Source: Deltaproteobacteria bacterium (GTDB lineage Bacteria; Desulfobacterota; DSM-4660; Desulfatiglandales; Desulfatiglandaceae). Taken from it: a stretch of DNA of 64,000 bases. The DNA lies in NCBI GenBank assembly GCA_021737785.1, contig JAIPDI010000011.1, forward strand, positions 1-64,000. Reading direction: 5' to 3'. Below the pieces are notes generated by a model. It made no database searches. It had not been told where the DNA came from and saw nothing but the letters and a program-made list of their open reading frames with translations. This document shows positions 1 through 64,000 of this stretch, in pieces. Position numbers and translations under genes: made by a program. Numbering within the stretch: position 1 is the first letter of the stretch; every line of letters begins with the position of its first letter.

Positions 1-73
1 CGTTATTTATGTTGTCAAAGAGCATTTTTTAGATGCTTGGAACCGAAAGGAAAAAACTTACACTTTATCCGTT

Positions 74-103
74 CGCCATTATGAGCATATGCTCATAATG
101 GCG
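74..103. promoter_or_regulatory. 30-bp perfect palindrome, possible operator
   Basis: Positions 74-88 (CGCCATTATGAGCAT) are exactly reverse-complementary to 89-103, giving a 30-bp palindrome with no loop and CATATG at its centre. Size and perfect symmetry suit a DNA-binding dimer better than a transcription terminator, as no T-run follows. It lies just upstream of the truncated lapB-like gene. What it regulates, perhaps a gene to the left of the window, cannot be told. Confidence 0.6.
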
Positions 104-167
104 GCTTGATTGAGTTCTGACTTTTTACGAGACCGTCAATATTGATCAGCGTATAAAAATCCGGGCC

Positions 168-1007
168 ATGTTCGATCTGGGCAAAGACTACCGGAAAGGG
201 GGATTTCTGAGCCGCGCCCTCAAGACCTTCCTCGAGGTGGCACGGCACGACCCTTCGGATGCAAAGGTTTTAAAAGAGATCGAAAAGATCTACGAAGAAT
301 TGAAGGATTGGGAAAACGCCTACGAGACTCGACAGAAGATTGCGCGATTGGAGAAGGGGGATCACCACCACATCCTGGCGCACCATCTGGTTGAAACAGG
401 AAAGAAATACCAGGAGAGTGGGGATTCGGGAAGGGCAAAGTCTCTCTTTTCCAAAGCCATATCCACGGACAGGCGGTGTGTGGACGCCTATCTTCATCTG
501 GGAGATCTCTATTTTGCCAAACAGGAGTACAAGAAGGCAATCTCCACCTGGAAAAAGGTCGTGGAGATCACCCCCCAGTTCACATTTCTGGCATATCGCC
601 GGCTCGAAGGGGCCTACTCCCGTATGAGGGATCTGGAGCCGGTGGGGAATTTCCTGAAGGAGTGCTCACGGTCCAACGCCGACGCATTTACCCACATGGC
701 CCTGGCCCGCTACCTGAATAACGAAAACGATGCGGAAGGTGCACTGGGGGAAATCCAAAAGGCGCTCGAACTGGATCCCTCTTTCTGGGAGGCCAGACGA
801 TTCAAGGGTGAGATCCTCCTGAACCAGGGGATGGAAAGAGATGTGATCAACGAATATCGTGACCTCATCGTGCATCTCAACGTGCCCTACCTGAGGTTCC
901 AATGCGGAAACTGCGGCTTCGAACCTGCCGAACTTCAGTGGAAGTGCCCCCAGTGCAACCGATGGGATACCATCGGCATGATGGATTCCAAGGGAGCAGC
1001 CGTCTAA
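168..1007 (+). CDS. lapB: LapB/YciM-like TPR protein with C-terminal zinc ribbon, N-terminally truncated
   Basis: LapB (YciM) is an inner-membrane TPR scaffold that tunes LpxC proteolysis and so lipopolysaccharide synthesis. The 279-residue product has repeated TPR units (for example around residues 100-130 and 185-215). It ends in a rubredoxin-like zinc ribbon with two cysteine pairs, CGNC and CPQC, as LapB does. Full-length LapB is about 390 residues and begins with a membrane anchor. Here family-like sequence can be followed upstream of the ATG in the same frame only to about nt 135 (NIDQRIKIRAMFDLG); a stop lies at 111-113. The membrane helix and first TPRs are therefore missing. Without the anchor the protein would probably be cytosolic and may not work. 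This could be a real truncation or an assembly junction near the window edge. The family call is firm; function is doubtful. Confidence 0.82.
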   Translation: MFDLGKDYRKGGFLSRALKTFLEVARHDPSDAKVLKEIEKIYEELKDWENAYETRQKIARLEKGDHHHILAHHLVETGKKYQESGDSGRAKSLFSKAISTDRRCVDAYLHLGDLYFAKQEYKKAISTWKKVVEITPQFTFLAYRRLEGAYSRMRDLEPVGNFLKECSRSNADAFTHMALARYLNNENDAEGALGEIQKALELDPSFWEARRFKGEILLNQGMERDVINEYRDLIVHLNVPYLRFQCGNCGFEPAELQWKCPQCNRWDTIGMMDSKGAAV

Positions 1008-1133
1008 TTTCGCTTTCGGAACGTCTGCGATGGATGGGCGACTCAGGAAAGGCATCAGACAAGGGGGTATGGATCTGAATTTTTCAGCGCAACCGTCAAT
1101 GAAAGATACGCAATCGTCAATTTCCAATTCCAA

Positions 1134-3749
1134 ATGACCCTAATGACACCTATGCTGAGGCAATACATGGGCATCAAGGATCAATTCCCTGATGCCATTT
1201 TATTTTTTCGCATGGGTGATTTCTATGAAATGTTTTTTGATGATGCGCGTATCGCTTCCAAGATCTTGGGCATCACCCTGACCTCCCGGGGGACCTACAA
1301 TGGAGACAAGGTGCCCATGTGCGGCATTCCCCACCATGCGCACCGAACCTATATCGGAAAACTGCTGGACAACGGCTGGAAGGTGGCCATCTGTGAACAG
1401 ATGGGAGACCCCGGATCGACCAAGGGGATTGTGCAGCGGGAGGTCGTGAGGCTGGTCACGCCCGGATCGGTCGTGGATGAAAAGGAACTGGATGAAAAAA
1501 CCCCGCTCTTCATGGCTGCCGTGTCGGGAGATGAAGACGCCTACGGACTGGCGCATGCGGACCTTTCTACGGGGGAGTTCAGGGTGACCCAGATGGGGTC
1601 TTTTGAGGCGGTTTTGGATGAACTGGCGAGGATCAATCCGGCCGAGGTCCTGATCCCTGAAAACACCCAACAACCGACCCGGAAGGGTCTTTCCGGTTAC
1701 CGGCTGGAGGTGCTGAAAAGGGATTTTTATGATCCCCGTGATGCAGCATCCCTTCTGAAGGAGCAATTGCAGGTAAGATCCCTGGCCGGATTCGGATGCC
1801 GGGATATGCCCCAGGGAATCATCGCAGCCGGGGCCATCGTTTCTTATCTGCGGGCCAGCCAAAAAGGATTCCCCGAGCACATCCGGGAGATCGTGACCTA
1901 CCACCTGGGCGATTATATGATCTTGGACGAGTCCACATGCGCCCACCTGGAACTGCTGAAAACCATGAGAAGGCAATCGGTGAAAGGATCTCTGTTCCAC
2001 ATTCTGGATCACACCGTCACCCCGATGGGGAGCAGGCTCCTCAAGAACTGGATTTCTTATCCGCTTGTCAACCTTGATAAGATCCGGGAGCGATCAGCGG
2101 CTGTGGCCTGCCTCAAGGAGGCCCCCCTGCTGAGGAGAGAAATACGGGATGAACTGAAACAGATCTATGATATTGCGCGCCTGAACGGTCGGATCGCTCT
2201 CAAGCGGGCTAATGCAAGGGATCTTATCGCCCTTAAATCCTCCCTCCTGAGGCTCCCATTCATCAAAGATGCCCTCAAGGATTCCAACAGTACCCTGTTG
2301 GCCGCCATTGCCTCGGATCTGGATGCCCTCCGGGATATCGCACAGCTGATCGAAGTGTCGATCCATGAAGACCCGCCGGTCTCTCTGAAGGAAGGCGGGC
2401 TCATTAAAGAGGGGTATGACGACACACTGGACAGATTGATCTCTTTAGGCCGGGATGGAAAGCGCTGGATCGCCAGATTCGCCCGTTTAGAGCAGGAAAA
2501 GACCGGAATATCGAGCCTCAAGGTCGGCTTCAATAAGGTTTTCGGGTATTATATCGAGGTCACCAGGGCCAATCTCCATCTCGTACCCAGCGACTATATC
2601 CGGAAGCAGACTCTGGCCAATGGCGAACGCTATATTACGGAGGCGTTGAAGGTCAAGGAAGGGGAGGTATTGGGTGCCGAAGAAAAGAGAGTCGAACTGG
2701 AAGCCGGGATCTTTGAAGGCATCCGGGAAAAAATTGCGCTCGAGAATCAACGGGTGAGAGAGACGGCGGCGCGTATCTCACAGGTGGATGTGATTGCCGG
2801 ACTCGCAGAGGCCGCGGAGAACAACGATTATACCTGTCCGGAAGTAAACGACGGCACCGTGCTCGATATTCTTCAGGGAAGACACCCCGTCATCGAATTG
2901 AGCGTCAGAGAGGAGGAGTTCGTCCCCAATGATATCCATTTGGATTCTGAAAAACAGCAGGTGATGATCATCACCGGTCCGAATATGGCAGGCAAATCCA
3001 CTATCCTGCGGCAGACGGCATTGACCGTGCTGATGGCCCAGATGGGGGGGTTCGTGCCCGCGTCAAGGGCGGTCATCGGACTGGTTGACCGCATTTTTAC
3101 CAGGGTGGGCGCATCAGACGATCTGGCAAAAGGACAGAGCACCTTCATGGTAGAGATGAATGAAACCGCCAACATCCTGAGACATATGACCCCCAGAAGC
3201 CTGATCATCCTGGATGAGATCGGACGAGGAACCAGCACCTATGACGGCCTGAGTATTGCGTGGGCAATTGCAGAAGCCCTTCACGATAAGGAGGGGAAGG
3301 GCGTGCGGACGCTTTTCGCCACCCATTATCACGAACTGACCGAGCTGGTGGCCACCAAACAGAGAGTCAAGAATTTCAATATTGCGGTCAGGGAATGGAA
3401 TGACAAGATTATCTTCCTGAGAAAGCTGGTCCCCGGGGGGACCAGCCGGAGTTACGGAATCCAGGTTGCCCAGATTGCGGGAATCCCGGCAACCGTTATC
3501 CGGCGGGCCAAGGAGATTTTAAATAACCTGGAGAAGTCCGAGGCCGATGAAACCGGCAGGCCGCGTCTGGCCCGTCATGGGGCCTCGGAATCAGGGGAAG
3601 GGGACATGGTGCAGTTGGCCCTTTTCGGGTCCGGGGATCGGGAAATGAGAGAATGGATAAAGGGTCTCGATCTGAACACCATGACTCCGGTGGACGCCCT
3701 GGTGACGCTCAACGATCTGAAGAAGCGGCTGGATTCAGGGCTGATGTAA
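1134..3749 (+). CDS. mutS: DNA mismatch repair protein MutS
   Basis: MutS recognises mismatches and small loops and, with ATP, recruits MutL. At 871 residues it has full family length. The Phe-X-Glu mismatch-reading motif is F30-Y31-E32. The ATPase shows Walker A GPNMAGKST (about residues 615-623) and Walker B LIILDEIGRGTST (about 690-700). Near the C-terminus QLALF is a beta-clamp-binding motif. Two in-frame starts (1134 and 1143) are possible and neither has a clear Shine-Dalgarno; the family N-terminus (TPMLRQY) fits either. It follows the lapB-like gene by about 125 bp and is followed within 13 bp by a dispersed repeat element. No odd residues were seen. Confidence 0.98.
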   Translation: MTLMTPMLRQYMGIKDQFPDAILFFRMGDFYEMFFDDARIASKILGITLTSRGTYNGDKVPMCGIPHHAHRTYIGKLLDNGWKVAICEQMGDPGSTKGIVQREVVRLVTPGSVVDEKELDEKTPLFMAAVSGDEDAYGLAHADLSTGEFRVTQMGSFEAVLDELARINPAEVLIPENTQQPTRKGLSGYRLEVLKRDFYDPRDAASLLKEQLQVRSLAGFGCRDMPQGIIAAGAIVSYLRASQKGFPEHIREIVTYHLGDYMILDESTCAHLELLKTMRRQSVKGSLFHILDHTVTPMGSRLLKNWISYPLVNLDKIRERSAAVACLKEAPLLRREIRDELKQIYDIARLNGRIALKRANARDLIALKSSLLRLPFIKDALKDSNSTLLAAIASDLDALRDIAQLIEVSIHEDPPVSLKEGGLIKEGYDDTLDRLISLGRDGKRWIARFARLEQEKTGISSLKVGFNKVFGYYIEVTRANLHLVPSDYIRKQTLANGERYITEALKVKEGEVLGAEEKRVELEAGIFEGIREKIALENQRVRETAARISQVDVIAGLAEAAENNDYTCPEVNDGTVLDILQGRHPVIELSVREEEFVPNDIHLDSEKQQVMIITGPNMAGKSTILRQTALTVLMAQMGGFVPASRAVIGLVDRIFTRVGASDDLAKGQSTFMVEMNETANILRHMTPRSLIILDEIGRGTSTYDGLSIAWAIAEALHDKEGKGVRTLFATHYHELTELVATKQRVKNFNIAVREWNDKIIFLRKLVPGGTSRSYGIQVAQIAGIPATVIRRAKEILNNLEKSEADETGRPRLARHGASESGEGDMVQLALFGSGDREMREWIKGLDLNTMTPVDALVTLNDLKKRLDSGLM

Positions 3750-3761
3750 CAGAAGTTACGA

Positions 3762-3894
3762 GGCCAGCAATTCTCATTTCGGGAAAACAGCCATGTGGGA
3801 GTACCTTCCCCCGCTAAAGACGGGATCTGCGACAAGCCGCAAAACGTCGTGGCAAGATGCCACTCACACAGAAGTTGACGCGGGTTCTGCCTCA
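3762..3894 (+). repeat. ~130-bp dispersed repeat, copy 1 (3' of mutS)
   Basis: This segment aligns along its whole length with the minus strand of 32731-32863. Exact shared blocks include GACGGGATCTGC, AGCCGCAAAACGTC, TGGCAAGATGCC and CTCACACAG, and both copies end in TCTGCCTCA. It begins 13 bp after the mutS stop and would be read in the sense direction by transcripts leaving mutS. No open frame is shared between the copies. The remaining bases to the amidase start (3895-4062) hold nothing recognisable. Confidence 0.8.
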
Positions 3895-4062
3895 TAATGA
3901 GGATTGCTGCAAGGCGATTCGGGTTGACGGAAACGCCTTAAGTGATGAAAATGCAAAAAGGTGATATAGGGCGACCGGTGCTGTTGACATGTTCAAAGGT
4001 TCCCCACCTCAACAGCGGGAATGAAGGTTCAGGGGTTTAGGGTCAACAAAGATCGTTGGGGC

Positions 4063-5784
4063 ATGAAAAACAGGACTCATTACATCTGGATGGTTCTCTT
4101 CTTGGGGGGCATTTTGGTCGCGTCTCCGTCAGCCTTCTGCAAGAGCAAGGCGGGGCCGGAGATCCTGCTCGAGTCCGCCGTTCAGTGCAGAAAGGCCCTG
4201 GATGATTCTTCGGAGAAGAAGAAGTACCGTCATCAGTGGCTCAAATGCATAGAACGCTACAAAAAGGTCTATACAACATACCCTGGGAGCAATCAGGCCG
4301 TGTGGGCCTTTTATGGTTCAGCCGAGCTTTATGCCGGCCTTTACAGATACTCCGGCCTCGCCAATGATTTGGATGCGGCGATCGCCCTTTACAGAACGTT
4401 GACAGCCACATATGAGGACCATGACCTGGCTGATAATGCCCAGTACAGGATCGGTGAGATTTTTTGGGATCTCAAGAAAGATCCGACCCAGGCCTATGTG
4501 GAATTCCTGAAGGTCGACGTCAACTTTCCCTCCGGGAATATGCAACCCAAGGCCAGACAGATGCTCAATAAACTGGCTGAGACCCTCAGCACCAAGGACA
4601 CCCAGACCGGGGGGGCTGAAGTGTCCCGGTCCAAGTCCAACCGCGTTAAGGTAAAGCATATTCGTCACTGGTCGGCCCCCAATTACACACGGGTGGTGAT
4701 TGATCTTGAGGGCCCCGTCACCTATGATCACCACCTGCTGAAGGCGGACCCGGATCACCATAAGCCCCGCAGGATCTATATGGATCTCGAGAATGCACGT
4801 ATTCCCAAGGGGATTGAAAGCGCCGTCGCGATCAAGAGCGATCTGCTCCAAAGGGCCAGGGCAGGCCAATATACGTTGAATACCGTGCGCGTGGTTTTGG
4901 ATATCGAAAGGATAGGCGGATACAAGGTCTTCCACCTCTACGATCCCTTCAGGATTGTGGTGGATGTGCAAGGTCCCAAGGAGACAGACAGAGAGACGCG
5001 CTCCGAGATCGTAACCAGCAGGCGGGACCACAGGAAAGACATCCGAAAGGCGGCGTCGCCTGAGCCGATGGTCTCTCTGGCCAGGCAGCTCGGTTTGACT
5101 GTAAAGAGGATCGTCATCGATCCGGGACATGGCGGAAAAGATCCCGGTTGTCGGATCGGGGGCCGTTATGAAAAGGATATTACTCTGGCGATTGCCCGGC
5201 TCCTGGCCCTCAAATTGAGGGAAAAAATCGGGTGTGAGGTTTTCCTTACCAGGGATGAAGACACCTTTCTATCTTTAGAGCAGCGGACCGCCATCGCCAA
5301 CATGAAGAAGGCGGACCTCTTTATTTCACTCCATGTCAACGCCCACAAGGACCACCGCATCCACGGATTGGAGACCTATTTTCTCAACATGGCCACGGAT
5401 CAGAGTGCGGTATTGGTGGCGGCGCGGGAAAACGCCACATCCGAAAAGAGCATCAGCGACCTCCAGACCATCCTAAACGACCTCATGCTGAATACCAAGA
5501 TCAATGAGTCGAGCCGATTGGCCCATAATGTGCAAAACGGGATGGTGGGGGGCATAAAGACGGCGTATGCAGACATCAGGAGCCTGGGGGTCAAGCAGGC
5601 CCCCTTCTATGTCCTGATCGGCGCCGAAATGCCTGCCGTTCTCGTGGAGGTAGGCTTTCTCAGCAATCGCAGGGAAAGGGAGCGGCTGGTCGACAAAAGA
5701 TATCAGGAGAGTATTACCAACGGCATTTCCGGGGGGATCAGGAGTTATATCGAGAGCATCGATCAGGCCTATCTGGGAGGTTAA
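4063..5784 (+). CDS. amiC: Secreted N-acetylmuramoyl-L-alanine amidase with AMIN domain
   Basis: The enzyme cuts the amide bond between N-acetylmuramic acid and the stem peptide, typically to separate daughter cells. A signal peptide (KNRTHYIWMVLFLGGILVA...) supports the start at 4063; an in-frame ATG at 4021 would add 14 hydrophilic residues. The order is: signal peptide; a helical TPR-like segment of about 150 residues; an AMIN domain, which targets such amidases to the septum; and a C-terminal Amidase_3 domain. The zinc site is visible as DPGHGG (His), GRYEKD (Glu), SLHVNA (His) and the catalytic Glu in VEVGFLSN. It ends 5 bp before the convergent prfB gene. The TPR-like N-terminal extension is common in deltaproteobacterial homologues. 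Confidence in the family is high; AmiC rather than another Ami paralogue is by analogy. Confidence 0.93.
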   Translation: MKNRTHYIWMVLFLGGILVASPSAFCKSKAGPEILLESAVQCRKALDDSSEKKKYRHQWLKCIERYKKVYTTYPGSNQAVWAFYGSAELYAGLYRYSGLANDLDAAIALYRTLTATYEDHDLADNAQYRIGEIFWDLKKDPTQAYVEFLKVDVNFPSGNMQPKARQMLNKLAETLSTKDTQTGGAEVSRSKSNRVKVKHIRHWSAPNYTRVVIDLEGPVTYDHHLLKADPDHHKPRRIYMDLENARIPKGIESAVAIKSDLLQRARAGQYTLNTVRVVLDIERIGGYKVFHLYDPFRIVVDVQGPKETDRETRSEIVTSRRDHRKDIRKAASPEPMVSLARQLGLTVKRIVIDPGHGGKDPGCRIGGRYEKDITLAIARLLALKLREKIGCEVFLTRDEDTFLSLEQRTAIANMKKADLFISLHVNAHKDHRIHGLETYFLNMATDQSAVLVAARENATSEKSISDLQTILNDLMLNTKINESSRLAHNVQNGMVGGIKTAYADIRSLGVKQAPFYVLIGAEMPAVLVEVGFLSNRRERERLVDKRYQESITNGISGGIRSYIESIDQAYLGG

Positions 5785-5789
5785 TCCCC

Positions 5790-6885
5790 CTATTTCATTC
5801 TCAAAAATGCATCGATAAATGTGTCGATGCCACCATCCATGACCCTGTCCACGTTTCCCTCCTCCAAATTTGTCCGATGGTCCTTCACCATCTGGTAGGG
5901 ATTGAATACATATGATCGGATCTGGCTCCCCCATGCGATCTCTTTCTGGTTCTGGTGCATCTCCTGCTTCTTCTGATCCATTTTGTCTTTTTCAATATCA
6001 TAGAGCTTTGCCCGCAGCACCTTCATGGCCATGTCCTTGTTGCGGTGCTGGGATTTTTCATTCTGGCACTGGACCACGATTCCCGTGGGAAGATGGGTAA
6101 TTCTTATGGCTGAGCTGGTCTTGTTCACGTGTTGTCCACCCGGCCCACTGGCCCGGAAGGTATCGATGCGAAGGTCATTTTCATCGATCTCGATCATGAT
6201 GTCGGTGTCCACTTCAGGGAGGACCGAGACGGATGCAAAGGTGGTGTGCCTCCTTCCTGTGGCGTCAAACGGGGAAATCCTTACCATGCGGTGGATGCCG
6301 TGCTCGGACTTGAGATATCCATATGCATACGGCCCGATGACAGTGAAAGTGACGTTTTTTATTCCGGCCTCATCCCCCGGGAGGTAGTCGATGACCTGGA
6401 CGTCCAGCCCCTTTTCCTCGCCCCAGCGGGTGTACATTCTGAAAAGCATTTCCACCCAGTCTTGGGCCTCAGTCCCTCCGGCCCCTGCATTGATGGCCAC
6501 AATGGCGTTCCGCTTGTCATCCGGATCTCCGAGGAGGGACGTTAATTCCATCCCCTGTATCTCTTTCCAGAGACGGTCCACATCATGACGCACCTCTTTG
6601 AGGACGGTTTCGTCATTTTCTTCATGGGCCATTTCGGCGAGGATCTTTGTGTCTTCTGTCTCCTTGTAGAGGTGTTGCCAGGCGTCAATCTGTTCCCTCA
6701 TCCAGGCCCTCTCCTGGCTCAGTCGGGAGACCGCTTCCTGGTCCTTCTGCCAGAAACCGGGAGTTGCCATCAATTTTTCAATCTTATCCAGTTCCTGCTG
6801 ATGGCTGTCCAGGTCAAAGATGACCTCTTAGCGCATCCAGTTGTTCCAGCATGAGTTCGATTTTTTCGATGATTTCTTCAGCCAT
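5790..6885 (-). CDS. prfB: Peptide chain release factor 2 (programmed +1 frameshift)
   Basis: RF2 ends translation at UGA and UAA. The gene starts at the ATG at 6885 behind a strong Shine-Dalgarno (GGAGGTGA). After 23 codons it meets an in-frame TGA in the slippery context CTTTGAC (6819-6813). The second frame then runs to 5790, giving 23 + 341 = 364 residues, the normal RF2 length. The stop-recognition tripeptide SPF (in RISPFDATG) and the catalytic GGQ (in GPGGQHVNK) are present. Synthesis should be autoregulated: scarce RF2 lets ribosomes shift at the TGA. Reading only the second frame would miss the true N-terminus. The gene is convergent with the amidase. Confidence 0.97.
6813..6832 (-). 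promoter_or_regulatory. RF2 programmed frameshift site
   Basis: On the minus strand the site reads AAGAGGTCATCTTTGAC. AGAGG is a Shine-Dalgarno-like stimulator, followed by the slippery CTT (codon 23), an in-frame TGA, and C as the next base. Spacing from stimulator to CTT matches the classic prfB site, where the stimulator is AGGGGG. The stimulator here is weaker, which could change the set-point of the feedback. Confidence 0.93.
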
Positions 6886-7260
6886 GGCCGTCACCTCCGT
6901 TACTGTTTATGTGGCTAATATTCTAATCCCACAAAAAATTATTTCAAGTCGATTTCCATCCTATGGGAAGACGGGAGAATGAATGGGGATGCCGACACCG
7001 TACACCCTTCACCTGAAGGTTTCAGGGGTTTGACAGTGAAGAAGGGCATTTATTCCTTCCTTGTCTCCTTGAACAGGGATGGTAACCCACTATAATCCGG
7101 CGGGAATAGCGATTCAACAACTATTTGGGAACCGATAGGGGTAAAGGGGGTGGCAATGTTGCCCCTGCCGGCAATCAAGGCCCCTGTGATGTGTCCTTGG
7201 CCATGGGGGGCGTCCAATCCTCAAAAAAACCGGGGAAAAATCCATCGCCTAAAACTGATC

Positions 7261-7288
7261 TTGACATTTTGGTGCCCTTCTTGATAAT
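7261..7288 (+). promoter_or_regulatory. Consensus sigma-70 promoter upstream of serA
   Basis: TTGACA (7261-7266), a 16-bp spacer and GATAAT (7283-7288) make a near-consensus promoter. It implies a leader of about 205 nt before serA. The leader contains a perfect hairpin at 7379-7396 (GAAGATC, AAAA loop, GATCTTC). The rest of the 6886-7502 gap shows no gene and no riboswitch that I recognise. Confidence 0.7.
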
Positions 7289-7502
7289 GTCCATACTTTA
7301 TTGAGAAGTCCCTTTGGTTTAGGGGGCTGATAGATTTCCCTCAACATTTTGTTCGGGAACCCAGAAAAATTCTTGCAGGAAGATCAAAAGATCTTCGGTG
7401 ATAAGGCCTGCTTGAGGGCATTGTTTCCTGTTTGCAGGTGGGATGGCGATTGGCTCGGGGTTATTTTGGTGTTTCCGATGTGTACGGACCAGGAGAGTCG
7501 TT

Positions 7503-9083
7503 ATGAAAGTTCTCGTAAGTGATCCTCTATCTGAAGTGGGTGTGGAGATCTTCCAGGAAACGCCTGGAATCGATGTGGACGTTAACACCGGCCTCACACC
7601 GGATGAACTGAAGGAAATTATCGGCGGTTATGACGGTCTGGTGATACGTAGCGCCACCCGGGTGACCGCCGATATTCTCGAGGCGGCCGACCGACTGAAG
7701 GTCATCGGGCGCGCCGGGATCGGTCTGGATAATGTCGACATCCCCGCAGCCAGCCAGCGTGGGATTGTGGTCATGAACACCCCTGAAGGGAATACCATCA
7801 CCACGGCCGAACATACCATGGCCATGATTATGGCCCTTTCACGGAACATTCCCCAGGCAACGGCCTCGCTCAAGGACGGAAAATGGGAAAAGAAGAAGTT
7901 CAAAGGCCGTGAGCTTTACAACAAGACCCTGGGACTTATCGGCCTGGGACATATCGGTCGGATCGTGGCCGACAGGGCCAAGGGGATGAAGATGAAGGTG
8001 ATTGTCTATGATCCCTACATCAAGCCGGACCGAATTGAAAAGCTCGATTTTGAACCGGTTTCCCTTGACGCCCTCCTGGATCGCGCGGATTACATTACCG
8101 TCCATACCCCCAAGACAGAAGAGACCAAAAATATGTTCAATCGGGAACTCATCTCCAAGATGAAAAAGGGCGCCATGATCGTCAACTGCGCCAGGGGGGG
8201 GATCGTCAATGAGGAAGATGCGTATGAAGCGTTGAAATCGGGGCATCTGGGAGGCGCGGCTTTTGACGTATTTGAGACCGAACCGCCCGGGCAGACCCGT
8301 CTCATGGAACTCTCTAATTTTATCTGTACCCCTCACCTGGGCGCATCCACCATAGAGGCCCAGGATAACGTGGCCAAAGATGTGGCCGAACAGATCGTCG
8401 CCTATCTTCTTCATGGAACCGTAAAGAACGCCGTCAATGTGCCCAGTATCAGTGAAGAACTCATGACGATTTTGAGACCCTTTGTAATCCTCCTCGAGAG
8501 GATGGGATCACTGCAGGCCCAGTTGACCGAGAGCGCGCTGGTTAAAGTGGAAGTTCATTACAGAGGGGCCATTACCGAGTACGATGTCACCCCGCTGACC
8601 ACGGCCCTGCTCAAAGGGATGCTGACGCCGATTCTCAAGCATGATGTGAATTTTGTGAATGCCCCCTATATTGCAGCGGATCGAGGCATTGAGGTGGTGG
8701 AGTCAAAGAGCACCACATCGGATGATTTTGCCAGTCTCGTGAAGGTCTCCGCCAAGAGTCTGGAAGGACAAAACATCGTATCCGGCACCATCTTCGGCAA
8801 GAATCTGCCCAGGATTCTGCGAATTAACAACTTCTACCTTGAGGCGATTCCCGAGGGTCACATCCTCCTGATCCGCAATGAAAACACCCCGGGCGTCATC
8901 GGCGAGATCACCTCGGCCCTCGCCAGGCATCAAATCAACATCGGTCGGATGCAGGTGGGAGAGGAAAAAGAGAAGAAGCAGAACGTGATCCTCATAACCA
9001 CCGGTACAGTTGTCGGAGATGAGATCCTCAAAGAGATCCGTTCTTTTAAAAATGTATTTTCTGCGCAGCGGATTGAATTGTAG
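7503..9083 (+). CDS. serA: D-3-phosphoglycerate dehydrogenase
   Basis: It oxidises 3-phosphoglycerate to 3-phosphohydroxypyruvate with NAD+, the first step of serine synthesis. The start at 7503 has AGGAG 6-12 bases upstream; an earlier in-frame ATG (7443) would add a Cys/Arg-rich tail not typical of the family. The 526-residue protein has the dehydrogenase core with GLGHIGR for NAD binding, the catalytic Arg in NCARGG, Glu in FETEPP and His in TPHLGAS. An intervening (ASB-type) domain and a C-terminal ACT domain (NTPGVIGEI) follow. This is the long type I form, in which serine feedback often acts through ACT. It appears monocistronic. Confidence 0.97.
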   Translation: MKVLVSDPLSEVGVEIFQETPGIDVDVNTGLTPDELKEIIGGYDGLVIRSATRVTADILEAADRLKVIGRAGIGLDNVDIPAASQRGIVVMNTPEGNTITTAEHTMAMIMALSRNIPQATASLKDGKWEKKKFKGRELYNKTLGLIGLGHIGRIVADRAKGMKMKVIVYDPYIKPDRIEKLDFEPVSLDALLDRADYITVHTPKTEETKNMFNRELISKMKKGAMIVNCARGGIVNEEDAYEALKSGHLGGAAFDVFETEPPGQTRLMELSNFICTPHLGASTIEAQDNVAKDVAEQIVAYLLHGTVKNAVNVPSISEELMTILRPFVILLERMGSLQAQLTESALVKVEVHYRGAITEYDVTPLTTALLKGMLTPILKHDVNFVNAPYIAADRGIEVVESKSTTSDDFASLVKVSAKSLEGQNIVSGTIFGKNLPRILRINNFYLEAIPEGHILLIRNENTPGVIGEITSALARHQINIGRMQVGEEKEKKQNVILITTGTVVGDEILKEIRSFKNVFSAQRIEL

Positions 9084-9146
9084 ATGGATTGGGGAAATTA
9101 GCACCTTATTTCCAATAACCCTGTAACAAAAAACAAGAAAATCTGT

Positions 9147-9450
9147 TTGTATCTCAGTACGCCTTATTTTATGGACTCACACGGAGCCACCCCGAGTGAA
9201 ACAACACAGAAAAGGTTTCACGAGGCAGGCAAAGAACACAGAGAAAAGGGCATGTTCCCGTTTATTTTCAAAAAAAAGCCTTTGTGTGCTTTGTGTCTTT
9301 GTGTGAGTCCCGCCTGGCGGGATTGGTTGCGGGTATCCGCGTTAGAATCTTTGGTTGTAACTTCTCTGCACCATGCGGAGAAGCTGGTGCCTTGCCGGTG
9401 AGCGCGAGGGGGTCTCTTTCTCCCACCTGAGGGCGGGCTTAATTCGCAAT
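9147..9450. repeat. Intergenic repeat patchwork between serA and the DUF1844 gene
   Basis: No gene is supported here. The gap holds several low-complexity or shared motifs: GCCTTTGTGTGCTTTGTGTC (about 9280-9299); the short hairpin CCCGCCTGGCGGG (about 9309-9321); a block TGTAACTTCTCTGCA...GGAGAAG followed by GGGGGTCTCT that recurs at about 56950-56998; and CAATTCCTCAA near 9448. The small open frames across it are judged to be chance. Confidence 0.55.
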
Positions 9451-9489
9451 TCCTCAACTTATAATATCTCGTATTCAGGAGTCAGGATC

Positions 9490-9888
9490 ATGGCAGAAGA
9501 AGAAGAAAAGGGGTTTGTCATCAAGGACAGACGATCATTTGATGAGCAGGGGGAACTTAAAAAGGACGATTCCGAACTCGAAAAGGAACCGGTGAAAAGG
9601 GCACCTGAAAAGAAGCCCCCCCCAAAAGAGACGGCATCATCCCCCTTGCCCGAGGTCAACTTTTCATCCCTTATCCTCAGCCTCAGTTCCACGGCCTTTC
9701 TCCATTTAGGTGAGATCCCCGATCCCAGCACCGGCGAAAAAACAAAGGACCTGGCACTGGCCAAGCATGTGATCGATACCATCGGGATGCTGAACGAAAA
9801 AACCGAGGGAAACCTGAAAAAAGAAGAGAAACAGCTCATCGAAAATATCCTGACAGAACTCCGGTTGCGCTATGTGAAGGCGAAATAG
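9490..9888 (+). CDS. DUF1844 family protein
   Basis: A 132-residue protein of unknown function. The first 55 residues are highly charged and Lys/Glu/Pro-rich, probably disordered. The rest carries the DUF1844 signature, including LILSLSSTAFLHLGEIPDP, DLALAKHVIDTIGML and ILTELRLRYV. The family is small, cytosolic, helical, and common in deltaproteobacteria and related phyla. The ATG at 9490 has CAGGAG about 10 bases upstream. It stands alone between serA and the HtrA protease; spacing of about 85 bp to the latter leaves co-transcription open. No catalytic residues are evident. Confidence 0.88.
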   Translation: MAEEEEKGFVIKDRRSFDEQGELKKDDSELEKEPVKRAPEKKPPPKETASSPLPEVNFSSLILSLSSTAFLHLGEIPDPSTGEKTKDLALAKHVIDTIGMLNEKTEGNLKKEEKQLIENILTELRLRYVKAK

Positions 9889-9972
9889 GGAGGAGGGCGG
9901 AGAGGAAATCGATAACTGTTCCAAACGCTCACTCTGGGTATCTTCCATCTAAATACAAAGGAAAATGTGGGT

Positions 9973-11457
9973 ATGCTTTTAATGAAAGTTTTTTTAACAG
10001 GGGCTGATCGTATGAGTCTGCGGCCGATGCGGTGCTTTTTGGGGGTGATGACGATAGGGCTGATCGCGGCGGCCTTGATCATTTCGGCCTCACCGTCATG
10101 GGCCCAGCCAACCGGCCTCCTTCCCGCCGCCCCCGGCTCGTTTTCCGGCCTGGTCAAAAAGGCAAAGGCGTCTGTGGTGAACATCAGCACCGTCAAGACC
10201 ATTTCCGGAGGGTTGGGCCATCCCTTTTCTTTCGGTGGTCCGTCCGGACCCGACGACCCGTTAAAGGACTTTTTTGACCGCTTCTTTGGTGATCAGATGC
10301 CCAAGGACTTTAAGCAGAAGAATCTTGGATCCGGCTTTATCATTGACAAAGACGGGTTTATCCTGACCAATAACCATGTGGTGGAGAAAGCCGATGAGAT
10401 TACGGTCAAGCTGGCGGATGGAAAGAGCTTTCTGGCAAAGACCATAGGCCGTGATCCCAAGACCGATCTGGCGCTTATCCGGATAGAAAGCGATGAGCAG
10501 CTGAGTCCGCTCCCGATGGGCGACTCGGACAGGCTTGAGGTGGGAGACTGGGTCGTGGCCATGGGAAACCCTTTTGGCCTCGACAACACGGTGACCGCCG
10601 GGATTGTCAGCGCCAAATACAGACATATCGGGGCCGGACCTTACGAAAATTTCATCCAGACCGATGCCTCCATCAACCCGGGAAACAGCGGAGGACCCCT
10701 CTTGAATACCGATGGGCAGGTGATTGGGATCAACACGGTGATTTTTTCCCAGACCGGAGGAAGTATCGGTATCGGGTTCGCCATCCCCATCAACATGGCC
10801 AAGGAGATCCTGGAGCAGCTCAAGAAAGGGAAGGTGGTCAGGGGCTGGTTAGGCGTCATGATCCAGAAAATTACCCCTGAGCTGAAAGAGAAACTTGGAT
10901 TGGAAGACGAAGAAGGGGCCCTGGTGGCAGACGTATCCTCCGGAGGGCCCGCAGAAAAGGCCGGGATTCAGCGCGGGGATGTCATTGTTTCCTTTGATGG
11001 AAAGGATATCCATGAAATGAAAGATCTCCCCTATATCGTCGCATCCACGCCCATAGGGAAGACCGTGTCCGTAAAGGTCATTCGAAAGGGTCGGGAAAAG
11101 ATATTGGATGTTAAGGTAGGAGAGTTAAAGGAGGAAAAAAAGGACATTGCCGAGGAGAGGGGCGGCGCTGAAAAGCGGCTGGGCATAAAGGTGGAGGCAC
11201 TCACGCCCCGGTTGGCAAAGGATCTGGGCCTGCCTGAAACCGAGGGGCTCGTCATTATTCAGGTGGACGGCAGTTCGCCTGCAGCAGAAGCCGGCCTCAG
11301 ACCGGGAGATATTATTCTCGAATTGGATCAGCGTCCCATGAAAGATCCCGCTGACTTTCTGAAGAGGATAAAACAGTATAAAGAAGGCGACACCCTCCTC
11401 TTTTTGATAAAACGCGGCGACGCCACCCTGTATGTGACAGTGAAGATGGAAGACTGA
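9973..11457 (+). CDS. degP: Periplasmic HtrA/DegP (Do) serine protease with two PDZ domains
   Basis: A periplasmic quality-control protease/chaperone. After an N-terminal signal sequence (hydrophobic run GVMTIGLIAAALIISA, cut near SWA-Q) comes a trypsin-like domain. Its triad is His in TNNHVVE, Asp in KTDLALI and Ser in NPGNSGGPLL. Two PDZ domains follow, starting near VRGWLGVMIQ and KRLGIKVEAL. Start choice is uncertain: GTG 9967, ATG 9973, ATG 9982 and ATG 10012 are all in frame; AAAGGA at 9957-9962 best serves 9967 or 9973. Overall length is typical of two-PDZ Do proteases. The next gene, ispE, begins about 70 bp downstream, after a partial GC-rich hairpin near 11480-11505. A second, one-PDZ HtrA lies at 38137. 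Confidence 0.95.
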   Translation: MLLMKVFLTGADRMSLRPMRCFLGVMTIGLIAAALIISASPSWAQPTGLLPAAPGSFSGLVKKAKASVVNISTVKTISGGLGHPFSFGGPSGPDDPLKDFFDRFFGDQMPKDFKQKNLGSGFIIDKDGFILTNNHVVEKADEITVKLADGKSFLAKTIGRDPKTDLALIRIESDEQLSPLPMGDSDRLEVGDWVVAMGNPFGLDNTVTAGIVSAKYRHIGAGPYENFIQTDASINPGNSGGPLLNTDGQVIGINTVIFSQTGGSIGIGFAIPINMAKEILEQLKKGKVVRGWLGVMIQKITPELKEKLGLEDEEGALVADVSSGGPAEKAGIQRGDVIVSFDGKDIHEMKDLPYIVASTPIGKTVSVKVIRKGREKILDVKVGELKEEKKDIAEERGGAEKRLGIKVEALTPRLAKDLGLPETEGLVIIQVDGSSPAAEAGLRPGDIILELDQRPMKDPADFLKRIKQYKEGDTLLFLIKRGDATLYVTVKMED

Positions 11458-11526
11458 CACGGCAGGCAGCTGTTGGCCCGGCCTCTTGCCACCTGAGGCG
11501 GGGCTGTTTCATTCCCTTTATGCGAT

Positions 11527-12480
11527 ATGGACACAGGCGTTTCATCCAGACGACCGTCAGTTAATGATCACTCCCCAATGATCAATGAACGATCGTCCAC
11601 CCATTTCGCCCCTGCCAAGCTGAATGTACGACTAAAAGTCACGGGACGCAGACCGGACGGGTATCATGAGCTGGTTTCTATCATGGTGCCTGTCGGGTTG
11701 TATGACCGGCTTGACCTACGGCTCACCTCTGACAAGAAAATTCACATATCCTGTCGAGGCTTTCTTACGCCTTCGGACGAGGAAAATCTTGTCTGTAGAG
11801 CGGCCAGGGCCTTTTTTGGCAAAACAGGCATAGACCATGGGATCTTGATAAGGCTTACTAAAAACATACCTGTTGCCGCCGGCTTAGGCGGCGGCAGCAG
11901 CGATGCAGCCTGTGTGCTCAAGGTGCTGAACCGGAATTATGGGTATCCGCTGGCACCGGAAGAATTGGCGGAGCTGGCCCTGATGCTGGGCGCAGATGTC
12001 CCCTTTTTCCTGGAAGAGGCGCCCTGCATTGCCAGGGGGGTGGGAGAGATCCTGGAACCCATTCTAAACTGGCCGGCCCTTTGGTATATAATTATTATGC
12101 CGCCTATCCAGGTGTCTACCTCCTGGGTCTACGGCTGTCTCAACCTATCTCCGGCCTCGAGTGAATTAAAGTTGACAAATGAGGCGTATAAAGATATTGT
12201 AAAATATTTAAATAAAAGACCGCTCTTTATTGGTCAAGTGTTGGAAAATGACTTGGAGCGAATTACAGCCGCCCGGTTTCCCATCATCGAACGCATAAAA
12301 GGTGTGTTGACAGAGGCGGGAGCGGATGGGGCGCTGATGTCGGGCAGCGGTCCAAGCGTCTTTGGGATTTTCCAGTCAAAAGACCGGGCCTTTCAGGCAA
12401 AAGAGGCCTTGGCGGGCAGCAATCTTGGAGAAATGTTTTTGGTGAAAGGTCTTACCGGATCTCCGGTTTCCAACATCTGA
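11527..12480 (+). CDS. ispE: 4-diphosphocytidyl-2-C-methyl-D-erythritol kinase
   Basis: It phosphorylates CDP-methylerythritol in the non-mevalonate (MEP) isoprenoid pathway. The GHMP-kinase ATP loop PVAAGLGGGSSDAA is clear, as are the N-terminal substrate segment APAKLNVRLKVTGRRPDGYHE and the C-terminal MSGSGPSVFG. The 317-residue reading from 11527 has 17 extra residues; ATG 11578 (MINERSSTHFAPAKLN) gives a more usual N-terminus. Neither start has a good Shine-Dalgarno. It opens the block ispE, tRNA-Gln, prs, rplY, pth, an order also familiar from other deltaproteobacteria. Confidence 0.96.
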   Translation: MDTGVSSRRPSVNDHSPMINERSSTHFAPAKLNVRLKVTGRRPDGYHELVSIMVPVGLYDRLDLRLTSDKKIHISCRGFLTPSDEENLVCRAARAFFGKTGIDHGILIRLTKNIPVAAGLGGGSSDAACVLKVLNRNYGYPLAPEELAELALMLGADVPFFLEEAPCIARGVGEILEPILNWPALWYIIIMPPIQVSTSWVYGCLNLSPASSELKLTNEAYKDIVKYLNKRPLFIGQVLENDLERITAARFPIIERIKGVLTEAGADGALMSGSGPSVFGIFQSKDRAFQAKEALAGSNLGEMFLVKGLTGSPVSNI

Positions 12481-12489
12481 CTGTGCTAC

Positions 12490-12564
12490 TGGGGTGTCGT
12501 CAAGTGGTAAGACACGGGCCTTTGGAGCCCGCATTCGGAGGTTCGAATCCTCCCACCCCAGCCA
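12490..12564 (+). tRNA. tRNA-Gln (anticodon TTG)
   Basis: A 75-nt cloverleaf. The acceptor stem TGGGGTG pairs with CACCCCA, the discriminator is G and the CCA end is encoded. The anticodon stem CGGGC/GCCCG holds the loop CTTTGGA, so the anticodon is TTG (Gln). The T-arm is GGAGG-TTCGAAT-CCTCC. It lies 9 bp after ispE and 27 bp before prs, so it is probably processed from a shared transcript. Confidence 0.97.
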
Positions 12565-12591
12565 AATGGGAATTGATGAAGAGGACGCAAT

Positions 12592-13533
12592 TTGGATCAG
12601 GAAATAAAACTGTTTGGTGGCACCTCAAATCCTGCATTAACCCTTGAGGTCTGCGATTACCTCGGCATCAGGCCGGGAAAGATCCTGGCCAAGACCTTCA
12701 GCGATGGAGAGATCCAGGTGGAAATCGGGGAAAACATCAGAGGAAGGGATGTCTTTGTGATCCAGTCCACCTCTACCCCTGTCAATGACAATCTGATGCA
12801 GCTCCTGATTATTATGGATGCCATGAGGCGGGCCTCGGCCGAGCGCGTCACTGCGGTTATCCCCTATTACGGTTATGCGCGACAGGATCGGAAGGTCAAA
12901 CCGAGGGTCCCCATCACTGCAAAGCTGGTTGCCGATCTGATCACCACTGCGGGGGCAAACCGGGTGGTATCCATGGATCTGCATGCAGGCCAGATTCAAG
13001 GCTACTTCAACATTCCTGTCGATAATATCTTTGCCGCGCCCATCCTGCTGAAGTATATCCAAAATAACCTGCAAGACGATCTGGTCATTATCTCACCCGA
13101 TGCCGGCGGTGTGGAGCGGGCCCGCGCCTTTGCCAAGCGCCTTGATGCATCCTTGGCCATCATAGACAAGAGACGAGAAGCCCCGAATATTGCCCAGGCA
13201 ATGAACATCATCGGCGAGGTGAAGGGGAAGACCGCCATCATTCTTGACGATATGGTGGATACCGCAGGGACACTCACGCAGGCCGCCGCCGCGCTGAAGG
13301 ACCGGGGTGCCCGCAAAATCCATGCCTGCTGCACCCATCCTGTCCTTTCAGGGCCGTCCATTGAGAGAATCGATGCCTCGCCGATCGACAGCCTGGTCGT
13401 TACCAATACCATCCCCCTGAATGAGCAGGCCAGGGATTGCCGCAAAATCATTGTCTTATCCATTGCAGAACTGTTAGGGGAAACCATCAAAAGAAGTCAT
13501 AACTCTCATTCAGTCAGCACGTTGTTTGTCTAG
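12592..13533 (+). CDS. prs: Ribose-phosphate pyrophosphokinase
   Basis: Makes PRPP from ribose-5-phosphate and ATP for nucleotide, His and Trp synthesis. The 313-residue protein has full family length, with SDGEIQVEI near the N-terminus, a [10 protein letters not shown] flexible-loop region and the PRPP loop [12 protein letters not shown]. The start is TTG, with GAAGAGGA about 8 bases upstream; the nearby ATG at 12576 is out of frame. It lies downstream of tRNA-Gln and is followed by a terminator at 13548. Confidence 0.97.
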
Positions 13534-13547
13534 CTTACAAAAAAACG

Positions 13548-13571
13548 CCTGAAGATATTCAGGAATTTTTT
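13548..13571 (+). terminator. Rho-independent terminator after prs
   Basis: CCTGAA-GATA-TTCAGG forms a 6-bp stem and tetraloop, followed by AATTTTTT. It would partly separate the ispE-prs transcript from rplY, whose ATG lies 36 bp beyond with a strong GGGGAGGA site. Confidence 0.7.
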
Positions 13572-13607
13572 CGCTTGTGAAAAATTTTATTAATAGGGGA
13601 GGATCCC

Positions 13608-14261
13608 ATGCATCAGTTAACACTTGCCGCCCAGGAAAGAGACCAAAAGGGAAAGGGCGCAGCCAGAAAATTCAGGAAAAATAATCAGCTGCCGGCGATA
13701 TTCTACGGCCCGAACACCGATCCGATGATGCTGGCCGTCAATTACCACGAATTCGAGCGGATCACCAAATTGTCCGGATTCGAGAATACCATTCTGGATC
13801 TTAAAATCACCTCTCGCCACGGGGAAGAGACCCGGAAGGCGATGGTGAAGGACCTCATGATGGATCCTGTCAAGAATAATTATCTTCATGCCGACTTCTA
13901 TGAAATCTCCATGGATAAGGAGATCACGGTGGATATCCCCATCCGCCTGGTAAACACGCCGATAGGCGTGACAGATGGCGGATTTCTCCAGATTGTGCGG
14001 AGAGAACTTACCGTGTCCTGTCTTCCTGATAGGTTAATAGATTCTCTGGAGATCGATGTGGCTGGATTGGAGATGGGAGATTCGGTTCATATCCGAGACA
14101 TCGCGCTTCCGGAAGGGATCACCAGCGTGGAAGAAGGGGATCTTACGGTAGCCGTGGTCTCCGCACCTGTGGGAGGATTAGAGGGAATCGCTGAAGAGGG
14201 AATCGAGGAAGAAACGGCAGTCTCAGAAGAGGAAACTGCTGAAGGAACTAAGGAAGAATAG
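13608..14261 (+). CDS. rplY: Ribosomal protein bL25 (long, CTC-type)
   Basis: Binds 5S rRNA in the large subunit. The 217-residue protein is the two-domain CTC form: a bL25 RNA-binding domain (about residues 1-95, with KGKGAARKFRKNNQLPAIFYG), a beta-rich C-terminal domain, and an acidic Glu-rich tail after about residue 185. GGGGAGGA precedes the ATG. It sits in the conserved order prs, rplY, pth, and 26 bp separate it from pth. Confidence 0.96.
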   Translation: MHQLTLAAQERDQKGKGAARKFRKNNQLPAIFYGPNTDPMMLAVNYHEFERITKLSGFENTILDLKITSRHGEETRKAMVKDLMMDPVKNNYLHADFYEISMDKEITVDIPIRLVNTPIGVTDGGFLQIVRRELTVSCLPDRLIDSLEIDVAGLEMGDSVHIRDIALPEGITSVEEGDLTVAVVSAPVGGLEGIAEEGIEEETAVSEEETAEGTKEE

Positions 14262-14287
14262 GAAGGGGGTGAACAGTAACAGGCAAT

Positions 14288-14863
14288 TTGCACTTGATTG
14301 TGGGCCTCGGCAATCCCGGACCGGGATATGAAACATCGAGACATAATACAGGGTTTAAGGTTATTGACCTGTGGTGCAAGGATCTGGGGCTGTCCTTAAG
14401 CAGCCGCCGCTTCCGTGCAAAGACCATCCGGGCGGAATTCCGGGGAAATAGGATTATATTTCTTTGCCCCCTGACCTTTATGAACTTGAGCGGTGAATCG
14501 GTCAGGGCCTGTGCCAGCTATTATGCCCTGGAGACCAACAGGATTTTGGTGGTTCATGACGATCTGGACCTCCCCCTGGGAAGGATAAAGGTCGCCAAGA
14601 ACGGCGGGGCCGGAGGGCACAAAGGTGTATCATCCATCATCCGACATCTGGGGAGCACGGATTTTTGCCGGGTTAAAGTCGGAATAGGCCGTCCACGGTA
14701 TAGCGAGGCCGTGGAAAATTTTGTCCTGGCTCCCTTTTATGCCGATGAAAGGCAGCTTGCCCAAGAAGCGATCCGGGCGGCTGTGAACGCATGCGAACGA
14801 TTTGTTTTGGAAGGGGTTGAATCGGCGATGAATCATATCAATCGCCTGAATTTAGTAAACTAA
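14288..14863 (+). CDS. pth: Peptidyl-tRNA hydrolase
   Basis: Releases peptides from prematurely dropped peptidyl-tRNAs. The 191-residue product shows [20 protein letters not shown] (Asn and catalytic His), the HDDLDLP motif and GGAGGHKG. The start is TTG at 14288 with AGGGGGTG upstream at longer than usual spacing; no ATG exists nearby in frame and the family N-terminus begins here. It is 14 bp ahead of hppA and probably co-transcribed with it. Confidence 0.97.
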
Positions 14864-14877
14864 GGAGGAAAAAACTG

Positions 14878-16941
14878 ATGCAGGGATTAACCATTTATGC
14901 CCCCTTCTTGGGGATACTGAGCCTGATTATTGCGTGGCTCATCTACGGCTATGTAAAAAAGCAGCCTAATGGCAATCAACTGATGCAGGAACTGGAGTCT
15001 GCCATTCATACAGGCGCGATGGCCTTTTTGAAAAAAGAGTATTCCGTGCTTGTTGTTTTTATTGCCATTGTGTTTGTCCTTCTGGGCTGGGGGATTTCAT
15101 GGAAAACCGCGATTGCCTTCTTGACCGGAACTGCATGCTCCATTGCCGCAGGCTATTCAGGGATGACCGCGGCCACAAGGGGCAATTCCAGGACCGCCGA
15201 GGCAGCCAATAAGCATGGCCAGGCAAAGGCCCTGAATGTGTCGTACTTTTCCGGATCGGTCATGGGTCTGGCCGTAGCAGGGCTTGGAATGCTGGGCCTG
15301 GGCTTCTGGTTCTGGATCTATGGCGGTTCTCCGGACACGGCCCAGTACATCAACGGCTTTGCCATGGGGGCCAGTTCCATCGCCCTCTTTGCCCGTGTGG
15401 GCGGCGGGATCTACACCAAGGCCGCGGACGTGGGTGCCGACCTGGTGGGCAAGGTGGAAGCGGGCATTCCCGAAGATGACCCCAGGAACCCGGGCGTCAT
15501 CGCTGACAACGTGGGAGACAACGTAGGAGATATCGCCGGTATGGGGGCGGATATCTTCGAGTCGTTTGTCGGTTCCGTGATCGCCACCATTGCCATCGGT
15601 GCGACCATGGCCATTACCCCCGACTTCCTGGCACAGTTTCCGGTTCTCAAAGACCTCGATCCCGTTGCCATCAAATTGAAATACATGTCCATGCCCATCC
15701 TGGTGGTCATGGCAGGCCTGATCAGTTCCTTTTTCGGCGTATTTTCCATCAAGATTTTCCAGAAAGGGAATCCTGCCGGGGCGTTGAGATATACCACCTT
15801 TGTGGCGGCCATTATTTTCATTATCCTTACCTATATCGTCACCAAGTCCATCGGCATGCCGATGGGGGCATTCTGGGCGATTTTTTCCGGGCTCCTGTGC
15901 GGCATCGCCATCGGTCTTTTGGCCGAATATTACACATCAGGACCGCCTGTCAAGTATATCGCCAAACAGTCCGAGACCGGTGCTGCCACGCTCCTTATTG
16001 CCGGTCTGGCCGTGGGCATGCAGTCCACATGGCTTCCGATCATGGGTATCTGTATCGCCACGTTTGTCGGCTACACCACAGCCGGGATCTACGGAATCGG
16101 TCTTTCCGCGGTGGGCATGCTGGCCACGGTGGGGGCGACCATGACGGTGGATGCGTATGGACCCATCGCCGACAATGCCGGCGGGATTTCCGAGATGTCC
16201 GGTTTGGGACCCGAGACACGTAAGATTACCGATAGCCTGGATGCCCTGGGCAACACCACCGCGGCCATCGGCAAGGGGTTTGCCATCGGATCTGCGGCCT
16301 TGACGGCCCTGGCCCTGTTCGTGGCCTATATTCAGGCGGCAGGCCTTGACATGATCCGCCTCGACGACCCGATGGTGGTCATCGGCGTCCTTCTCGGCGC
16401 GATGGTTCCCATGACCTGCGCGGCCCTCACCATGACGTCGGTGGGCAAGGCCGCCTTTGCCATCGTGGAGGAGATCCGTCGGCAGTTTCGAGAAATTCCG
16501 GGCCTTCTGGAAGGCAAAGAGGGCGCCAAGCCCGACCCGGCCAGGTGTGTTTCCATCGCCACAGCGTCTTCCTTGAAAGAGATGGTGGCCCCGGGCCTCA
16601 TTGCGGTCCTCTCGCCTGTGGCCGTGGGCTTCCTGCTTGGAACCAAGACGCTGGGCGGGATGCTCCTTGGCGCCACGGTCATGGGCGCATTCCTGGCCCT
16701 GTACATGGCCAACGCCGGCGGCGCCTGGGATAATGCCAAGAAATGGATCGAGGCTGGGAACCTGGGCGGAAAAGGTTCCAACAACCATAAGGCCGCCGTG
16801 GTAGGCGACACCGTGGGCGATCCGTTCAAAGACACCTCGGGTCCTGCCATGAACATCCTGATCAAACTAATGTCCGTGGTGGCCCTGGTCCTTGCCCCCA
16901 TTCTTCCGGTGGTCGGGTTGTTCCTGAAGGTGTTTGAGTAA
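14878..16941 (+). CDS. hppA: Membrane-bound ion-translocating pyrophosphatase (K+-dependent type)
   Basis: Couples PPi hydrolysis to H+ or Na+ transport across the membrane, useful to energy-limited anaerobes. The 687-residue multi-span protein has the PPi-binding motif [20 protein letters not shown], then [14 protein letters not shown], and a second site [11 protein letters not shown]...[15 protein letters not shown]. The segment [10 protein letters not shown] carries Ala where K+-independent enzymes have Lys, so K+ dependence is predicted; the pumped ion cannot be assigned by eye. TAAGGAGG overlaps the end of pth and serves this start. Confidence 0.97.
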
Positions 16942-16969
16942 AGAAAAATTGGTGTATGTTCATATGTTT

Positions 16970-17030
16970 CACAGCCTGTAAGGCCCATGGCAGAAGGAGG
17001 AACCCTTTTGCCACCGGGCCTGCGGCTGTG
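16970..17030 (+). other. Long interrupted stem-loop between hppA and carD
   Basis: Three nested helices stack into one arm: CACAGCC (16970-16976) with GGCTGTG (17024-17030); AGGCCC (16981-16986) with GGGCCT (17016-17021); TGGCAGAAGG (16988-16997) with CCTTTTGCCA (17004-17013, one mismatch). The loop is AGGAAC. No T-run follows, so this is not a simple intrinsic terminator. A second hairpin, GGCCGCT-GATTTAG-AGCGGCC, follows at 17068-17088. Confidence 0.65.
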
Positions 17031-17161
17031 AGGCCTGATTCCGTGCCTGCGGAACCGTGACTGAAATGGCCGCTGATTTAGAGCGGCCGTCCTGAGGAAT
17101 TGAGGGATTGATATGCTTCCGCGTTCCCTGATGCCTCACGATTTGAGTTAAGGAGGTCTAA

Positions 17162-17641
17162 ATGTTCAGTGTGGGTGATTTGGCCGTATATCCTGCGCAT
17201 GGCGTCGGCATCATCGAGAGGATTGAAAACCAGGAAATCTCCGGTTGTGAACAGGATTTTTATGTCATGCGAATTCTCGATAACAATATGATTATCATGA
17301 TTCCCACCAGCAACGTGAATAATGTGGGGCTGAGGGAGATTATCAATGAGACAGAGCTTCCGAGGCTCTACTCCATTCTGGAAAAAAGGGACGTTGCCCT
17401 TGACAATCAGACCTGGAACCGGCGTTACAGAGAGTACATGGACAAGATTAAAACCGGCTCCGTGTTTGAGGTTGCCGAGGTGTATCGCGATCTGTTGATG
17501 CTGAGGGTGGAAAAGGAGCTTTCTTTCGGTGAAAGAAAGATGTTGGAAACCGCCCGAAGCCTGCTGATCAAGGAAATATCCCTTGCAAAACAGATCGGCG
17601 AATCGCAGGTGGAGAAAGACCTCGATGGAATGTTTTCCTGA
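17162..17641 (+). CDS. carD: CarD/CdnL-type RNA polymerase-binding regulator
   Basis: CarD-type proteins bind the RNA polymerase beta subunit and stabilise open complexes, often at rRNA promoters. The 159-residue protein starts with the CarD/TRCF interaction domain (FSVGDLAVYPAHGVGIIERIE) and has a helical C-terminal domain (about residues 65-159). TAAGGAGG lies 7 bases before the ATG. It is 75 bp from rluD on the same strand. The upstream leader contains two strong hairpins. Confidence 0.95.
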   Translation: MFSVGDLAVYPAHGVGIIERIENQEISGCEQDFYVMRILDNNMIIMIPTSNVNNVGLREIINETELPRLYSILEKRDVALDNQTWNRRYREYMDKIKTGSVFEVAEVYRDLLMLRVEKELSFGERKMLETARSLLIKEISLAKQIGESQVEKDLDGMFS

Positions 17642-17715
17642 TCCACATAATTGGTATCGTCCCTGTCCTCGGCACCTCAATGAAATGATCTCAGCACCCG
17701 TCAGCATGTTTATGA

Positions 17716-18693
17716 ATGTCACGGAATCCCGACAGGATATTTTTCTGTGAAATACCTGAGAACGAACAGGGTACCCGGTTGGATGTTTTTCTCTGCAACA
17801 ATTCAATCGGTCTGTCTCGGTCAAGGATACAGTCGCTCATCAAGGAGGGTCACGCCAGGGTAAACGGCTGTGCTTCCAAGGCGAGCCATAAACTGAAGGC
17901 GGGGGATCAGGTTCTTCTTGCCATTCCCCCTCCGTCAGAAATGATTCTCACGCCCGATGATGTCGAATTTCAGGTTGTTTTCGAAGATGAGGCCTTGATT
18001 GTTCTGTCAAAGCCTGCAGGGGTGGTGGTTCACCCCGGCCCCGGGCATTCAACCAAGACACTGGTCCATGGGCTTCTCAAACACTGCAAAGATCTCTCCG
18101 GTATCGGGGGTACACTGAGGCCTGGAATTGTGCACCGCCTGGACAAGAATACGTCCGGACTTATGGTGGCGGCAAAAAACGACCTTGCCCACGCCGCTTT
18201 ATCGGGACAATTCAAGGGCGGCCGGGTGCAAAAAGAATATCTCGCGCTCGTGCATGGACACCTGAGCGGAGAAAAGGGGGAAATCGCCCTCCCCATCGCC
18301 CGACATCCTGTCCGACGAAAAGAGATGGCGGTGGTAGAATCCGGCAGGCACGCGCTGTCCCTGTGGCGGAACCTGATGGAGTTCCAAAGCGGCTTTTCTC
18401 TCCTGTCCGTTTCCATTAAGACCGGGCGCACCCACCAGATTCGCGTGCACCTCTCCCACATCGGCCATCCCGTTGCTGGAGATCCGGTCTATGGATACCG
18501 GCGAGATCGCCGGAGAAAGCCCTCCACAGGCAAAGCGGAGCTCCTGCCCGATTTTGGCAGACAGATGCTGCACGCGAGCCGTTTGGGGTTCCTCCATCCG
18601 GTGACCCAGGACTATATGGAATTCGAATCGGCCCTGCCATATGACATGAAACATGCGTTGGACTGTCTGAAATCGCTGGAATTGCAACCATAA
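17716..18693 (+). CDS. rluD: RluD-family 23S rRNA pseudouridine synthase
   Basis: Isomerises uridines, in RluD those of helix 69 in 23S rRNA. The 325-residue protein begins with an S4 RNA-binding domain (TRLDVFLCN...SRIQSLIKEGHARVNG). The catalytic domain follows, with the Asp in GIVHRLDKNTSGLMV and the conserved KTGRTHQIRVHL. The ATG at 17716 has no strong ribosome site. RluC or RluA specificity cannot be excluded from the sequence alone. Confidence 0.94.
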   Translation: MSRNPDRIFFCEIPENEQGTRLDVFLCNNSIGLSRSRIQSLIKEGHARVNGCASKASHKLKAGDQVLLAIPPPSEMILTPDDVEFQVVFEDEALIVLSKPAGVVVHPGPGHSTKTLVHGLLKHCKDLSGIGGTLRPGIVHRLDKNTSGLMVAAKNDLAHAALSGQFKGGRVQKEYLALVHGHLSGEKGEIALPIARHPVRRKEMAVVESGRHALSLWRNLMEFQSGFSLLSVSIKTGRTHQIRVHLSHIGHPVAGDPVYGYRRDRRRKPSTGKAELLPDFGRQMLHASRLGFLHPVTQDYMEFESALPYDMKHALDCLKSLELQP

Positions 18694-18717
18694 CTCGGAA
18701 TCCTGTTCTGAAAAGCC

Positions 18718-18745
18718 TTGACATTGGAGATATCGCGTCTATAAT
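18718..18745 (+). promoter_or_regulatory. Consensus sigma-70 promoter ahead of rho
   Basis: TTGACA (18718-18723), 16-bp spacer, TATAAT (18740-18745). It lies 500 nt upstream of rho, predicting an untranslated leader of about 490 nt. Confidence 0.75.
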
Positions 18746-18749
18746 GATG

Positions 18750-19241
18750 TGCATCTTAAATCTTTCCTGCCTTTCGGAGGATTCGGTACAGACCGGATAT
18801 CTGTGTAGACTTCATAACAACTCTGCTGAGTAACTTTCATTAACTCACACAAAAGGGTTTTTTCATACACGGCCTCCTGTCCGCAAGAGGGCTTTCGTGT
18901 CTTTCAAAATTATATTCATTACAGTCGACCTGCGTCGGACTTCATACGCTTTCCGGTCGAGCGTCAGACACCCGGGCGACGGAAATATGGTAAAATTCAA
19001 TCGGATTACATACCTCCTGAATGCTCTATAGAAATCATCATATGGTTGAGCGGCCGAACCTTCTTTGGAAGGGGTCATCTGTATCGATCCGGCCGGGCAA
19101 AGGTTCTTGCTCGACCTGAATTCGAATGTACTGAGGAACCAACGAAAGAACAGACAAGGACAGTGCCTTGACTGCTTGACCTCACAATCACGCAACTTTT
19201 TAACCACCTCATTAACGAGGCTGTGACAATGGAGAGAACAG
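18750..19241 (+). other. Long rho leader region without a gene
   Basis: About 490 nt with no supported coding region. Visible structure includes GAACCTT (about 19056) pairing with AAGGTTC (about 19104) and a weak ACACG...CGTGT arm near 18867-18900. Autogenous attenuation in a leader is known for rho in enterobacteria; applying it here is inference. The minus-strand open frame across it overlaps rho and looks like a shadow. Confidence 0.45.
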
Positions 19242-20489
19242 ATGAATCTTGTTGAACTTAAAGAAATGAAGATCAGCCAGCTGACTGAAATGGCAAAAGA
19301 GTTTAATATTGAGGGGGCCTCCGGGATGCGGAAGCAGGATCTCACGTTTGCCCTGCTGCAGGCCCATTCCGCCCGAAACGGATTGATATATGGTGAAGGG
19401 GTCCTGGAAATTCTTCCAGATGGTTTCGGGTTCCTGCGGGCCCCGGACGCCAACTACCTTCCCGGTCCTGACGATATCTATATCTCTCCCTCCCAGATCC
19501 GCCGGTTTAACCTGAGAAAGGGGGATACGGTCTCCGGCCAGATACGGCCGCCCAAGGAATCGGAGCGGTATTTTGCCCTCCTAAAAGTGGAAAAGGTGAA
19601 TCATCAGGACCCGGAGATATCCAGAGAAAAGATCCTGTTTGACAACCTTACCCCGCTCTACCCCGATAAGAGGATCCCTTTGGAGGTTTCTTCCGACAAC
19701 TATTCCACGAGAATCATGGATCTGATGACGCCGATCGGAAAAGGGCAGCGGGGTCTGATTGTCGCTCCGCCGAGGACGGGGAAGACCATGCTCCTTCAAA
19801 ATGTCGCCAATGCCGTTTCGGCCAACGATAAAGAGATCCACAAGATTGTCCTTCTCATTGATGAACGGCCTGAAGAGGTCACCGATATGGCTCGATCCGT
19901 GGACGCCGAAGTGATCAGTTCCACTTTTGACGAACCCCCTCACCGCCACGTCCAGGTCGCGGAGATGGTCATTGAGAAGGCCAAGAGACTGGTAGAGCAC
20001 AAACTGGATGTCTTGATCCTTTTGGACAGTATTACCCGCTTGGCAAGGGCCTATAACTCGGTGGTTCCCCCGAGTGGAAAGATTCTCTCCGGCGGGCTCG
20101 ATTCCAATGCCCTCCACAAGCCCAAACGCTTCTTCGGAGCAGCCCGCAATATTGAGGAGGGGGGCAGCCTCACCATTATTGCCACGGCACTCATCGATAC
20201 GGGGAGCAGGATGGATGAGGTTATCTTTGAGGAGTTCAAAGGCACGGGCAATATGGAGATTCACCTGGATCGGAAATTGAGCGACAGACGGGTTTTCCCA
20301 TCCATTGACATCAATCTCTCAGGAACCCGTAAGGAAGAACTCCTGTTGGATGAGGCGGACCTCAACCGCATCTGGATTCTGCGCAAGCTCCTTGCGCCCC
20401 TGACACCGGTGGACAGCATGGAATTCTTGCTTGAAAAAATTAAGGGAACAAAGGATAATAAGGAATTCTTGAGCTCAATGAGCGATTAA
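19242..20489 (+). CDS. rho: Transcription termination factor Rho
   Basis: Hexameric RNA-dependent ATPase that ends transcription. The 415-residue protein has the N-terminal helical segment, the RNA-binding OSB fold ([16 protein letters not shown]), Walker [11 protein letters not shown], Walker [18 protein letters not shown], and the Q- and R-loop regions. No insertion is present. The start at 19242 has GGAGAGAACAG upstream. It is followed after 22 bp by rpmE, as in many proteobacteria. Confidence 0.98.
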
Positions 20490-20511
20490 TTTTTGTGAGG
20501 AGAAATGAAAG

Positions 20512-20745
20512 ATGAAAAAAGGAATCCATCCGGAATACTACAGAACCACTGTTCGTTGTGCATGCGGCAATGAATTTGAGACCGGCTCCACTGTGAAAGA
20601 AATCAATGTGGAAATCTGTTCAAAATGTCATCCGTTTTTTACGGGCAAACAGAAACTGGTAGATTCAGCGGGAAGGGTAGAACGCTTCAGAAAAAAGTAC
20701 GCCACGTTCAACCAGGCAAAGTCCGAAAGCAAGGCTGCCGGCTAA
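20512..20745 (+). CDS. rpmE: Ribosomal protein bL31 (zinc-binding form)
   Basis: Large-subunit protein of 77 residues. The Cys residues in VRCACGN and ICSKCHPF mark the zinc-containing (C+) form, so the zinc-free paralogue is not represented here. GAGGAGAAATGAAAG precedes the ATG. It is co-directional with rho and prfA. The 295-bp gap to prfA (20746-21039) holds no gene; some related genomes place a DUF1385 gene there. Confidence 0.97.
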
Positions 20746-21039
20746 GATACGGCGCCCTGTTGGCTGGATCGATGTCGGGGCCTCAGACTCTCCTCCCCCA
20801 ATTCCTGCCTGATTGTTTCGCCCGACGGCTCTGGTGAAAAGCTGGGTCGCCTTCTCTGCAAGAACCCAGCAATGGTGCCTCCGCCGGAAGAAATTTGAAA
20901 AATCGACCCGTGTCCTCTTTGCCGGCAGAGTGTTGATAAATGTCAGGCAGGGTGGGGTGACACAGGGATTATCGCATCGGATAAGACCGGACGTGAGGGC
21001 CTCTGGGCAGCGTCGGAAATGATCTTGAGGTGTGTGGTG

Positions 21040-22110
21040 ATGTTTGCCAAAGTCGAAGAAATTGAAGAGCGCTATAATGAGCTGGAGGCCGATCTGGGGC
21101 GTCCCGAGGTTATCCGGGATCAAAAGACGTATCAGAGCTATGCCAAGGAACGGAGTATGCTTGCGCCCATCGTGAAGAGCTTTCGGGAATTCAAAGCGCT
21201 TCAGGTGGAAATCGCAAACAATCGATCGTTGCTGGACGATTCCGACGCTGAAATCCGACACCTGGCCAGGGAAGAGATGGATGCATTAGAAGCAAAGCGC
21301 TCAGAGATAGAACGGGAATTGAAGATTCTGCTGATCCCCAAGAATCCGAATGACGATAAGAACATCCTCCTGGAAATACGGGCGGGTACGGGCGGGGAGG
21401 AAGCGGCACTTTTCGCCGCCGACCTCTTCAGGATGTACAGCCGCTACGCCGAACTGAAGGGATGGAAAACGGAAATCCTCAGCCAGCACCTGACAGGCAT
21501 CGGGGGAATCAAAGAGATCATCGTCTTGGTGGAGGGGCAACGCGTATACAGTCGGCTCAAATATGAGAGCGGGGTCCATCGGGTCCAGCGCGTACCCGAG
21601 ACTGAGACCCAGGGCAGAATACATACTTCGGCGGTCACCGTGGCGATTCTTCCGGAAGCCGAGGAGATCGATGTGGAAATCGACCCCGAGGATCTGCGGA
21701 TAGATTTGTACCGTTCATCAGGACCCGGCGGGCAACATGTCAATAAGACGGCTTCTGCAGTCCGTCTCACGCATCTCCCCACCGGGCTCGTCGTGACCTG
21801 TCAGGATGAAAAATCTCAGCACAAGAATAAGGCAAAGGCGATGAAGGTCCTGAGATCCCGACTTTTGGATATAGAGACCTCCGAGCAGCAATCCAAAATC
21901 TCCGAAGAACGACGGACCATGGTAGGTTCCGGAGACAGGAGTGAGCGGATCAGGACCTATAATTATCCTCAGGCCCGGGTCACGGATCACAGGATCGGCC
22001 TTACCCTCTACAAATTGGATGCCCTTTTACAAGGGGAGCTGGACCTTGTTATCGACCCCCTGATTACTCACTTTCAGACGGACGCGCTCAAAAAGACCAA
22101 CGGAAACTGA
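21040..22110 (+). CDS. prfA: Peptide chain release factor 1
   Basis: Terminates at UAA and UAG. The start at 21040 ([16 protein letters not shown]) has AGGTG about 10 bases upstream and gives 356 residues; an in-frame ATG at 21019 would add seven. The stop-reading tripeptide region is [13 protein letters not shown] (PET, where E. coli has PAT), and the catalytic GGQ lies in [10 protein letters not shown]. It is 7 bp from prmC, which methylates that GGQ glutamine, so the two are clearly an operon. Confidence 0.97.
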
Positions 22111-22117
22111 GCCTTAA

Positions 22118-23005
22118 ATGTCTTCCAAGACATGGCACATAAAAGATCTCCTCAAAGTATCGAGCGACTATCTGAAAGACAAGGGAATCGAAAACCCCCG
22201 TCTGAACGCCGAAGTGCTCCTCGCCCACCAGCTCCATGTGGAACGGGTGGGGCTCTATCTTAACTTCGACCAGCCGCTCACCGAAACCGAACTTTCCGCT
22301 TATCGTTCTCTCATCAAACGGCGGATCGATCACGAGCCTCTCCAGTATATCACAGGGACACAGGAGTTCTGGTCCCTCAGCTTTGCGGTGGACCGGAGGG
22401 TTCTCATCCCGAGGCCTGAGACCGAAATCATTGTAGAACAGGCTGTCATCCTTGAAAAAAATTCTACGATAGAAGATCCATCCATCGAGATCCTCGATCT
22501 GGGTACGGGGTGTGGGGCCATTGCCATTTCCCTGGCCAAAGAAATCCCCTGCGCCTCGGTCCGGGCCACGGACATATCCGAACAGGCCCTGGGTGTTGCC
22601 CGACGAAATGCGCTGAAGCACGGCCTGTCGGACAGAATCCGCTTTTGCCGGGGAGATCTGTGGGAACCCCTTGTGAAAGGGGTTGACAAATTTGATATGA
22701 TTGTCTCCAACCCTCCTTACGTCTCTACTGCGGAATACGACCACTTATCTCCGGAGATTCGCGATTATGAGCCCCGGCAGGCGTTGGATGGGGGGGAAGA
22801 AGGTATGTTTTACCTGGAAAGGATCATTCACGGGGCGCACGATTTCCTGAATCCCGGAGGATGGATCATTCTGGAAATGGCGCCCCGGCAGACGCAAAAG
22901 GCCCTTGACATCATCGCCCGAACAGGGAAGTACCGACAGGAGACCCGGATCAAGGACTACAGCCGCGCGTACCGGGTGGTGATGGCGCAGGGATTGAGGA
23001 ATTGA
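22118..23005 (+). CDS. prmC: Release factor glutamine methyltransferase
   Basis: SAM-dependent methylation of the GGQ glutamine in RF1 and RF2. The 295-residue protein has the N-terminal helical domain, the SAM loop LDLGTGCGAIAIS, and the catalytic NPPY in IVSNPPYVS. The last codons (GLRN, stop) read through GGGATTGAGGAATTGAGGAA, which is one of the intergenic tandem blocks seen elsewhere. The natural C-terminus may therefore have been replaced by repeat sequence. Confidence 0.96.
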   Translation: MSSKTWHIKDLLKVSSDYLKDKGIENPRLNAEVLLAHQLHVERVGLYLNFDQPLTETELSAYRSLIKRRIDHEPLQYITGTQEFWSLSFAVDRRVLIPRPETEIIVEQAVILEKNSTIEDPSIEILDLGTGCGAIAISLAKEIPCASVRATDISEQALGVARRNALKHGLSDRIRFCRGDLWEPLVKGVDKFDMIVSNPPYVSTAEYDHLSPEIRDYEPRQALDGGEEGMFYLERIIHGAHDFLNPGGWIILEMAPRQTQKALDIIARTGKYRQETRIKDYSRAYRVVMAQGLRN

Positions 23006-23078
23006 GGAATCGGGGTGGTTTTGTTGATGCTAATTCCTGAATCCCTGAATTCGGAATTCTAAATTATCAGGTGTATCC

Positions 23079-24953
23079 ATGTCTGTATCAGAAAAAAAGA
23101 GCTGGGAATCCAAACTGGTAACGCCCGGCGAGATCCTTTCGAACATCCGGCCCGGCATGAGCATTTTTCTGGGGACCGGCGTGGCAGAGCCGAGGACCCT
23201 GGTGAAAAGCGTGATGGCATCCGACGCCGGAAACCTCCGCGATCTGGAGTTCATACAACTGGTGAGTTTCGGGCAGGCCGTATCCATTTCAGAAGAAAAC
23301 ACGCAGAAATTTCGGCTCAAGACCTTTTTTGCCGGGTGGGTGGCCAGCGAGGCGATTACCGCCGGACGGATAGATCTTATCCCCACCCCCTTCTCCAGGA
23401 TTCCACATCTCATGGAATCCGGAATCATCGGGATCGACGCGGCCTTTATCCAGATCACGCCCCCTGATGATTGGGGATATTGCAGCTTGGGGCCTTCAGT
23501 GGACGCCGCAAGGCAGGCCATGGCCCAGGCCTCATTGGTGGTTGGTGAGATCAATGATCGGGCCCCCCGAACGCTGGGCGACACATTCGTTCACATCGAT
23601 GACTTTGATTATCTTGTTCAGGCCACCGAGCCTCCCATCTATTTTCCACGCTGGCCGGTGGATGAGGTATTTGAAAAGGTGGCAGCCAATGTGGCGTATT
23701 TGATTCCGGATGGTAGCTGCATCGCCTTTTCCGTAGGCCCCCTGTTCGATGCCTTGGCACGCCAGCTGAAGAAAAAACGGCATCTGGGGATCCATTCTCC
23801 TTTTTTTACCGACGCCTTGATGGACCTGGTCAAGAGCGGTGCCGTGAGCAATCGGCGCAAGGGTGTTTTCCTGGGCAAATCGGTCACTGCCTATGCGATC
23901 GGTACAGAAGAGCTGATGCGCTGGCTGCACCGCAATCCATTGATAGAATTTCAGGGGATCGATGTGGTGGCGGATCCCATGACAATCGGAGCCAATGACC
24001 ATTTCATTGTAGTCCTGCCGGCCCGGAAGGTGGATCTTACCGGCCGCATTGCCCTGCACACCGGGAAGGGGAATGTGGGGGCCGGACCGGGGGAGGCCCA
24101 GGAATTCTTCAGCGGGGCGGCCTTTTCCAGAGGAGGACGAACCATTTTTGCCCTGCCCAGCCGCAACCTGAAAAGCCAAGCCAATATTGTCATTTCGGTG
24201 GAAGATTACCCCAGCCAGTTTTCCAACAGGGAATCCCTGGACTTGGTGGTGACGGAATATGGGGTCGCCTCCATGACGGGAAGGACGACCCGTGAGCGCG
24301 CCCTGGCACTCATCGATATTGCCCACCCCGCTGATCGGGCAGAGCTGGTGCGGCTTGCCAAGGAAAGGCATCTATTGTTTCCTGACCAGCTCTACCTGGC
24401 GGAATCAGGACACCTTTACCCTGATGAACTGGCCTGCGACCATCTCTTCAGTGGAGGGCTTTGCGTTCGTTTCCGGGCGATCAAACCTTCGGATGTGGAT
24501 GAAATGAGACGCCTTTTTTATCGGTTTTCGGATACCGCGGTCTATTACCGTTACTTTTCTCCGATAAAGACCATGCCCCACGCGAAGATGCAGGAGTATG
24601 TGAATATCGATTACAGGAAGACCATGTCCATGGTGGGATTGGTGGGTGAGCCGGGAGAGGGGCGCATCATTGCCGAGGCGCGGTATGTCCACCTGCACGA
24701 CATCCCCTATGCGGATGTGGCCTTTGTCGTGGATGAGAATTATCAGGGAAAAGGGATTGCAACATTCCTCTTTGAAATGCTCGCGAAAATCGCCAAGAAC
24801 AGAGGAATCGAGGGGTTCAGGGCCGATGTGCTGGCCACCAATACATCCATGTTGAAGGTGTTTGAATCAGCGGCTGAGGGGCCTATCCAGGCGGTTATGG
24901 AAGGCGGCGTGTACCAGCTCACCATCCCTTTTCTTGAAAAAGAGGATCAGTGA
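23079..24953 (+). CDS. Acetyl-CoA hydrolase/transferase-like domain fused to a GNAT acetyltransferase
   Basis: A 624-residue two-domain protein. Residues 1 to about 455 align with acetyl-CoA hydrolase/4-hydroxybutyrate CoA-transferases (GDTFVHIDD, VVTEYGVA, ALALIDIAHP). Residues about 465-624 are a GNAT domain with the acetyl-CoA loop QGKGIA, resembling that of Pat-type protein acetyltransferases. In 4-hydroxybutyrate CoA-transferase the covalent catalytic glutamate is in GIHSE; here the same stretch reads GIHSP (Pro241, nt 23799-23801). The glycine-rich GIGAIPDAV-like loop is also changed, to SVGPLFDAL. By established mechanism this should abolish CoA transfer through a glutamyl-CoA adduct. 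I infer that the large domain may now bind acyl-CoA as a sensor or carrier for the GNAT domain. The next gene starts 22 bp downstream. Confidence 0.92.
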   Translation: MSVSEKKSWESKLVTPGEILSNIRPGMSIFLGTGVAEPRTLVKSVMASDAGNLRDLEFIQLVSFGQAVSISEENTQKFRLKTFFAGWVASEAITAGRIDLIPTPFSRIPHLMESGIIGIDAAFIQITPPDDWGYCSLGPSVDAARQAMAQASLVVGEINDRAPRTLGDTFVHIDDFDYLVQATEPPIYFPRWPVDEVFEKVAANVAYLIPDGSCIAFSVGPLFDALARQLKKKRHLGIHSPFFTDALMDLVKSGAVSNRRKGVFLGKSVTAYAIGTEELMRWLHRNPLIEFQGIDVVADPMTIGANDHFIVVLPARKVDLTGRIALHTGKGNVGAGPGEAQEFFSGAAFSRGGRTIFALPSRNLKSQANIVISVEDYPSQFSNRESLDLVVTEYGVASMTGRTTRERALALIDIAHPADRAELVRLAKERHLLFPDQLYLAESGHLYPDELACDHLFSGGLCVRFRAIKPSDVDEMRRLFYRFSDTAVYYRYFSPIKTMPHAKMQEYVNIDYRKTMSMVGLVGEPGEGRIIAEARYVHLHDIPYADVAFVVDENYQGKGIATFLFEMLAKIAKNRGIEGFRADVLATNTSMLKVFESAAEGPIQAVMEGGVYQLTIPFLEKEDQ

Positions 24954-24975
24954 TAACCGGGGGAGCGGGGACACC

Positions 24976-25515
24976 ATGTCGCAGGTAATTGATCTGGAAA
25001 AAGGGAGGCTCCAGTTGGCGGTGCGACGGGGCTTTCGGAACTGGGCAAGCCGGTTCAGGGAGGATTTCGGGTCTGATACCCGGCTGTGTGATATCTCCTT
25101 AAAAACTCTCTCCTGTCTGGCGCAGGGAAAAGATAAAGGCGCCTTTTACCTGTATGATCTGATCATGAGCCTCAAAGGACTGGGTTCGGGATTCGAATTT
25201 CATGAGTTGGATCCAAAAAAGAAGATGGCCATAATGGATCTGCATCTGTTTCTGCTGGATCGCATCCGGTTTGAATGCATGAAAAGACTCGGTTGGCTGG
25301 AGGCGTATCCGGGTGAGGAAATTACCCTGGTAGGGCTGATCATGCAGTTTGACAATTTAGCTCCGGGGCTTCAGGCAAAAATACCTCTTCTCAGTCGGGA
25401 TCACCCTGACTACCCGCGATACGCTGAGGTAAATGCCTTTGATAAAGAAGGCGTTATCAGAAAACTGATCCCCAGGCTCATGAAAGAGATGGAAGGCTAC
25501 TCCGATACCTTGTAA
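24976..25515 (+). CDS. Conserved-looking hypothetical protein
   Basis: A 179-residue soluble protein that I do not recognise. It is predicted mostly helical, with a basic N-terminus (RLQLAVRRGFRNWASRF) and a hydrophobic DLHLFLLDRIRFECMKRLGWLEAY segment; there is no signal peptide and no Cys/His cluster. The ATG at 24976 lies 22 bp after the CoA-transferase/GNAT fusion, so it is probably co-transcribed and may be a partner. Its last 19 bp overlap the convergent gene at 25497. Confidence 0.75.
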   Translation: MSQVIDLEKGRLQLAVRRGFRNWASRFREDFGSDTRLCDISLKTLSCLAQGKDKGAFYLYDLIMSLKGLGSGFEFHELDPKKKMAIMDLHLFLLDRIRFECMKRLGWLEAYPGEEITLVGLIMQFDNLAPGLQAKIPLLSRDHPDYPRYAEVNAFDKEGVIRKLIPRLMKEMEGYSDTL

Positions 25516-25754
25516 ACTTTGTCTCCTTCTCTGACTTTTTCCCTCACTTTCACCCCCACGAGATCTCCGGCCGTGACTTCATCAACCGGTTGATTGTCGA
25601 CCTCCATGGTGGCGATCTCTTCTGTAAAATCGGTGGTGTGACCCTTGTATCGCAGCAAATCGCCCTTTTTGATGGATCCGTGCATTACTTCCAGGGCAGC
25701 AACCCCCGGCTTGGCAAAAAACTTGACAATTACCCCCACCTGCTCTTCAGTCAT
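25497..25754 (-). CDS. Small EF-Tu domain-2-like protein
   Basis: An 85-residue protein resembling the beta-barrel second domain of translational GTPases (for example VAALEVMHGSIKKGDLLRYKG and AGDLVGVKV), with no GTPase domain. Such stand-alone 'elongation factor-like' proteins occur in many anaerobes; their function is unknown. GGAGGGG lies just upstream of the ATG. Its 3' end overlaps the convergent hypothetical gene by 19 bp. Confidence 0.85.
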   Translation of the reverse strand: MTEEQVGVIVKFFAKPGVAALEVMHGSIKKGDLLRYKGHTTDFTEEIATMEVDNQPVDEVTAGDLVGVKVREKVREGDKVYKVSE

Positions 25755-25802
25755 GGGAACCCCTCCTTCTTATTATGGTTCAATATTTAGAGGTTGAGCG
25801 GG

Positions 25803-25856
25803 TCTCTCGTTCCCGTGCTCCTGGTCCCGTTCTCACGCTCCAGCCTGGAACGCATA
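25803..25856. repeat. CGTTCCC...GGAACG-type interspersed palindromic repeat
   Basis: CTCGTTCCCGTGCTCCTGG is followed by CGTTCTCACGCTCCAGCC and TGGAACGC. It looks like a degraded copy of the widespread intergenic palindrome CGTTCCCACGCTCC...GTGGGAACG. Nothing else is recognisable in the gap 25755-26073, apart from a possible longer 5' end of the next gene. Confidence 0.5.
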
Positions 25857-26073
25857 CCCGCCTTGGAAGATTCCTGCATCCGTCTGCAGCGGACCTTTTG
25901 TCGTTTTTCCAGGAGCCAAAAGTGTTATCCCTTTTAATTATTCCCTTTTCAAGAAATTGTCAAGAGTCGCCGCCCGTTGCCTATTGAAGCCGATGGTGTT
26001 TTGTGATATTCAGAGAATCACATCTGTTCAAAGAGCATTTCGACCCGGGACGATAACCTATGAGGAAGTGGGG

Positions 26074-26706
26074 ATGGGTGAAACCACGAGATTCACACGT
26101 TATAATGAGTTTAATGGGATCAAGGTCTATTACACCGAAGGTCTGGATGGGGGCGGCGCCGGCTTCGGGCAGGATTATATCGATTTTGTAAGAACGAATT
26201 TTTCTCCTCGACCGAGAATCTTTGAATGGTGTTCGGGCCCGGGTTTTATCGGATTTTCCCTCCTGGCCCACGGTCTTTGCGATACCTTATGCCTGGCGGA
26301 TATCAATCCACTGGCAACAGCGGCCTGTGAAAAAACCATCCGCTTAAATAGACTTGAAGACAAGGTGACGGTATATTTGTCAGATAATCTGACGCGTATA
26401 CCGCCTTCTGAGAGATGGGATCTGGTGGTCGGAAATCCGCCCCACTTCAAGACGATCTCCACCAAAAAAAGAAGCCCTGAAATTATATACCTGGATAGAG
26501 ACTGGAAGGTCCACAGGCGTTTTTATGAAGATGTCGGCGCCTTTCTGAATAGGGATGGGGCACTGCTGATTCAGGAAAATACCCTGCGATCGACAACAGC
26601 GGATTTCAGGGAGATGATCGAGTCCAACGGGTTTACCATTGTGGATACCCCCATCTGTAAGTCGGATTCAAGATACTATTATATTTGGAGCGTAAAAACC
26701 GCATGA
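26074..26706 (+). CDS. Class I SAM-dependent methyltransferase (NPPH motif)
   Basis: The 210-residue protein has a Rossmann SAM site (FEWCSGPGFIGFSLLAHG), an acidic ADINPLA after the second strand, and NPPH after strand 4. The N-P-P-aromatic/His motif is typical of amino-methyltransferases that act on N atoms of amide or base substrates. The substrate is unknown. The ATG at 26074 has GAGGAAG 8 bases upstream; the frame stays open to TTG 25957 and ATG 25993, which would lengthen it. It stands about 60 bp ahead of the lipoprotein gene. Confidence 0.85.
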   Translation: MGETTRFTRYNEFNGIKVYYTEGLDGGGAGFGQDYIDFVRTNFSPRPRIFEWCSGPGFIGFSLLAHGLCDTLCLADINPLATAACEKTIRLNRLEDKVTVYLSDNLTRIPPSERWDLVVGNPPHFKTISTKKRSPEIIYLDRDWKVHRRFYEDVGAFLNRDGALLIQENTLRSTTADFREMIESNGFTIVDTPICKSDSRYYYIWSVKTA

Positions 26707-26768
26707 CCGCACCTCTTTGGAAAATCCAATAATATGAACTCTGGTCTTCTCGAGGCCCCAATCTCTCC

Positions 26769-27836
26769 GTGACAATATTCGGCATCATTCGAATCCTCCC
26801 CATCCTGATCCTGTTCTGCTCGGGATGCGATATCGCCTATCTGTTCCATGCAGCCGCGGGTCAGTTCCATATTCTCAACGATTCGATCCCCATCCAGGCG
26901 GCCTTGAATGACAGATCCCTCTCTCCTGATGAACAGGAGCGGCTTCGGTTGGTTGCCAGGATTAAGGCATTCGGGGAAAAAGACCTCGGCTTAAAAGAGA
27001 CAGACAATTATGAAACCGTTTATCTCTCCTCTTCCGAACGCCCCATTTATACGGTCTCTGCCTCTCCCAAAGACCGTCTCTGTCAAAAGACCTGGTGGTT
27101 TCCGTTTGTGGGGGATATCCCCTACTTAGGATTTTTTGACCGGGAAAGGGCCCGGCAGGAGCGGGATCGACTCGCGGCCCAGGATCTGGATGCGTTCATC
27201 GGCGTTGCAGATGCGTACAGCACTCTCGGCTGGTTTAAGGACCCTGTCACCCTGAATCTGATCCAGGGGACCACCCCCGATCTGGGGGAGATCATCCTCC
27301 ATGAAATGACGCACACGACCCTCTATCTCAAGGGACAGAGCCCATTCAACGAAGGTCTGGCAGTCCTGGTAGGCAAGGTGGGCGCGGTTCACTTTTTCGA
27401 ACACACCTTCGGACCGTTACATCCATTTACCCGGAAGGCAAAGGCGTCCTTGGACGATGAACGACGCTTCTCCGGATTTCTGAATGGGTTGATGGATAAG
27501 CTGGAATTTCTTTATGGATCATCCCTGAGCTATGAAGAAAAACTGACCCGGCGGAAAGCCATTTTTTCAAACGCCCTGGAAACCTTCAAAGGCCTTTCAA
27601 CAGAATTCAAGACAGATCGCTTTTCCCGGTTCGGCCAGGCGCCTCTCAACAATGCGTACCTACAGGCAGTGGGTCTGTATCACCGCCATTTTGATCTCTT
27701 TGAATCGGTACTGAAGGCAAAGGGCGGATCGATCAGGGAGGTGCTCTCGTTTTTTGAAGGGCTTGCCAAGGAAAACAACGATCTCCTCAAGGCCACAGCG
27801 CTTTGGCTGCAGGGTCGTTCCACCCCTCATACGTAA
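26769..27836 (+). CDS. Predicted aminopeptidase-family lipoprotein (PF10023-like)
   Basis: A 355-residue protein with a lipoprotein signal (LPILILFCSGC, Cys about residue 19-20) that should anchor it to a membrane on the periplasmic side. The zinc-protease motif HEMTH is in EIILHEMTHTTLYLKG, with a downstream Glu in FNEGLAVLVG, as in the 'predicted aminopeptidase' family. The start is GTG at 26769. The 3' end overlaps the convergent crotonase gene by 10 bp. Peptidase activity is inferred from the motif only. Confidence 0.87.
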   Translation: MTIFGIIRILPILILFCSGCDIAYLFHAAAGQFHILNDSIPIQAALNDRSLSPDEQERLRLVARIKAFGEKDLGLKETDNYETVYLSSSERPIYTVSASPKDRLCQKTWWFPFVGDIPYLGFFDRERARQERDRLAAQDLDAFIGVADAYSTLGWFKDPVTLNLIQGTTPDLGEIILHEMTHTTLYLKGQSPFNEGLAVLVGKVGAVHFFEHTFGPLHPFTRKAKASLDDERRFSGFLNGLMDKLEFLYGSSLSYEEKLTRRKAIFSNALETFKGLSTEFKTDRFSRFGQAPLNNAYLQAVGLYHRHFDLFESVLKAKGGSIREVLSFFEGLAKENNDLLKATALWLQGRSTPHT

Positions 27837-28537
27837 AACATGCCCGAGGAAATCACCGGCGGATCCTTTATATCGAATGCATGGACAATATCGAGGTACA
27901 TCCGCTGTTTCATCTCGGCAATCACCTCTCTCCGCTTGTTGAATCCCTTTGCAAAGGAAAGGGCCTCGTTCATGAGGTCATCTATGTGGCATGCCCTGGT
28001 GATGATGTGATGGGCCTCGCACTCCTCGGCCGTTGCCCTCTTCCCTGTATAATGAAGTTCCTCCATCTTGTACCGGGGGATGGCCTTACTGATGAGCGCG
28101 ATCATCCCTGGAAGGAACGGGATCCCCAGATCGACCTCGGGAAAGCAGAAGAAGCCCCGATCAGAGCGCATGAATCGAAAATCAAAGGCACAGCTCATAA
28201 TGGCGCCCCCTGCAAAGGCATGACCCGATATGGCCGCAATGGTCGGCATCGGGTAGAGGAGGATCCGCTTGAAGAGACGGTTCATGGCATAAAAGAAATC
28301 TGTGGCAATATCCCGGTCGCCTTTTTTGATGTAAGGCATCAGCCAGTCCAGGTCGATCCCATTGGAGAATATCTTTTCATGGGAAGCGGTCACTACCAGC
28401 GCACGGGCGTCGGTATCCTCGATTTGATCCAGTGCGTGGAGAAATGCCTTCAGAAAGGGCAGATTAAACCGATTCTCCCCGTCATTCATGGTCAACACCG
28501 CTACCCCGTCATCCAGTTCGAATTCTATCGCGGCCAT
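27827..28537 (-). CDS. Enoyl-CoA hydratase/isomerase (crotonase) family protein
   Basis: A 236-residue crotonase-fold protein. It has the oxyanion-hole regions NRFNLPFL/SNGIDLDWL and SGHAFAGGAIMSCAFDFRFM, and one acidic catalytic candidate, Glu in FPEVDLGIPFLPG. A single glutamate at that site resembles delta3-delta2 enoyl-CoA isomerases more than hydratases, which use two. The substrate is unknown. Its start overlaps the end of the RsbW-like gene by 29 bp, suggesting translational coupling in one minus-strand transcript. Confidence 0.88.
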   Translation of the reverse strand: MAAIEFELDDGVAVLTMNDGENRFNLPFLKAFLHALDQIEDTDARALVVTASHEKIFSNGIDLDWLMPYIKKGDRDIATDFFYAMNRLFKRILLYPMPTIAAISGHAFAGGAIMSCAFDFRFMRSDRGFFCFPEVDLGIPFLPGMIALISKAIPRYKMEELHYTGKRATAEECEAHHIITRACHIDDLMNEALSFAKGFNKRREVIAEMKQRMYLDIVHAFDIKDPPVISSGMFYV

Positions 28538-29006
28538 GTTGCACCACTCTCCTCTCTATTTTTTGAACTTCGCCGGTGCGCTCCTGTCCCTCAGCCCCCT
28601 GGAGATGTTTATGAAAGATCAACCTCAGGATATTGCGGTCTCCTTCCCGCCGATACCAGGCCTCGTCTGACATCTCTTTTACCAAAAACACGCCCAACCC
28701 CCCCACGCGTCTGTTATGGATATCTGCGGTGACATCCGGGGCCGGAACATCCAGGATATTGAAGGGAACCCCTGTGTCGGAAAATTCCAGTATCAGTCTG
28801 CCATTCTCTGCCCGACACGTAATCGAAACATCTCCCGCCATGTCGGGATAGGCATAGTTGAAGATATTGACGAGGACCTCCTCAGCGGCCAACTCTATCT
28901 CCTTGATCCGATGGATCGCAAATCCGGCCGTTTCCGCATGACCGGCCACAAACTGGATCAGCCGTTTCAGATGCTCTATCCTGGCCGGCGAGAATATCTC
29001 TGGCAT
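28509..29006 (-). CDS. RsbW/SpoIIAB-like anti-sigma serine kinase (HATPase)
   Basis: A 165-residue GHKL ATPase. The N-box is ELAAEEVLVNIFNYAYPD, followed by FSDTGVPFN and the glycine-rich GGLGVFLVKEM. Such kinases phosphorylate a STAS antagonist and bind a sigma factor or another target. The ATG at 29006 has AAGGAAGGGG upstream; the frame is open farther, but that stretch overlaps the STAS gene. The STAS partner lies 40 bp upstream. No sigma factor or PP2C phosphatase is nearby. Confidence 0.9.
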   Translation of the reverse strand: MPEIFSPARIEHLKRLIQFVAGHAETAGFAIHRIKEIELAAEEVLVNIFNYAYPDMAGDVSITCRAENGRLILEFSDTGVPFNILDVPAPDVTADIHNRRVGGLGVFLVKEMSDEAWYRREGDRNILRLIFHKHLQGAEGQERTGEVQKIERRVVQHGRDRIRTG

Positions 29007-29046
29007 CGGATAATCCCCTTCCTTGAAGGTCCGTCTGTTCAGCGCG

Positions 29047-29382
29047 CTATATCTCTTTGATGGCGGCGTCTGCGGATTCGCAGATTGGAATGATCGTGCT
29101 GAATCCGGAGATTTCGAATACCTCTTTGACCGTATCACGAAGGGAGCAAAGCACGATTTCCCCCTGTTTCGCCTTCAGCTTCTTGGCAATGGTCAGGATG
29201 CTTCGAAGCCCTGCGCTGCTGATATATTCAAGTTCCCCCAAATCAACGATGAGATGGATCTCCCCGCTGTTAATCCATTCCAACAGGCGGGTTTCAAATT
29301 CCGAGGCCGTTACCGCATCCATCCTTCCGCTGACGGCAATGATGAAACGATCCTTTTCCCTGCCGGTATTCTTTATTTCCAT
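29047..29382 (-). CDS. STAS-domain anti-sigma factor antagonist
   Basis: A 111-residue single STAS domain. The phosphorylatable serine is in EYISSAGLRSIL, as in SpoIIAA/RsbV proteins. It would be switched off by phosphorylation from the kinase encoded directly downstream. CTGGAGGAG precedes the ATG. A possible promoter (TTGACC, 18-bp spacer, TACAAA) lies upstream on the minus strand near 29404-29433. It is divergent from hisI. Confidence 0.92.
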   Translation of the reverse strand: MEIKNTGREKDRFIIAVSGRMDAVTASEFETRLLEWINSGEIHLIVDLGELEYISSAGLRSILTIAKKLKAKQGEIVLCSLRDTVKEVFEISGFSTIIPICESADAAIKEI

Positions 29383-29616
29383 ATGCTCCTCCAGATGATC
29401 GACTGCAAAATTTGTAGCGATAGTCCCATGCTTTGGTCAACGGTTCAGCCCGCGCAGTATAGAATATCGAATGCCCTCTGTCAAAGCACAAAGCCCTTGG
29501 TCGGATATCGGACAGGAGGATCCATTTGGGCGGGCAGGTTCGGAAATTATCTTGATATTTTTCCGGGCTGTGTTAATTTGTTAGATTAAAAAAAATATGA
29601 TTGGGAAAGGTGTATC

Positions 29617-30018
29617 ATGGTTGAAAAGAAAGAAAGCCCCATCAGGCTGGATTTTGCCAAAGGCGGAGGCCTGTTGCCGGCCATTGCACAGGACTTTGAA
29701 ACCGGGAAGGTGTTGATGCTCGCCTATATTAACGAAGCCGCATGGCAAAAGACATTGGACAGCGGAGAGGCCCATTACTGGAGCCGCACGCGCCAGGAGA
29801 TCTGGCACAAGGGGGGCACCTCGGGCCATGTTCAGAAAATCAGGGAGGTTTATGCGGACTGCGACAATGACACGGTCCTCTTCAGGGTGGACCAGATCGG
29901 TGGGGCCGCCTGCCATACGGGCCGTGAGACCTGCTTTCATCAGCGGGTGGCGCGTGACGGCAGCGTCATCGTGGTCGGGAAAAAAATATTTGATCCGGAA
30001 AAGGTATACGGGAAATGA
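29617..30018 (+). CDS. hisI: Phosphoribosyl-AMP cyclohydrolase
   Basis: Third step of histidine synthesis, opening the purine ring of phosphoribosyl-AMP. The 133-residue single-domain form lacks the HisE part. Metal ligands are in [11 protein letters not shown] and the cysteine pair in [23 protein letters not shown] precedes the ATG. It overlaps hisG by 4 bp (ATGA), so the two are translationally coupled. The other his genes are not in the window. Confidence 0.96.
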
Positions 30019-30887
30019 ACAGATTGAAATTCGGCATCCCCAAGGGGAGCCTGCAGAATGCAACGATTCATCTCTTTGAAAAATCAGGGTGGCGGATCAA
30101 TGTAAATGGCCGGAGCTATTTTCCGGATATTAATGATGAAGAAATCGAATGCGCCATCTGCCGGGCCCAGGAGATGTCCAGGTATGTTGAAAACGGCACG
30201 CTGGATGCGGGGCTGACCGGAAGGGACTGGATAGAGGAAAACGAATCCGACGTGGTGATGGTGGACGACCTGGTCTACTCCAAGGTCAGCCAGAAGCCCG
30301 CCCGATGGGTCCTGGCCGTGCCGGCCGACTCCCGGATTGAGCGGCTGGAAGATCTTAAGGGGAAGAAGATCGCCACCGAACTGGTCCATTTCACGAAGCG
30401 GTTTTTTGCGGAGAGACATATCGACGTGAAGGTGGAGTTCTCATGGGGGGCCACCGAGGCAAAGGTGGTTTCGGGCCTTGCGGATGCCATTGTCGAGGTG
30501 ACGGAGACCGGGAGCACCATCAAGGCCCACGGCCTCAAGATCCTCTACGACCTGATGGAGACCAACACCCAGTTGATCGCCAATCGGACCGCCTACCAGG
30601 ATCCCTGGAAAAAGGCCAAGATCGGGCAGGTCATTCTCCTGCTCAAGGGCGCCCTTCGGGCGGAGAACATGGTGGCCCTCAAGATGAATCTGCCCCGGGA
30701 ACATGTGGAGGAGGTCATCCGTATCCTTCCGAGTCTGAATGCCCCCACCGTGGCCGGGTTGTACAATTCCGACTGGGTATCGGTGGAGACCGTTGTCGAT
30801 GCAAGGGTGGTTCGGGATCTGATCCCGCAGCTCATGAGTGCCGGGGCCCAGGGGATCATTGAGTATTCCCTGAATAAGGTGATCTGA
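30015..30887 (+). CDS. hisG: ATP phosphoribosyltransferase (long form)
   Basis: Commits PRPP and ATP to histidine synthesis. The 290-residue length includes the C-terminal ACT-like regulatory domain (about residues 215-290), so HisZ is not needed and histidine feedback is expected. IPKGSLQ at the N-terminus and the [20 protein letters not shown] loop are typical. The stop overlaps the start of the aminotransferase (TGATG). Confidence 0.97.
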
Positions 30888-32032
30888 TGGATAGAATAAC
30901 AAAAAAAGCCAGTGAGATCCCCCCCTTTATCGTGATGGACATCCTTGAACGGGCCCATGCGCTGGAAAGGGAGGGACGGCATATCATCCATCTTGAGATC
31001 GGCGAGCCGGATTTCCCCACCCCCGCGTGCATCTGCGATGCGGCGTGCGAGGCCATTCGCAAGGGAGAAACCCATTATACCCACAGCCTCGGCCTCATCG
31101 AGCTGCGGGAGGCGATCTGTGCCCATTATCTTGAAAAATACGGTGTCACGGTTGAACCCGACCGAATCCTCGTCTCGTCAGGCACTTCTCCCGCCCTTTT
31201 TCTGATATTCGCCGCCCTCCTGGAGACGGGCGATGAGATCCTCATGTCTGACCCGCACTATCCCTGCTATCCCAACTTTGCAGCCTTCCTGGGCGGCCGG
31301 GCCGTCCCGATCCGGGCGGAAGAGGAAGAGGGGTTTCAACTTCGGCCTGAGGAGATCCGGAAAAAGATCGGGCCAAAGACAAGGGCCGTTCTCATCAACT
31401 CCCCCTCGAATCCCACCGGCAATCTCCTGTCGGCCGATCGGATGGCGGAGATTGCCGGCCTGGGCCCTCCCGTGATATCCGATGAGATCTATCACGGCCT
31501 GGTGTATGGAGAAAAGGAACATTCCATCCTTGAGTTTACGGACAATGCCTTTGTATTGAACGGATTTTCCAAGCTCTATGCCATGACCGGATGGCGTCTG
31601 GGGTATCTCATCGCTCCCAGGAACTTTGTCCGGCCCTTGCAGAAGATGCAGCAGAATTTCTATATCTCGGCCGGGAGCGTCTCCCAATGGGCGGGCATCG
31701 CGGCCCTCACCAAGGCGGGGCCGGATGTGGAGCGGATGAAGGCGGTCTATGATGAGCGGCGCAGGTACATGATCCAGCGGGTCCGGGGACTGGGGTTCGG
31801 TCTCAAGGTGGAGCCGGCAGGGGCCTTTTACATGCTGGCCAATGCCAGACACCTTACGGAAAGCTCCTATGATCTGGCCTTTGAGATCCTCGAAAAGGTC
31901 GGGGTCGGTGTGTCTCCGGGGGTTGATTTCGGGCAGAATGCCGAAGGGTTTCTGCGGTTTTCCTATGCCAATTCCCTCGAGAACATAAAAGAAGGTCTGG
32001 ACCGGATCGAGGCATTCCTCGGGCAGCGTTGA
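30887..32032 (+). CDS. Class I/II PLP-dependent aminotransferase
   Basis: A fold-type I aminotransferase of 381 residues. Conserved elements are the N-terminal IGEPDFPTP, NSPSNPTGN, ISDEIYHGLVYG, the PLP lysine in NGFSKLYAMTGWRLGY, and the C-terminal Arg in FLRFSYA. It resembles aspartate/alanine-type enzymes. Overlap with hisG suggests a link to histidine synthesis (a histidinol-phosphate aminotransferase role is possible), but the sequence looks more like the AspC/AlaT branch than HisC. Confidence 0.92.
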   Translation: MDRITKKASEIPPFIVMDILERAHALEREGRHIIHLEIGEPDFPTPACICDAACEAIRKGETHYTHSLGLIELREAICAHYLEKYGVTVEPDRILVSSGTSPALFLIFAALLETGDEILMSDPHYPCYPNFAAFLGGRAVPIRAEEEEGFQLRPEEIRKKIGPKTRAVLINSPSNPTGNLLSADRMAEIAGLGPPVISDEIYHGLVYGEKEHSILEFTDNAFVLNGFSKLYAMTGWRLGYLIAPRNFVRPLQKMQQNFYISAGSVSQWAGIAALTKAGPDVERMKAVYDERRRYMIQRVRGLGFGLKVEPAGAFYMLANARHLTESSYDLAFEILEKVGVGVSPGVDFGQNAEGFLRFSYANSLENIKEGLDRIEAFLGQR

Positions 32033-32055
32033 ACACGGCGGGTCTCGGATCTGCA

Positions 32056-32445
32056 TCAATGATGCCCGCAGCAATCCCCGTCGCAGCATTTGATCGCGCC
32101 TGCCATGGCTTGGACCAGACCGGTCTGATCGACGTCATCGATCTGCTTCACCGTGACATTCAAAAAGAACGAATCAAGGGCCATGGCCGATGGCGGAAGC
32201 GGCATATGGATATGGCCGAACATCTCCTCCCTCCCCAGGGTACGGACCTTCAACTGGATGATATCTCCGGGGTGTTTATCCAGCAGGGCATATTCAAAAG
32301 GGGTGAATCCCCCTGTGCCGATCCCTGTCACCAGTTCGTACAATTGGGGCCCGGAGGTTAAATCCATCTCATTTTCCGCTGTTCCTGCCTCAACCTCTAT
32401 CATTACCTTTTTGAGACCAGTGACCTTCTGTGGAGCGTCGTTCAT
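32056..32445 (-). CDS. FKBP/GreA-C-like domain protein with Cys/His-rich tail
   Basis: A 129-residue protein. AAGGAAA before the ATG at 32445 selects this start over an in-frame ATG at 32481. The centre (FTPFEYALLDKHPGDIIQLKV) resembles the ALxGKxxGD stretch of SlyD-type FKBP and GreA C-terminal domains. The C-terminus, CCDGDCCGHH, is a likely metal-binding tail comparable to that of SlyD. Prolyl-isomerase or nickel-handling activity is therefore possible but unproven. It is convergent with the aminotransferase. Confidence 0.7.
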   Translation of the reverse strand: MNDAPQKVTGLKKVMIEVEAGTAENEMDLTSGPQLYELVTGIGTGGFTPFEYALLDKHPGDIIQLKVRTLGREEMFGHIHMPLPPSAMALDSFFLNVTVKQIDDVDQTGLVQAMAGAIKCCDGDCCGHH

Positions 32446-32528
32446 AGCCAATTTCCTTTCTATCCCCTCATCCCATGTCAAGGGTTTTGAGCTGTTCGGC
32501 CGCCGAATTTTTCCTCGATAGGATGTAT

Positions 32529-32680
32529 TTAGTGCCTGAAGGAAACCCGGAAAATCAAGAAACAGTGAAATATGAGAAGAGGTTCTGTTAATGTAAATTT
32601 TGTTCCATCAATTTTCAATTTTCAATTCTTGAATATTCAATTAGTGCCTGAACGGGGTTTTCATTCAAGCACTATTTAAC
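32529..32680. repeat. Repeated and inverted TAGTGCCTGAA motif
   Basis: TTTAGTGCCTGAA near 32529 and ATTAGTGCCTGAA near 32641 are direct copies. The second pairs with TTCAAGCACTA near 32664-32674 (10 of 11), enclosing CGGGGTTTTCA. Between the two copies lies an A/T-rich tandem CAATTTTCAATTTTCAATTC. No gene is seen in 32446-32866. Confidence 0.6.
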
Positions 32681-32730
32681 CCCCTTCATAAAGCAAACCA
32701 TCTGAATAATCAAGACCCAGGCTTGGTTTC

Positions 32731-32863
32731 TGAGGCAGACATGGGGTCAAAAGGCTGTGTGAGCGGCATCTTGCCAGGACGTTTTGCGGCTGGTGGCAGA
32801 TCCCGTCTTCAAGGGGGAAGCCGCTCCCGCACGGCTGTTTTTCCATCCCAAGAATTGCCGGCG
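32731..32863 (-). repeat. ~130-bp dispersed repeat, copy 2 (3' of glnD)
   Basis: On the minus strand this copy begins 4 bases after the glnD stop and aligns with 3762-3894. Shared blocks are GACGGGATCTGC, AGCCGCAAAACGTC, TGGCAAGATGCC, CTCACACAG and TCTGCCTCA. As with copy 1 it is in the sense orientation of the preceding gene. Confidence 0.8.
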
Positions 32864-32866
32864 TGG

Positions 32867-35458
32867 TCAGCGGAGTTCATACCGCAGTGCGCCCTCAATC
32901 TCCCTCAAATGCGCCTCATCCGCGATCTTCTGCCCTTCCAGATCACGTACATAGAATACATCCGCGATCTGATCGCCCTTTGTGGCGATCTTGGCGATCC
33001 GGATATCCAGGCGGAGATCGAACAGGGTCTTGGTAATCAGGTGCAGGAGCCCCACCCGGTCATCGGCAAACACCTCGATCAAGGTGAAAAAATCAGAAGA
33101 CCTGTTGTCGATGACGACCTGAGGGGGTCGGGAGGGCTTTTCATGATTCGACAGAACAGATGACGCCCGCTTCTGGCCCAGGCGGTAGGCCAGGGAGAGC
33201 TTCCCCTCGAACGTACGCTCCAGGTCGAGTCTCACCTTGTCCCAGGTAGCTTCCGGGTGGATCGTGTCGAGGGGTTGGGTTGCCTTGAAGATATCCACTG
33301 CGGTCCCGTCTCTCCAGGTGTAGATATCGGCGGAAAGGATATTGACGCTGTTTAAGGCCAGCACGCCCGCCATGTCCGCGAAGAGCCCGGGCCTGTCCTC
33401 TGCCAGAAAGGTGATGACCGAGCAATCCTCCACAGGGTTCTCCCTGGCCTCCAAGAAGAAAGGATATCCCGTATGTTTGTTCGCCCTGTCCCTCATCCCC
33501 AGGACCATTTCAATATGCCGGACAATGTCCCGGGGCGTACTGTTCAGGAGGTACCTCGGAGACATCACCTCAAAGTAAGGGTCCGGGTCCACGCCCTTGT
33601 CCAGCAGGGCCGGCTCTCGACGAACCTGATCCATGGTCTCCCGGACCTTTTCCGAGGCGTTCGGGGTTGCCAGCTCTCCCCTCTCAAGGATGTTGAGGAC
33701 CTTAAAAAAGAGTTCCTGCACCAGATTGGCGATCCAGTCGTTCCAGGCACGGGGCCCGGTTGCCCTGGAATCGGCCCATGTGAGGAGGTAGAGCATTCGG
33801 AGCCTCTCAGGGCTTCCGATCAACCGCGCACAGTGGACAACGGATTTTTCATCGCCGAGATCCCTGCGGGTGGCGGTCTCCACCAGGAGGAGATGATGCC
33901 GGATCAGAAAGAGGACCTCCTCGGTCGCTTCACCGGGATACCGGAACCGTTTCATGATCCTGCGGGCAATCTCCGCCCCCCTTACCGCGTGTTCCTTTCC
34001 GATCTTGCCGATGTCATGAAAGAGACCGGCCAAAAGGAGCGGCTCGGGATCCGGGATTTCCAGAAGAATATCCAGAAGGAATATCTCCTTCTCCCCATGG
34101 ATGCCCTTGAGATGCCTGACGGTTTCGAGGGAATGCCGGCCGACCGGAAAGGTGTGGTAGGCGTCAAATTGCACCCGGTCGGCGATCCGGGCAAATTCAG
34201 GGACAAAGGCCGACAGGAAACCGAGCTCCTGCATCTGGATCAGGACCTCAAAGGTATGACGGCCGTTAATAATCTTGAGGAACCCCCTGACCGCCTCTTT
34301 CGATCGTCTGAAACCCTCATCCACAAGGGACAGAAACTCTGAAACCAGTCTGCGCGCCTCCAGGGAGAGGGGGCACCCGGTTCGCGAACTCTCTTCAAAC
34401 AGGGTCATGAGAAGGAGGGGCTTGGTCAATATTGCGGTGGCTGAGTCGAAGCCGATTTCCCCCTGGTGGACATGAAGGCCCTCTGCGACCTCCACGGGTT
34501 CAACCCTTTTCCACAGGCCTCTCTCTCTGGGGAGATGGGCCCTGACAAAGGCGCGGTTCAAGGCCTTGACAGAGGCCATGGCGGCATGGAGATCCCCCAT
34601 GAACTGTTCCACCGCCAACAGGTCCCTGTGATCCCGGTAGCCGAGTCTCGGGGCGGTCTTTTCCTGGTATTCAAAGTTGAGCCGGTCGTTTTTCCTTCCT
34701 GATAATTGATGGAGATGGTTTCGAACGAGCCAGATCAATGTCAGATCATGCCGCAATCCCAGGTATTCATTATGGGAGAGCTTGCCCGTGTATTCCAGGT
34801 CTCTTGGCGTCATCAGTTGAAAAAAGGCCTTGGCGATCCAGAGGATGTGATGATAGTCCCTCAACCCTCCGATACCCTCTTTCAGATCGGGCTCCAGGAC
34901 CACGCTGGCATCCCCGTTGTTTTCCATACGGATCTGATGCAAGTCTTCCAGCCATCTGGCAAAGGCGGTCCTCCTTTTTGCAACGACCTTTTTTTGAATA
35001 CCGGCCATGAGATCCAGAAAAAGCGGCGAGTCACCGCACAGAAAGCGGGCATCCATCATGGATGTGAGGACCTCGAAATCGTCTTTTGAAAGTCTGAGGC
35101 AATCCTTGATGGTGCGGGTCCCATATCCGAGATCAAGGCCCAGGTCCCAGAGGGGATAGAGGATCTCCTCTGTCAATCCCTTGGCCAGTTCCGGGATGTG
35201 GGAGCCGAACAGGATCAGGACGTCCACATCCGAATGGAGCGAGAGTTCTTTTCTGCCGTAGCCGCCTACAGCCAAGAGGGCGAACGGGGTCTTGTTGGAG
35301 AACAGTCGCTGTCCAGCCCCGCTCTCCACAAGACTTGAGCGGAAGTACTGGTCCACAATCTCGGTATGCCACGCCTGCAGGTCGCCCATTTCCCTGGACG
35401 AAGGGAGGCGTGAGATCAGCCGGGTTCTGGACTCCTTGAGTTCTTCAAAAGCGGACAT
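32867..35458 (-). CDS. glnD: [Protein-PII] uridylyltransferase/uridylyl-removing enzyme
   Basis: Primary nitrogen sensor that adds or removes UMP on PII according to glutamine level. The 863-residue protein has the nucleotidyltransferase motif GGYGRKELSLHSDVDVL, the GlnD helical domain, an HD hydrolase domain (LAGLFHDIGKIGKEH), and two C-terminal ACT domains (EDRPGLFADMAGV and DDRVGLLHLITKT). It lies downstream of glnB and amtB on the same strand with a 191-bp gap that contains tandem short repeats, so it is probably part of that operon. Confidence 0.97.
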   Translation of the reverse strand: MSAFEELKESRTRLISRLPSSREMGDLQAWHTEIVDQYFRSSLVESGAGQRLFSNKTPFALLAVGGYGRKELSLHSDVDVLILFGSHIPELAKGLTEEILYPLWDLGLDLGYGTRTIKDCLRLSKDDFEVLTSMMDARFLCGDSPLFLDLMAGIQKKVVAKRRTAFARWLEDLHQIRMENNGDASVVLEPDLKEGIGGLRDYHHILWIAKAFFQLMTPRDLEYTGKLSHNEYLGLRHDLTLIWLVRNHLHQLSGRKNDRLNFEYQEKTAPRLGYRDHRDLLAVEQFMGDLHAAMASVKALNRAFVRAHLPRERGLWKRVEPVEVAEGLHVHQGEIGFDSATAILTKPLLLMTLFEESSRTGCPLSLEARRLVSEFLSLVDEGFRRSKEAVRGFLKIINGRHTFEVLIQMQELGFLSAFVPEFARIADRVQFDAYHTFPVGRHSLETVRHLKGIHGEKEIFLLDILLEIPDPEPLLLAGLFHDIGKIGKEHAVRGAEIARRIMKRFRYPGEATEEVLFLIRHHLLLVETATRRDLGDEKSVVHCARLIGSPERLRMLYLLTWADSRATGPRAWNDWIANLVQELFFKVLNILERGELATPNASEKVRETMDQVRREPALLDKGVDPDPYFEVMSPRYLLNSTPRDIVRHIEMVLGMRDRANKHTGYPFFLEARENPVEDCSVITFLAEDRPGLFADMAGVLALNSVNILSADIYTWRDGTAVDIFKATQPLDTIHPEATWDKVRLDLERTFEGKLSLAYRLGQKRASSVLSNHEKPSRPPQVVIDNRSSDFFTLIEVFADDRVGLLHLITKTLFDLRLDIRIAKIATKGDQIADVFYVRDLEGQKIADEAHLREIEGALRYELR

Positions 35459-35649
35459 TTCAATTGATGATTGATGATTGTTGATTTATCTCATGTGGAT
35501 GCAGGCACAGAGATGAAAGTCCCAGGCGTTGCCATTCGACATCAGCTATCAGCCATGAGCGATGGGCTATCAACCAGAATTTGGTCCCGCTGTTGCCGAG
35601 ATCTGCGTTTCGCTTCGACCGCGACCCGTATCCGGTATCCGGCACCCGG

Positions 35650-36006
<357 letters not shown>

Positions 36007-36037
36007 CTATCCACAGATTACGCAGCATTCCTTAATT

Positions 36038-36088
36038 CCCCGATGCCCAAATTCTTCAATTCCTCAATTCCTCAATTCCTGAATTCCC
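36038..36088. repeat. Tandem AATTCCTC-type repeat between amtB and glnB
   Basis: The gap reads as degenerate 7-9-nt units: ATTCCCCGATGCCCAAATTC, TTCAATTCC, TCAATTCC, TCAATTCC, TGAATTCC. Blocks of the same style lie at about 22990-23062, 57950-57978, 59530-59588 and 63546-63600. Confidence 0.7.
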
Positions 36089-36093
36089 CTTTT

Positions 36094-37314
36094 TTAAAAG
36101 CTGTATCCCGTCTCATTGTGCAGACTGTTGTCCAATCCCTTGATCTCTTCTTCTTCACTCACCCGAAGGCCGATGATTGCATCGACGGCCTTGAGGATGA
36201 CCAGCGTCATGACAAATGCAAAGGCCATGGAGGCGATGACCGAGATAAATTGGATCCAGAGCTGCACGGGATTGCCGAAGAAGAGGCCGTCGGCGGCGTT
36301 GGGATTGATCGCAGTGCTGGCAAAGAGGCCGGTGGCCAGTGCCCCCCAGGTCCCTCCGACGCCGTGAATGCCGACCACATCCAAAGAATCATCGTATCCC
36401 AGCCTCGCCTTCAGGAGTATGCCGCCATAGCAGATGACCCCTGCCACGCCGCCGATGACGACGGCCGACATGGGACTTACGAATCCGGAGGCCGGCGTAA
36501 TGGCCACCAGCCCTGCCACCGCGCCGCTGGCTGCCCCCAGGGTGGTGGGTTCCCCCCTGTGGCGCCATTCCATGAATATCCAGGTCAGGGCCGCAACCCC
36601 GGAGGCCACATGGGTAACCACGAAGGCATTGACCGCCAGTCCGTCACAGGCAAGGGCGCTCCCTGCATTAAACCCGAACCACCCGAACCAGAGGATCGCC
36701 GCGCCGGTGATGGTCATGGGGAGGTTATGGGGGATATAGGCGGTGGTCCCATAGCCGTATCGCCTTCCGATAATCAGGGCTGCAGCAAGGGCCGATGCGC
36801 CTGAACTGATATGCACCACGGTTCCTCCGGCAAAGTCGAGCGCCCCCATGCGGCCCATCCATCCCCCGACCCCCCAAACCCAGTGGGCGAGGGGATTGTA
36901 GACAAAGGTGCTCCACAGGAGGGCGAAGAGGAGAAATGCGCTGAATTTCATCCGTTCTGCAACGGCCCCGGTAATCAACCCCACGGTGATGATGGCAAAC
37001 ATGCACTGGAATATCATGAAGGCAAGATGCGGGATTGTGGTCCCATAGTCAGGGCTGGGGGTCATGCCCACGCCGTTCAGTCCCAACCATTCCAGTCCGC
37101 CGATGAGGCCGGCATGGTCTGTTCCAAACGAGAGAGAATATCCCCACAGTACCCACTCCAACGTAATCAGGCCCAGAAGAATAAAGCTTTGCATAAGGGT
37201 CCCCAGTACGTTTTTGTGGCGCACCATCCCTCCATAGAAAAGGGCAAGGCCCGGCGTCATGAACATCACCAAGGCTGCCGACATCAATACAAAAGCGGTG
37301 TCTCCAGTATCCAT
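36094..37314 (-). CDS. amtB: Ammonium transporter
   Basis: Integral membrane ammonium channel, typically trimeric. The 406-residue protein has about eleven membrane segments, starting with an N-terminal stretch without a cleaved signal. The twin pore histidines are in PLAHWVWG and GIHGVGGTWG, and the signature MTPGLALFYGGMVRHKN is present. AGGAGGG precedes the ATG. It heads the operon amtB-glnB-glnD behind a sigma-54 promoter, as expected for nitrogen-limited expression; PII probably blocks the pore when nitrogen is plentiful. Confidence 0.97.
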   Translation of the reverse strand: MDTGDTAFVLMSAALVMFMTPGLALFYGGMVRHKNVLGTLMQSFILLGLITLEWVLWGYSLSFGTDHAGLIGGLEWLGLNGVGMTPSPDYGTTIPHLAFMIFQCMFAIITVGLITGAVAERMKFSAFLLFALLWSTFVYNPLAHWVWGVGGWMGRMGALDFAGGTVVHISSGASALAAALIIGRRYGYGTTAYIPHNLPMTITGAAILWFGWFGFNAGSALACDGLAVNAFVVTHVASGVAALTWIFMEWRHRGEPTTLGAASGAVAGLVAITPASGFVSPMSAVVIGGVAGVICYGGILLKARLGYDDSLDVVGIHGVGGTWGALATGLFASTAINPNAADGLFFGNPVQLWIQFISVIASMAFAFVMTLVILKAVDAIIGLRVSEEEEIKGLDNSLHNETGYSF

Positions 37315-37350
37315 CCTCTGATCCCTCCTAGATTTTTTTTAAATAGGAAA

Positions 37351-37366
37351 AGCAACATATATGCCA
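37351..37366 (-). promoter_or_regulatory. Sigma-54 promoter of amtB-glnB-glnD
   Basis: The minus strand reads TGGCATATATGTTGCT. GG and GC are separated by exactly 10 bases, matching the -24/-12 consensus TGGCAC-N5-TTGC at all but one base. The transcript would start about 25 nt before the amtB ATG. Confidence 0.82.
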
Positions 37367-37442
37367 TGGACCTTCCAATTTATAAAGATTGCAATATCAA
37401 TGAGTTATGGGCCTGAGGAGGAATTGAGCGATAAGCGTCAAA

Positions 37443-37484
37443 AACATTTTTGTATTCTATGGATAATTTTAATACAAAATTGTT
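37443..37484. promoter_or_regulatory. 14-bp inverted repeat, candidate enhancer site for sigma-54 activator
   Basis: AACATTTTTGTATT (37443-37456) and AATACAAAATTGTT (37471-37484) are inverted repeats with 13 of 14 bases matching and a 14-bp spacer. It sits about 77-118 bp upstream of the sigma-54 promoter, the usual range for an activator site. It does not resemble the NtrC consensus, so the activator is unknown. Confidence 0.55.
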
Positions 37485-37546
37485 ACTATTCTAAATGCTT
37501 TCACCGGTGGGGTATACTGCACGCTTGGCCTTTCATCTTTCGGCAC

Positions 37547-37613
37547 GATTCCGGCCGGAATCCAGAAATGCGGCGGACTGGATTCCGGCTAAGGGCATGC
37601 CGGAATGACGGGA
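37547..37613. repeat. GGATTCCGGC...GCCGGAATGACG interspersed hairpin, copy 1
   Basis: GATTCCGGCCGGAATC (palindrome) is followed by CTGGATTCCGGCTAAGGGCA and TGCCGGAATGACGGG. It belongs to the widespread 'ggattccNgc...gcNggaatgac' class of intergenic hairpins. Translated on the minus strand such elements give the familiar PVIPAKAGIQ-type string. Confidence 0.7.
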
Positions 37614-37769
37614 CAGCACACAGCCGTTTTGGTTGCGGTTATCCGCTTTGGAATTATCCCGACGGAATCTCGGTCTAGAACTTCAGAGAAAAAAGCAAAG
37701 AAGGGAAAAGGGGCGGGATTTGAGTTGACGGAAAGATGTTGGAAATGTAATCGTGGAAATGGACCCGGC

Positions 37770-37850
37770 GAAAAAAGCGTTCAGCGACAAGGCGGCCTGG
37801 CGGCCGCAAGCAAACAGGTTTCACCTAAGTGCTCTGGGTCATAAGTTCGG
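37770..37850 (-). repeat. Repeat shared with 57000-57045
   Basis: On the minus strand ACTTAGGTGAAACCTGTTTG, followed by TTGCGGCCGCCAGGCCGCCTT, matches 57001-57043 on the plus strand (ACTTGGGTGAAACCTGTTTG, then GCGCGGCCGTCAGACCGCCTT). The GGCGGCC...GGCCGC portion can form a hairpin. Confidence 0.65.
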
Positions 37851-37888
37851 TGACGTATTGCTCAATTGGATCGTATTTTGATATTCGC

Positions 37889-37922
37889 TTGCCTGGATTC
37901 CTGCCTTTGCAGGAATGACCGG
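37889..37922. repeat. GGATTCC...GGAATGAC interspersed hairpin, copy 2
   Basis: CTGGATTCCTGCCTTTGCAG continues as GAATGACCGG; CCTGC pairs with GCAGG. It is the same class as 37547-37613. The whole gap 37367-38136 has no supportable gene; it is filled by these repeats and the activator-site-like inverted repeat. Confidence 0.7.
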
Positions 37923-38136
37923 CAATAATGACCTCTTGTCGTCCCGGCGAAGCTTGTCCCGGACTCCGATACGGGAGCCGGGATCCAGGGTGGCAGGGTA
38001 CGTCATCGCATTTATGCCAACGTGTACTGAGGCCCGGAAGTGTCTTGGACTCCCACGGGCAAACTTCTTCGCACGTTCCAGAGGAGCTACGGACAAATGG
38101 CCCAGGATCTGAGTTCTCCCAGGGTTTCCAGTTTCG

Positions 38137-39288
38137 ATGACAAGTGACAAAGCCAAATACATATTGATAGGGGTAATTATCCTTTTGGCCTTTCTGTGGT
38201 TCAAGAAGGATGACCCCTCTCGTATTTTCGATTCACGGCCGACCGCGCAATCCCTCGACTATAATGTCCCTGATTCCGGTGGGCAATCCAGGCCAGTGGT
38301 GGTCTCTGCGGACGAGAAGATTAATATCGATGTCTTTGAAACGGTCCATCCGGCAGTGGTTAACATCGCCACCACCACCCTCGGCATGAATTTCTGGATG
38401 GAGGTCATTCCACAGCAGGGGCAGGGCTCCGGTTTTGTCATCGACAACCGGGGCTATATCATGACCAACAATCATGTGGTTGCCAATGCCCAGAACATCA
38501 CGGTCACCATGGCCGATGGAAAAAAGATCCAGGCTACCCTGGTGGGCCGGGATCCGGCTTCCGACCTGGCGGTCATCCGGATCCCCTCCCGGGAGGTCCA
38601 CGCCGTGGCCCGGTTGGCGGATTCCGATGGTATCCGCCCGGGGCAGAAGGCGATTGCCATCGGAAATCCCTTCGGGCTGACCCATACCCTCACCACCGGG
38701 ATTGTCAGCGCCCTTCACCGGAGCATCCGGACAGGCGAGGGCACCCAGATGGACGACCTGATACAGACCGATGCGGCCATCAATCCGGGAAATTCAGGGG
38801 GCCCCCTCCTGAATTCCAACGGAGATGTCATCGGGGTCAACACGGCTATTTTCAGCCTCTCCGGCGGATACCAGGGGATCGGTTTCGCCATACCCATTAA
38901 TCTGGCAAAGGAGGTTGCCACCCAATTGATTACCTCGGGGAGGGTGGCGAGGCCATGGCTCGGTATTTCGGGTATCTCCATCACGAACGATATCTCAAAA
39001 GGTCTTGGCCTCAGTGTGCAGGAAGGTGTCCTGGTGGTTCAGGTCATCCGCGGAGGACCTGCTGATCAGGCAGGCCTGAGGGGTGGAAATCGGGAGGTGG
39101 CCATCGGCGGGGTCCGGTTTCATTTAGGGGGCGACATCATCACCGCCATCAATGATCATCCAGTCAGAGGGATGGAACAATTGGTCGAACAGATCAATGG
39201 GATGCGGGTGGGAGAGACCCTGACGCTTCATATTGTAAGGGGTGGCCGTCAACTGGAGATCAGGGTATTGTTATCTGAACGGCCGTGA
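38137..39288 (+). CDS. DegS-like HtrA serine protease, membrane-anchored, one PDZ
   Basis: A 383-residue trypsin-like protease. A single N-terminal membrane helix (YILIGVIILLAFLWF) anchors it facing the periplasm. The triad is His in MTNNHVVAN, Asp in ASDLAVIR and Ser in NPGNSGGPLL. One PDZ domain follows (about residues 275-380). This architecture matches DegS, which starts the envelope-stress cascade by cutting an anti-sigma factor, but no rseA-like gene is nearby. It complements the two-PDZ protease at 9973. Confidence 0.93.
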   Translation: MTSDKAKYILIGVIILLAFLWFKKDDPSRIFDSRPTAQSLDYNVPDSGGQSRPVVVSADEKINIDVFETVHPAVVNIATTTLGMNFWMEVIPQQGQGSGFVIDNRGYIMTNNHVVANAQNITVTMADGKKIQATLVGRDPASDLAVIRIPSREVHAVARLADSDGIRPGQKAIAIGNPFGLTHTLTTGIVSALHRSIRTGEGTQMDDLIQTDAAINPGNSGGPLLNSNGDVIGVNTAIFSLSGGYQGIGFAIPINLAKEVATQLITSGRVARPWLGISGISITNDISKGLGLSVQEGVLVVQVIRGGPADQAGLRGGNREVAIGGVRFHLGGDIITAINDHPVRGMEQLVEQINGMRVGETLTLHIVRGGRQLEIRVLLSERP

Positions 39289-39453
39289 TGGGATGGCTGA
39301 CAGCTGATGGCTGATGGTTTGGCGCTTGAGAATTTGAAACCGGATGGGTGGATGAACAGGACGATCGGGATGAGGGTTTTCTGACCTCCGATTTTCGGCG
39401 CAGCGGAAGATCCCTCGAACCCCAGATAAGAAAGTGAAGCGGCATTCCCGGAT

Positions 39454-40638
39454 ATGGGACCTGAGACAAGAGACAAATCCATCATCCATTTAGATATGGA
39501 TGCCTTTTATCCGGCTGTGGAGATGCGGGATTGTCCTGATTTGAAGGGGAAACCCGTCATTGTGGGGGGCGGCAGAGAAAGGGGCGTGGTGTCGTCCGCC
39601 TCTTATGAGGCCAGGAAATTCGGCGTCCATTCTGCCCAGCCGATGGCCACCGCCATGCGTCTCTGCCCTCATGGAATCTTTCTTCCAGTCAGGATGTCGC
39701 GATACAAAGAGATCTCCACACAGATATTCGAAATCTTCCGCTGTTTCACCCCGTTGGTGGAACCGCTCTCCATAGACGAAGCCTTCCTGGATGTTACCGG
39801 TGCAGAGCGGCTCGCGGGTCTGCCGCAGGAAATCGCCTTAAAGATCAAGCAGAAGGTACTTAAGGAGACCGGCCTAACGGTCTCGGCGGGTGTGGCCCCT
39901 ACCAAATTTGTCGCCAAGATCGCCTCTGACATGGATAAGCCCGACGGATTGACCGTCGTGTCTCCGGAGAGGATCAGAGAATTCCTGGATCCCTTGCCTG
40001 TGAATAAGATGTGGGGGGTAGGAAAGGCCACGCAACAGGTCCTGGACCGGCTGGGGGTGCAGACATTTCAGGACCTAAGGAAGATATCCATCTCTATACT
40101 GGAGAAAACCTTGGGGCGGCACGGCGTCGCCATGCATTATCTCGCCATGGGGATGGATGATCGGGAGGTGACCCCTGAGCGTGAAGTAAAATCCATCGGC
40201 CATGAGGAGACCTTTGACAAGGATATCCTGGACCCGGACAAGGCCAAGGGAGAGATCCTCTCCCTGGCAGGGAGGGTCGCCCGCCGGATGCGTCGCGCGG
40301 GCGTCAGAGGACAGACCGTTTCGCTGAAGGTGAAATACGCCGATTTTAAACAGATTACCCGGGCCTTAACCCTTCCTGAACCGGTGGATGACAGCGCAGA
40401 GATATATGCCGCGGCCTGCCGTCTACTCGGAAAAACCGAGGTGGGTAGAAGGCCCATACGCCTTATCGGCGTCTCCCTGAGCCAGCTGACCTCCCCTGAA
40501 GACGATCCTCAACTTTCTCTCTTCAGCCGGGATAGGGCATCCCTCAAGCGAAAGGAATTGAACACGGCCCTGGACCGGATCTGTGACAAATTCGGCGAAA
40601 AGGGCATCCGGCCCGGAACGCTTGTGTCCAAGACATGA
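39454..40638 (+). CDS. dinB: DNA polymerase IV (Y family)
   Basis: Error-prone translesion polymerase. The 394-residue protein has the first metal site HLDMDAFYPAVE, the second LSIDEAFLDVT, the finger motif SYEARKFGV, helix-hairpin-helix and little-finger domains, and a clamp-binding QLSLF near residues 346-350. Oddly, the residue next to the steric-gate tyrosine (Tyr19) is proline (Pro20), where Ala or Ser is usual. No LexA box was recognised upstream. It is followed by the convergent GNAT gene. Confidence 0.96.
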   Translation: MGPETRDKSIIHLDMDAFYPAVEMRDCPDLKGKPVIVGGGRERGVVSSASYEARKFGVHSAQPMATAMRLCPHGIFLPVRMSRYKEISTQIFEIFRCFTPLVEPLSIDEAFLDVTGAERLAGLPQEIALKIKQKVLKETGLTVSAGVAPTKFVAKIASDMDKPDGLTVVSPERIREFLDPLPVNKMWGVGKATQQVLDRLGVQTFQDLRKISISILEKTLGRHGVAMHYLAMGMDDREVTPEREVKSIGHEETFDKDILDPDKAKGEILSLAGRVARRMRRAGVRGQTVSLKVKYADFKQITRALTLPEPVDDSAEIYAAACRLLGKTEVGRRPIRLIGVSLSQLTSPEDDPQLSLFSRDRASLKRKELNTALDRICDKFGEKGIRPGTLVSKT

Positions 40639-40794
40639 TGCGGGATGTTGGATTCAGGATACTGTTGTTGGATGCCGGTTGATAAGCTGACAAGTGAAGA
40701 TGGGTAAGCGCGGCTGCGGGACTCAACAGCTTAATTTCGCTTCCAGCCGGACTCAGCTGTATTGCCTGGTGCTCCCGGGTCTCGCGACTGGGCC

Positions 40795-41412
40795 TCAGGT
40801 TTTTAATTCTTTCTCCATTACCAGCGCATCCTGACCTTCCGGGTAAAAGGCGGTTTTGATTCCGCACGCCACGAAACCGTGTTTGCGGAAAAGCGCCTGG
40901 CCCGAGAGATTATCCACGGCGGTGTGAAGGACCATCCTTTCCACATGCCGTTCCTTGGCCTTTCTGATGGTTTCTGCCAGGAGGCGATCCCCCACGCCGT
41001 GATTTCGCCCCCAAGGTTCCACCGCAATGGCCAGGAGTTCAGATACCCGGGGTGAAGCGGCTTGGCCCATGATTCTTTCCAGCATTGCGTACCCTGCAAT
41101 CTTCCTTCCCAGAACAGCCACCATTGTGGCGCCGATGCCTGAGAGGAACCAGTTCGGCAGGAGTGTTTCATAGGGACCATATTGCTGGAAGGCCTTTCGG
41201 CTTAAGTTCCGGATAAACTCCGCGTCCGATACCTCGGCCGGCCGGATGGCGATTCGAGTCTTGAAAGGGCCCTGCTTTCCGCGATGCAAGGATTTCGAAG
41301 CGGGCCGTCCCCCCTCAACCGCACTCGTTGAGGGCCTGCTCCTGACCTGCCTCAGCCGATCCACCCTTTTCTGCTCGCCATATTTTCCGAACCTTCCGGG
41401 ATTGCCCATGAT
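40795..41412 (-). CDS. GNAT family N-acetyltransferase (RimI-like)
   Basis: The 205-residue reading from ATG 41412 has a basic, low-complexity first 55 residues, then a GNAT fold. The GNAT part begins IAIRPAEVSDAEFIRNLS, has the acetyl-CoA loop GRNHGVGDRLL, and ends with a RimI-like LFRKHGFVACGIKTAFY. The true start may be later (near Met or Leu at the domain edge), as no Shine-Dalgarno serves 41412 and the frame runs farther upstream through A/T-rich repeat sequence. The substrate is unknown. Confidence 0.8.
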   Translation of the reverse strand: MMGNPGRFGKYGEQKRVDRLRQVRSRPSTSAVEGGRPASKSLHRGKQGPFKTRIAIRPAEVSDAEFIRNLSRKAFQQYGPYETLLPNWFLSGIGATMVAVLGRKIAGYAMLERIMGQAASPRVSELLAIAVEPWGRNHGVGDRLLAETIRKAKERHVERMVLHTAVDNLSGQALFRKHGFVACGIKTAFYPEGQDALVMEKELKT

Positions 41413-41619
41413 GTTGAATTGAAGAATGAAAATTGAGGATTGAAAATTGAAAAAGACCGGAAAAATGCATGTGAACATGACAGAAATCCACAATTGCAGC
41501 CTATCATTTTGAGTTATTCGAATTGCATTGTGTTTATGAGTTCTACTCCTCCACGGTTTCTCATGACCCACTCCTTAAGTGATATCCACACACGTGGTAA
41601 AATATTCAATATGCCTTCT

Positions 41620-42693
41620 TCACTTTTCAATTTTCTGGTTCGTCCGGGTCAGGTTTTTCCAAAACCTGCCGTGAACCTTGACCGCCCTCCCCACGATCCC
41701 CTCAATACTTTCCTCTTCCGAGGGAGTCAGGGCCTGTTGCGCGAGGGGGTCTGAAATCCCGGCCATTTCCCTGATCACTGCCTTTACCGAGCTGCTGAGC
41801 CCTTTCAGTTCATATCCTCCTTCCAGGGTCATGACCACCCTGCCGGCGCAACAGGCATCGGCAATCCCCATGATGATTCGCGTTAACCCTGCAAACCCAT
41901 TCGATGTCACCCGCATGCCCCCCAACGGATCATCGGCATGGATATCAAACCCCGCCGACACCAGGATCAGGTCCGGATCGAACTCCAGTGCGATTGGTTT
42001 TAATATTCGCTCGAACACGGCGATGTATTCCCCGTCGCCTTTGCCCGGAGAAAGGGGGACATTCACGGTAAATCCTTCGCCGCTTCCCCTTCCGATCTGT
42101 TCGGACGCACCGCTCCCCGGATAATAGGGATACTGATGGGTTGAAAAGTAGAGGTTGGTGGGATCCTCCTCAAAGGAATGCTGGGTTCCATTGCCGTGAT
42201 GAAGATCCCAGTCCACCACGAGCACCCGTTTAATGCCATGGGATATCTGGGCATGCCTGGCCCCCACCGCCAGATTGTTGAAGAGGCAAAAGCCCATGCC
42301 CCTGCTGTGCTCAGCATGGTGGCCCGGCGGCCTGACAAGGGTAAAGGCGTTGTCTATCTCTCCGGATAGAACGGCAGATATTGCATCGCACATGCCCCCG
42401 GCGGCCAGGAGCGCGGCCTCGCAGGATCCTTCTGAGACCGCCGTATCCGGATCCAGAGACCGGTATCCCTTTCCGGCGGTGGCCAGGATCATGTCCACAT
42501 GCCGGGTGGAGTGTATCCGCAGGAGTTCCTCCTTGGTGGCCCGCCTCGCAGGTAAATTCAGGAATATGCCCGCCATCTCAGGGTGTTCCAGCATGGCGTA
42601 GATGGCTTTCAACCGTTCGGGGCTCTCCGGATGCCATTTCCCCGGCAGATGATTCAGGTACCTTTCGTCCTTTACAATAGCAGTTTTGCGCAT
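41620..42693 (-). CDS. Histone deacetylase/AcuC/AphA family amidohydrolase
   Basis: Zinc-dependent deacetylase of 357 residues. Ligands and catalytic residues are visible: RPPGHHAEHSRGMGFC (tandem His), VVDWDLHHGNGT (Asp, His), SAGFDIHADDP (Asp), and the C-terminal GGYELKG (Tyr). Bacterial members remove acetyl groups from proteins (AcuC) or polyamines. Its neighbour upstream on the chromosome is a GNAT acetyltransferase on the same strand, though not adjacent enough to prove an operon. The start at 42693 fits the family N-terminus. Confidence 0.94.
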   Translation of the reverse strand: MRKTAIVKDERYLNHLPGKWHPESPERLKAIYAMLEHPEMAGIFLNLPARRATKEELLRIHSTRHVDMILATAGKGYRSLDPDTAVSEGSCEAALLAAGGMCDAISAVLSGEIDNAFTLVRPPGHHAEHSRGMGFCLFNNLAVGARHAQISHGIKRVLVVDWDLHHGNGTQHSFEEDPTNLYFSTHQYPYYPGSGASEQIGRGSGEGFTVNVPLSPGKGDGEYIAVFERILKPIALEFDPDLILVSAGFDIHADDPLGGMRVTSNGFAGLTRIIMGIADACCAGRVVMTLEGGYELKGLSSSVKAVIREMAGISDPLAQQALTPSEEESIEGIVGRAVKVHGRFWKNLTRTNQKIEK

Positions 42694-42919
42694 TCTGACA
42701 ATCCCTTCAAGTCACGTTTCCTCATATTGACGGTTCCGACAGATACGGCAGTAACATAGGACATGATACCCCCAGCCGCACCCGTCAACAGGTTCAAGAA
42801 AGTACCCTATCCAAAAACTTTAGGGAAAAGGCCGTATGAAGTCAACAGGGAAGTTGTCGTTTGAACCTCTGTCGGAGCCCAGCATGCCCGCGTCAATAGC
42901 TGGTCGACGCTATTCAAAA

Positions 42920-42948
42920 TTGACATGACACTCCTTTTAATCTATTTT
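42920..42948 (+). promoter_or_regulatory. Promoter of the zinc-ribbon gene
   Basis: TTGACA (42920-42925), 17-bp spacer, TATTTT (42943-42948), 58 bp ahead of the ATG at 43007. The remainder of the 42694-43006 gap shows nothing else. Confidence 0.6.
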
Positions 42949-43006
42949 AAGGTTCTGGAACTTGGAATCGGTCATCAATCACAGGAAAAAATGGAGGTAA
43001 CAGGCA

Positions 43007-43312
43007 ATGGCTTACGAACCATCGGATAGAGAAGATGAGTATTTTATGAAACTGGATCAGGAACGGATGGCCAAGATACGTTCCGAACTGGACCGGCAAC
43101 GACAAGAAGAATCCAAGCTGCATCGTAAAGATGCCCACTGGATGAAGTGCCCCAAATGCGGGCACGACTTGGAGGAAATCAATTATCAGAATGTGATGGT
43201 GGATCGATGCCGGAACTGCAAAGGGGTCTGGCTGGATCACGGTGAGCTGGAACTCCTGGGCAAGGGCGATGCAAAGGTAACCAAGGGCTTCCTGCAGAAG
43301 GTCTTCGGTTAA
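43007..43312 (+). CDS. TFIIB-type zinc-ribbon protein
   Basis: A 101-residue protein. A charged helix (residues 1-45) precedes a zinc ribbon with MKCPKCGHDL and DRCRNCKGVWLDHGELELL, the zf-TFIIB family pattern. Function is unknown. GGAGGTAACAGG precedes the ATG. It is followed by a 13-bp-stem hairpin at 43334-43378. Confidence 0.9.
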   Translation: MAYEPSDREDEYFMKLDQERMAKIRSELDRQRQEESKLHRKDAHWMKCPKCGHDLEEINYQNVMVDRCRNCKGVWLDHGELELLGKGDAKVTKGFLQKVFG

Positions 43313-43333
43313 TGTATCGAGCGCTTTTTGACT

Positions 43334-43378
43334 GCTTGCCTCCAAACCCGCATACCTTTGCCGGATTTGGAGGTAAGC
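43334..43378 (+). terminator. Long hairpin 3' of the zinc-ribbon gene
   Basis: GCTTGCCTCCAAA (43334-43346) pairs with TTTGGAGGTAAGC (43366-43378) over 13 bp with one G-T pair; the loop is 19 nt. It starts 22 bp after the stop. No T-tract follows, so it may be an mRNA end stabiliser rather than a strict intrinsic terminator. Confidence 0.5.
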
Positions 43379-44015
43379 ATCTGAGTTCTACCACCTATTC
43401 CTTACCGGAATCCAACAGCACCTATCGCCCACGCTTCGCTCCCCAGTTTTTCAAACATGAGCCGCTCTACCGAATTGCCCTATGTTGGGCCAGGTTTCCG
43501 TTTATTTTTTTACCAACCTTATCCTTCAATGGTCACGGAATCGTATCCATGGCAGCGAATGCTGGTTCATGAAGGGGGATCAGGATATCCCCTGCCGTCT
43601 TCACGTCATACGGATTTTACCCACTGGCAGCAATTGCATCCATGGGGATACTGATCTGGCCATCAACATCTCTTGCGCCAGTTCCCTTGACTACAATCGC
43701 ACCTTCACATTGAATCACATGCCCCACCCAGGGGATCCCTGTCTCCACGTCCAGTCCCTTGCCGGACCCAGGCCCCCATTTGAGGCCCGTGACGTCCGGG
43801 TATTCTCCCGCAAAACAAGATGGTCACATTTTATTTGACACCCAAGGCCGCTTCACCCATACTCCAAACAGAAAAAGCAAGGTTATATCCGGTGATCACC
43901 CTGCGAGGTGTTACATCCAACACGCCGAGGAGCGAAGACCGAGGCGTATTTCTTCATGTGCCGCAGGGAGGAGCAAAGCGATTAGGATATCCGGAGAATG
44001 AACGAGGAGGGCCGT
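43379..44015. other. Gene-poor stretch with possible decayed coding sequence and structured leader
   Basis: No intact gene is supported. On the minus strand 43823-43620 reads 68 codons of protein-like sequence (PSCFAGEYPDVTGLK...DAIAASG), closed by TAA and followed in frame by 26 more sense codons before the next stop. This may be a decayed gene, but open stretches of this length are common by chance here. Nearer the next gene, 43885-43990 contains nested complementary arms: ATATCC/GGATAT, CCCTGCG/CGCAGGG and the hairpin GTGTT-ACATCC-AACAC. Confidence 0.35.
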
Positions 44016-45014
44016 GTGATCAAGAAAGGCGCCGTGGCGCTGACTCTTTTTGCCGTCATGCTTGTCGGCATGGTCGGGTGCAGCCGAAACGAGGATCCGA
44101 AGCCCCTTGAGAAACTCACCCTTGCCGTGACGCCCTGGCCCGCTTCCGCGCCTCTGTATGTTGCGCACGAGAGGGGCTATTTCAGGGACGAAGGGCTCGA
44201 TGTAACCCTCCATCCCTATGTATCGGGGCACCTTGGGCTGGATGCGGTGCTCGCGGGGAAGGCGGAACTCGCCACGGCCGGTGAAACACCGATCGCCCTG
44301 GCCGCCATGGAAGGAAAGCCGCTTTCGGTGGCCGCCACGGTTTGCGAAATCGATCGGGCGATCCTGATCATCGCGAGGAAGGACAGGGGCATTTCCAAAC
44401 CCTGTGATCTCAGGGGGAGGAGAGTCGGCGTGGTGGAGGGCACGACCGCACATTTTTTCCTCCACATCTACCTGATTACCTCCCATGTGGATCCGAATGA
44501 CATCATAATGGTTCCCATTGCGGCAGACAGGGTGGTCGATGTCTTGCTGAACGGGGAGGTTGATGCGGTCAGCACCTGGACGCCTCACACCATCATGCTC
44601 CTGGACAGGCTTGGGAGCAATGCCCTCGTGCTTCACGACGCGAACATTTACACCATGACATGGAATCTTGTGGCTGCCCAGGATTTCGTCAAGACACATC
44701 CCGGGCGGATCGTGAAGTTCCTTCGGGCCGTGGTGACGGCAAATGAATTTATCGCAGAAAAACCGGAAGAGGCCATGGCCGTGGTCGCCGCGGCCATCGG
44801 TGCAGAAAGCCCCCTGTTCGAGAAGGAATGGAAGGACTTCAAGTTTGTCACCGTGCTGGAACAGAGTCTGATCGTGAATCTGGAAGATCAGGCGCGTTGG
44901 TTCAGGAAGAGAAGTTCCAGCAAGCGCACGACGCCTCCCGACTTCACATATTTCATCCATACCGACGGCCTGAAGGCAGTGCGACCTGAAGCGGTCGGGA
45001 TCACCGGCACATAG
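44016..45014 (+). CDS. NMT1/SsuA-type substrate-binding lipoprotein, no transporter partner
   Basis: A periplasmic solute-binding protein. The GTG at 44016 with GAGGAGG 5 bases upstream is the likely start (332 residues); ATG 43998 adds six residues but has poor spacing. The lipobox VGMVGCS predicts a lipid-anchored protein. The fold signature runs from LTLAVTPWPASAPLYVAHERGYF through GTTAHFFLHIYL, as in binding proteins for sulfonates, nitrate or thiamine precursors. No ABC permease or ATPase is adjacent. Instead, a sensor kinase gene starts 9 bp downstream, so the protein probably delivers a bound ligand signal to that sensor. The ligand cannot be deduced. Confidence 0.9.
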   Translation: MIKKGAVALTLFAVMLVGMVGCSRNEDPKPLEKLTLAVTPWPASAPLYVAHERGYFRDEGLDVTLHPYVSGHLGLDAVLAGKAELATAGETPIALAAMEGKPLSVAATVCEIDRAILIIARKDRGISKPCDLRGRRVGVVEGTTAHFFLHIYLITSHVDPNDIIMVPIAADRVVDVLLNGEVDAVSTWTPHTIMLLDRLGSNALVLHDANIYTMTWNLVAAQDFVKTHPGRIVKFLRAVVTANEFIAEKPEEAMAVVAAAIGAESPLFEKEWKDFKFVTVLEQSLIVNLEDQARWFRKRSSSKRTTPPDFTYFIHTDGLKAVRPEAVGITGT

Positions 45015-45023
45015 GGGACGGTA

Positions 45024-48000
45024 ATGAATATCGGCTCCAAATTGAAGCTTGCGGCCCTGGTTCCCTTGCTCGTGTCCCTGGTCACCGGCCTTGCGCTCCT
45101 CTTCTCCTACAGGGCAATAGATCGGGCCTGGGATGAGGGCCAAAGGACCAAGCAACTCATGAACAGCATGAATGAGTTGAACAGCCTGGCCAGGTACTAC
45201 ATGCTCTATCCCGAGAATCGACCCAAGCGGCAATTCCTCAGCGAATACGATTCCATGACCGAAATCATCGCCTCCCTCCAATTTCGGGACAAGGTCCAGC
45301 AGGGGCTCCTGCAAGGCATTCGGGACAATAGCGAATCCGTGAGGAAGGCATTCCTCAGGCTGGTTGCCGTCTACGAACGACCCGCCCCGGCCGAGCGCTA
45401 TGCCCTGTCCAGGGAAGCGGAGGAGCGGTTGATCGGGCGGATACTGACAAGGGCGCGTGACGTGCTGTCCGATGCACTGCGGCTCGAAGCCCTGATCGAT
45501 GGCGAGATAGCGAATACCCAGCGAAGGGTGAGTTGGCTTGTTATTTTCATTCTCGTGACCACAGGCGTTCCCCTCACCGTTGTTCTGATCCGGACCATGA
45601 AAGGCATTACTGCGTCGCTCGCGACCGTGAGACAGGGAACCGAGGCCGTCGGCGCCGGTCATCTCGATCACAGGATCGGCATGGCGGATAGGGATGAGAT
45701 CGGGGAACTCTCCTGCGCCTTTGACCGCATGACGGACCGCTTGAGGAATACTACGGTTTCCAGAGACAGACTCCGCAAAGAGGTGGAAGAGCGAAAGGGG
45801 GCCGAAGAAGATGCGCGCCGGCAGGGAGAGTGGCTGCGGGTCACCCTCAGCAGCATCGGCGACGCGGTAATCGCCACGGACATCCAGGGCCGGATCAGCT
45901 TCCTCAATCCCGGCGCCGTAAGCCTGACGGGCTGGCAACTCGAAGAGGCCAAGGGCCGGTCGATCCAGGGCATCTTCCGGATCATCAACGAAAAGACCCG
46001 CAGCCCGGCCGAGGACATTGTGAACCGCGTGTTGCGCGAGGGGAACGTCGTCAACCTGGTCAATCATACCGCCCTTATTCACCGTGATGGCCGCGAAATC
46101 CCCATCGAGGACAGCGCGGCCCCGATTCGGGATGCCGAAGGAAAAACAGCAGGGGTGGTAATCGTCTTTCATGATGTCACGGAGAAGCGCCGGGCACAGG
46201 GAGAGATCCTGGAGGCGGCGGAGAAGTTCCGCATCGTGGCGGATTTCACTCAGGACTGGGAGCACTGGCGCAGCCCGGAAAATCGCTTTCTCTATGTCTC
46301 ACCCTCGTGCGAGCGTATTTCCGGCTACGCGCCGGAGGAGTTCATCCAGGATCCGGATCTCTATTCCAGGATCATTCATCCGGACGACCGGGAACGCGTT
46401 GAGGCGCATCTGCATGGAGAGCAGTTCCGTGGGGAAACACGTGAACTGGAATTCCGTATCCTGCACCGTGACGGCAGGATACGTTGGATCGGTCATGTTT
46501 GTCAGGCCGTCCTGGACCCACAAGGCGCTTTTCAGGGGCGTCGGGGTTCCGAGCGTGACATCACCGACAGAAAACAGGCTGAGGCGGCCACCCAAGAAGC
46601 CAGGAAGTCTCTGGAAAGGGAGAAGCAGATTCTTCAGTCGGTCATGGACGGGGCAGAAAACATCCACCTCACCTACCTGGACCGGGACTTTAACTTTGTG
46701 CGCGTGAACCGGGTGTACGCCCGGACGTGTGGGTATACGGCCGAGGACCTGATCGGGAAGAACCACTTCACCCTTTTCCCCCATGAAGAGAACGAGGCGA
46801 TCTTCGTCCGCGTGCGGGAGACGGGCGTACCGGCGATCTTCCATGATAAACCCTTTGTCTTTCCGGACCAGCCAGAGAGGGGAACTACCTACTGGGACTG
46901 GAGTCTTCTGCCGGTGAAGGACCCTTTCGGTGACGTACAAGGCTTTGTGTTTTCTCTTGTTGAAACGACCGAGCGGAGGCGGGCCGAGGACGCACTCAAA
47001 GAGAGCGAGGCCCGGCTCCGCCTTCAGATGGAACGGATGCCTATCGGGTGTATCCTCTATGACGAGAAGTTCCACTTTGCCCAAATGAACCCCGCTGCGG
47101 AGCGGATTTTCGGTTTCCGTGGAGGAGAACTCATCGGACGCCATGCGCAGGTCATCGTGCCGGCCGATGCCCAGCCCCACGTGGAGGGAATTCTCCATCG
47201 CATCGCCGAAGGCGACATGACCGCTCACAGTGTGAACGAGAACCTCACCCGGGACGGCAGGATCATTCTCTGCGATTGGCTGAATACGCCCCTGAGGGAT
47301 GCAGGAGGCCGCTTTACCGGGGTTCTCTCCATGGTCCAGGACGTCACTGAGAAAAAGCAGGCAGAGGAAGACCTGCGGCAGCGAACCCTGGAACTTCAGC
47401 AACTGAACAATACGCTGGAGCGGCGGGTGGAGGATCGGACCGCAGAACTTGCCATCATCAACAAGGACCTGGAAGAAGAAATTGCCGAGCGGAATCGGGC
47501 CGAAGAGGCGGCGAGAACGGAACGCCGTCGGCTCTACGAGGTCCTGGAGACGCTGCCGGCCTACGTGGTGCTCCTGACCCCGGATTATCAGGTACCCTTT
47601 GCCAATCGTTTCTTCAGGGAACGTTTCGGAGAGTCCAATGGACTGCGGTGTTTCGAGTTCCTGTTCGGCCGAAAGGAGGCGTGCGAGAATTGTGAGACAT
47701 ATTCTGCCATGAAGACCCATGCCCCCCATCATTGGGAGTGGGCCGGACCGGACGGTCGCATTTACGAGGTATCCGACTTTCCCTTCACCGACACGGACGG
47801 TTCCACCCTCATCCTGGAGATGGGCATCGATATCACGGAGCGCAAGCGGGCAGAGGAGCGGTTGAAGGCTGCCTCCTTGTATGCCAGAAGTCTCATTGAA
47901 GTGAGTCTCGATCCATTGGTCACCATCAGCAGGGATGGAAAGATCCTGGATGTGAACAGGGCCACGGAACTTGTTACCGGAGTTGTCCGTGAACGGCTCA

Positions 48001-48947
48001 TTGGCACGGATTTTTGCCACTATTTTGCGGAGCCCGAGAAGGCAAGGGAGGGATATGAACAGGTATTTAGGGCGGGACTTGTAAGAGACTTTCCCCTTGC
48101 CATCCGCCATATCTCAGGCAGCCTCACGGAGGTCCTGTACAATGCCTCGACATACAGAAACGAAACCGGCGAGGTGGAGGGGGTCTTCGCCGCCGCCAGG
48201 GACATCACCGAATTGAAACGGGCGGAGAAAAAACTGAGAAGCTATATGGCCATGCTGGAGCTGAGTAACCGGGAAATGGAGGACTTTGTCCATGTGGCAT
48301 CCCACGATCTGCAGGAGCCGTTGCGCAAGCTCCGGACCTTTTCCGACCTGCTGCTCGGCCAGCATCACGACTCCCTGAGCGACAAGGCCCGTGATTACCT
48401 GAAGAGGATCAACCTGTCGGCGGAGAGGATGCATACCCTGGTCATGAGCCTCCTGAGGTATTCCCGTATCACCTCCGACTCGAACCCTTTTACAGTGTTC
48501 AATCTTGCGGACCCGGTGCGGGAGGCGGTGGCGGATCTGGGTGTGCCCTGTGAGGAAACGGAGGGCCGCGTGGAGGTGGGTGAACTGCCCGATATTGAGG
48601 CGGACAGGGTCCAGATGCGTCAGCTCTTCCAGAACCTGATCAGTAACGCCCTGAAGTACCAGGGGGAAGGGAAGCCCGTGGTCCGGGTCTACGGCAGCCC
48701 CCCGGATTCAGGTTTGTTCTGGGACATCCAAGTGGAAGATAATGGGATCGGCTTTGACGAGGCTCACTTAGACAAGATTTTCAAGCCCTTTCAGCGGCTC
48801 CACGGGAGGAGTTCTCCCTATGAGGGGACAGGCATGGGGCTGGCCATCTGCCGGAAGATCGTGGAACGCCATGGCGGGGTCATCACAGCCAGGAGCGTGC
48901 CGGGGAAAGGATCGACATTTATTGTCAGTCTGCCGAAGCGGCAGTAA
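45024..48947 (+). CDS. Multi-PAS sensor histidine kinase
   Basis: A 1307-residue membrane sensor. TM1 is about residues 9-32, a helical periplasmic domain about 33-167, TM2 about 169-192, and HAMP about 193-245. Six PAS domains follow at about 266-385, 390-515, 530-650, 661-780, 830-940 and 945-1065. A coiled coil lies at about 785-835. The phospho-acceptor is His1094 in VASHDLQEPLRK, and the HATPase spans about 1190-1307 (DNGIGFDEAH, GTGMGLAIC). The fifth PAS has a CxxC (KEACENCE), possibly a metal or redox site. The periplasmic helices could contact the binding protein encoded just upstream, like TorS with TorT. No receiver domain is fused. Confidence 0.95.
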   Translation: MNIGSKLKLAALVPLLVSLVTGLALLFSYRAIDRAWDEGQRTKQLMNSMNELNSLARYYMLYPENRPKRQFLSEYDSMTEIIASLQFRDKVQQGLLQGIRDNSESVRKAFLRLVAVYERPAPAERYALSREAEERLIGRILTRARDVLSDALRLEALIDGEIANTQRRVSWLVIFILVTTGVPLTVVLIRTMKGITASLATVRQGTEAVGAGHLDHRIGMADRDEIGELSCAFDRMTDRLRNTTVSRDRLRKEVEERKGAEEDARRQGEWLRVTLSSIGDAVIATDIQGRISFLNPGAVSLTGWQLEEAKGRSIQGIFRIINEKTRSPAEDIVNRVLREGNVVNLVNHTALIHRDGREIPIEDSAAPIRDAEGKTAGVVIVFHDVTEKRRAQGEILEAAEKFRIVADFTQDWEHWRSPENRFLYVSPSCERISGYAPEEFIQDPDLYSRIIHPDDRERVEAHLHGEQFRGETRELEFRILHRDGRIRWIGHVCQAVLDPQGAFQGRRGSERDITDRKQAEAATQEARKSLEREKQILQSVMDGAENIHLTYLDRDFNFVRVNRVYARTCGYTAEDLIGKNHFTLFPHEENEAIFVRVRETGVPAIFHDKPFVFPDQPERGTTYWDWSLLPVKDPFGDVQGFVFSLVETTERRRAEDALKESEARLRLQMERMPIGCILYDEKFHFAQMNPAAERIFGFRGGELIGRHAQVIVPADAQPHVEGILHRIAEGDMTAHSVNENLTRDGRIILCDWLNTPLRDAGGRFTGVLSMVQDVTEKKQAEEDLRQRTLELQQLNNTLERRVEDRTAELAIINKDLEEEIAERNRAEEAARTERRRLYEVLETLPAYVVLLTPDYQVPFANRFFRERFGESNGLRCFEFLFGRKEACENCETYSAMKTHAPHHWEWAGPDGRIYEVSDFPFTDTDGSTLILEMGIDITERKRAEERLKAASLYARSLIEVSLDPLVTISRDGKILDVNRATELVTGVVRERLIGTDFCHYFAEPEKAREGYEQVFRAGLVRDFPLAIRHISGSLTEVLYNASTYRNETGEVEGVFAAARDITELKRAEKKLRSYMAMLELSNREMEDFVHVASHDLQEPLRKLRTFSDLLLGQHHDSLSDKARDYLKRINLSAERMHTLVMSLLRYSRITSDSNPFTVFNLADPVREAVADLGVPCEETEGRVEVGELPDIEADRVQMRQLFQNLISNALKYQGEGKPVVRVYGSPPDSGLFWDIQVEDNGIGFDEAHLDKIFKPFQRLHGRSSPYEGTGMGLAICRKIVERHGGVITARSVPGKGSTFIVSLPKRQ

Positions 48948-49088
48948 GGTGTTCGGATACCTTGACCTTTCGGCTCCGGGCCTTGCGCTTCGAACTCTCA
49001 GGCTTCAGCGGTTACCTGTTGTTGGTCCTGTATCTCCTCTAAATCCCGTCAAGTTTTTCCTGTGGTGAATATGTTAGGGAGGTAGGCC

Positions 49089-49496
49089 TTGAATACCGAT
49101 AGGGAGCCACTCGTCCTGATGGCCGACGATGACGACGATGATTGTACGCTGGCCAAGGATGCCTTCAGGAAATCGGGGGCGCGCGGCGTCATCCACTGTC
49201 TCGAGAACGGGATGGAACTCATGGACTATCTCTCCCGCTTCGACTCGGTTCCTGATCTGATCCTGCTTGATCTCAACATGCCCATCAAGGACGGTCGCCT
49301 CGTCCTGAAGGAGATCAAGTCCACACCTGCGTTTCAGCACATTCCGGTTGTGGTGTTCACCACCTCCCGGGAAACCAAAGATATCGCCTACAGCAGTGAA
49401 ATGGGGGCCCAGTCATTCATTACGAAACCGAATACCTTCGGAGAGTGGGTCAGCATCATGAAGTCCTTAGCAGATCAATGGCTCGCGGCCGGCTAG
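49089..49496 (+). CDS. Receiver-only response regulator (Rcp1-like)
   Basis: A 135-residue stand-alone receiver. The acidic pocket is ADDDDDD near residue 12-18, the phospho-acceptor is Asp61 in LLDLNMPIKDG, the Thr is in VFTTS, and Lys is in TKPN. Rcp1-like receivers commonly pair with kinases having the HDLQEPLRK H-box, as here. The start is TTG with AGGGAGGT 5 bases upstream. It lies 141 bp after the kinase. There is no output domain, so it would act by protein contact or phosphorelay. Confidence 0.94.
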   Translation: MNTDREPLVLMADDDDDDCTLAKDAFRKSGARGVIHCLENGMELMDYLSRFDSVPDLILLDLNMPIKDGRLVLKEIKSTPAFQHIPVVVFTTSRETKDIAYSSEMGAQSFITKPNTFGEWVSIMKSLADQWLAAG

Positions 49497-49738
49497 CAGG
49501 GTGCTGAAAAAAGGCGCTGGATGCGGGTCAAAACAATCTGTCTATAAGTATCCCTTGTCTCAGGGTTGGTATTTCCTATTTCATAATTGAGATAGTTTCT
49601 ACGCCAGTTGCCCCTTGACGGCGCTCCACTTCTCATATCCAGGCTGAAACAGTTTCAGTATGGACCCCAACACGTCCCTCAACACGAGAAATTGGGTATC
49701 GGCGTGACCTCATTGGGCCGGCGCAATCGGCATACGTT

Positions 49739-49806
49739 GGGCAACCCCGCTACCCAAACCCGCAAGGGCCGGCGGTTTTGCGTCCCACTCTTTCGAGAGG
49801 TTTGCC
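49739..49806 (-). ncRNA. Cyclic di-GMP-I (GEMM-I) riboswitch aptamer
   Basis: The minus strand starts GGCAAACCTCTCGAAAGAGT and continues GGGACGCAAAACC, GCCGGCCC, then GGGTAGCGGGGTTGCC. This matches the GEMM-I consensus: closing helix GGCAA/TTGCC; GAAA-tetraloop hairpin CTCTCGAAAGAG; the GGGACGCAAA ligand strand; GCCGGCC receptor; and GGTAGCGGGGTT. Ligand is by family knowledge. Downstream (lower coordinates) no annotated minus-strand gene exists before the convergent response regulator, so the target is unclear. Confidence 0.93.
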
Positions 49807-49843
49807 TTTTTCACAACTATTATGCAGGCATCAAACCGAAAAA

Positions 49844-49873
49844 AATATAGAGATTTTTTTTGAGTTCTGTCAA
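49844..49873 (-). promoter_or_regulatory. Promoter of the GEMM-I riboswitch RNA
   Basis: On the minus strand TTGACA (49873-49868), 18-bp spacer, TATATT (49849-49844). Transcription would begin near 49836, about 30 nt before the aptamer. The other parts of the 49497-50256 gap show no gene. Confidence 0.7.
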
Positions 49874-50256
49874 CTAAAACTGATTGGCGCAGCTTCTTAC
49901 TCTTCCTCCCGACTCCGAACTTATGGATACGATCAGTCAGCGGCTTTGCACTTATCCCCCTATCGGATGTTCTGATACGAGTATTGCCCGGGGATTGTTG
50001 AGTCTGAAACTCATGGAACCGCAACGCCAATATTATTAGTTGAAATTATCCTACTTTTAAAAGATAATCACCTGTTTTCCGGATTATTCCTTTTGGAGGC
50101 ATGAAACCGGCTTTTTTTTGGTCCGGCCGTTGGGCTTTGCTGCGCTTGACCATCTAAACCGGGAAATCCAGACGGGTGCGAAAATAATCGCAGTGTCTGA
50201 GAAACACAAATGATAAGGGAATAAGGTGCAAACCTTAAGGAATTGGAAATTTACCG

Positions 50257-51465
50257 ATGGCTCAAACAGATAAAATAGATCCTTTAGGGTATGTCAGATC
50301 GCTCATCATCCCCATGATCATGGCGGCGGCCGTTCTCATGGCGGCATGCCAGAACAAAAAGGAGGCCCCGCCGCCGTCCGTGCCCGTGGTCATGGTGGTG
50401 GAGATTGTCCGAAAGGATGTGCCTGTTGTTTTTGAATATATTGCCCAAACCCAGAGTTCCCATCTCGTCAACATTCAGGCGCGGGTAAGCGGGTTTCTCG
50501 ACAAGCGGATGTACACCGAGGGCGCGGTGGTGAAGGAGGGCCAGATACTTTTTCAGATGGATGCCAAACCGTTTAAAGTCCAGCTGGACCAGGCAAAGGC
50601 CGCCCTTGCCAAACAGGAGGCCGCGTTCGAAACCGCCCGCTTGAATCTTGCCCGCACCAAACCCCTTACAGAACAAAACGCCCTTTCCCAGAAGGACCTT
50701 GACGATGCAACAGGCCGTTACCAGGCCACCGCTGCCGCCGTGGCCCAGGCCAGGGCCCAGGTGGAAGCGGCAAGGCTTAACCTTTCCTACACGACCATTA
50801 CATCCCCGGTGAGCGGCATCACCAGTTCGGCTCGTCAGACCGACGGTACGTATATCAATCCCCAGAACAGCCTCCTTACGACCGTTGCGGTGCTCTCCCC
50901 CATGTGGGTGAATTTCAGTCTGTCTGAGAACGAATTGCAGAAATATCTGGACCAGATTGCCGAGGGTCGGTTGCGTCCACTGAAAAGCGATGAGTATGAG
51001 ATCGAGATCCTCCTTGTGGACGGATCAATCTATCCCCATACAGGTCGGATGACTTTTGCCGAACCCTCCTATAATCCCCAGACCGGGACTTTTCTCATCC
51101 GGGCGGATGTTGATAATCCGGACGGGATCCTGCATCCGAACCAGTTTGTCCGGGCGCGCCTGAAAGGCGCAATCCGGCCCCAGGCAATCCTGGTGCCCCA
51201 GCGTGCGGTGCAACAAGGGTCAAAGGGCCACTTTGTCCTGGTGGTGGGGAAGGATTCCAAGATCGAACAGCGACCCGTCACGGTTGGAGAATGGCATGGA
51301 GACGACTGGTTCATATTCGAAGGTCTGAAAGACGGCGAGCAGGTGGTGGTTGACGGCGGTCTGATGCTCAGGCCCGGAATGATTGTCACCACAAAGCCGT
51401 ATGATGCCGGCCATGCATCCGGAGCCGAGGGTCCCACCTCGTCCGAAACAGGCACAACCAAGTGA
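50257..51465 (+). CDS. RND efflux periplasmic adaptor lipoprotein (AcrA/MexA family)
   Basis: Membrane-fusion subunit linking the inner-membrane pump to the outer-membrane channel. The 402-residue protein has a lipobox (VLMAACQNKK), a lipoyl/hairpin region (IQARVSGFLDKRMYTEGAVVKEGQ, then a coiled-coil with repeated AKAAL/ARLNL), and the beta-barrel and membrane-proximal domains (LVPQRAVQQGSKG). It is the first gene of the operon with the permease (21 bp apart) and outer-membrane factor. No regulator gene is adjacent. Confidence 0.95.
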   Translation: MAQTDKIDPLGYVRSLIIPMIMAAAVLMAACQNKKEAPPPSVPVVMVVEIVRKDVPVVFEYIAQTQSSHLVNIQARVSGFLDKRMYTEGAVVKEGQILFQMDAKPFKVQLDQAKAALAKQEAAFETARLNLARTKPLTEQNALSQKDLDDATGRYQATAAAVAQARAQVEAARLNLSYTTITSPVSGITSSARQTDGTYINPQNSLLTTVAVLSPMWVNFSLSENELQKYLDQIAEGRLRPLKSDEYEIEILLVDGSIYPHTGRMTFAEPSYNPQTGTFLIRADVDNPDGILHPNQFVRARLKGAIRPQAILVPQRAVQQGSKGHFVLVVGKDSKIEQRPVTVGEWHGDDWFIFEGLKDGEQVVVDGGLMLRPGMIVTTKPYDAGHASGAEGPTSSETGTTK

Positions 51466-51486
51466 CAAATAAAGGAAATCCGATCC

Positions 51487-54400
51487 GTGTTCTCCAAGTT
51501 TTTTATTGATCGGCCGATCTTCGCCACCGTCCTTGCGGTTCTTATCTGTCTTGCGGGCATTGTGGCCATGACCGCCCTTCCGGTGGAGCAGTATCCGACC
51601 ATCACCCCTGTGCAGGTCACGGTATCGGCAGTCTACCCCGGGGCCGATTCCCAGACCCTTGCCGATTCTGTTGCAGCGCCGATCGAGGCCCAGATAAACG
51701 GCGTTGACAACATGCTTTACATGTCTTCCACGAGTTCCTCGAACGGACAATTGGTGCTTACCGTTTATTTCACGCTGGATACCGATCCGGACATTGCCCA
51801 GGTGCAGGTCCAGAACCGGGTCAGTCTCGCGACTCCCCAGCTGCCCGAGGCCGTGGTGCAGCAAGGGGTGTCCGTGCAGAAGAAGGCATCGTCCATCATG
51901 ATGTTGATCGGCATCTATGCCGAAGGTGAGCGTTACAGCAGCGACTACATTGCGAATTACGCCAATGTCTATGTTCTCGATGCCATCAAGCGTGTGCCGG
52001 GCGCCGGACAGGCCCAGATCATGGGCGTCGCCGATCAGGCCATGCGCATCTGGATGAACCCGGACCGGATGGCATCGCTGGGGATTACCACCAGCGACAT
52101 CCAGCAGGCCGTTGCCACCCAAAACGCCATGTACGGGGCCGGGCAGATCGGGCAGAAGCCCACGTCCGGACCTGTGGAGTTGACGATCCCGGTGGTGACG
52201 CAGAGACCGTTCACGCAGCCGTGGGAATATGAGAATATTATTCTGCGTGCGAACCCGGACGGCAGCAGTATCGTTCGATTAAAAGACGTGGCGCGTGCCG
52301 AGGTAGGTCTGAGACAATATGTGGTGGACAGCAAGTTGAACGGCAGCCCTGCTACCTTTCTGGCAGTCTACCAGCAGCCCGGGGCCAACGGGCTTGAGGT
52401 GTCCCAGGCCGTCCGAAAGACCCTTGAAGAGATGAAGCCCCGTTTCCCCAGCGGCCTCGACTATATGATCTCCCTCGACACAAACGACTTTGTGCGCCTC
52501 TCGATCAAAGAGGTGGTGCATACCCTGTTTGAGGCGATCCTCCTCGTCATTTTTGTTGTATACTTTTTCCTTCAGAGCTTTCGCACCACCATCATTTGCT
52601 CGGTTGCCATTGTCGTGGCCCTTGTCAGTACATTTACCGGCATGCTTGCCCTGGGCTTTTCAATAAATTTGCTTACCCTTTTCGGCCTGGTGCTTGCCAT
52701 CGGAATGGTGGTGGACGACGCCATCGTGGTGGTGGAAAACGTTGAACGCAATATGACCCGATATCATTTGTCTCCCAAAGAGGCGACGGTCCGGGCCATG
52801 GGTGAGATATCGGGTTCGCTGGTGGCCGTGGTGCTGGTGATGGCATCGGTCTTCATCCCTGCCGCATTTCTGCCGGGCACCACAGGTCAACTCTATAAGC
52901 AATTCGCCATTACCATCGTCATTTCAGTCGCGGTTTCCGGATTCGTGGCCCTTACCCTTACCCCGGCCATGTGCGGCGTTTTGCTGAAGCACACCACGGC
53001 CCCCACGCGCGGCTTTTTCGCCTGGTTCAACCGACAGGTCGATGCCATTACCCGCGCCTTTGGTCACGCCGTGACGTTCGTCATCAAACGGATGATTATC
53101 GCCTTCATCATCCTGGCCGTGCTTGTCTATGCACTTATCCAGCTCTTTAGAGTGATTCCCACCAGCTTTGTGCCGAATGAGGATCAGGGATACGTCATTG
53201 CCGCGATCATCATGCCGGACGGCGCAAGTCTCAACCGCACCGAGGGCGTCGCGGATCGGGTGGATGCTATCTTTAAAAATCTTCCCGGCGTTGAAACGCG
53301 CACCCAGATTACAGGCTACACTCTGTTGGACAACGGTTACAAGACCAATGCAGGGACGTTCTTTGTGACGCTCAAGCCCTTTGAGGAGCGCTATGGTTCA
53401 ATAAAGAAGGCACGGGCTGAAAACGCCCGGGCCGTGCTGACCGGGTTGCACAATGAAGCAAAGGGGATACAGGAGGCTCTGGTGATTCCCGTGGCGCCGC
53501 CGGCGATTCCCGGGATCGGGACCACCGGCGGTTTTGAATTCTGGATCCAGGATATGGGGGCGGGTGAACCCGCAAGACTGGACGAGCTTACCCGGCGTTT
53601 CCTCAGCAAGGCCCGCGAGCGTCCTGAACTCACCGGCTTGAACAGCACCTTCAGGGCCACCACCCAGCAGTTGAGAGCGGATGTGGATCGGGAAAAGGCC
53701 AATCTTCTCGGCGTATCGGTGAATGATATCTACAGCGCCATTCAGGCGCAATTCGGGTCTCTCACGGTCAGCCAGTATGACGAATTCAGCAGAGTCTGGT
53801 GGGTCATTCTCCAGTCCGAGCCGAAACACCGCCAGGATCCCGGGGATCTGGCGCGGTTGTACACGAGATCCAATCAGGGCGAGATGGTCCCCCTTTCCGC
53901 CCTGGTTACCACCCGATGGGTGACAGGACCCGACTTGCTCCCGCATTTCAATGGGTTTCCCGCGGCCAAGATAAACGGGAATGCCGCTCCGGGGTACAGC
54001 TCAGGTCAGGCGATTGCCGCCATGGAAGAAGTTGCGGGTGAGGTGCTTCCCCAGGGCTATACCTTTGCGTGGTCCGGGCTCGCCTTTGAGGAAAAGGTAT
54101 CGGGCGGCGCCTCCATGATGGCATTTGTATTCGGTCTCATCGTGGTCTTCCTCGTCCTTGCCGCACAATATGAGTCCTGGACACTTCCGGGTTCGGTGAT
54201 GATGGCGGTGCCTTTCGGGGTTCTGGGGGCCCTGACAGCCAATTGGCTGCGGGGACTGGAAAACGATGTTTACTTCCAAATCGGTCTCCTTGTGCTGATC
54301 GGCCTGGGGGCCAAGAATGCGATTTTGAGGGTCTCCTTTGCGGTCGAACTGCGCAAAGAGGGGAAGTCGATCATGGAGGCCACCATCGAGGCGGGCGAGC

Positions 54401-54693
54401 AGAGATTACGGCCGATCATCATGACCTCTCTTGCCTTTGCCTTCGGGGTGCTCCCCCTGGCAATGGCCATGGGCGCGGGCGCCAACGCCCGCCATTCCAT
54501 CGGCACCGGCATCATCGGCGGCATGATCGGAGAGACCACATTGGCCATGCTCTATGTGCCGCTCCTGTTCTATATCTTTGACCGGATGAGCGAGCGATCC
54601 AAGGCCAAGAAAGACGCAAAATCCGGCAAAAAAGCCCTTGCTGCTGGCGGAGTGGCACAGGAGGTGCCGCATGCACCGGCGGAGGATCACTGA
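51487..54693 (+). CDS. RND multidrug efflux permease (HAE1/AcrB family)
   Basis: Proton-driven inner-membrane pump of 1068 residues, the usual length. It starts with GTG (AAGGAAA upstream) as MFSKFFIDRPIFATV. The twin proton-relay aspartates are in GMVVDDAIVVVENVERN, and the relay lysine in GLGAKNAIL. Two large periplasmic loops and twelve membrane spans fit the family. Substrates cannot be inferred. The stop is 1 bp before the outer-membrane factor ATG. Confidence 0.97.
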   Translation: MFSKFFIDRPIFATVLAVLICLAGIVAMTALPVEQYPTITPVQVTVSAVYPGADSQTLADSVAAPIEAQINGVDNMLYMSSTSSSNGQLVLTVYFTLDTDPDIAQVQVQNRVSLATPQLPEAVVQQGVSVQKKASSIMMLIGIYAEGERYSSDYIANYANVYVLDAIKRVPGAGQAQIMGVADQAMRIWMNPDRMASLGITTSDIQQAVATQNAMYGAGQIGQKPTSGPVELTIPVVTQRPFTQPWEYENIILRANPDGSSIVRLKDVARAEVGLRQYVVDSKLNGSPATFLAVYQQPGANGLEVSQAVRKTLEEMKPRFPSGLDYMISLDTNDFVRLSIKEVVHTLFEAILLVIFVVYFFLQSFRTTIICSVAIVVALVSTFTGMLALGFSINLLTLFGLVLAIGMVVDDAIVVVENVERNMTRYHLSPKEATVRAMGEISGSLVAVVLVMASVFIPAAFLPGTTGQLYKQFAITIVISVAVSGFVALTLTPAMCGVLLKHTTAPTRGFFAWFNRQVDAITRAFGHAVTFVIKRMIIAFIILAVLVYALIQLFRVIPTSFVPNEDQGYVIAAIIMPDGASLNRTEGVADRVDAIFKNLPGVETRTQITGYTLLDNGYKTNAGTFFVTLKPFEERYGSIKKARAENARAVLTGLHNEAKGIQEALVIPVAPPAIPGIGTTGGFEFWIQDMGAGEPARLDELTRRFLSKARERPELTGLNSTFRATTQQLRADVDREKANLLGVSVNDIYSAIQAQFGSLTVSQYDEFSRVWWVILQSEPKHRQDPGDLARLYTRSNQGEMVPLSALVTTRWVTGPDLLPHFNGFPAAKINGNAAPGYSSGQAIAAMEEVAGEVLPQGYTFAWSGLAFEEKVSGGASMMAFVFGLIVVFLVLAAQYESWTLPGSVMMAVPFGVLGALTANWLRGLENDVYFQIGLLVLIGLGAKNAILRVSFAVELRKEGKSIMEATIEAGEQRLRPIIMTSLAFAFGVLPLAMAMGAGANARHSIGTGIIGGMIGETTLAMLYVPLLFYIFDRMSERSKAKKDAKSGKKALAAGGVAQEVPHAPAEDH

Positions 54694-54694
54694 T

Positions 54695-56140
54695 ATGCGC
54701 GCCCTGGCGGTACTGGCATTCGTTATAATGCTCAACGGCTGCATGCTGGGTCCTGATTATGTACGGCCGGATCTCGATGTCCCCGCCGCCTTCACGTACA
54801 CGGACGGGGAGGCCCAAGAGACCGCCAATATAGACTGGTGGAAACAGTTCCAGGATCCGGTGCTGGATGCGCTGATCACTGAGGCCCTCGCCAACAACAG
54901 GGACATCAAGATTGCCGCCGCAAACATCGAACAGGCCGCGGGAATCCTCATGCAGACGCGATCCCCGCTGTTTCCCCAGGCGGCATACAGCGGAACCGCG
55001 AAAAGGGAACGCGCAACAGAGACCGGGGCCACGCCCATTCCTTCGATCATACCGAATCCCCAGAGTTCATATCAGGCCTTTGCCGGCGCGAGCTGGGAAC
55101 TCGACCTGTGGGGCCGCATCCGAAGGCTCTCCGAGTCTGCCCAGGCCCAGCTGCTGGCAACCGAGGAGGCGCGGCGCGGCGTCATCCTTTCCCTGGTTTC
55201 TTCCGTGGCCGGCACCTATATCCAACTGCTGGGCCTGGATGAGCAACTCCTGATTGCAAAGGAGACCCTGGGCACCTATGCCGAGTCGGTCAGGATCTTT
55301 GAACTGCGTTTTAAGTATGGTCAGGTGTCCCAGATGACGGTTGAGCAGGCCCGTTCCCAGTACGAAACAGCCGCAGCGGCCATCCCGCAGATCGAGTCTC
55401 AGATCGCTCAGACCGAAAACGCCCTTTCAATCCTGATGGGTCGCAATCCGAGGCAGGTTGAACGCGGCAAAACCATTCACCAATTGCACCCTCTGCCTGT
55501 CCCGACGGATCTCCCCTCCGATCTGCTTGTTAACCGCCCCGACATACGCGGGGCAGAACAGAATCTCATCTCGGCCAATGCCCGGATCGGCGCGGTCAAG
55601 GCCCTCTATTTTCCGACCATATCTCTGACCGGGGCCTTTGGATTTGCCAGTTCAGAACTCTCCAACCTCTTCCAGGGGCCGGCCCGCATCTGGAGTTTCG
55701 CCGGCCTTGTCACGGGACCCATCTTTACCGGAGGGGCAATCCGCGGCCAGGTCAAACAGGCCGAGGCCATCCGAAAGGCGGCGCTTCTCAATTATGAGCA
55801 GACGGTTCAGAATTCTTTTGCCGATGTGGAAAACACCCTGGTCGCCCGCAAAAAGCTTGTCGAGCAGATCCAGGCACAGGAACGTCTTGTCAAGGCAAAC
55901 AAGGAATATGTGCGGCTTGCCCGTCTCCAGTATGACGGGGGGTATTCGCCCTATTCCACAGTGCTCCAGGCAGAGCAGCAGCTTTTTCCTTCGGAGCTCA
56001 ATTATGTCCAGTCCCGGGCCGCTTTTTTTATTTCGCTGGTGAACATCTATAAGGCCATGGGCGGCGGATGGATAACAGATGCCGAACGATTGACCGTTCA
56101 GAGAGCGAAAAATGAGAATGCCTTGGCCCGTGAACCCTGA
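54695..56140 (+). CDS. RND outer-membrane efflux lipoprotein (NodT/OprM family)
   Basis: TolC-like exit duct. The ATG at 54695, with GGAGGA 8 bases upstream, gives 481 residues beginning with a lipoprotein signal (FVIMLNGCMLGPDYVRP). Two OEP repeats are visible, including ASWELDLWGRIRRL near residue 135 and the second near GAVKALYFPTISLTG. It completes the tripartite pump and is followed by a terminator. A longer in-frame start overlapping the permease is unlikely. Confidence 0.95.
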   Translation: MRALAVLAFVIMLNGCMLGPDYVRPDLDVPAAFTYTDGEAQETANIDWWKQFQDPVLDALITEALANNRDIKIAAANIEQAAGILMQTRSPLFPQAAYSGTAKRERATETGATPIPSIIPNPQSSYQAFAGASWELDLWGRIRRLSESAQAQLLATEEARRGVILSLVSSVAGTYIQLLGLDEQLLIAKETLGTYAESVRIFELRFKYGQVSQMTVEQARSQYETAAAAIPQIESQIAQTENALSILMGRNPRQVERGKTIHQLHPLPVPTDLPSDLLVNRPDIRGAEQNLISANARIGAVKALYFPTISLTGAFGFASSELSNLFQGPARIWSFAGLVTGPIFTGGAIRGQVKQAEAIRKAALLNYEQTVQNSFADVENTLVARKKLVEQIQAQERLVKANKEYVRLARLQYDGGYSPYSTVLQAEQQLFPSELNYVQSRAAFFISLVNIYKAMGGGWITDAERLTVQRAKNENALAREP

Positions 56141-56225
56141 AACGGCCAGGATACTCGGGTTCTCCGCAATAATACAACCACACGGGTTGCAATTTCGCCC
56201 GACACATCTTATTATAATAAAAATG

Positions 56226-56258
56226 CACCTCGTCGATGCTCGACGGGGTGTTTTGTTT
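56226..56258 (+). terminator. Rho-independent terminator of the RND operon
   Basis: CACCTCGTCGA (56226-56236), loop TGC, TCGACGGGGTG (56240-56250): an 11-bp stem with one wobble, followed by TTTTGTTT. Confidence 0.9.
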
Positions 56259-56341
56259 CGCCCAGTCGATCACGAGGGGCCCCAAGGAACCCACCGGGTC
56301 TGAAAAGTCGCCCGGAAAACCCCATTAATAAGGAGATACCC

Positions 56342-56899
56342 ATGGCAAATCTTTCTGAAATCACTCTTTACAGCGGCGGTCACAAAGGCACCGAAGCCGA
56401 GTTCGGCCGTCTGGCTGAAGCTTGGGGTCTGGTCGAGGTCAATTTTTCTTACGCGGGCAATGCCCCTGAGCGGACGGCGGGCATTCGGGTGCTGAGTCCG
56501 GAAGAACTCGACAAGGGCAACGTCAGCATGGAGATCGTCTCGACCCGGCTGGGACGCACCTTTTCCAAGTCCGAAAAAATCCGCAAGGTCATCCAGGTCA
56601 TCTTTCACATGGTCAATAACGGCTTCCACGTCATCGTGGTAGGCTGGATTCAGCCGGACAATACCGTTAAGGGAGGCACCGGATGGGCCGTCGAACTGGC
56701 CAAGTTGTTCAACCGGCCCTTGAGCGTCTACGACCAGGACCGGAAAGGCTGGTTCACCTGGAAAAACAACACCTGGATGGCGGAAGATCCGATACTGGAT
56801 CACAAGACCTTTGTCGGCACCGGAACCCGTCGCCTTACGGAAGACGGCCGCCGAGCCATCAGCGATCTTTTCGAGAGGAGCTTCGGCCCGGTTCGATGA
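56342..56899 (+). CDS. Putative SLOG/YpsA-like nucleotide-binding protein
   Basis: A 185-residue soluble protein. The N-terminal ITLYSGGHKGTEAEFGRLAE and the internal VKGGTGWAVELAKLFNRPLSVYD resemble the paired glycine-rich motifs of the SLOG (LOG/DprA/YpsA) Rossmannoid superfamily, which binds nucleotides or related ligands. This is a motif-level inference. AAGGAG precedes the ATG. It stands alone, between the RND terminator and the type II secretion cluster, and its role is unknown. Confidence 0.6.
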   Translation: MANLSEITLYSGGHKGTEAEFGRLAEAWGLVEVNFSYAGNAPERTAGIRVLSPEELDKGNVSMEIVSTRLGRTFSKSEKIRKVIQVIFHMVNNGFHVIVVGWIQPDNTVKGGTGWAVELAKLFNRPLSVYDQDRKGWFTWKNNTWMAEDPILDHKTFVGTGTRRLTEDGRRAISDLFERSFGPVR

Positions 56900-56948
56900 T
56901 CAGCGACGGCAAGAGGGGCGTAAGCGGTTAGACTCTTAGACGCTTTGT

Positions 56949-57045
56949 CTGTAACTTCTCTGCAACGTGCGAAGAAGGCTGCCCGTGGGGGTCTCTGGGA
57001 CTTGGGTGAAACCTGTTTGGTGCGCGGCCGTCAGACCGCCTTAAG
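56949..57045 (+). repeat. Composite intergenic repeat (shared with 9353-9430 and 37770-37850)
   Basis: The left part (TGTAACTTCTCTGCA, GGGGGTCTCT) recurs at about 9357-9420. The right part (ACTTGGGTGAAACCTGTTTG, GCGGCCGTCAGACCGCCTT) recurs on the minus strand at 37770-37850. No gene lies in 56900-57073. Confidence 0.6.
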
Positions 57046-57073
57046 GGAATGTCAAAGGGGTGAATAGGGCCTC

Positions 57074-57928
57074 TCATTTGAACTGATAATTGATGGTCCG
57101 GGGCTGACCCCCGCGCAGAATTTCCATGGACAGGGGATCGCCTGATTCTATGGCCTTGTAAAAGGAGAAGGCATCCTCGGGTGTGTTGATCGATTTGCCG
57201 TTGATGTTTTTGACAATGTCTCCCCGTTGAAGCCCCAACTGAGTGAAGAATGAATCGGCCTGGACATAACTGAGAATGAATCCATCCGGTTTTCCGTTTT
57301 TCAGATAGGGCCGAATGCGTGCCTGGGTTAACAACTGGTTGATATTCTGGAGCGAATTCTGGATGTCCGACCGGGCCAGGGTTACGGTGTCACCGCCTCG
57401 GGCCGGCCCGGCCGAGGCATGTCCCCCCATACCTTCCTCAGGCGCATCCATCGAGAGGACCTCATCTTTTTCCCCCACATGCAGTACGACTTTCCCTCGC
57501 ACGATTTTCCGGATGACTGCACCCTGAACAGCGTCTCCCACCCTGTAGAGACCCTGTGTTCTCTTGACCGAATCTTCAATCACCGCACGTGCGTTTTCTT
57601 CAAGACCCGTGACCGTCCCCAGGAGGGCGATGTTGAGGGTGGTCGGTTCCAGGGCCTCGATATCTTCCTTCTGGATTTCTCTCGTCTTCACATCATCGGC
57701 GGTGGTTTCAGCCGCCCCGAACAAATTTCGATTCACAATCACATCGAAATGTTTCAACAAAGGCCGTTCATGATGCACCCTCTTCGGAATTGTCACCTCT
57801 GCCGTCTGCGAGGTCCGAACGTCGGTGAGCTGAAAGGAAAGTGTCCTGTAAAAAATATCCACGCCGAGGTAACTGAGGGCTGAGAAAGCAGCGAGGTTAA
57901 ACAAAATATTATATAAATTCTGTTTCAT
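57074..57928 (-). CDS. gspC: Type II secretion protein C
   Basis: Inner-membrane connector between the pseudopilus platform and the secretin. The 284-residue protein has one N-terminal membrane segment (LYNILFNLAAFSALSYLGVDIFY), a homology-region domain (VIVNRNLFGAAE...LLGTVTGLEENARAVIED), and a C-terminal PDZ domain (GDIVKNINGKSINTPED). It is the most downstream gsp gene of the minus-strand operon in this window; gspD, E, F and G are not here and presumably lie beyond the right edge or elsewhere. Confidence 0.92.
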   Translation of the reverse strand: MKQNLYNILFNLAAFSALSYLGVDIFYRTLSFQLTDVRTSQTAEVTIPKRVHHERPLLKHFDVIVNRNLFGAAETTADDVKTREIQKEDIEALEPTTLNIALLGTVTGLEENARAVIEDSVKRTQGLYRVGDAVQGAVIRKIVRGKVVLHVGEKDEVLSMDAPEEGMGGHASAGPARGGDTVTLARSDIQNSLQNINQLLTQARIRPYLKNGKPDGFILSYVQADSFFTQLGLQRGDIVKNINGKSINTPEDAFSFYKAIESGDPLSMEILRGGQPRTINYQFK

Positions 57929-57983
57929 AAATAGCGCCGGGATTCGACAAATTCCCTAATCCCCCAATTCCTGAATTCTTCGT

Positions 57984-58880
57984 TTAAATAAACCTGAATA
58001 CCGGGTTCATGAACGTGCCTTGAATTACAAAGGAACGCTTCAGTTTCTTGAGCCCCTGTCGGAGAAAATTCAAGGCGGCTGCATCTCCCTTCGTATTTCC
58101 AAAGAGCCCGCCGAGCGGTTCCATGGTCCCCCTCAGGTCAAGCCTGCTTCTGGACAGATCGGTATCCAGCGTAATCGCACCGGATATTTCTCCTTTGACA
58201 ACTTTCCCCTCGAGATGGACGCGATTCAGGGAGAGCTTTCGGTCCTTCATGGCCATTTCCATGGAAAGCCGATGGAAATCCAGGGTGTCAAGACCCAGAA
58301 CGGGTTGCAGCAGCTTGACGCTCCCATCAGTGATGACGATCGTCCCCTGACCCGCGCCGTCAATAAGTCTATTTTGTTGCCCTGCATAATGAATCGCCCC
58401 ACCCAGAACCCCGGATACATTTCGGCCCAAAAGGGGCGCAAGATAGGGATGATCTCCGATATGAATACCTTTAAGCCTGAGAGAGGTTGCAAAGGGGGCA
58501 TCTGTTGCATATCGCCCAAAGTCGACATGACCCTCCATGTCGCCGGTGTAAGCGTGCGCTTTGAAATAATACCGAGGCGTGCCGGATAGAAAAGACCACG
58601 CCGCCGGGGTAATGGAAATGCTGCTGGCCCGCAGAAGATCCTGATGGGGTGCCGCCCTTAATGAAATTCCTGCATCGATAAGATGGATACCCGGTGGAAA
58701 CCCGGGACGAACCTCCTTCAGAGAGAGAACCATCGGGGGATCTGTGCCGGCCGCCTCGGATACCAGATAGGCCTCAATCTTATCGGCTGGAAACCGGTAA
58801 TACAAGAGCCCGATGGTCAAAAGCACGGTGTAGATCACATATCCGATCCATTTTCCTTGTTTTATGAAAACCCTTCCCAT
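57984..58880 (-). CDS. gspN: Type II secretion protein N
   Basis: A 298-residue GspN-type protein: an N-terminal membrane helix (WIGYVIYTVLLTIGLLYYRFP) and a beta-rich periplasmic part with repeated LRLKG/LNRVHLEGKVVKGEISG strands. Its exact role in secretion is not settled. It lies between gspM (86-bp gap) and gspC (55-bp gap); the gap to gspC contains a CCCCCAATTCCTGAATTC-type tandem block. Confidence 0.87.
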   Translation of the reverse strand: MGRVFIKQGKWIGYVIYTVLLTIGLLYYRFPADKIEAYLVSEAAGTDPPMVLSLKEVRPGFPPGIHLIDAGISLRAAPHQDLLRASSISITPAAWSFLSGTPRYYFKAHAYTGDMEGHVDFGRYATDAPFATSLRLKGIHIGDHPYLAPLLGRNVSGVLGGAIHYAGQQNRLIDGAGQGTIVITDGSVKLLQPVLGLDTLDFHRLSMEMAMKDRKLSLNRVHLEGKVVKGEISGAITLDTDLSRSRLDLRGTMEPLGGLFGNTKGDAAALNFLRQGLKKLKRSFVIQGTFMNPVFRFI

Positions 58881-58966
58881 GTACGGTTTACCCGGTTAAG
58901 CGGCTGAATGTGAAGTGCCCAAAGTGTATGAAAGGCCTGACGTTAAGGGACGCGTGTCAATTCTGT

Positions 58967-59488
58967 CTATGAATCCACAACCGTCACTACCTGCATGACG
59001 GCATCCAGGTATCCAGGGGCGCCCTTGGCATCCGTGATGGAAAGTCGCTTGATGCTGACGACGTGTTCCGGCGACTCAATCAGATAGAGATAATCCACCA
59101 GTTGCTTTAAATTGATCCTGTCGAGCTTCATCTCAACCATTGACTCCTTGAGCCGGCCGTCTCCCGGGGAGTCTGAAGGCTTCATATACTTGATGTGCGC
59201 CTTTACCCCTGCCGTGCCCGCCGCCTGTCCCAGAAAAGAGAACAGGGTAAAGCCCTTTGCGCGCCTTTCAAGACGGCTTTGGATCCCCTCAGCCCCCCTC
59301 TGGTAGGCATCATATTCAGCCTTCAGCAGCCTGATTTCTTTTAGCCCGCGCCATTTTGCCTCAATGCCCCGTTTCATGGCTTCCCGTTTATCGAGAAAAG
59401 GGAAGACAGCGAACTGGACGACGAGAAAGAGGGCTATAGCGGCCGCGCCCAGGGAAACAGACAGTTTTTCTCTTTTTCCTAACCTCAT
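58967..59488 (-). CDS. gspM: Type II secretion protein M
   Basis: A 173-residue bitopic protein that supports GspL at the inner-membrane platform. It has a short cytoplasmic tail, a membrane helix (LGAAAIALFLVVQFAVFPF), and a periplasmic ferredoxin-like domain ending in ISIKRLSITDAKGAPG-like strands. Position directly after gspL supports the call. The 100-bp gap to gspL holds tandem TTCCGGCA and CAATTCCTC units. Confidence 0.88.
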   Translation of the reverse strand: MRLGKREKLSVSLGAAAIALFLVVQFAVFPFLDKREAMKRGIEAKWRGLKEIRLLKAEYDAYQRGAEGIQSRLERRAKGFTLFSFLGQAAGTAGVKAHIKYMKPSDSPGDGRLKESMVEMKLDRINLKQLVDYLYLIESPEHVVSIKRLSITDAKGAPGYLDAVMQVVTVVDS

Positions 59489-59588
59489 GGTTCAAAGATT
59501 TCCTGCCGAACAGATGACCCAGATCTCAATCACCGAATTCCGGCATTCCGGCATTCTCAATTCCTCAATTTTCTTAATTTCTCAATCC

Positions 59589-61037
59589 TCATGGCTTACG
59601 GTCTATGGTTATCTCAAACTGTATCTTGTTCCCTGAATGGTCCAGATTGGCTGATGTGATATTTACCGGACCGAATCGCTTTGCTGTGGCCAGGTCGTTT
59701 TTTATCCTGTCCACCTCGTTGAATGCATCAGTTCTTCCGGAGATCCTTATGGTCTCAGGATCCACCACCATACGGTGGACCTCAACAGAGATGGATGGAG
59801 GGATGCGATTAGAGATCTCCCGCAACAGTTCCAGCACCGTATCCACGGGCCCTGCAGCGGGGCCTGATGCGGACGAGCGTTTCATCTGCTCAACACTTAC
59901 CCTCAACTGCTGGACCGGATCGACGATCCGGGTTACCTGGGGAAGGGTTTGCCGGAAAATGGTGGTGATCTCCTGGTCCAGCGTCCGGTACTCCTTTTTC
60001 AGCAAATGGTAGTCGATTACCATATCGGCGACCAGGAACGAAAGGATCAGGAAAAGAAAGAGGGCGAATTTCGGGATCGCCTTCCGGATACTTTGATACC
60101 GCCCTTCCGTGCCGAATTCATCTCTCCTGAGATTGAATCCTCCCTCCTTCCCCGCATTGCGCAAGGCCAGGGAAAGTGCGCCATTCATCAGGGCCGGGGA
60201 CCAGTTCCGGGCGATGTTTTCTTCCATTCTGATCTTTTTGTCCTGGCTGACGTCAATCGGTTCGGCCGGAATGTCCAGAAACCGGCTCAGCAGGTCCCCA
60301 GAGATAGGGTCTTGTGCCCCTTCCCCGGTAAAATATATCTTTTCCGGACGATCAGGCATCCCTGTTCGGGAAGTAAATGCGTGTACTGTATTCTGGACGG
60401 CGATGCACAGGGACCTGAAAAAGGAGTCCATATTCTCCGGGGAAGGGACCGATACGGAAATAAAGGATCGGATCAGGCTGATCCGCCCATTCAAACAGAG
60501 GATCAGGGAATACCTCTTTGCTCCTATCTCCAATACAAGGATATTCTCAGGGGTCCCTGCCTGATTCAATATCCAGGAAGCCAGGGAGGTTCCCCTCACC
60601 TCCAACACTTCCGGATCGATCCCCATGGACTGAAGCGCTTCAAGATAATCCGAGATAAACTCCTTCCGGACCAATGCGGCCAGAACCCCGCTTTCGGCAT
60701 GGTGATCTGTGGCGATGAAATCGATCAGCAGGTCTTCCACAGGAGAGGGGAGCATGTTCTCCATTTCAAAGGGGAGGGCCTGTCTGATTTTTCTCGCGTC
60801 CTTGAACGGCATGGGGACGTTCCTGAAAGAAACATGCGCTTCCGGAACAGTGACGAGGCATGTGTCATTCCTGAGGTCCATGGACCCGGCAAGAGATCTG
60901 AGGGCATCCTCCAGGCTCCCATCGGCCACAGGAACCCGGGTACATGCAAGGATCCGGCGCCCTTTCAGCCCGCTTGCCGTCCGGACGGCCGTAATGTGTT
61001 CAGTACTTATGTCTATCCCTGTGATGTTGCCGTGCAT
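59589..61037 (-). CDS. gspL: Type II secretion protein L (actin-like ATPase fold)
   Basis: A 482-residue platform protein. The cytoplasmic part (about residues 1-320) has the actin-like/PilM fold (GIDISTEHITAVR at the N-terminus). A membrane helix follows (FALFLFLILSFLVADMVIDY), then a periplasmic ferredoxin-like domain. The ATG at 61037 overlaps the gspK stop (TAATG), indicating translational coupling. An in-frame ATG at 61052 is less likely. Confidence 0.92.
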   Translation of the reverse strand: MHGNITGIDISTEHITAVRTASGLKGRRILACTRVPVADGSLEDALRSLAGSMDLRNDTCLVTVPEAHVSFRNVPMPFKDARKIRQALPFEMENMLPSPVEDLLIDFIATDHHAESGVLAALVRKEFISDYLEALQSMGIDPEVLEVRGTSLASWILNQAGTPENILVLEIGAKRYSLILCLNGRISLIRSFISVSVPSPENMDSFFRSLCIAVQNTVHAFTSRTGMPDRPEKIYFTGEGAQDPISGDLLSRFLDIPAEPIDVSQDKKIRMEENIARNWSPALMNGALSLALRNAGKEGGFNLRRDEFGTEGRYQSIRKAIPKFALFLFLILSFLVADMVIDYHLLKKEYRTLDQEITTIFRQTLPQVTRIVDPVQQLRVSVEQMKRSSASGPAAGPVDTVLELLREISNRIPPSISVEVHRMVVDPETIRISGRTDAFNEVDRIKNDLATAKRFGPVNITSANLDHSGNKIQFEITIDRKP

Positions 61038-62026
61038 TATTCCGCTTTCCATGCCACGATCTGAATGGATGATCCCTCTCCCCTCTTGACGACCGAAGTC
61101 ACCTCTCGGCTCATAGACTCGGTATCAGCCATCCCTGCAGATCTGATTTCAAAATAGTCGCTCGAGGTCTTGATCAGGTCGGGATCGATGGTTACATGGC
61201 CCATCCCCGGGATTTTTCGATACCATTCGGGATCGGTCATATCATTTTCTGTGTCTAAACGATAGGCCATCATGTCATGTACCATCTCGGTGTCGATGTC
61301 GTCTGAAAGGGCGCGCAGGACCAGGGGACCGGCAGTATTGATATTGATTCTGCCGTCTCCGTAAACCGTCAGGCTGTCTGAGATGCCGGCACCGTCATCG
61401 GCGCTTCCAAAAAAAAGGTCGTCGGTCATCCCCTTGACATGGCGGAGCTGGCCCAGGGAGTCCATCGGTTTGTTCCAACAGGCATAGGGGTGTTCGAGGG
61501 ACTGGTAATAACCGTTTTCCGCGCCGAACCGCGTCACCTCATGGTCTGCATCGATCCAGTCTTTTATCGCATCGATGAGATTTCCGACAGCTTCCGGTTC
61601 CAGCCCGAACCGTTCCAGGCCCAAGAATCTGGTAAGGAGCATTTTCCGGGGTTCATTGTATTCTCCATTTTCATTGACCAGCCGGTTGATGCATATTTTT
61701 CCCGAAAGATCGGATATCTCCACCTGAAAACGGCCCTGCTCAAACATCTCAACAGAATTGAGGGAAAGCTCTTTTGATCGCGCCCAGGCCTCCTGGAGGG
61801 AGTCCGAACTGCTGGAAGACGCATCTTCCGAGAGAACCGCCATGGCGCAATGTGTGCCGGACCGGGCAATAAGACCGAGCCTGATGCCGTCACGGAGATT
61901 TGCGGATGAATACAGGCCAGCCCACATGGTCCGATTGAACTGGAGCGTTACCACGACGAGAAGGCTGATGATTAGAATCGTGAGGATCAAGGCAAAGCCC
62001 CTGTTGTTATCGAGCATCGATGTCAT
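61037..62026 (-). CDS. gspK: Type II secretion minor pseudopilin K
   Basis: A 329-residue large minor pseudopilin that caps the tip complex with GspI and GspJ. The prepilin signal is NNRGFALILTILIISLLVVV with the cut after Gly; Phe-Ala-Leu replaces the usual Phe-Thr-Leu, and the +5 Glu is absent, as is normal for GspK. A helix-hairpin-helix-like INRLVNENGEYNEPR region and a C-terminal domain follow. The gap to gspJ (62027-62280) has no gene. Confidence 0.93.
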   Translation of the reverse strand: MTSMLDNNRGFALILTILIISLLVVVTLQFNRTMWAGLYSSANLRDGIRLGLIARSGTHCAMAVLSEDASSSSSDSLQEAWARSKELSLNSVEMFEQGRFQVEISDLSGKICINRLVNENGEYNEPRKMLLTRFLGLERFGLEPEAVGNLIDAIKDWIDADHEVTRFGAENGYYQSLEHPYACWNKPMDSLGQLRHVKGMTDDLFFGSADDGAGISDSLTVYGDGRININTAGPLVLRALSDDIDTEMVHDMMAYRLDTENDMTDPEWYRKIPGMGHVTIDPDLIKTSSDYFEIRSAGMADTESMSREVTSVVKRGEGSSIQIVAWKAE

Positions 62027-62280
62027 TGACTACCGGTTGGTGAATAAGTGCTTTCTGTTATTGTTGCCATGCCTTCATCTCATGCGTTTGGAATCCAAGA
62101 TCGGCATCTGAAATTCTTCGTGTGGTCATCGCATCGATCCGGTGCGGGCGCTACGGTGAGCCGTTATCTTTTCCGGCCGCAACCATTAAAACGGAGTGAA
62201 ACTCAAGAGAACAGGACTGCCGGCGTTTTGTCGCCCTCAAGCGCCATATCAGACTGGCCCCGGTTCGACCTGGGATCAGG

Positions 62281-62979
62281 CTATCCCCCCATCGGAATTG
62301 CCATGGCGGACATGAATCTGAAGGGCCGCTCCGGGTCCTTCCGGTTTGGGAATTCCATCAGGATCGACACCCTCGAAGGGAGTCTTCCCTTTGAGGGGCC
62401 TTCATCCGAATCCCAGTTTTCGTGGGGTTCGCCTTCTGAATCGTAGTAGATGAAATCGATTGATGAAAGTCCTTTGCACAGGAGCAGCCCGCCGGTACCG
62501 GGCTCGGGCCTTTCACGGGTGGGCGATGTATCTGAGCGGTACAGGTCCAAAACATCCTTGTCAGTGCCTGTCTTCCCATAATAGGCGATTTCGGCAGATT
62601 CAGTGAGCGATTTTTTATCTGAAAAGGTCAGATGTGCAAGGGAGATAAACCGCAGCTCTCCGCAACGAAGACCTTCTATGTACTTTTTCTCTCCTTTAAA
62701 GAGAGAGGGTTCGGAGGTTTCCTCCCCTGTTTCCGAAGGCTGGAATGTTTCAGGAGAATAGGCCGATTCCAGATCCCCGGTGACCCGAGCCATGGCAATC
62801 CGGGCCATCTGGTATATGTCCTCCTGGGATTCGGTCTCATCAATAATGTTCAAGGTCCCTCTATACGCCGTAAGGACGGCAGAGATAATGAGGGCGAATA
62901 GGAATACGGCGATGAGGATCTCCAGAAGGGTGAATCCCCCTGCCGAGTTCGGGTTTTCTGCGGTTCCAATTCTTTTCAT
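62281..62979 (-). CDS. gspJ: Type II secretion minor pseudopilin J
   Basis: A 232-residue minor pseudopilin. The prepilin peptidase site is SAGGFTLLEILIAVFLFALI, with Gly-Phe at the cut and the +5 Glu. The ATG at 62979 gives a short basic leader; an in-frame ATG at 63057 would make the leader unusually long. It ends with a beta-rich domain. Confidence 0.92.
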   Translation of the reverse strand: MKRIGTAENPNSAGGFTLLEILIAVFLFALIISAVLTAYRGTLNIIDETESQEDIYQMARIAMARVTGDLESAYSPETFQPSETGEETSEPSLFKGEKKYIEGLRCGELRFISLAHLTFSDKKSLTESAEIAYYGKTGTDKDVLDLYRSDTSPTRERPEPGTGGLLLCKGLSSIDFIYYDSEGEPHENWDSDEGPSKGRLPSRVSILMEFPNRKDPERPFRFMSAMAIPMGG

Positions 62980-63138
62980 ATGCACACAAAAATACGGGTT
63001 GCCGGATTCCCGATACCGGTTACCGATGACGGGTCGGGCCATGGACGCCTCTTGCACCGAAGAATTTTTGGCCCATCCACTTCTTTAGACTGCAGAAGAT
63101 CCCTTATCATCCCTTCTCAAAATTCAGGCAGTGGCCGC

Positions 63139-63600
63139 CTATGGAAAAAACCGGTACAACCTGAGTCGATAGCGATAACGGTTGTCCGGTAAAAAACGGA
63201 CCTCCAGATCGATTTGTTTGAGACGTTCCGAGATCTTACCTGCCCCTTCAAATGAGACGTTATCTATGGACACCTGCCAGGCGTAATCAGGAAATTCATC
63301 ACCGAAATTTCCGGAATCAGGGGCCAGGTCCTGATGATCCGTAATGGTTTCGATCTCGGCCATTTTCCCCTGGGCCAGGAGGCTGGCAGTGGTGTTGAAT
63401 CGCGATTCGTTGGCCAGGAAGAGACCCTGCGACTGGGAGCCGAGAAGCGCCATGAGGGCAATCGAGATAACGGCCAGGGCGATCATCACCTCCAGAAGGG
63501 TGAAGCCGGGTGAGCGCTGAAATTTGAGATTCGGCAGCGCACGACTCCCCCAATCCCCCAATCCCTGAATCCCTGAATCTTTCAATTTCTCAACCCTCAA
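63139..63600 (-). CDS. gspI: Type II secretion minor pseudopilin I
   Basis: A minor pseudopilin with the prepilin site QRSPGFTLLEVMIALAVISI. Read from the TTG at 63600 it has 153 residues, but the first 20 or so (RVEKLKDSGIQGLGDWGS) are a translation of an intergenic tandem block (TTCAGGGATTCAGGGATTGG on the minus strand). The true start is therefore uncertain and may use a non-ATG codon nearer the cut site. It overlaps the gspH stop by 4 bp in this reading. Confidence 0.9.
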   Translation of the reverse strand: MRVEKLKDSGIQGLGDWGSRALPNLKFQRSPGFTLLEVMIALAVISIALMALLGSQSQGLFLANESRFNTTASLLAQGKMAEIETITDHQDLAPDSGNFGDEFPDYAWQVSIDNVSFEGAGKISERLKQIDLEVRFLPDNRYRYRLRLYRFFP

Positions 63601-64000
63601 TCAAACTCCACATATTTATCAAGGATGTTTATCTTGCTTATGAAAGGATTCAGCTCCAGGGTGATTTCCCTGCTGTCCTGCGAACGGAGGTGGACGGCCG
63701 ACATCCGGGTATATCCCTTTGGCGTAAACAGGAGGGGGGCCTCTCCTTCGACGATCTTCCCTTCCCCCTTTATCCAGACATCCCGGATACGCACATTCCT
63801 GGGGAGGGAGGGCGCCTGTTCCCGGGCCAACGCCTGTTCCTCAAGGGTCATTGAGGCCCAGGTTGTCCAGCATTTATTGGAATTCAGATCCAAATGGAGC
63901 GTGTAGGCCTGTTGTTCCCGAACGGCCTCGTTTCTCAAATCGTGGATCATGCCGATCATCTTGCGGGCAACGCTCTTCAGCGGGTCGTTGAGAAGGGCAT
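63597..64000 (-). CDS. gspH: Type II secretion minor pseudopilin H (5' end outside window)
   Basis: The frame stays open to the right edge, upstream of ATG 63959, reading NDPLKSVARKMIGMIHDLRNEAV. This matches the helix after the prepilin signal of GspH-type pseudopilins. The prepilin site itself is beyond the window. The visible C-terminal part is a beta-rich domain. The order H-I-J-K-L-M-N-C supports the assignment. Confidence 0.82.
   Translation of the reverse strand, partial: ALLNDPLKSVARKMIGMIHDLRNEAVREQQAYTLHLDLNSNKCWTTWASMTLEEQALAREQAPSLPRNVRIRDVWIKGEGKIVEGEAPLLFTPKGYTRMSAVHLRSQDSREITLELNPFISKINILDKYVEFD

What the first reader, a model, noticed from the sequence alone, without database searches (positions are those of the whole stretch)
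49602..49873. Orphan c-di-GMP-I riboswitch with its own promoter and no recognisable target gene
The minus strand has a consensus promoter, a ~30-nt lead-in and a near-perfect GEMM-I aptamer. Transcription then runs toward the 3' end of a convergent response-regulator gene, with only very short open frames in between. Such RNAs normally control a gene directly downstream. Here the output could be a small peptide, antisense RNA over the regulator/kinase 3' region, or a relic of a lost gene. No GGDEF, EAL or PilZ gene is in the window.
Basis: partly seen in the sequence, partly recalled or inferred. Interest (0 to 1): 0.75.

Follow-up and report, generated by a model that had tools for sequence, protein, structure and literature searches.

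The report
Orphaned c-di-GMP riboswitch, no target gene
A genuine RNA sensor for the bacterial signal molecule c-di-GMP, with a good promoter, sits in a gap between genes with no gene or terminator after it; it is most likely a switch that has lost its gene, although a free-standing or antisense role is not excluded.

Summary
A GEMM-I (c-di-GMP-I) aptamer lies at window 49815-49736 on the minus strand (66.8 bits RF03167, E 1.3e-13; 68.4 bits RF01051), with an 11/12 sigma-70-type promoter at 49873-49844. It is the only GEMM-I found in the 5.33-Mb genome, which carries 8 GGDEF matches. The pocket letters are of the c-di-GMP type, but its score is mid-ranked among the hits in relatives, not "near-perfect". 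Downstream on the same strand there is no terminator, no recognisable gene, and only frames without relatives; RNA polymerase would run into the 3' end of a convergent response-regulator gene 239 nt away. I compared 80 GEMM-I loci from relatives. About 50 carry a hairpin plus T-run after the aptamer, and nearly all have a same-strand gene close by; no other clear orphan was seen. The nearest aptamer (88% identical, another family of the order) sits 64 nt before flgE with a terminator. Orthologues of the response regulator (2) and efflux adaptor have no GEMM-I beside them, so the aptamer belongs to neither flank. Best reading: a riboswitch orphaned by rearrangement, sensor and promoter still intact. 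Rivals: antisense-acting riboswitch, small-peptide leader, merRNA-like RNA. All have precedents.

The parts
49844..49873 (-). sigma-70-type promoter, TTGACA-18-TATATT
   Evidence: 11/12 matches; only 4 sites of this quality in 128 kb of strand
49816..49837 (-). inferred 5' leader (start site inferred about 7 nt after the -10 box, not mapped)
   Evidence: sequence, inference
49736..49815 (-). c-di-GMP-I (GEMM-I) aptamer; G20, A47 and C92 equivalents present, GAAA tetraloop, paired P3
49500..49735 (-). 3' stretch without terminator, recognisable gene or relatives; fold no better than shuffles (z -0.53)
49602..49709 (-). 36-codon open frame (best start TTG about 49670, 23 aa) with codon usage like window genes but no relatives; possible peptide or gene remnant, not significant
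49089..49496 (+). convergent single-domain response regulator; its 3' end would be overlapped by read-through from the aptamer promoter
45024..48947 (+). multi-PAS histidine kinase upstream of the response regulator
50257..51465 (+). divergent RND efflux adaptor gene on the other side of the aptamer

Best explanation
It is a c-di-GMP-I riboswitch that has lost its gene and its expression platform, probably through a rearrangement that brought a sensor/kinase/regulator cassette and an RND efflux operon next to each other. Shown: promoter-like sequence and intact aptamer, no terminator, no recognisable downstream gene, no counterpart beside orthologues of either flank. Inferred: the promoter still makes an RNA that folds and can bind c-di-GMP, but ligand binding no longer switches a target; transcription fades into the antisense of the response-regulator gene. 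The orphaning would be fairly recent, since aptamer and promoter have not decayed.
For: Aptamer real. No terminator downstream, while about 50 of 80 loci, nearly all of them related ones, have a hairpin plus T-run within 160 nt. Same-strand genes follow practically all related aptamers, including small genes that a longest-ORF rule misses. The closest aptamer (88%) has a terminator and then flgE starting 64 nt after it. The SBP-kinase-regulator cassette in G034 and the efflux adaptor in G005, G034 and G017 have no GEMM-I match beside them, and 11 loci holding the efflux adaptor have no Rfam match. The stretch downstream of the aptamer has no match in 46 family genomes beyond its own.
Against: Promoter (11/12) and aptamer look intact, which a useless relic would not keep for long. 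The locus is species-specific in the data held, so loss cannot be seen directly. No remnant of a lost gene was recognised; similarity of a downstream hairpin to the G055 terminator is weak (p about 0.013, other loci nearly as similar).
Confidence: 0.45

Rival explanations
1. Antisense-acting riboswitch: c-di-GMP controls how far transcription from the minus-strand promoter runs into the response-regulator/kinase operon, lowering its expression by antisense RNA or polymerase collision.
For: Convergent arrangement with 239 nt between aptamer and the regulator's stop codon, within the 500-nt rule of PMC9943018, where c-di-GMP riboswitches show the strongest antisense tendency (152 antisense against 2,554 sense) and signal-transduction histidine kinases are among the targets. 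No terminator separates aptamer from gene.
Against: No switchable terminator was found, so ligand control of read-through has no visible means. The two orthologous response regulators found (G034 83%, G005 61%) have no GEMM-I beside them: G034's hits lie elsewhere and G005 has none.
Confidence: 0.2
2. The riboswitch controls a short unannotated peptide, at most 36 codons (49709-49602, -).
For: The frame's codon score (0.31) is close to window genes (median 0.36) and exceeded by 5.6% of antisense frames; GAGG lies 6 nt before a TTG start (sequence). Related aptamers do precede small genes of roughly 72-120 codons.
Against: No relative in 395 genomes, plasmids, Pfam or NCBIfam. The codon signal is not significant after choosing among several frames. 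TTG start, no strong ribosome site.
Confidence: 0.18
3. A free-standing c-di-GMP-binding noncoding RNA (sponge or store), as proposed for merRNA of Bdellovibrio bacteriovorus.
For: Promoter-like sequence of its own, intact aptamer, no open reading frame with relatives downstream; the genome has 8 GGDEF matches. merRNA is a 445-nt c-di-GMP riboswitch RNA without a conserved downstream ORF (PMC3627812).
Against: No terminator defines a 3' end; the 3' stretch folds no better than shuffles; nothing indicates massive expression.
Confidence: 0.15

Closest known systems
Canonical c-di-GMP-I (GEMM-I, RF01051) cis-riboswitches, e.g. the flgE riboswitch at G055:C262
   Same: Aptamer fold and sequence; 88% identity to the G055 aptamer
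   Different: No expression platform found and no downstream gene
merRNA of Bdellovibrio bacteriovorus (PMC3627812)
   Same: c-di-GMP riboswitch in an RNA with no conserved ORF downstream
   Different: Expression unknown here; no RNA end defined; merRNA is massively expressed in attack phase
Antisense-acting riboswitches (PMC9943018)
   Same: Riboswitch convergent with the 3' end of a signalling gene, within 500 nt
   Different: No ligand-controlled terminator seen; arrangement not conserved with orthologues of the target
cGAMP riboswitches of Geobacter (GEMM-Ib)
   Same: Same fold
   Different: Window has G, not A, at the position equivalent to Vc2 G20 (position assignment from memory of the solved structures)

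Membership tests
c-di-GMP-I aptamer (RF01051/RF03167) | Covariance-model score above gathering | tested here: met
   66.8 bits RF03167, 68.4 bits RF01051
c-di-GMP-I aptamer (RF01051/RF03167) | Pocket residues of the c-di-GMP type (G20, A47, C92 of Vc2) | tested here: met
   Sequence AAGGCAAACC...GGGACGCAAAACC...GGGGUUGCC; G and A at the first two positions; numbering from memory, so the test is by alignment only
c-di-GMP-I aptamer (RF01051/RF03167) | Binds c-di-GMP | not testable with these tools
   needs in-line probing or ITC
cis-acting riboswitch | Expression platform after the aptamer (intrinsic terminator tested; a ribosome-site switch has no gene to act on) | tested here: not met
   no hairpin plus T-run on the minus strand
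cis-acting riboswitch | Controlled gene directly downstream on the same strand | tested here: not met
   no recognisable minus-strand gene in about 7 kb up to 42693; a short peptide cannot be excluded
antisense-acting riboswitch | Convergent with and within 500 nt of a gene's 3' end | tested here: met
   239 nt to the regulator's stop codon
antisense-acting riboswitch | Ligand-dependent antisense transcription | not testable with these tools
   needs RNA-seq or a reporter
antisense-acting riboswitch | Arrangement kept beside orthologues of the target (supporting, not strictly defining) | tested here: not met
   two orthologues, no GEMM-I beside them
merRNA-like free-standing c-di-GMP RNA | No conserved ORF downstream of the riboswitch | tested here: met
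merRNA-like free-standing c-di-GMP RNA | Abundant discrete RNA | not testable with these tools
   no expression data; no terminator found

The most novel reading that the evidence does not exclude
A working, gene-free c-di-GMP-sensing RNA in a desulfobacterial species that acts in trans (ligand store) or on the opposite strand (c-di-GMP-gated antisense control of a two-component operon).
Probability: 0.3. Interest if true: 0.6.

Novelty: new member of a known kind. Interest (0 to 1): 0.3.

Why it matters
If it is a relic, it is a tidy example of how riboswitches are stranded by rearrangement. If it still works, it adds to the very few c-di-GMP riboswitches without a cis gene (merRNA, predicted antisense cases), and being the only GEMM-I found in this genome makes it a simple test case.

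Tried and rejected
Rejected: mis-called aptamer (score and E-value); GGC variant (window has A where the GGC consensus has G in GACGC-G-AA, and RF01051 scores higher); cGAMP type (G at position 20). Repeat or mobile element carrying the aptamer: one copy only in the genome, none in plasmids or phages, and no exact match of a 23-nt aptamer core in viral contigs. The 36-codon frame as the end of a known protein: no relatives. A structured 3' RNA: fold z -0.53 alone, -1.40 with aptamer. Decayed copy of the G055 terminator: p about 0.013 and other loci score nearly as well, not claimed. One paper was not held and one look-up failed on a too short term.

Full report
What is there. On the minus strand a sigma-70-type promoter (TTGACA-18-TATATT, 49873-49844) is followed after 28 nt by a complete c-di-GMP-I aptamer (49815-49736). 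Sites of 11 or more out of 12 occur four times on the 128 kb of strand in the window, so the pairing of promoter and aptamer is unlikely to be chance. The aptamer carries the letters expected for c-di-GMP (AAGGCAAACC with G at the Vc2 G20 position, A after GGGACGC, C in GUUGCC; position names from memory), a GAAA tetraloop, and intact P3 pairs. Against the closest aptamer it differs mainly in the variable P3 loop. By eye, P1 is four pairs here and five there.

What is missing. Between the aptamer and the convergent response-regulator gene (stop at 49496) there are 239 nt with no minus-strand terminator, no Rfam family, no unusual fold and no relatives in 46 genomes of the family. The minus strand holds no recognisable gene down to 42693; the long minus-strand frames at 43911-46265 and 46299-48110 lie antisense to the substrate-binding protein and the kinase, and I take them as spurious.

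Comparison. RF01051 was searched in 61 genomes of the family and order: 43 have it, with up to 7 copies; the window's genome has one. For 80 of these hits I read up to 2.5 kb downstream where the contig allowed. About 50 of the 80 loci scored (one of which is the window, with none) have a hairpin of -8 kcal/mol or better followed by a T-run within 160 nt (some are likely chance). Nearly all have a same-strand gene close by. Several loci that looked gene-free by a longest-ORF rule were read by eye and had small genes, most with ribosome sites (L139, L152, L159, L165, L174, L188, L198). I did not verify every downstream gene by homology, and one locus (L193) ends 132 nt after the aptamer. The best aptamer match, G055:C262 (88%), has a terminator 23 nt after the aptamer and flgE at 64 nt.

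Does the aptamer belong to a flank? The substrate-binding protein-kinase-regulator cassette recurs in G034 (72%, 56-73% and 84% identity by part) and there has no GEMM-I. A second response-regulator orthologue (G005, 61%) lies in a genome without any GEMM-I. The efflux operon recurs widely, and 11 loci with it have no Rfam match. So the aptamer sits at a junction specific to this species in the data held. The two same-genus genomes lack close copies of the substrate-binding protein and the efflux adaptor, so the event itself cannot be dated.

Interpretation. The most economical account is a riboswitch stranded by rearrangement. The intact promoter and aptamer argue that this was recent or that something is still selected. 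Literature gives precedents for function without a cis gene: merRNA (PMC3627812) and predicted antisense-acting riboswitches, for which c-di-GMP is the most enriched class (PMC9943018). A 36-codon frame has coding-like codon usage, which is only a hint. I give relic 0.45, antisense 0.2, peptide 0.18, free-standing RNA 0.15.

Taxonomy. The efflux adaptor's best named match is a Desulfobacterales MAG (77%), and the related genome G005 contains a contig of the same length as LT984854.1, uncultured Desulfobacterium TRIP AH-1. The window is therefore probably from a Desulfobacterota bacterium (inference); closer placement was not made.

Noticed in passing
L165, L174, L159, L188 (just after the aptamer): GEMM-I aptamers in family f2 of the order precede a small gene (about 87-120 codons) whose product starts M(I/F/M)ID and ends (L/I)D(V/L)(V/I/M)V. 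Two members tested have no Pfam match; possibly one family of c-di-GMP-controlled small proteins.
   Followed up: partly
G017:C20:1027-1309, G034:C1:3338331-3338649, G013:C91:9027-9715: Tandem GEMM-I aptamers a few hundred bases apart in several relatives.
   Followed up: no
L138-L217, aptamer positions equivalent to Vc2 20-22: About a quarter of relatives' aptamers read GCC instead of GGC at these positions (AAGCCAAACC, AGGCCAAACC), a distinct subgroup that often precedes genes with a signal-peptide-like start.
   Followed up: no
window 43998-49496: Cassette of substrate-binding lipoprotein, 1307-aa multi-PAS histidine kinase and single-domain response regulator, conserved in G034: looks like a periplasmic-ligand sensing system.
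   Followed up: partly
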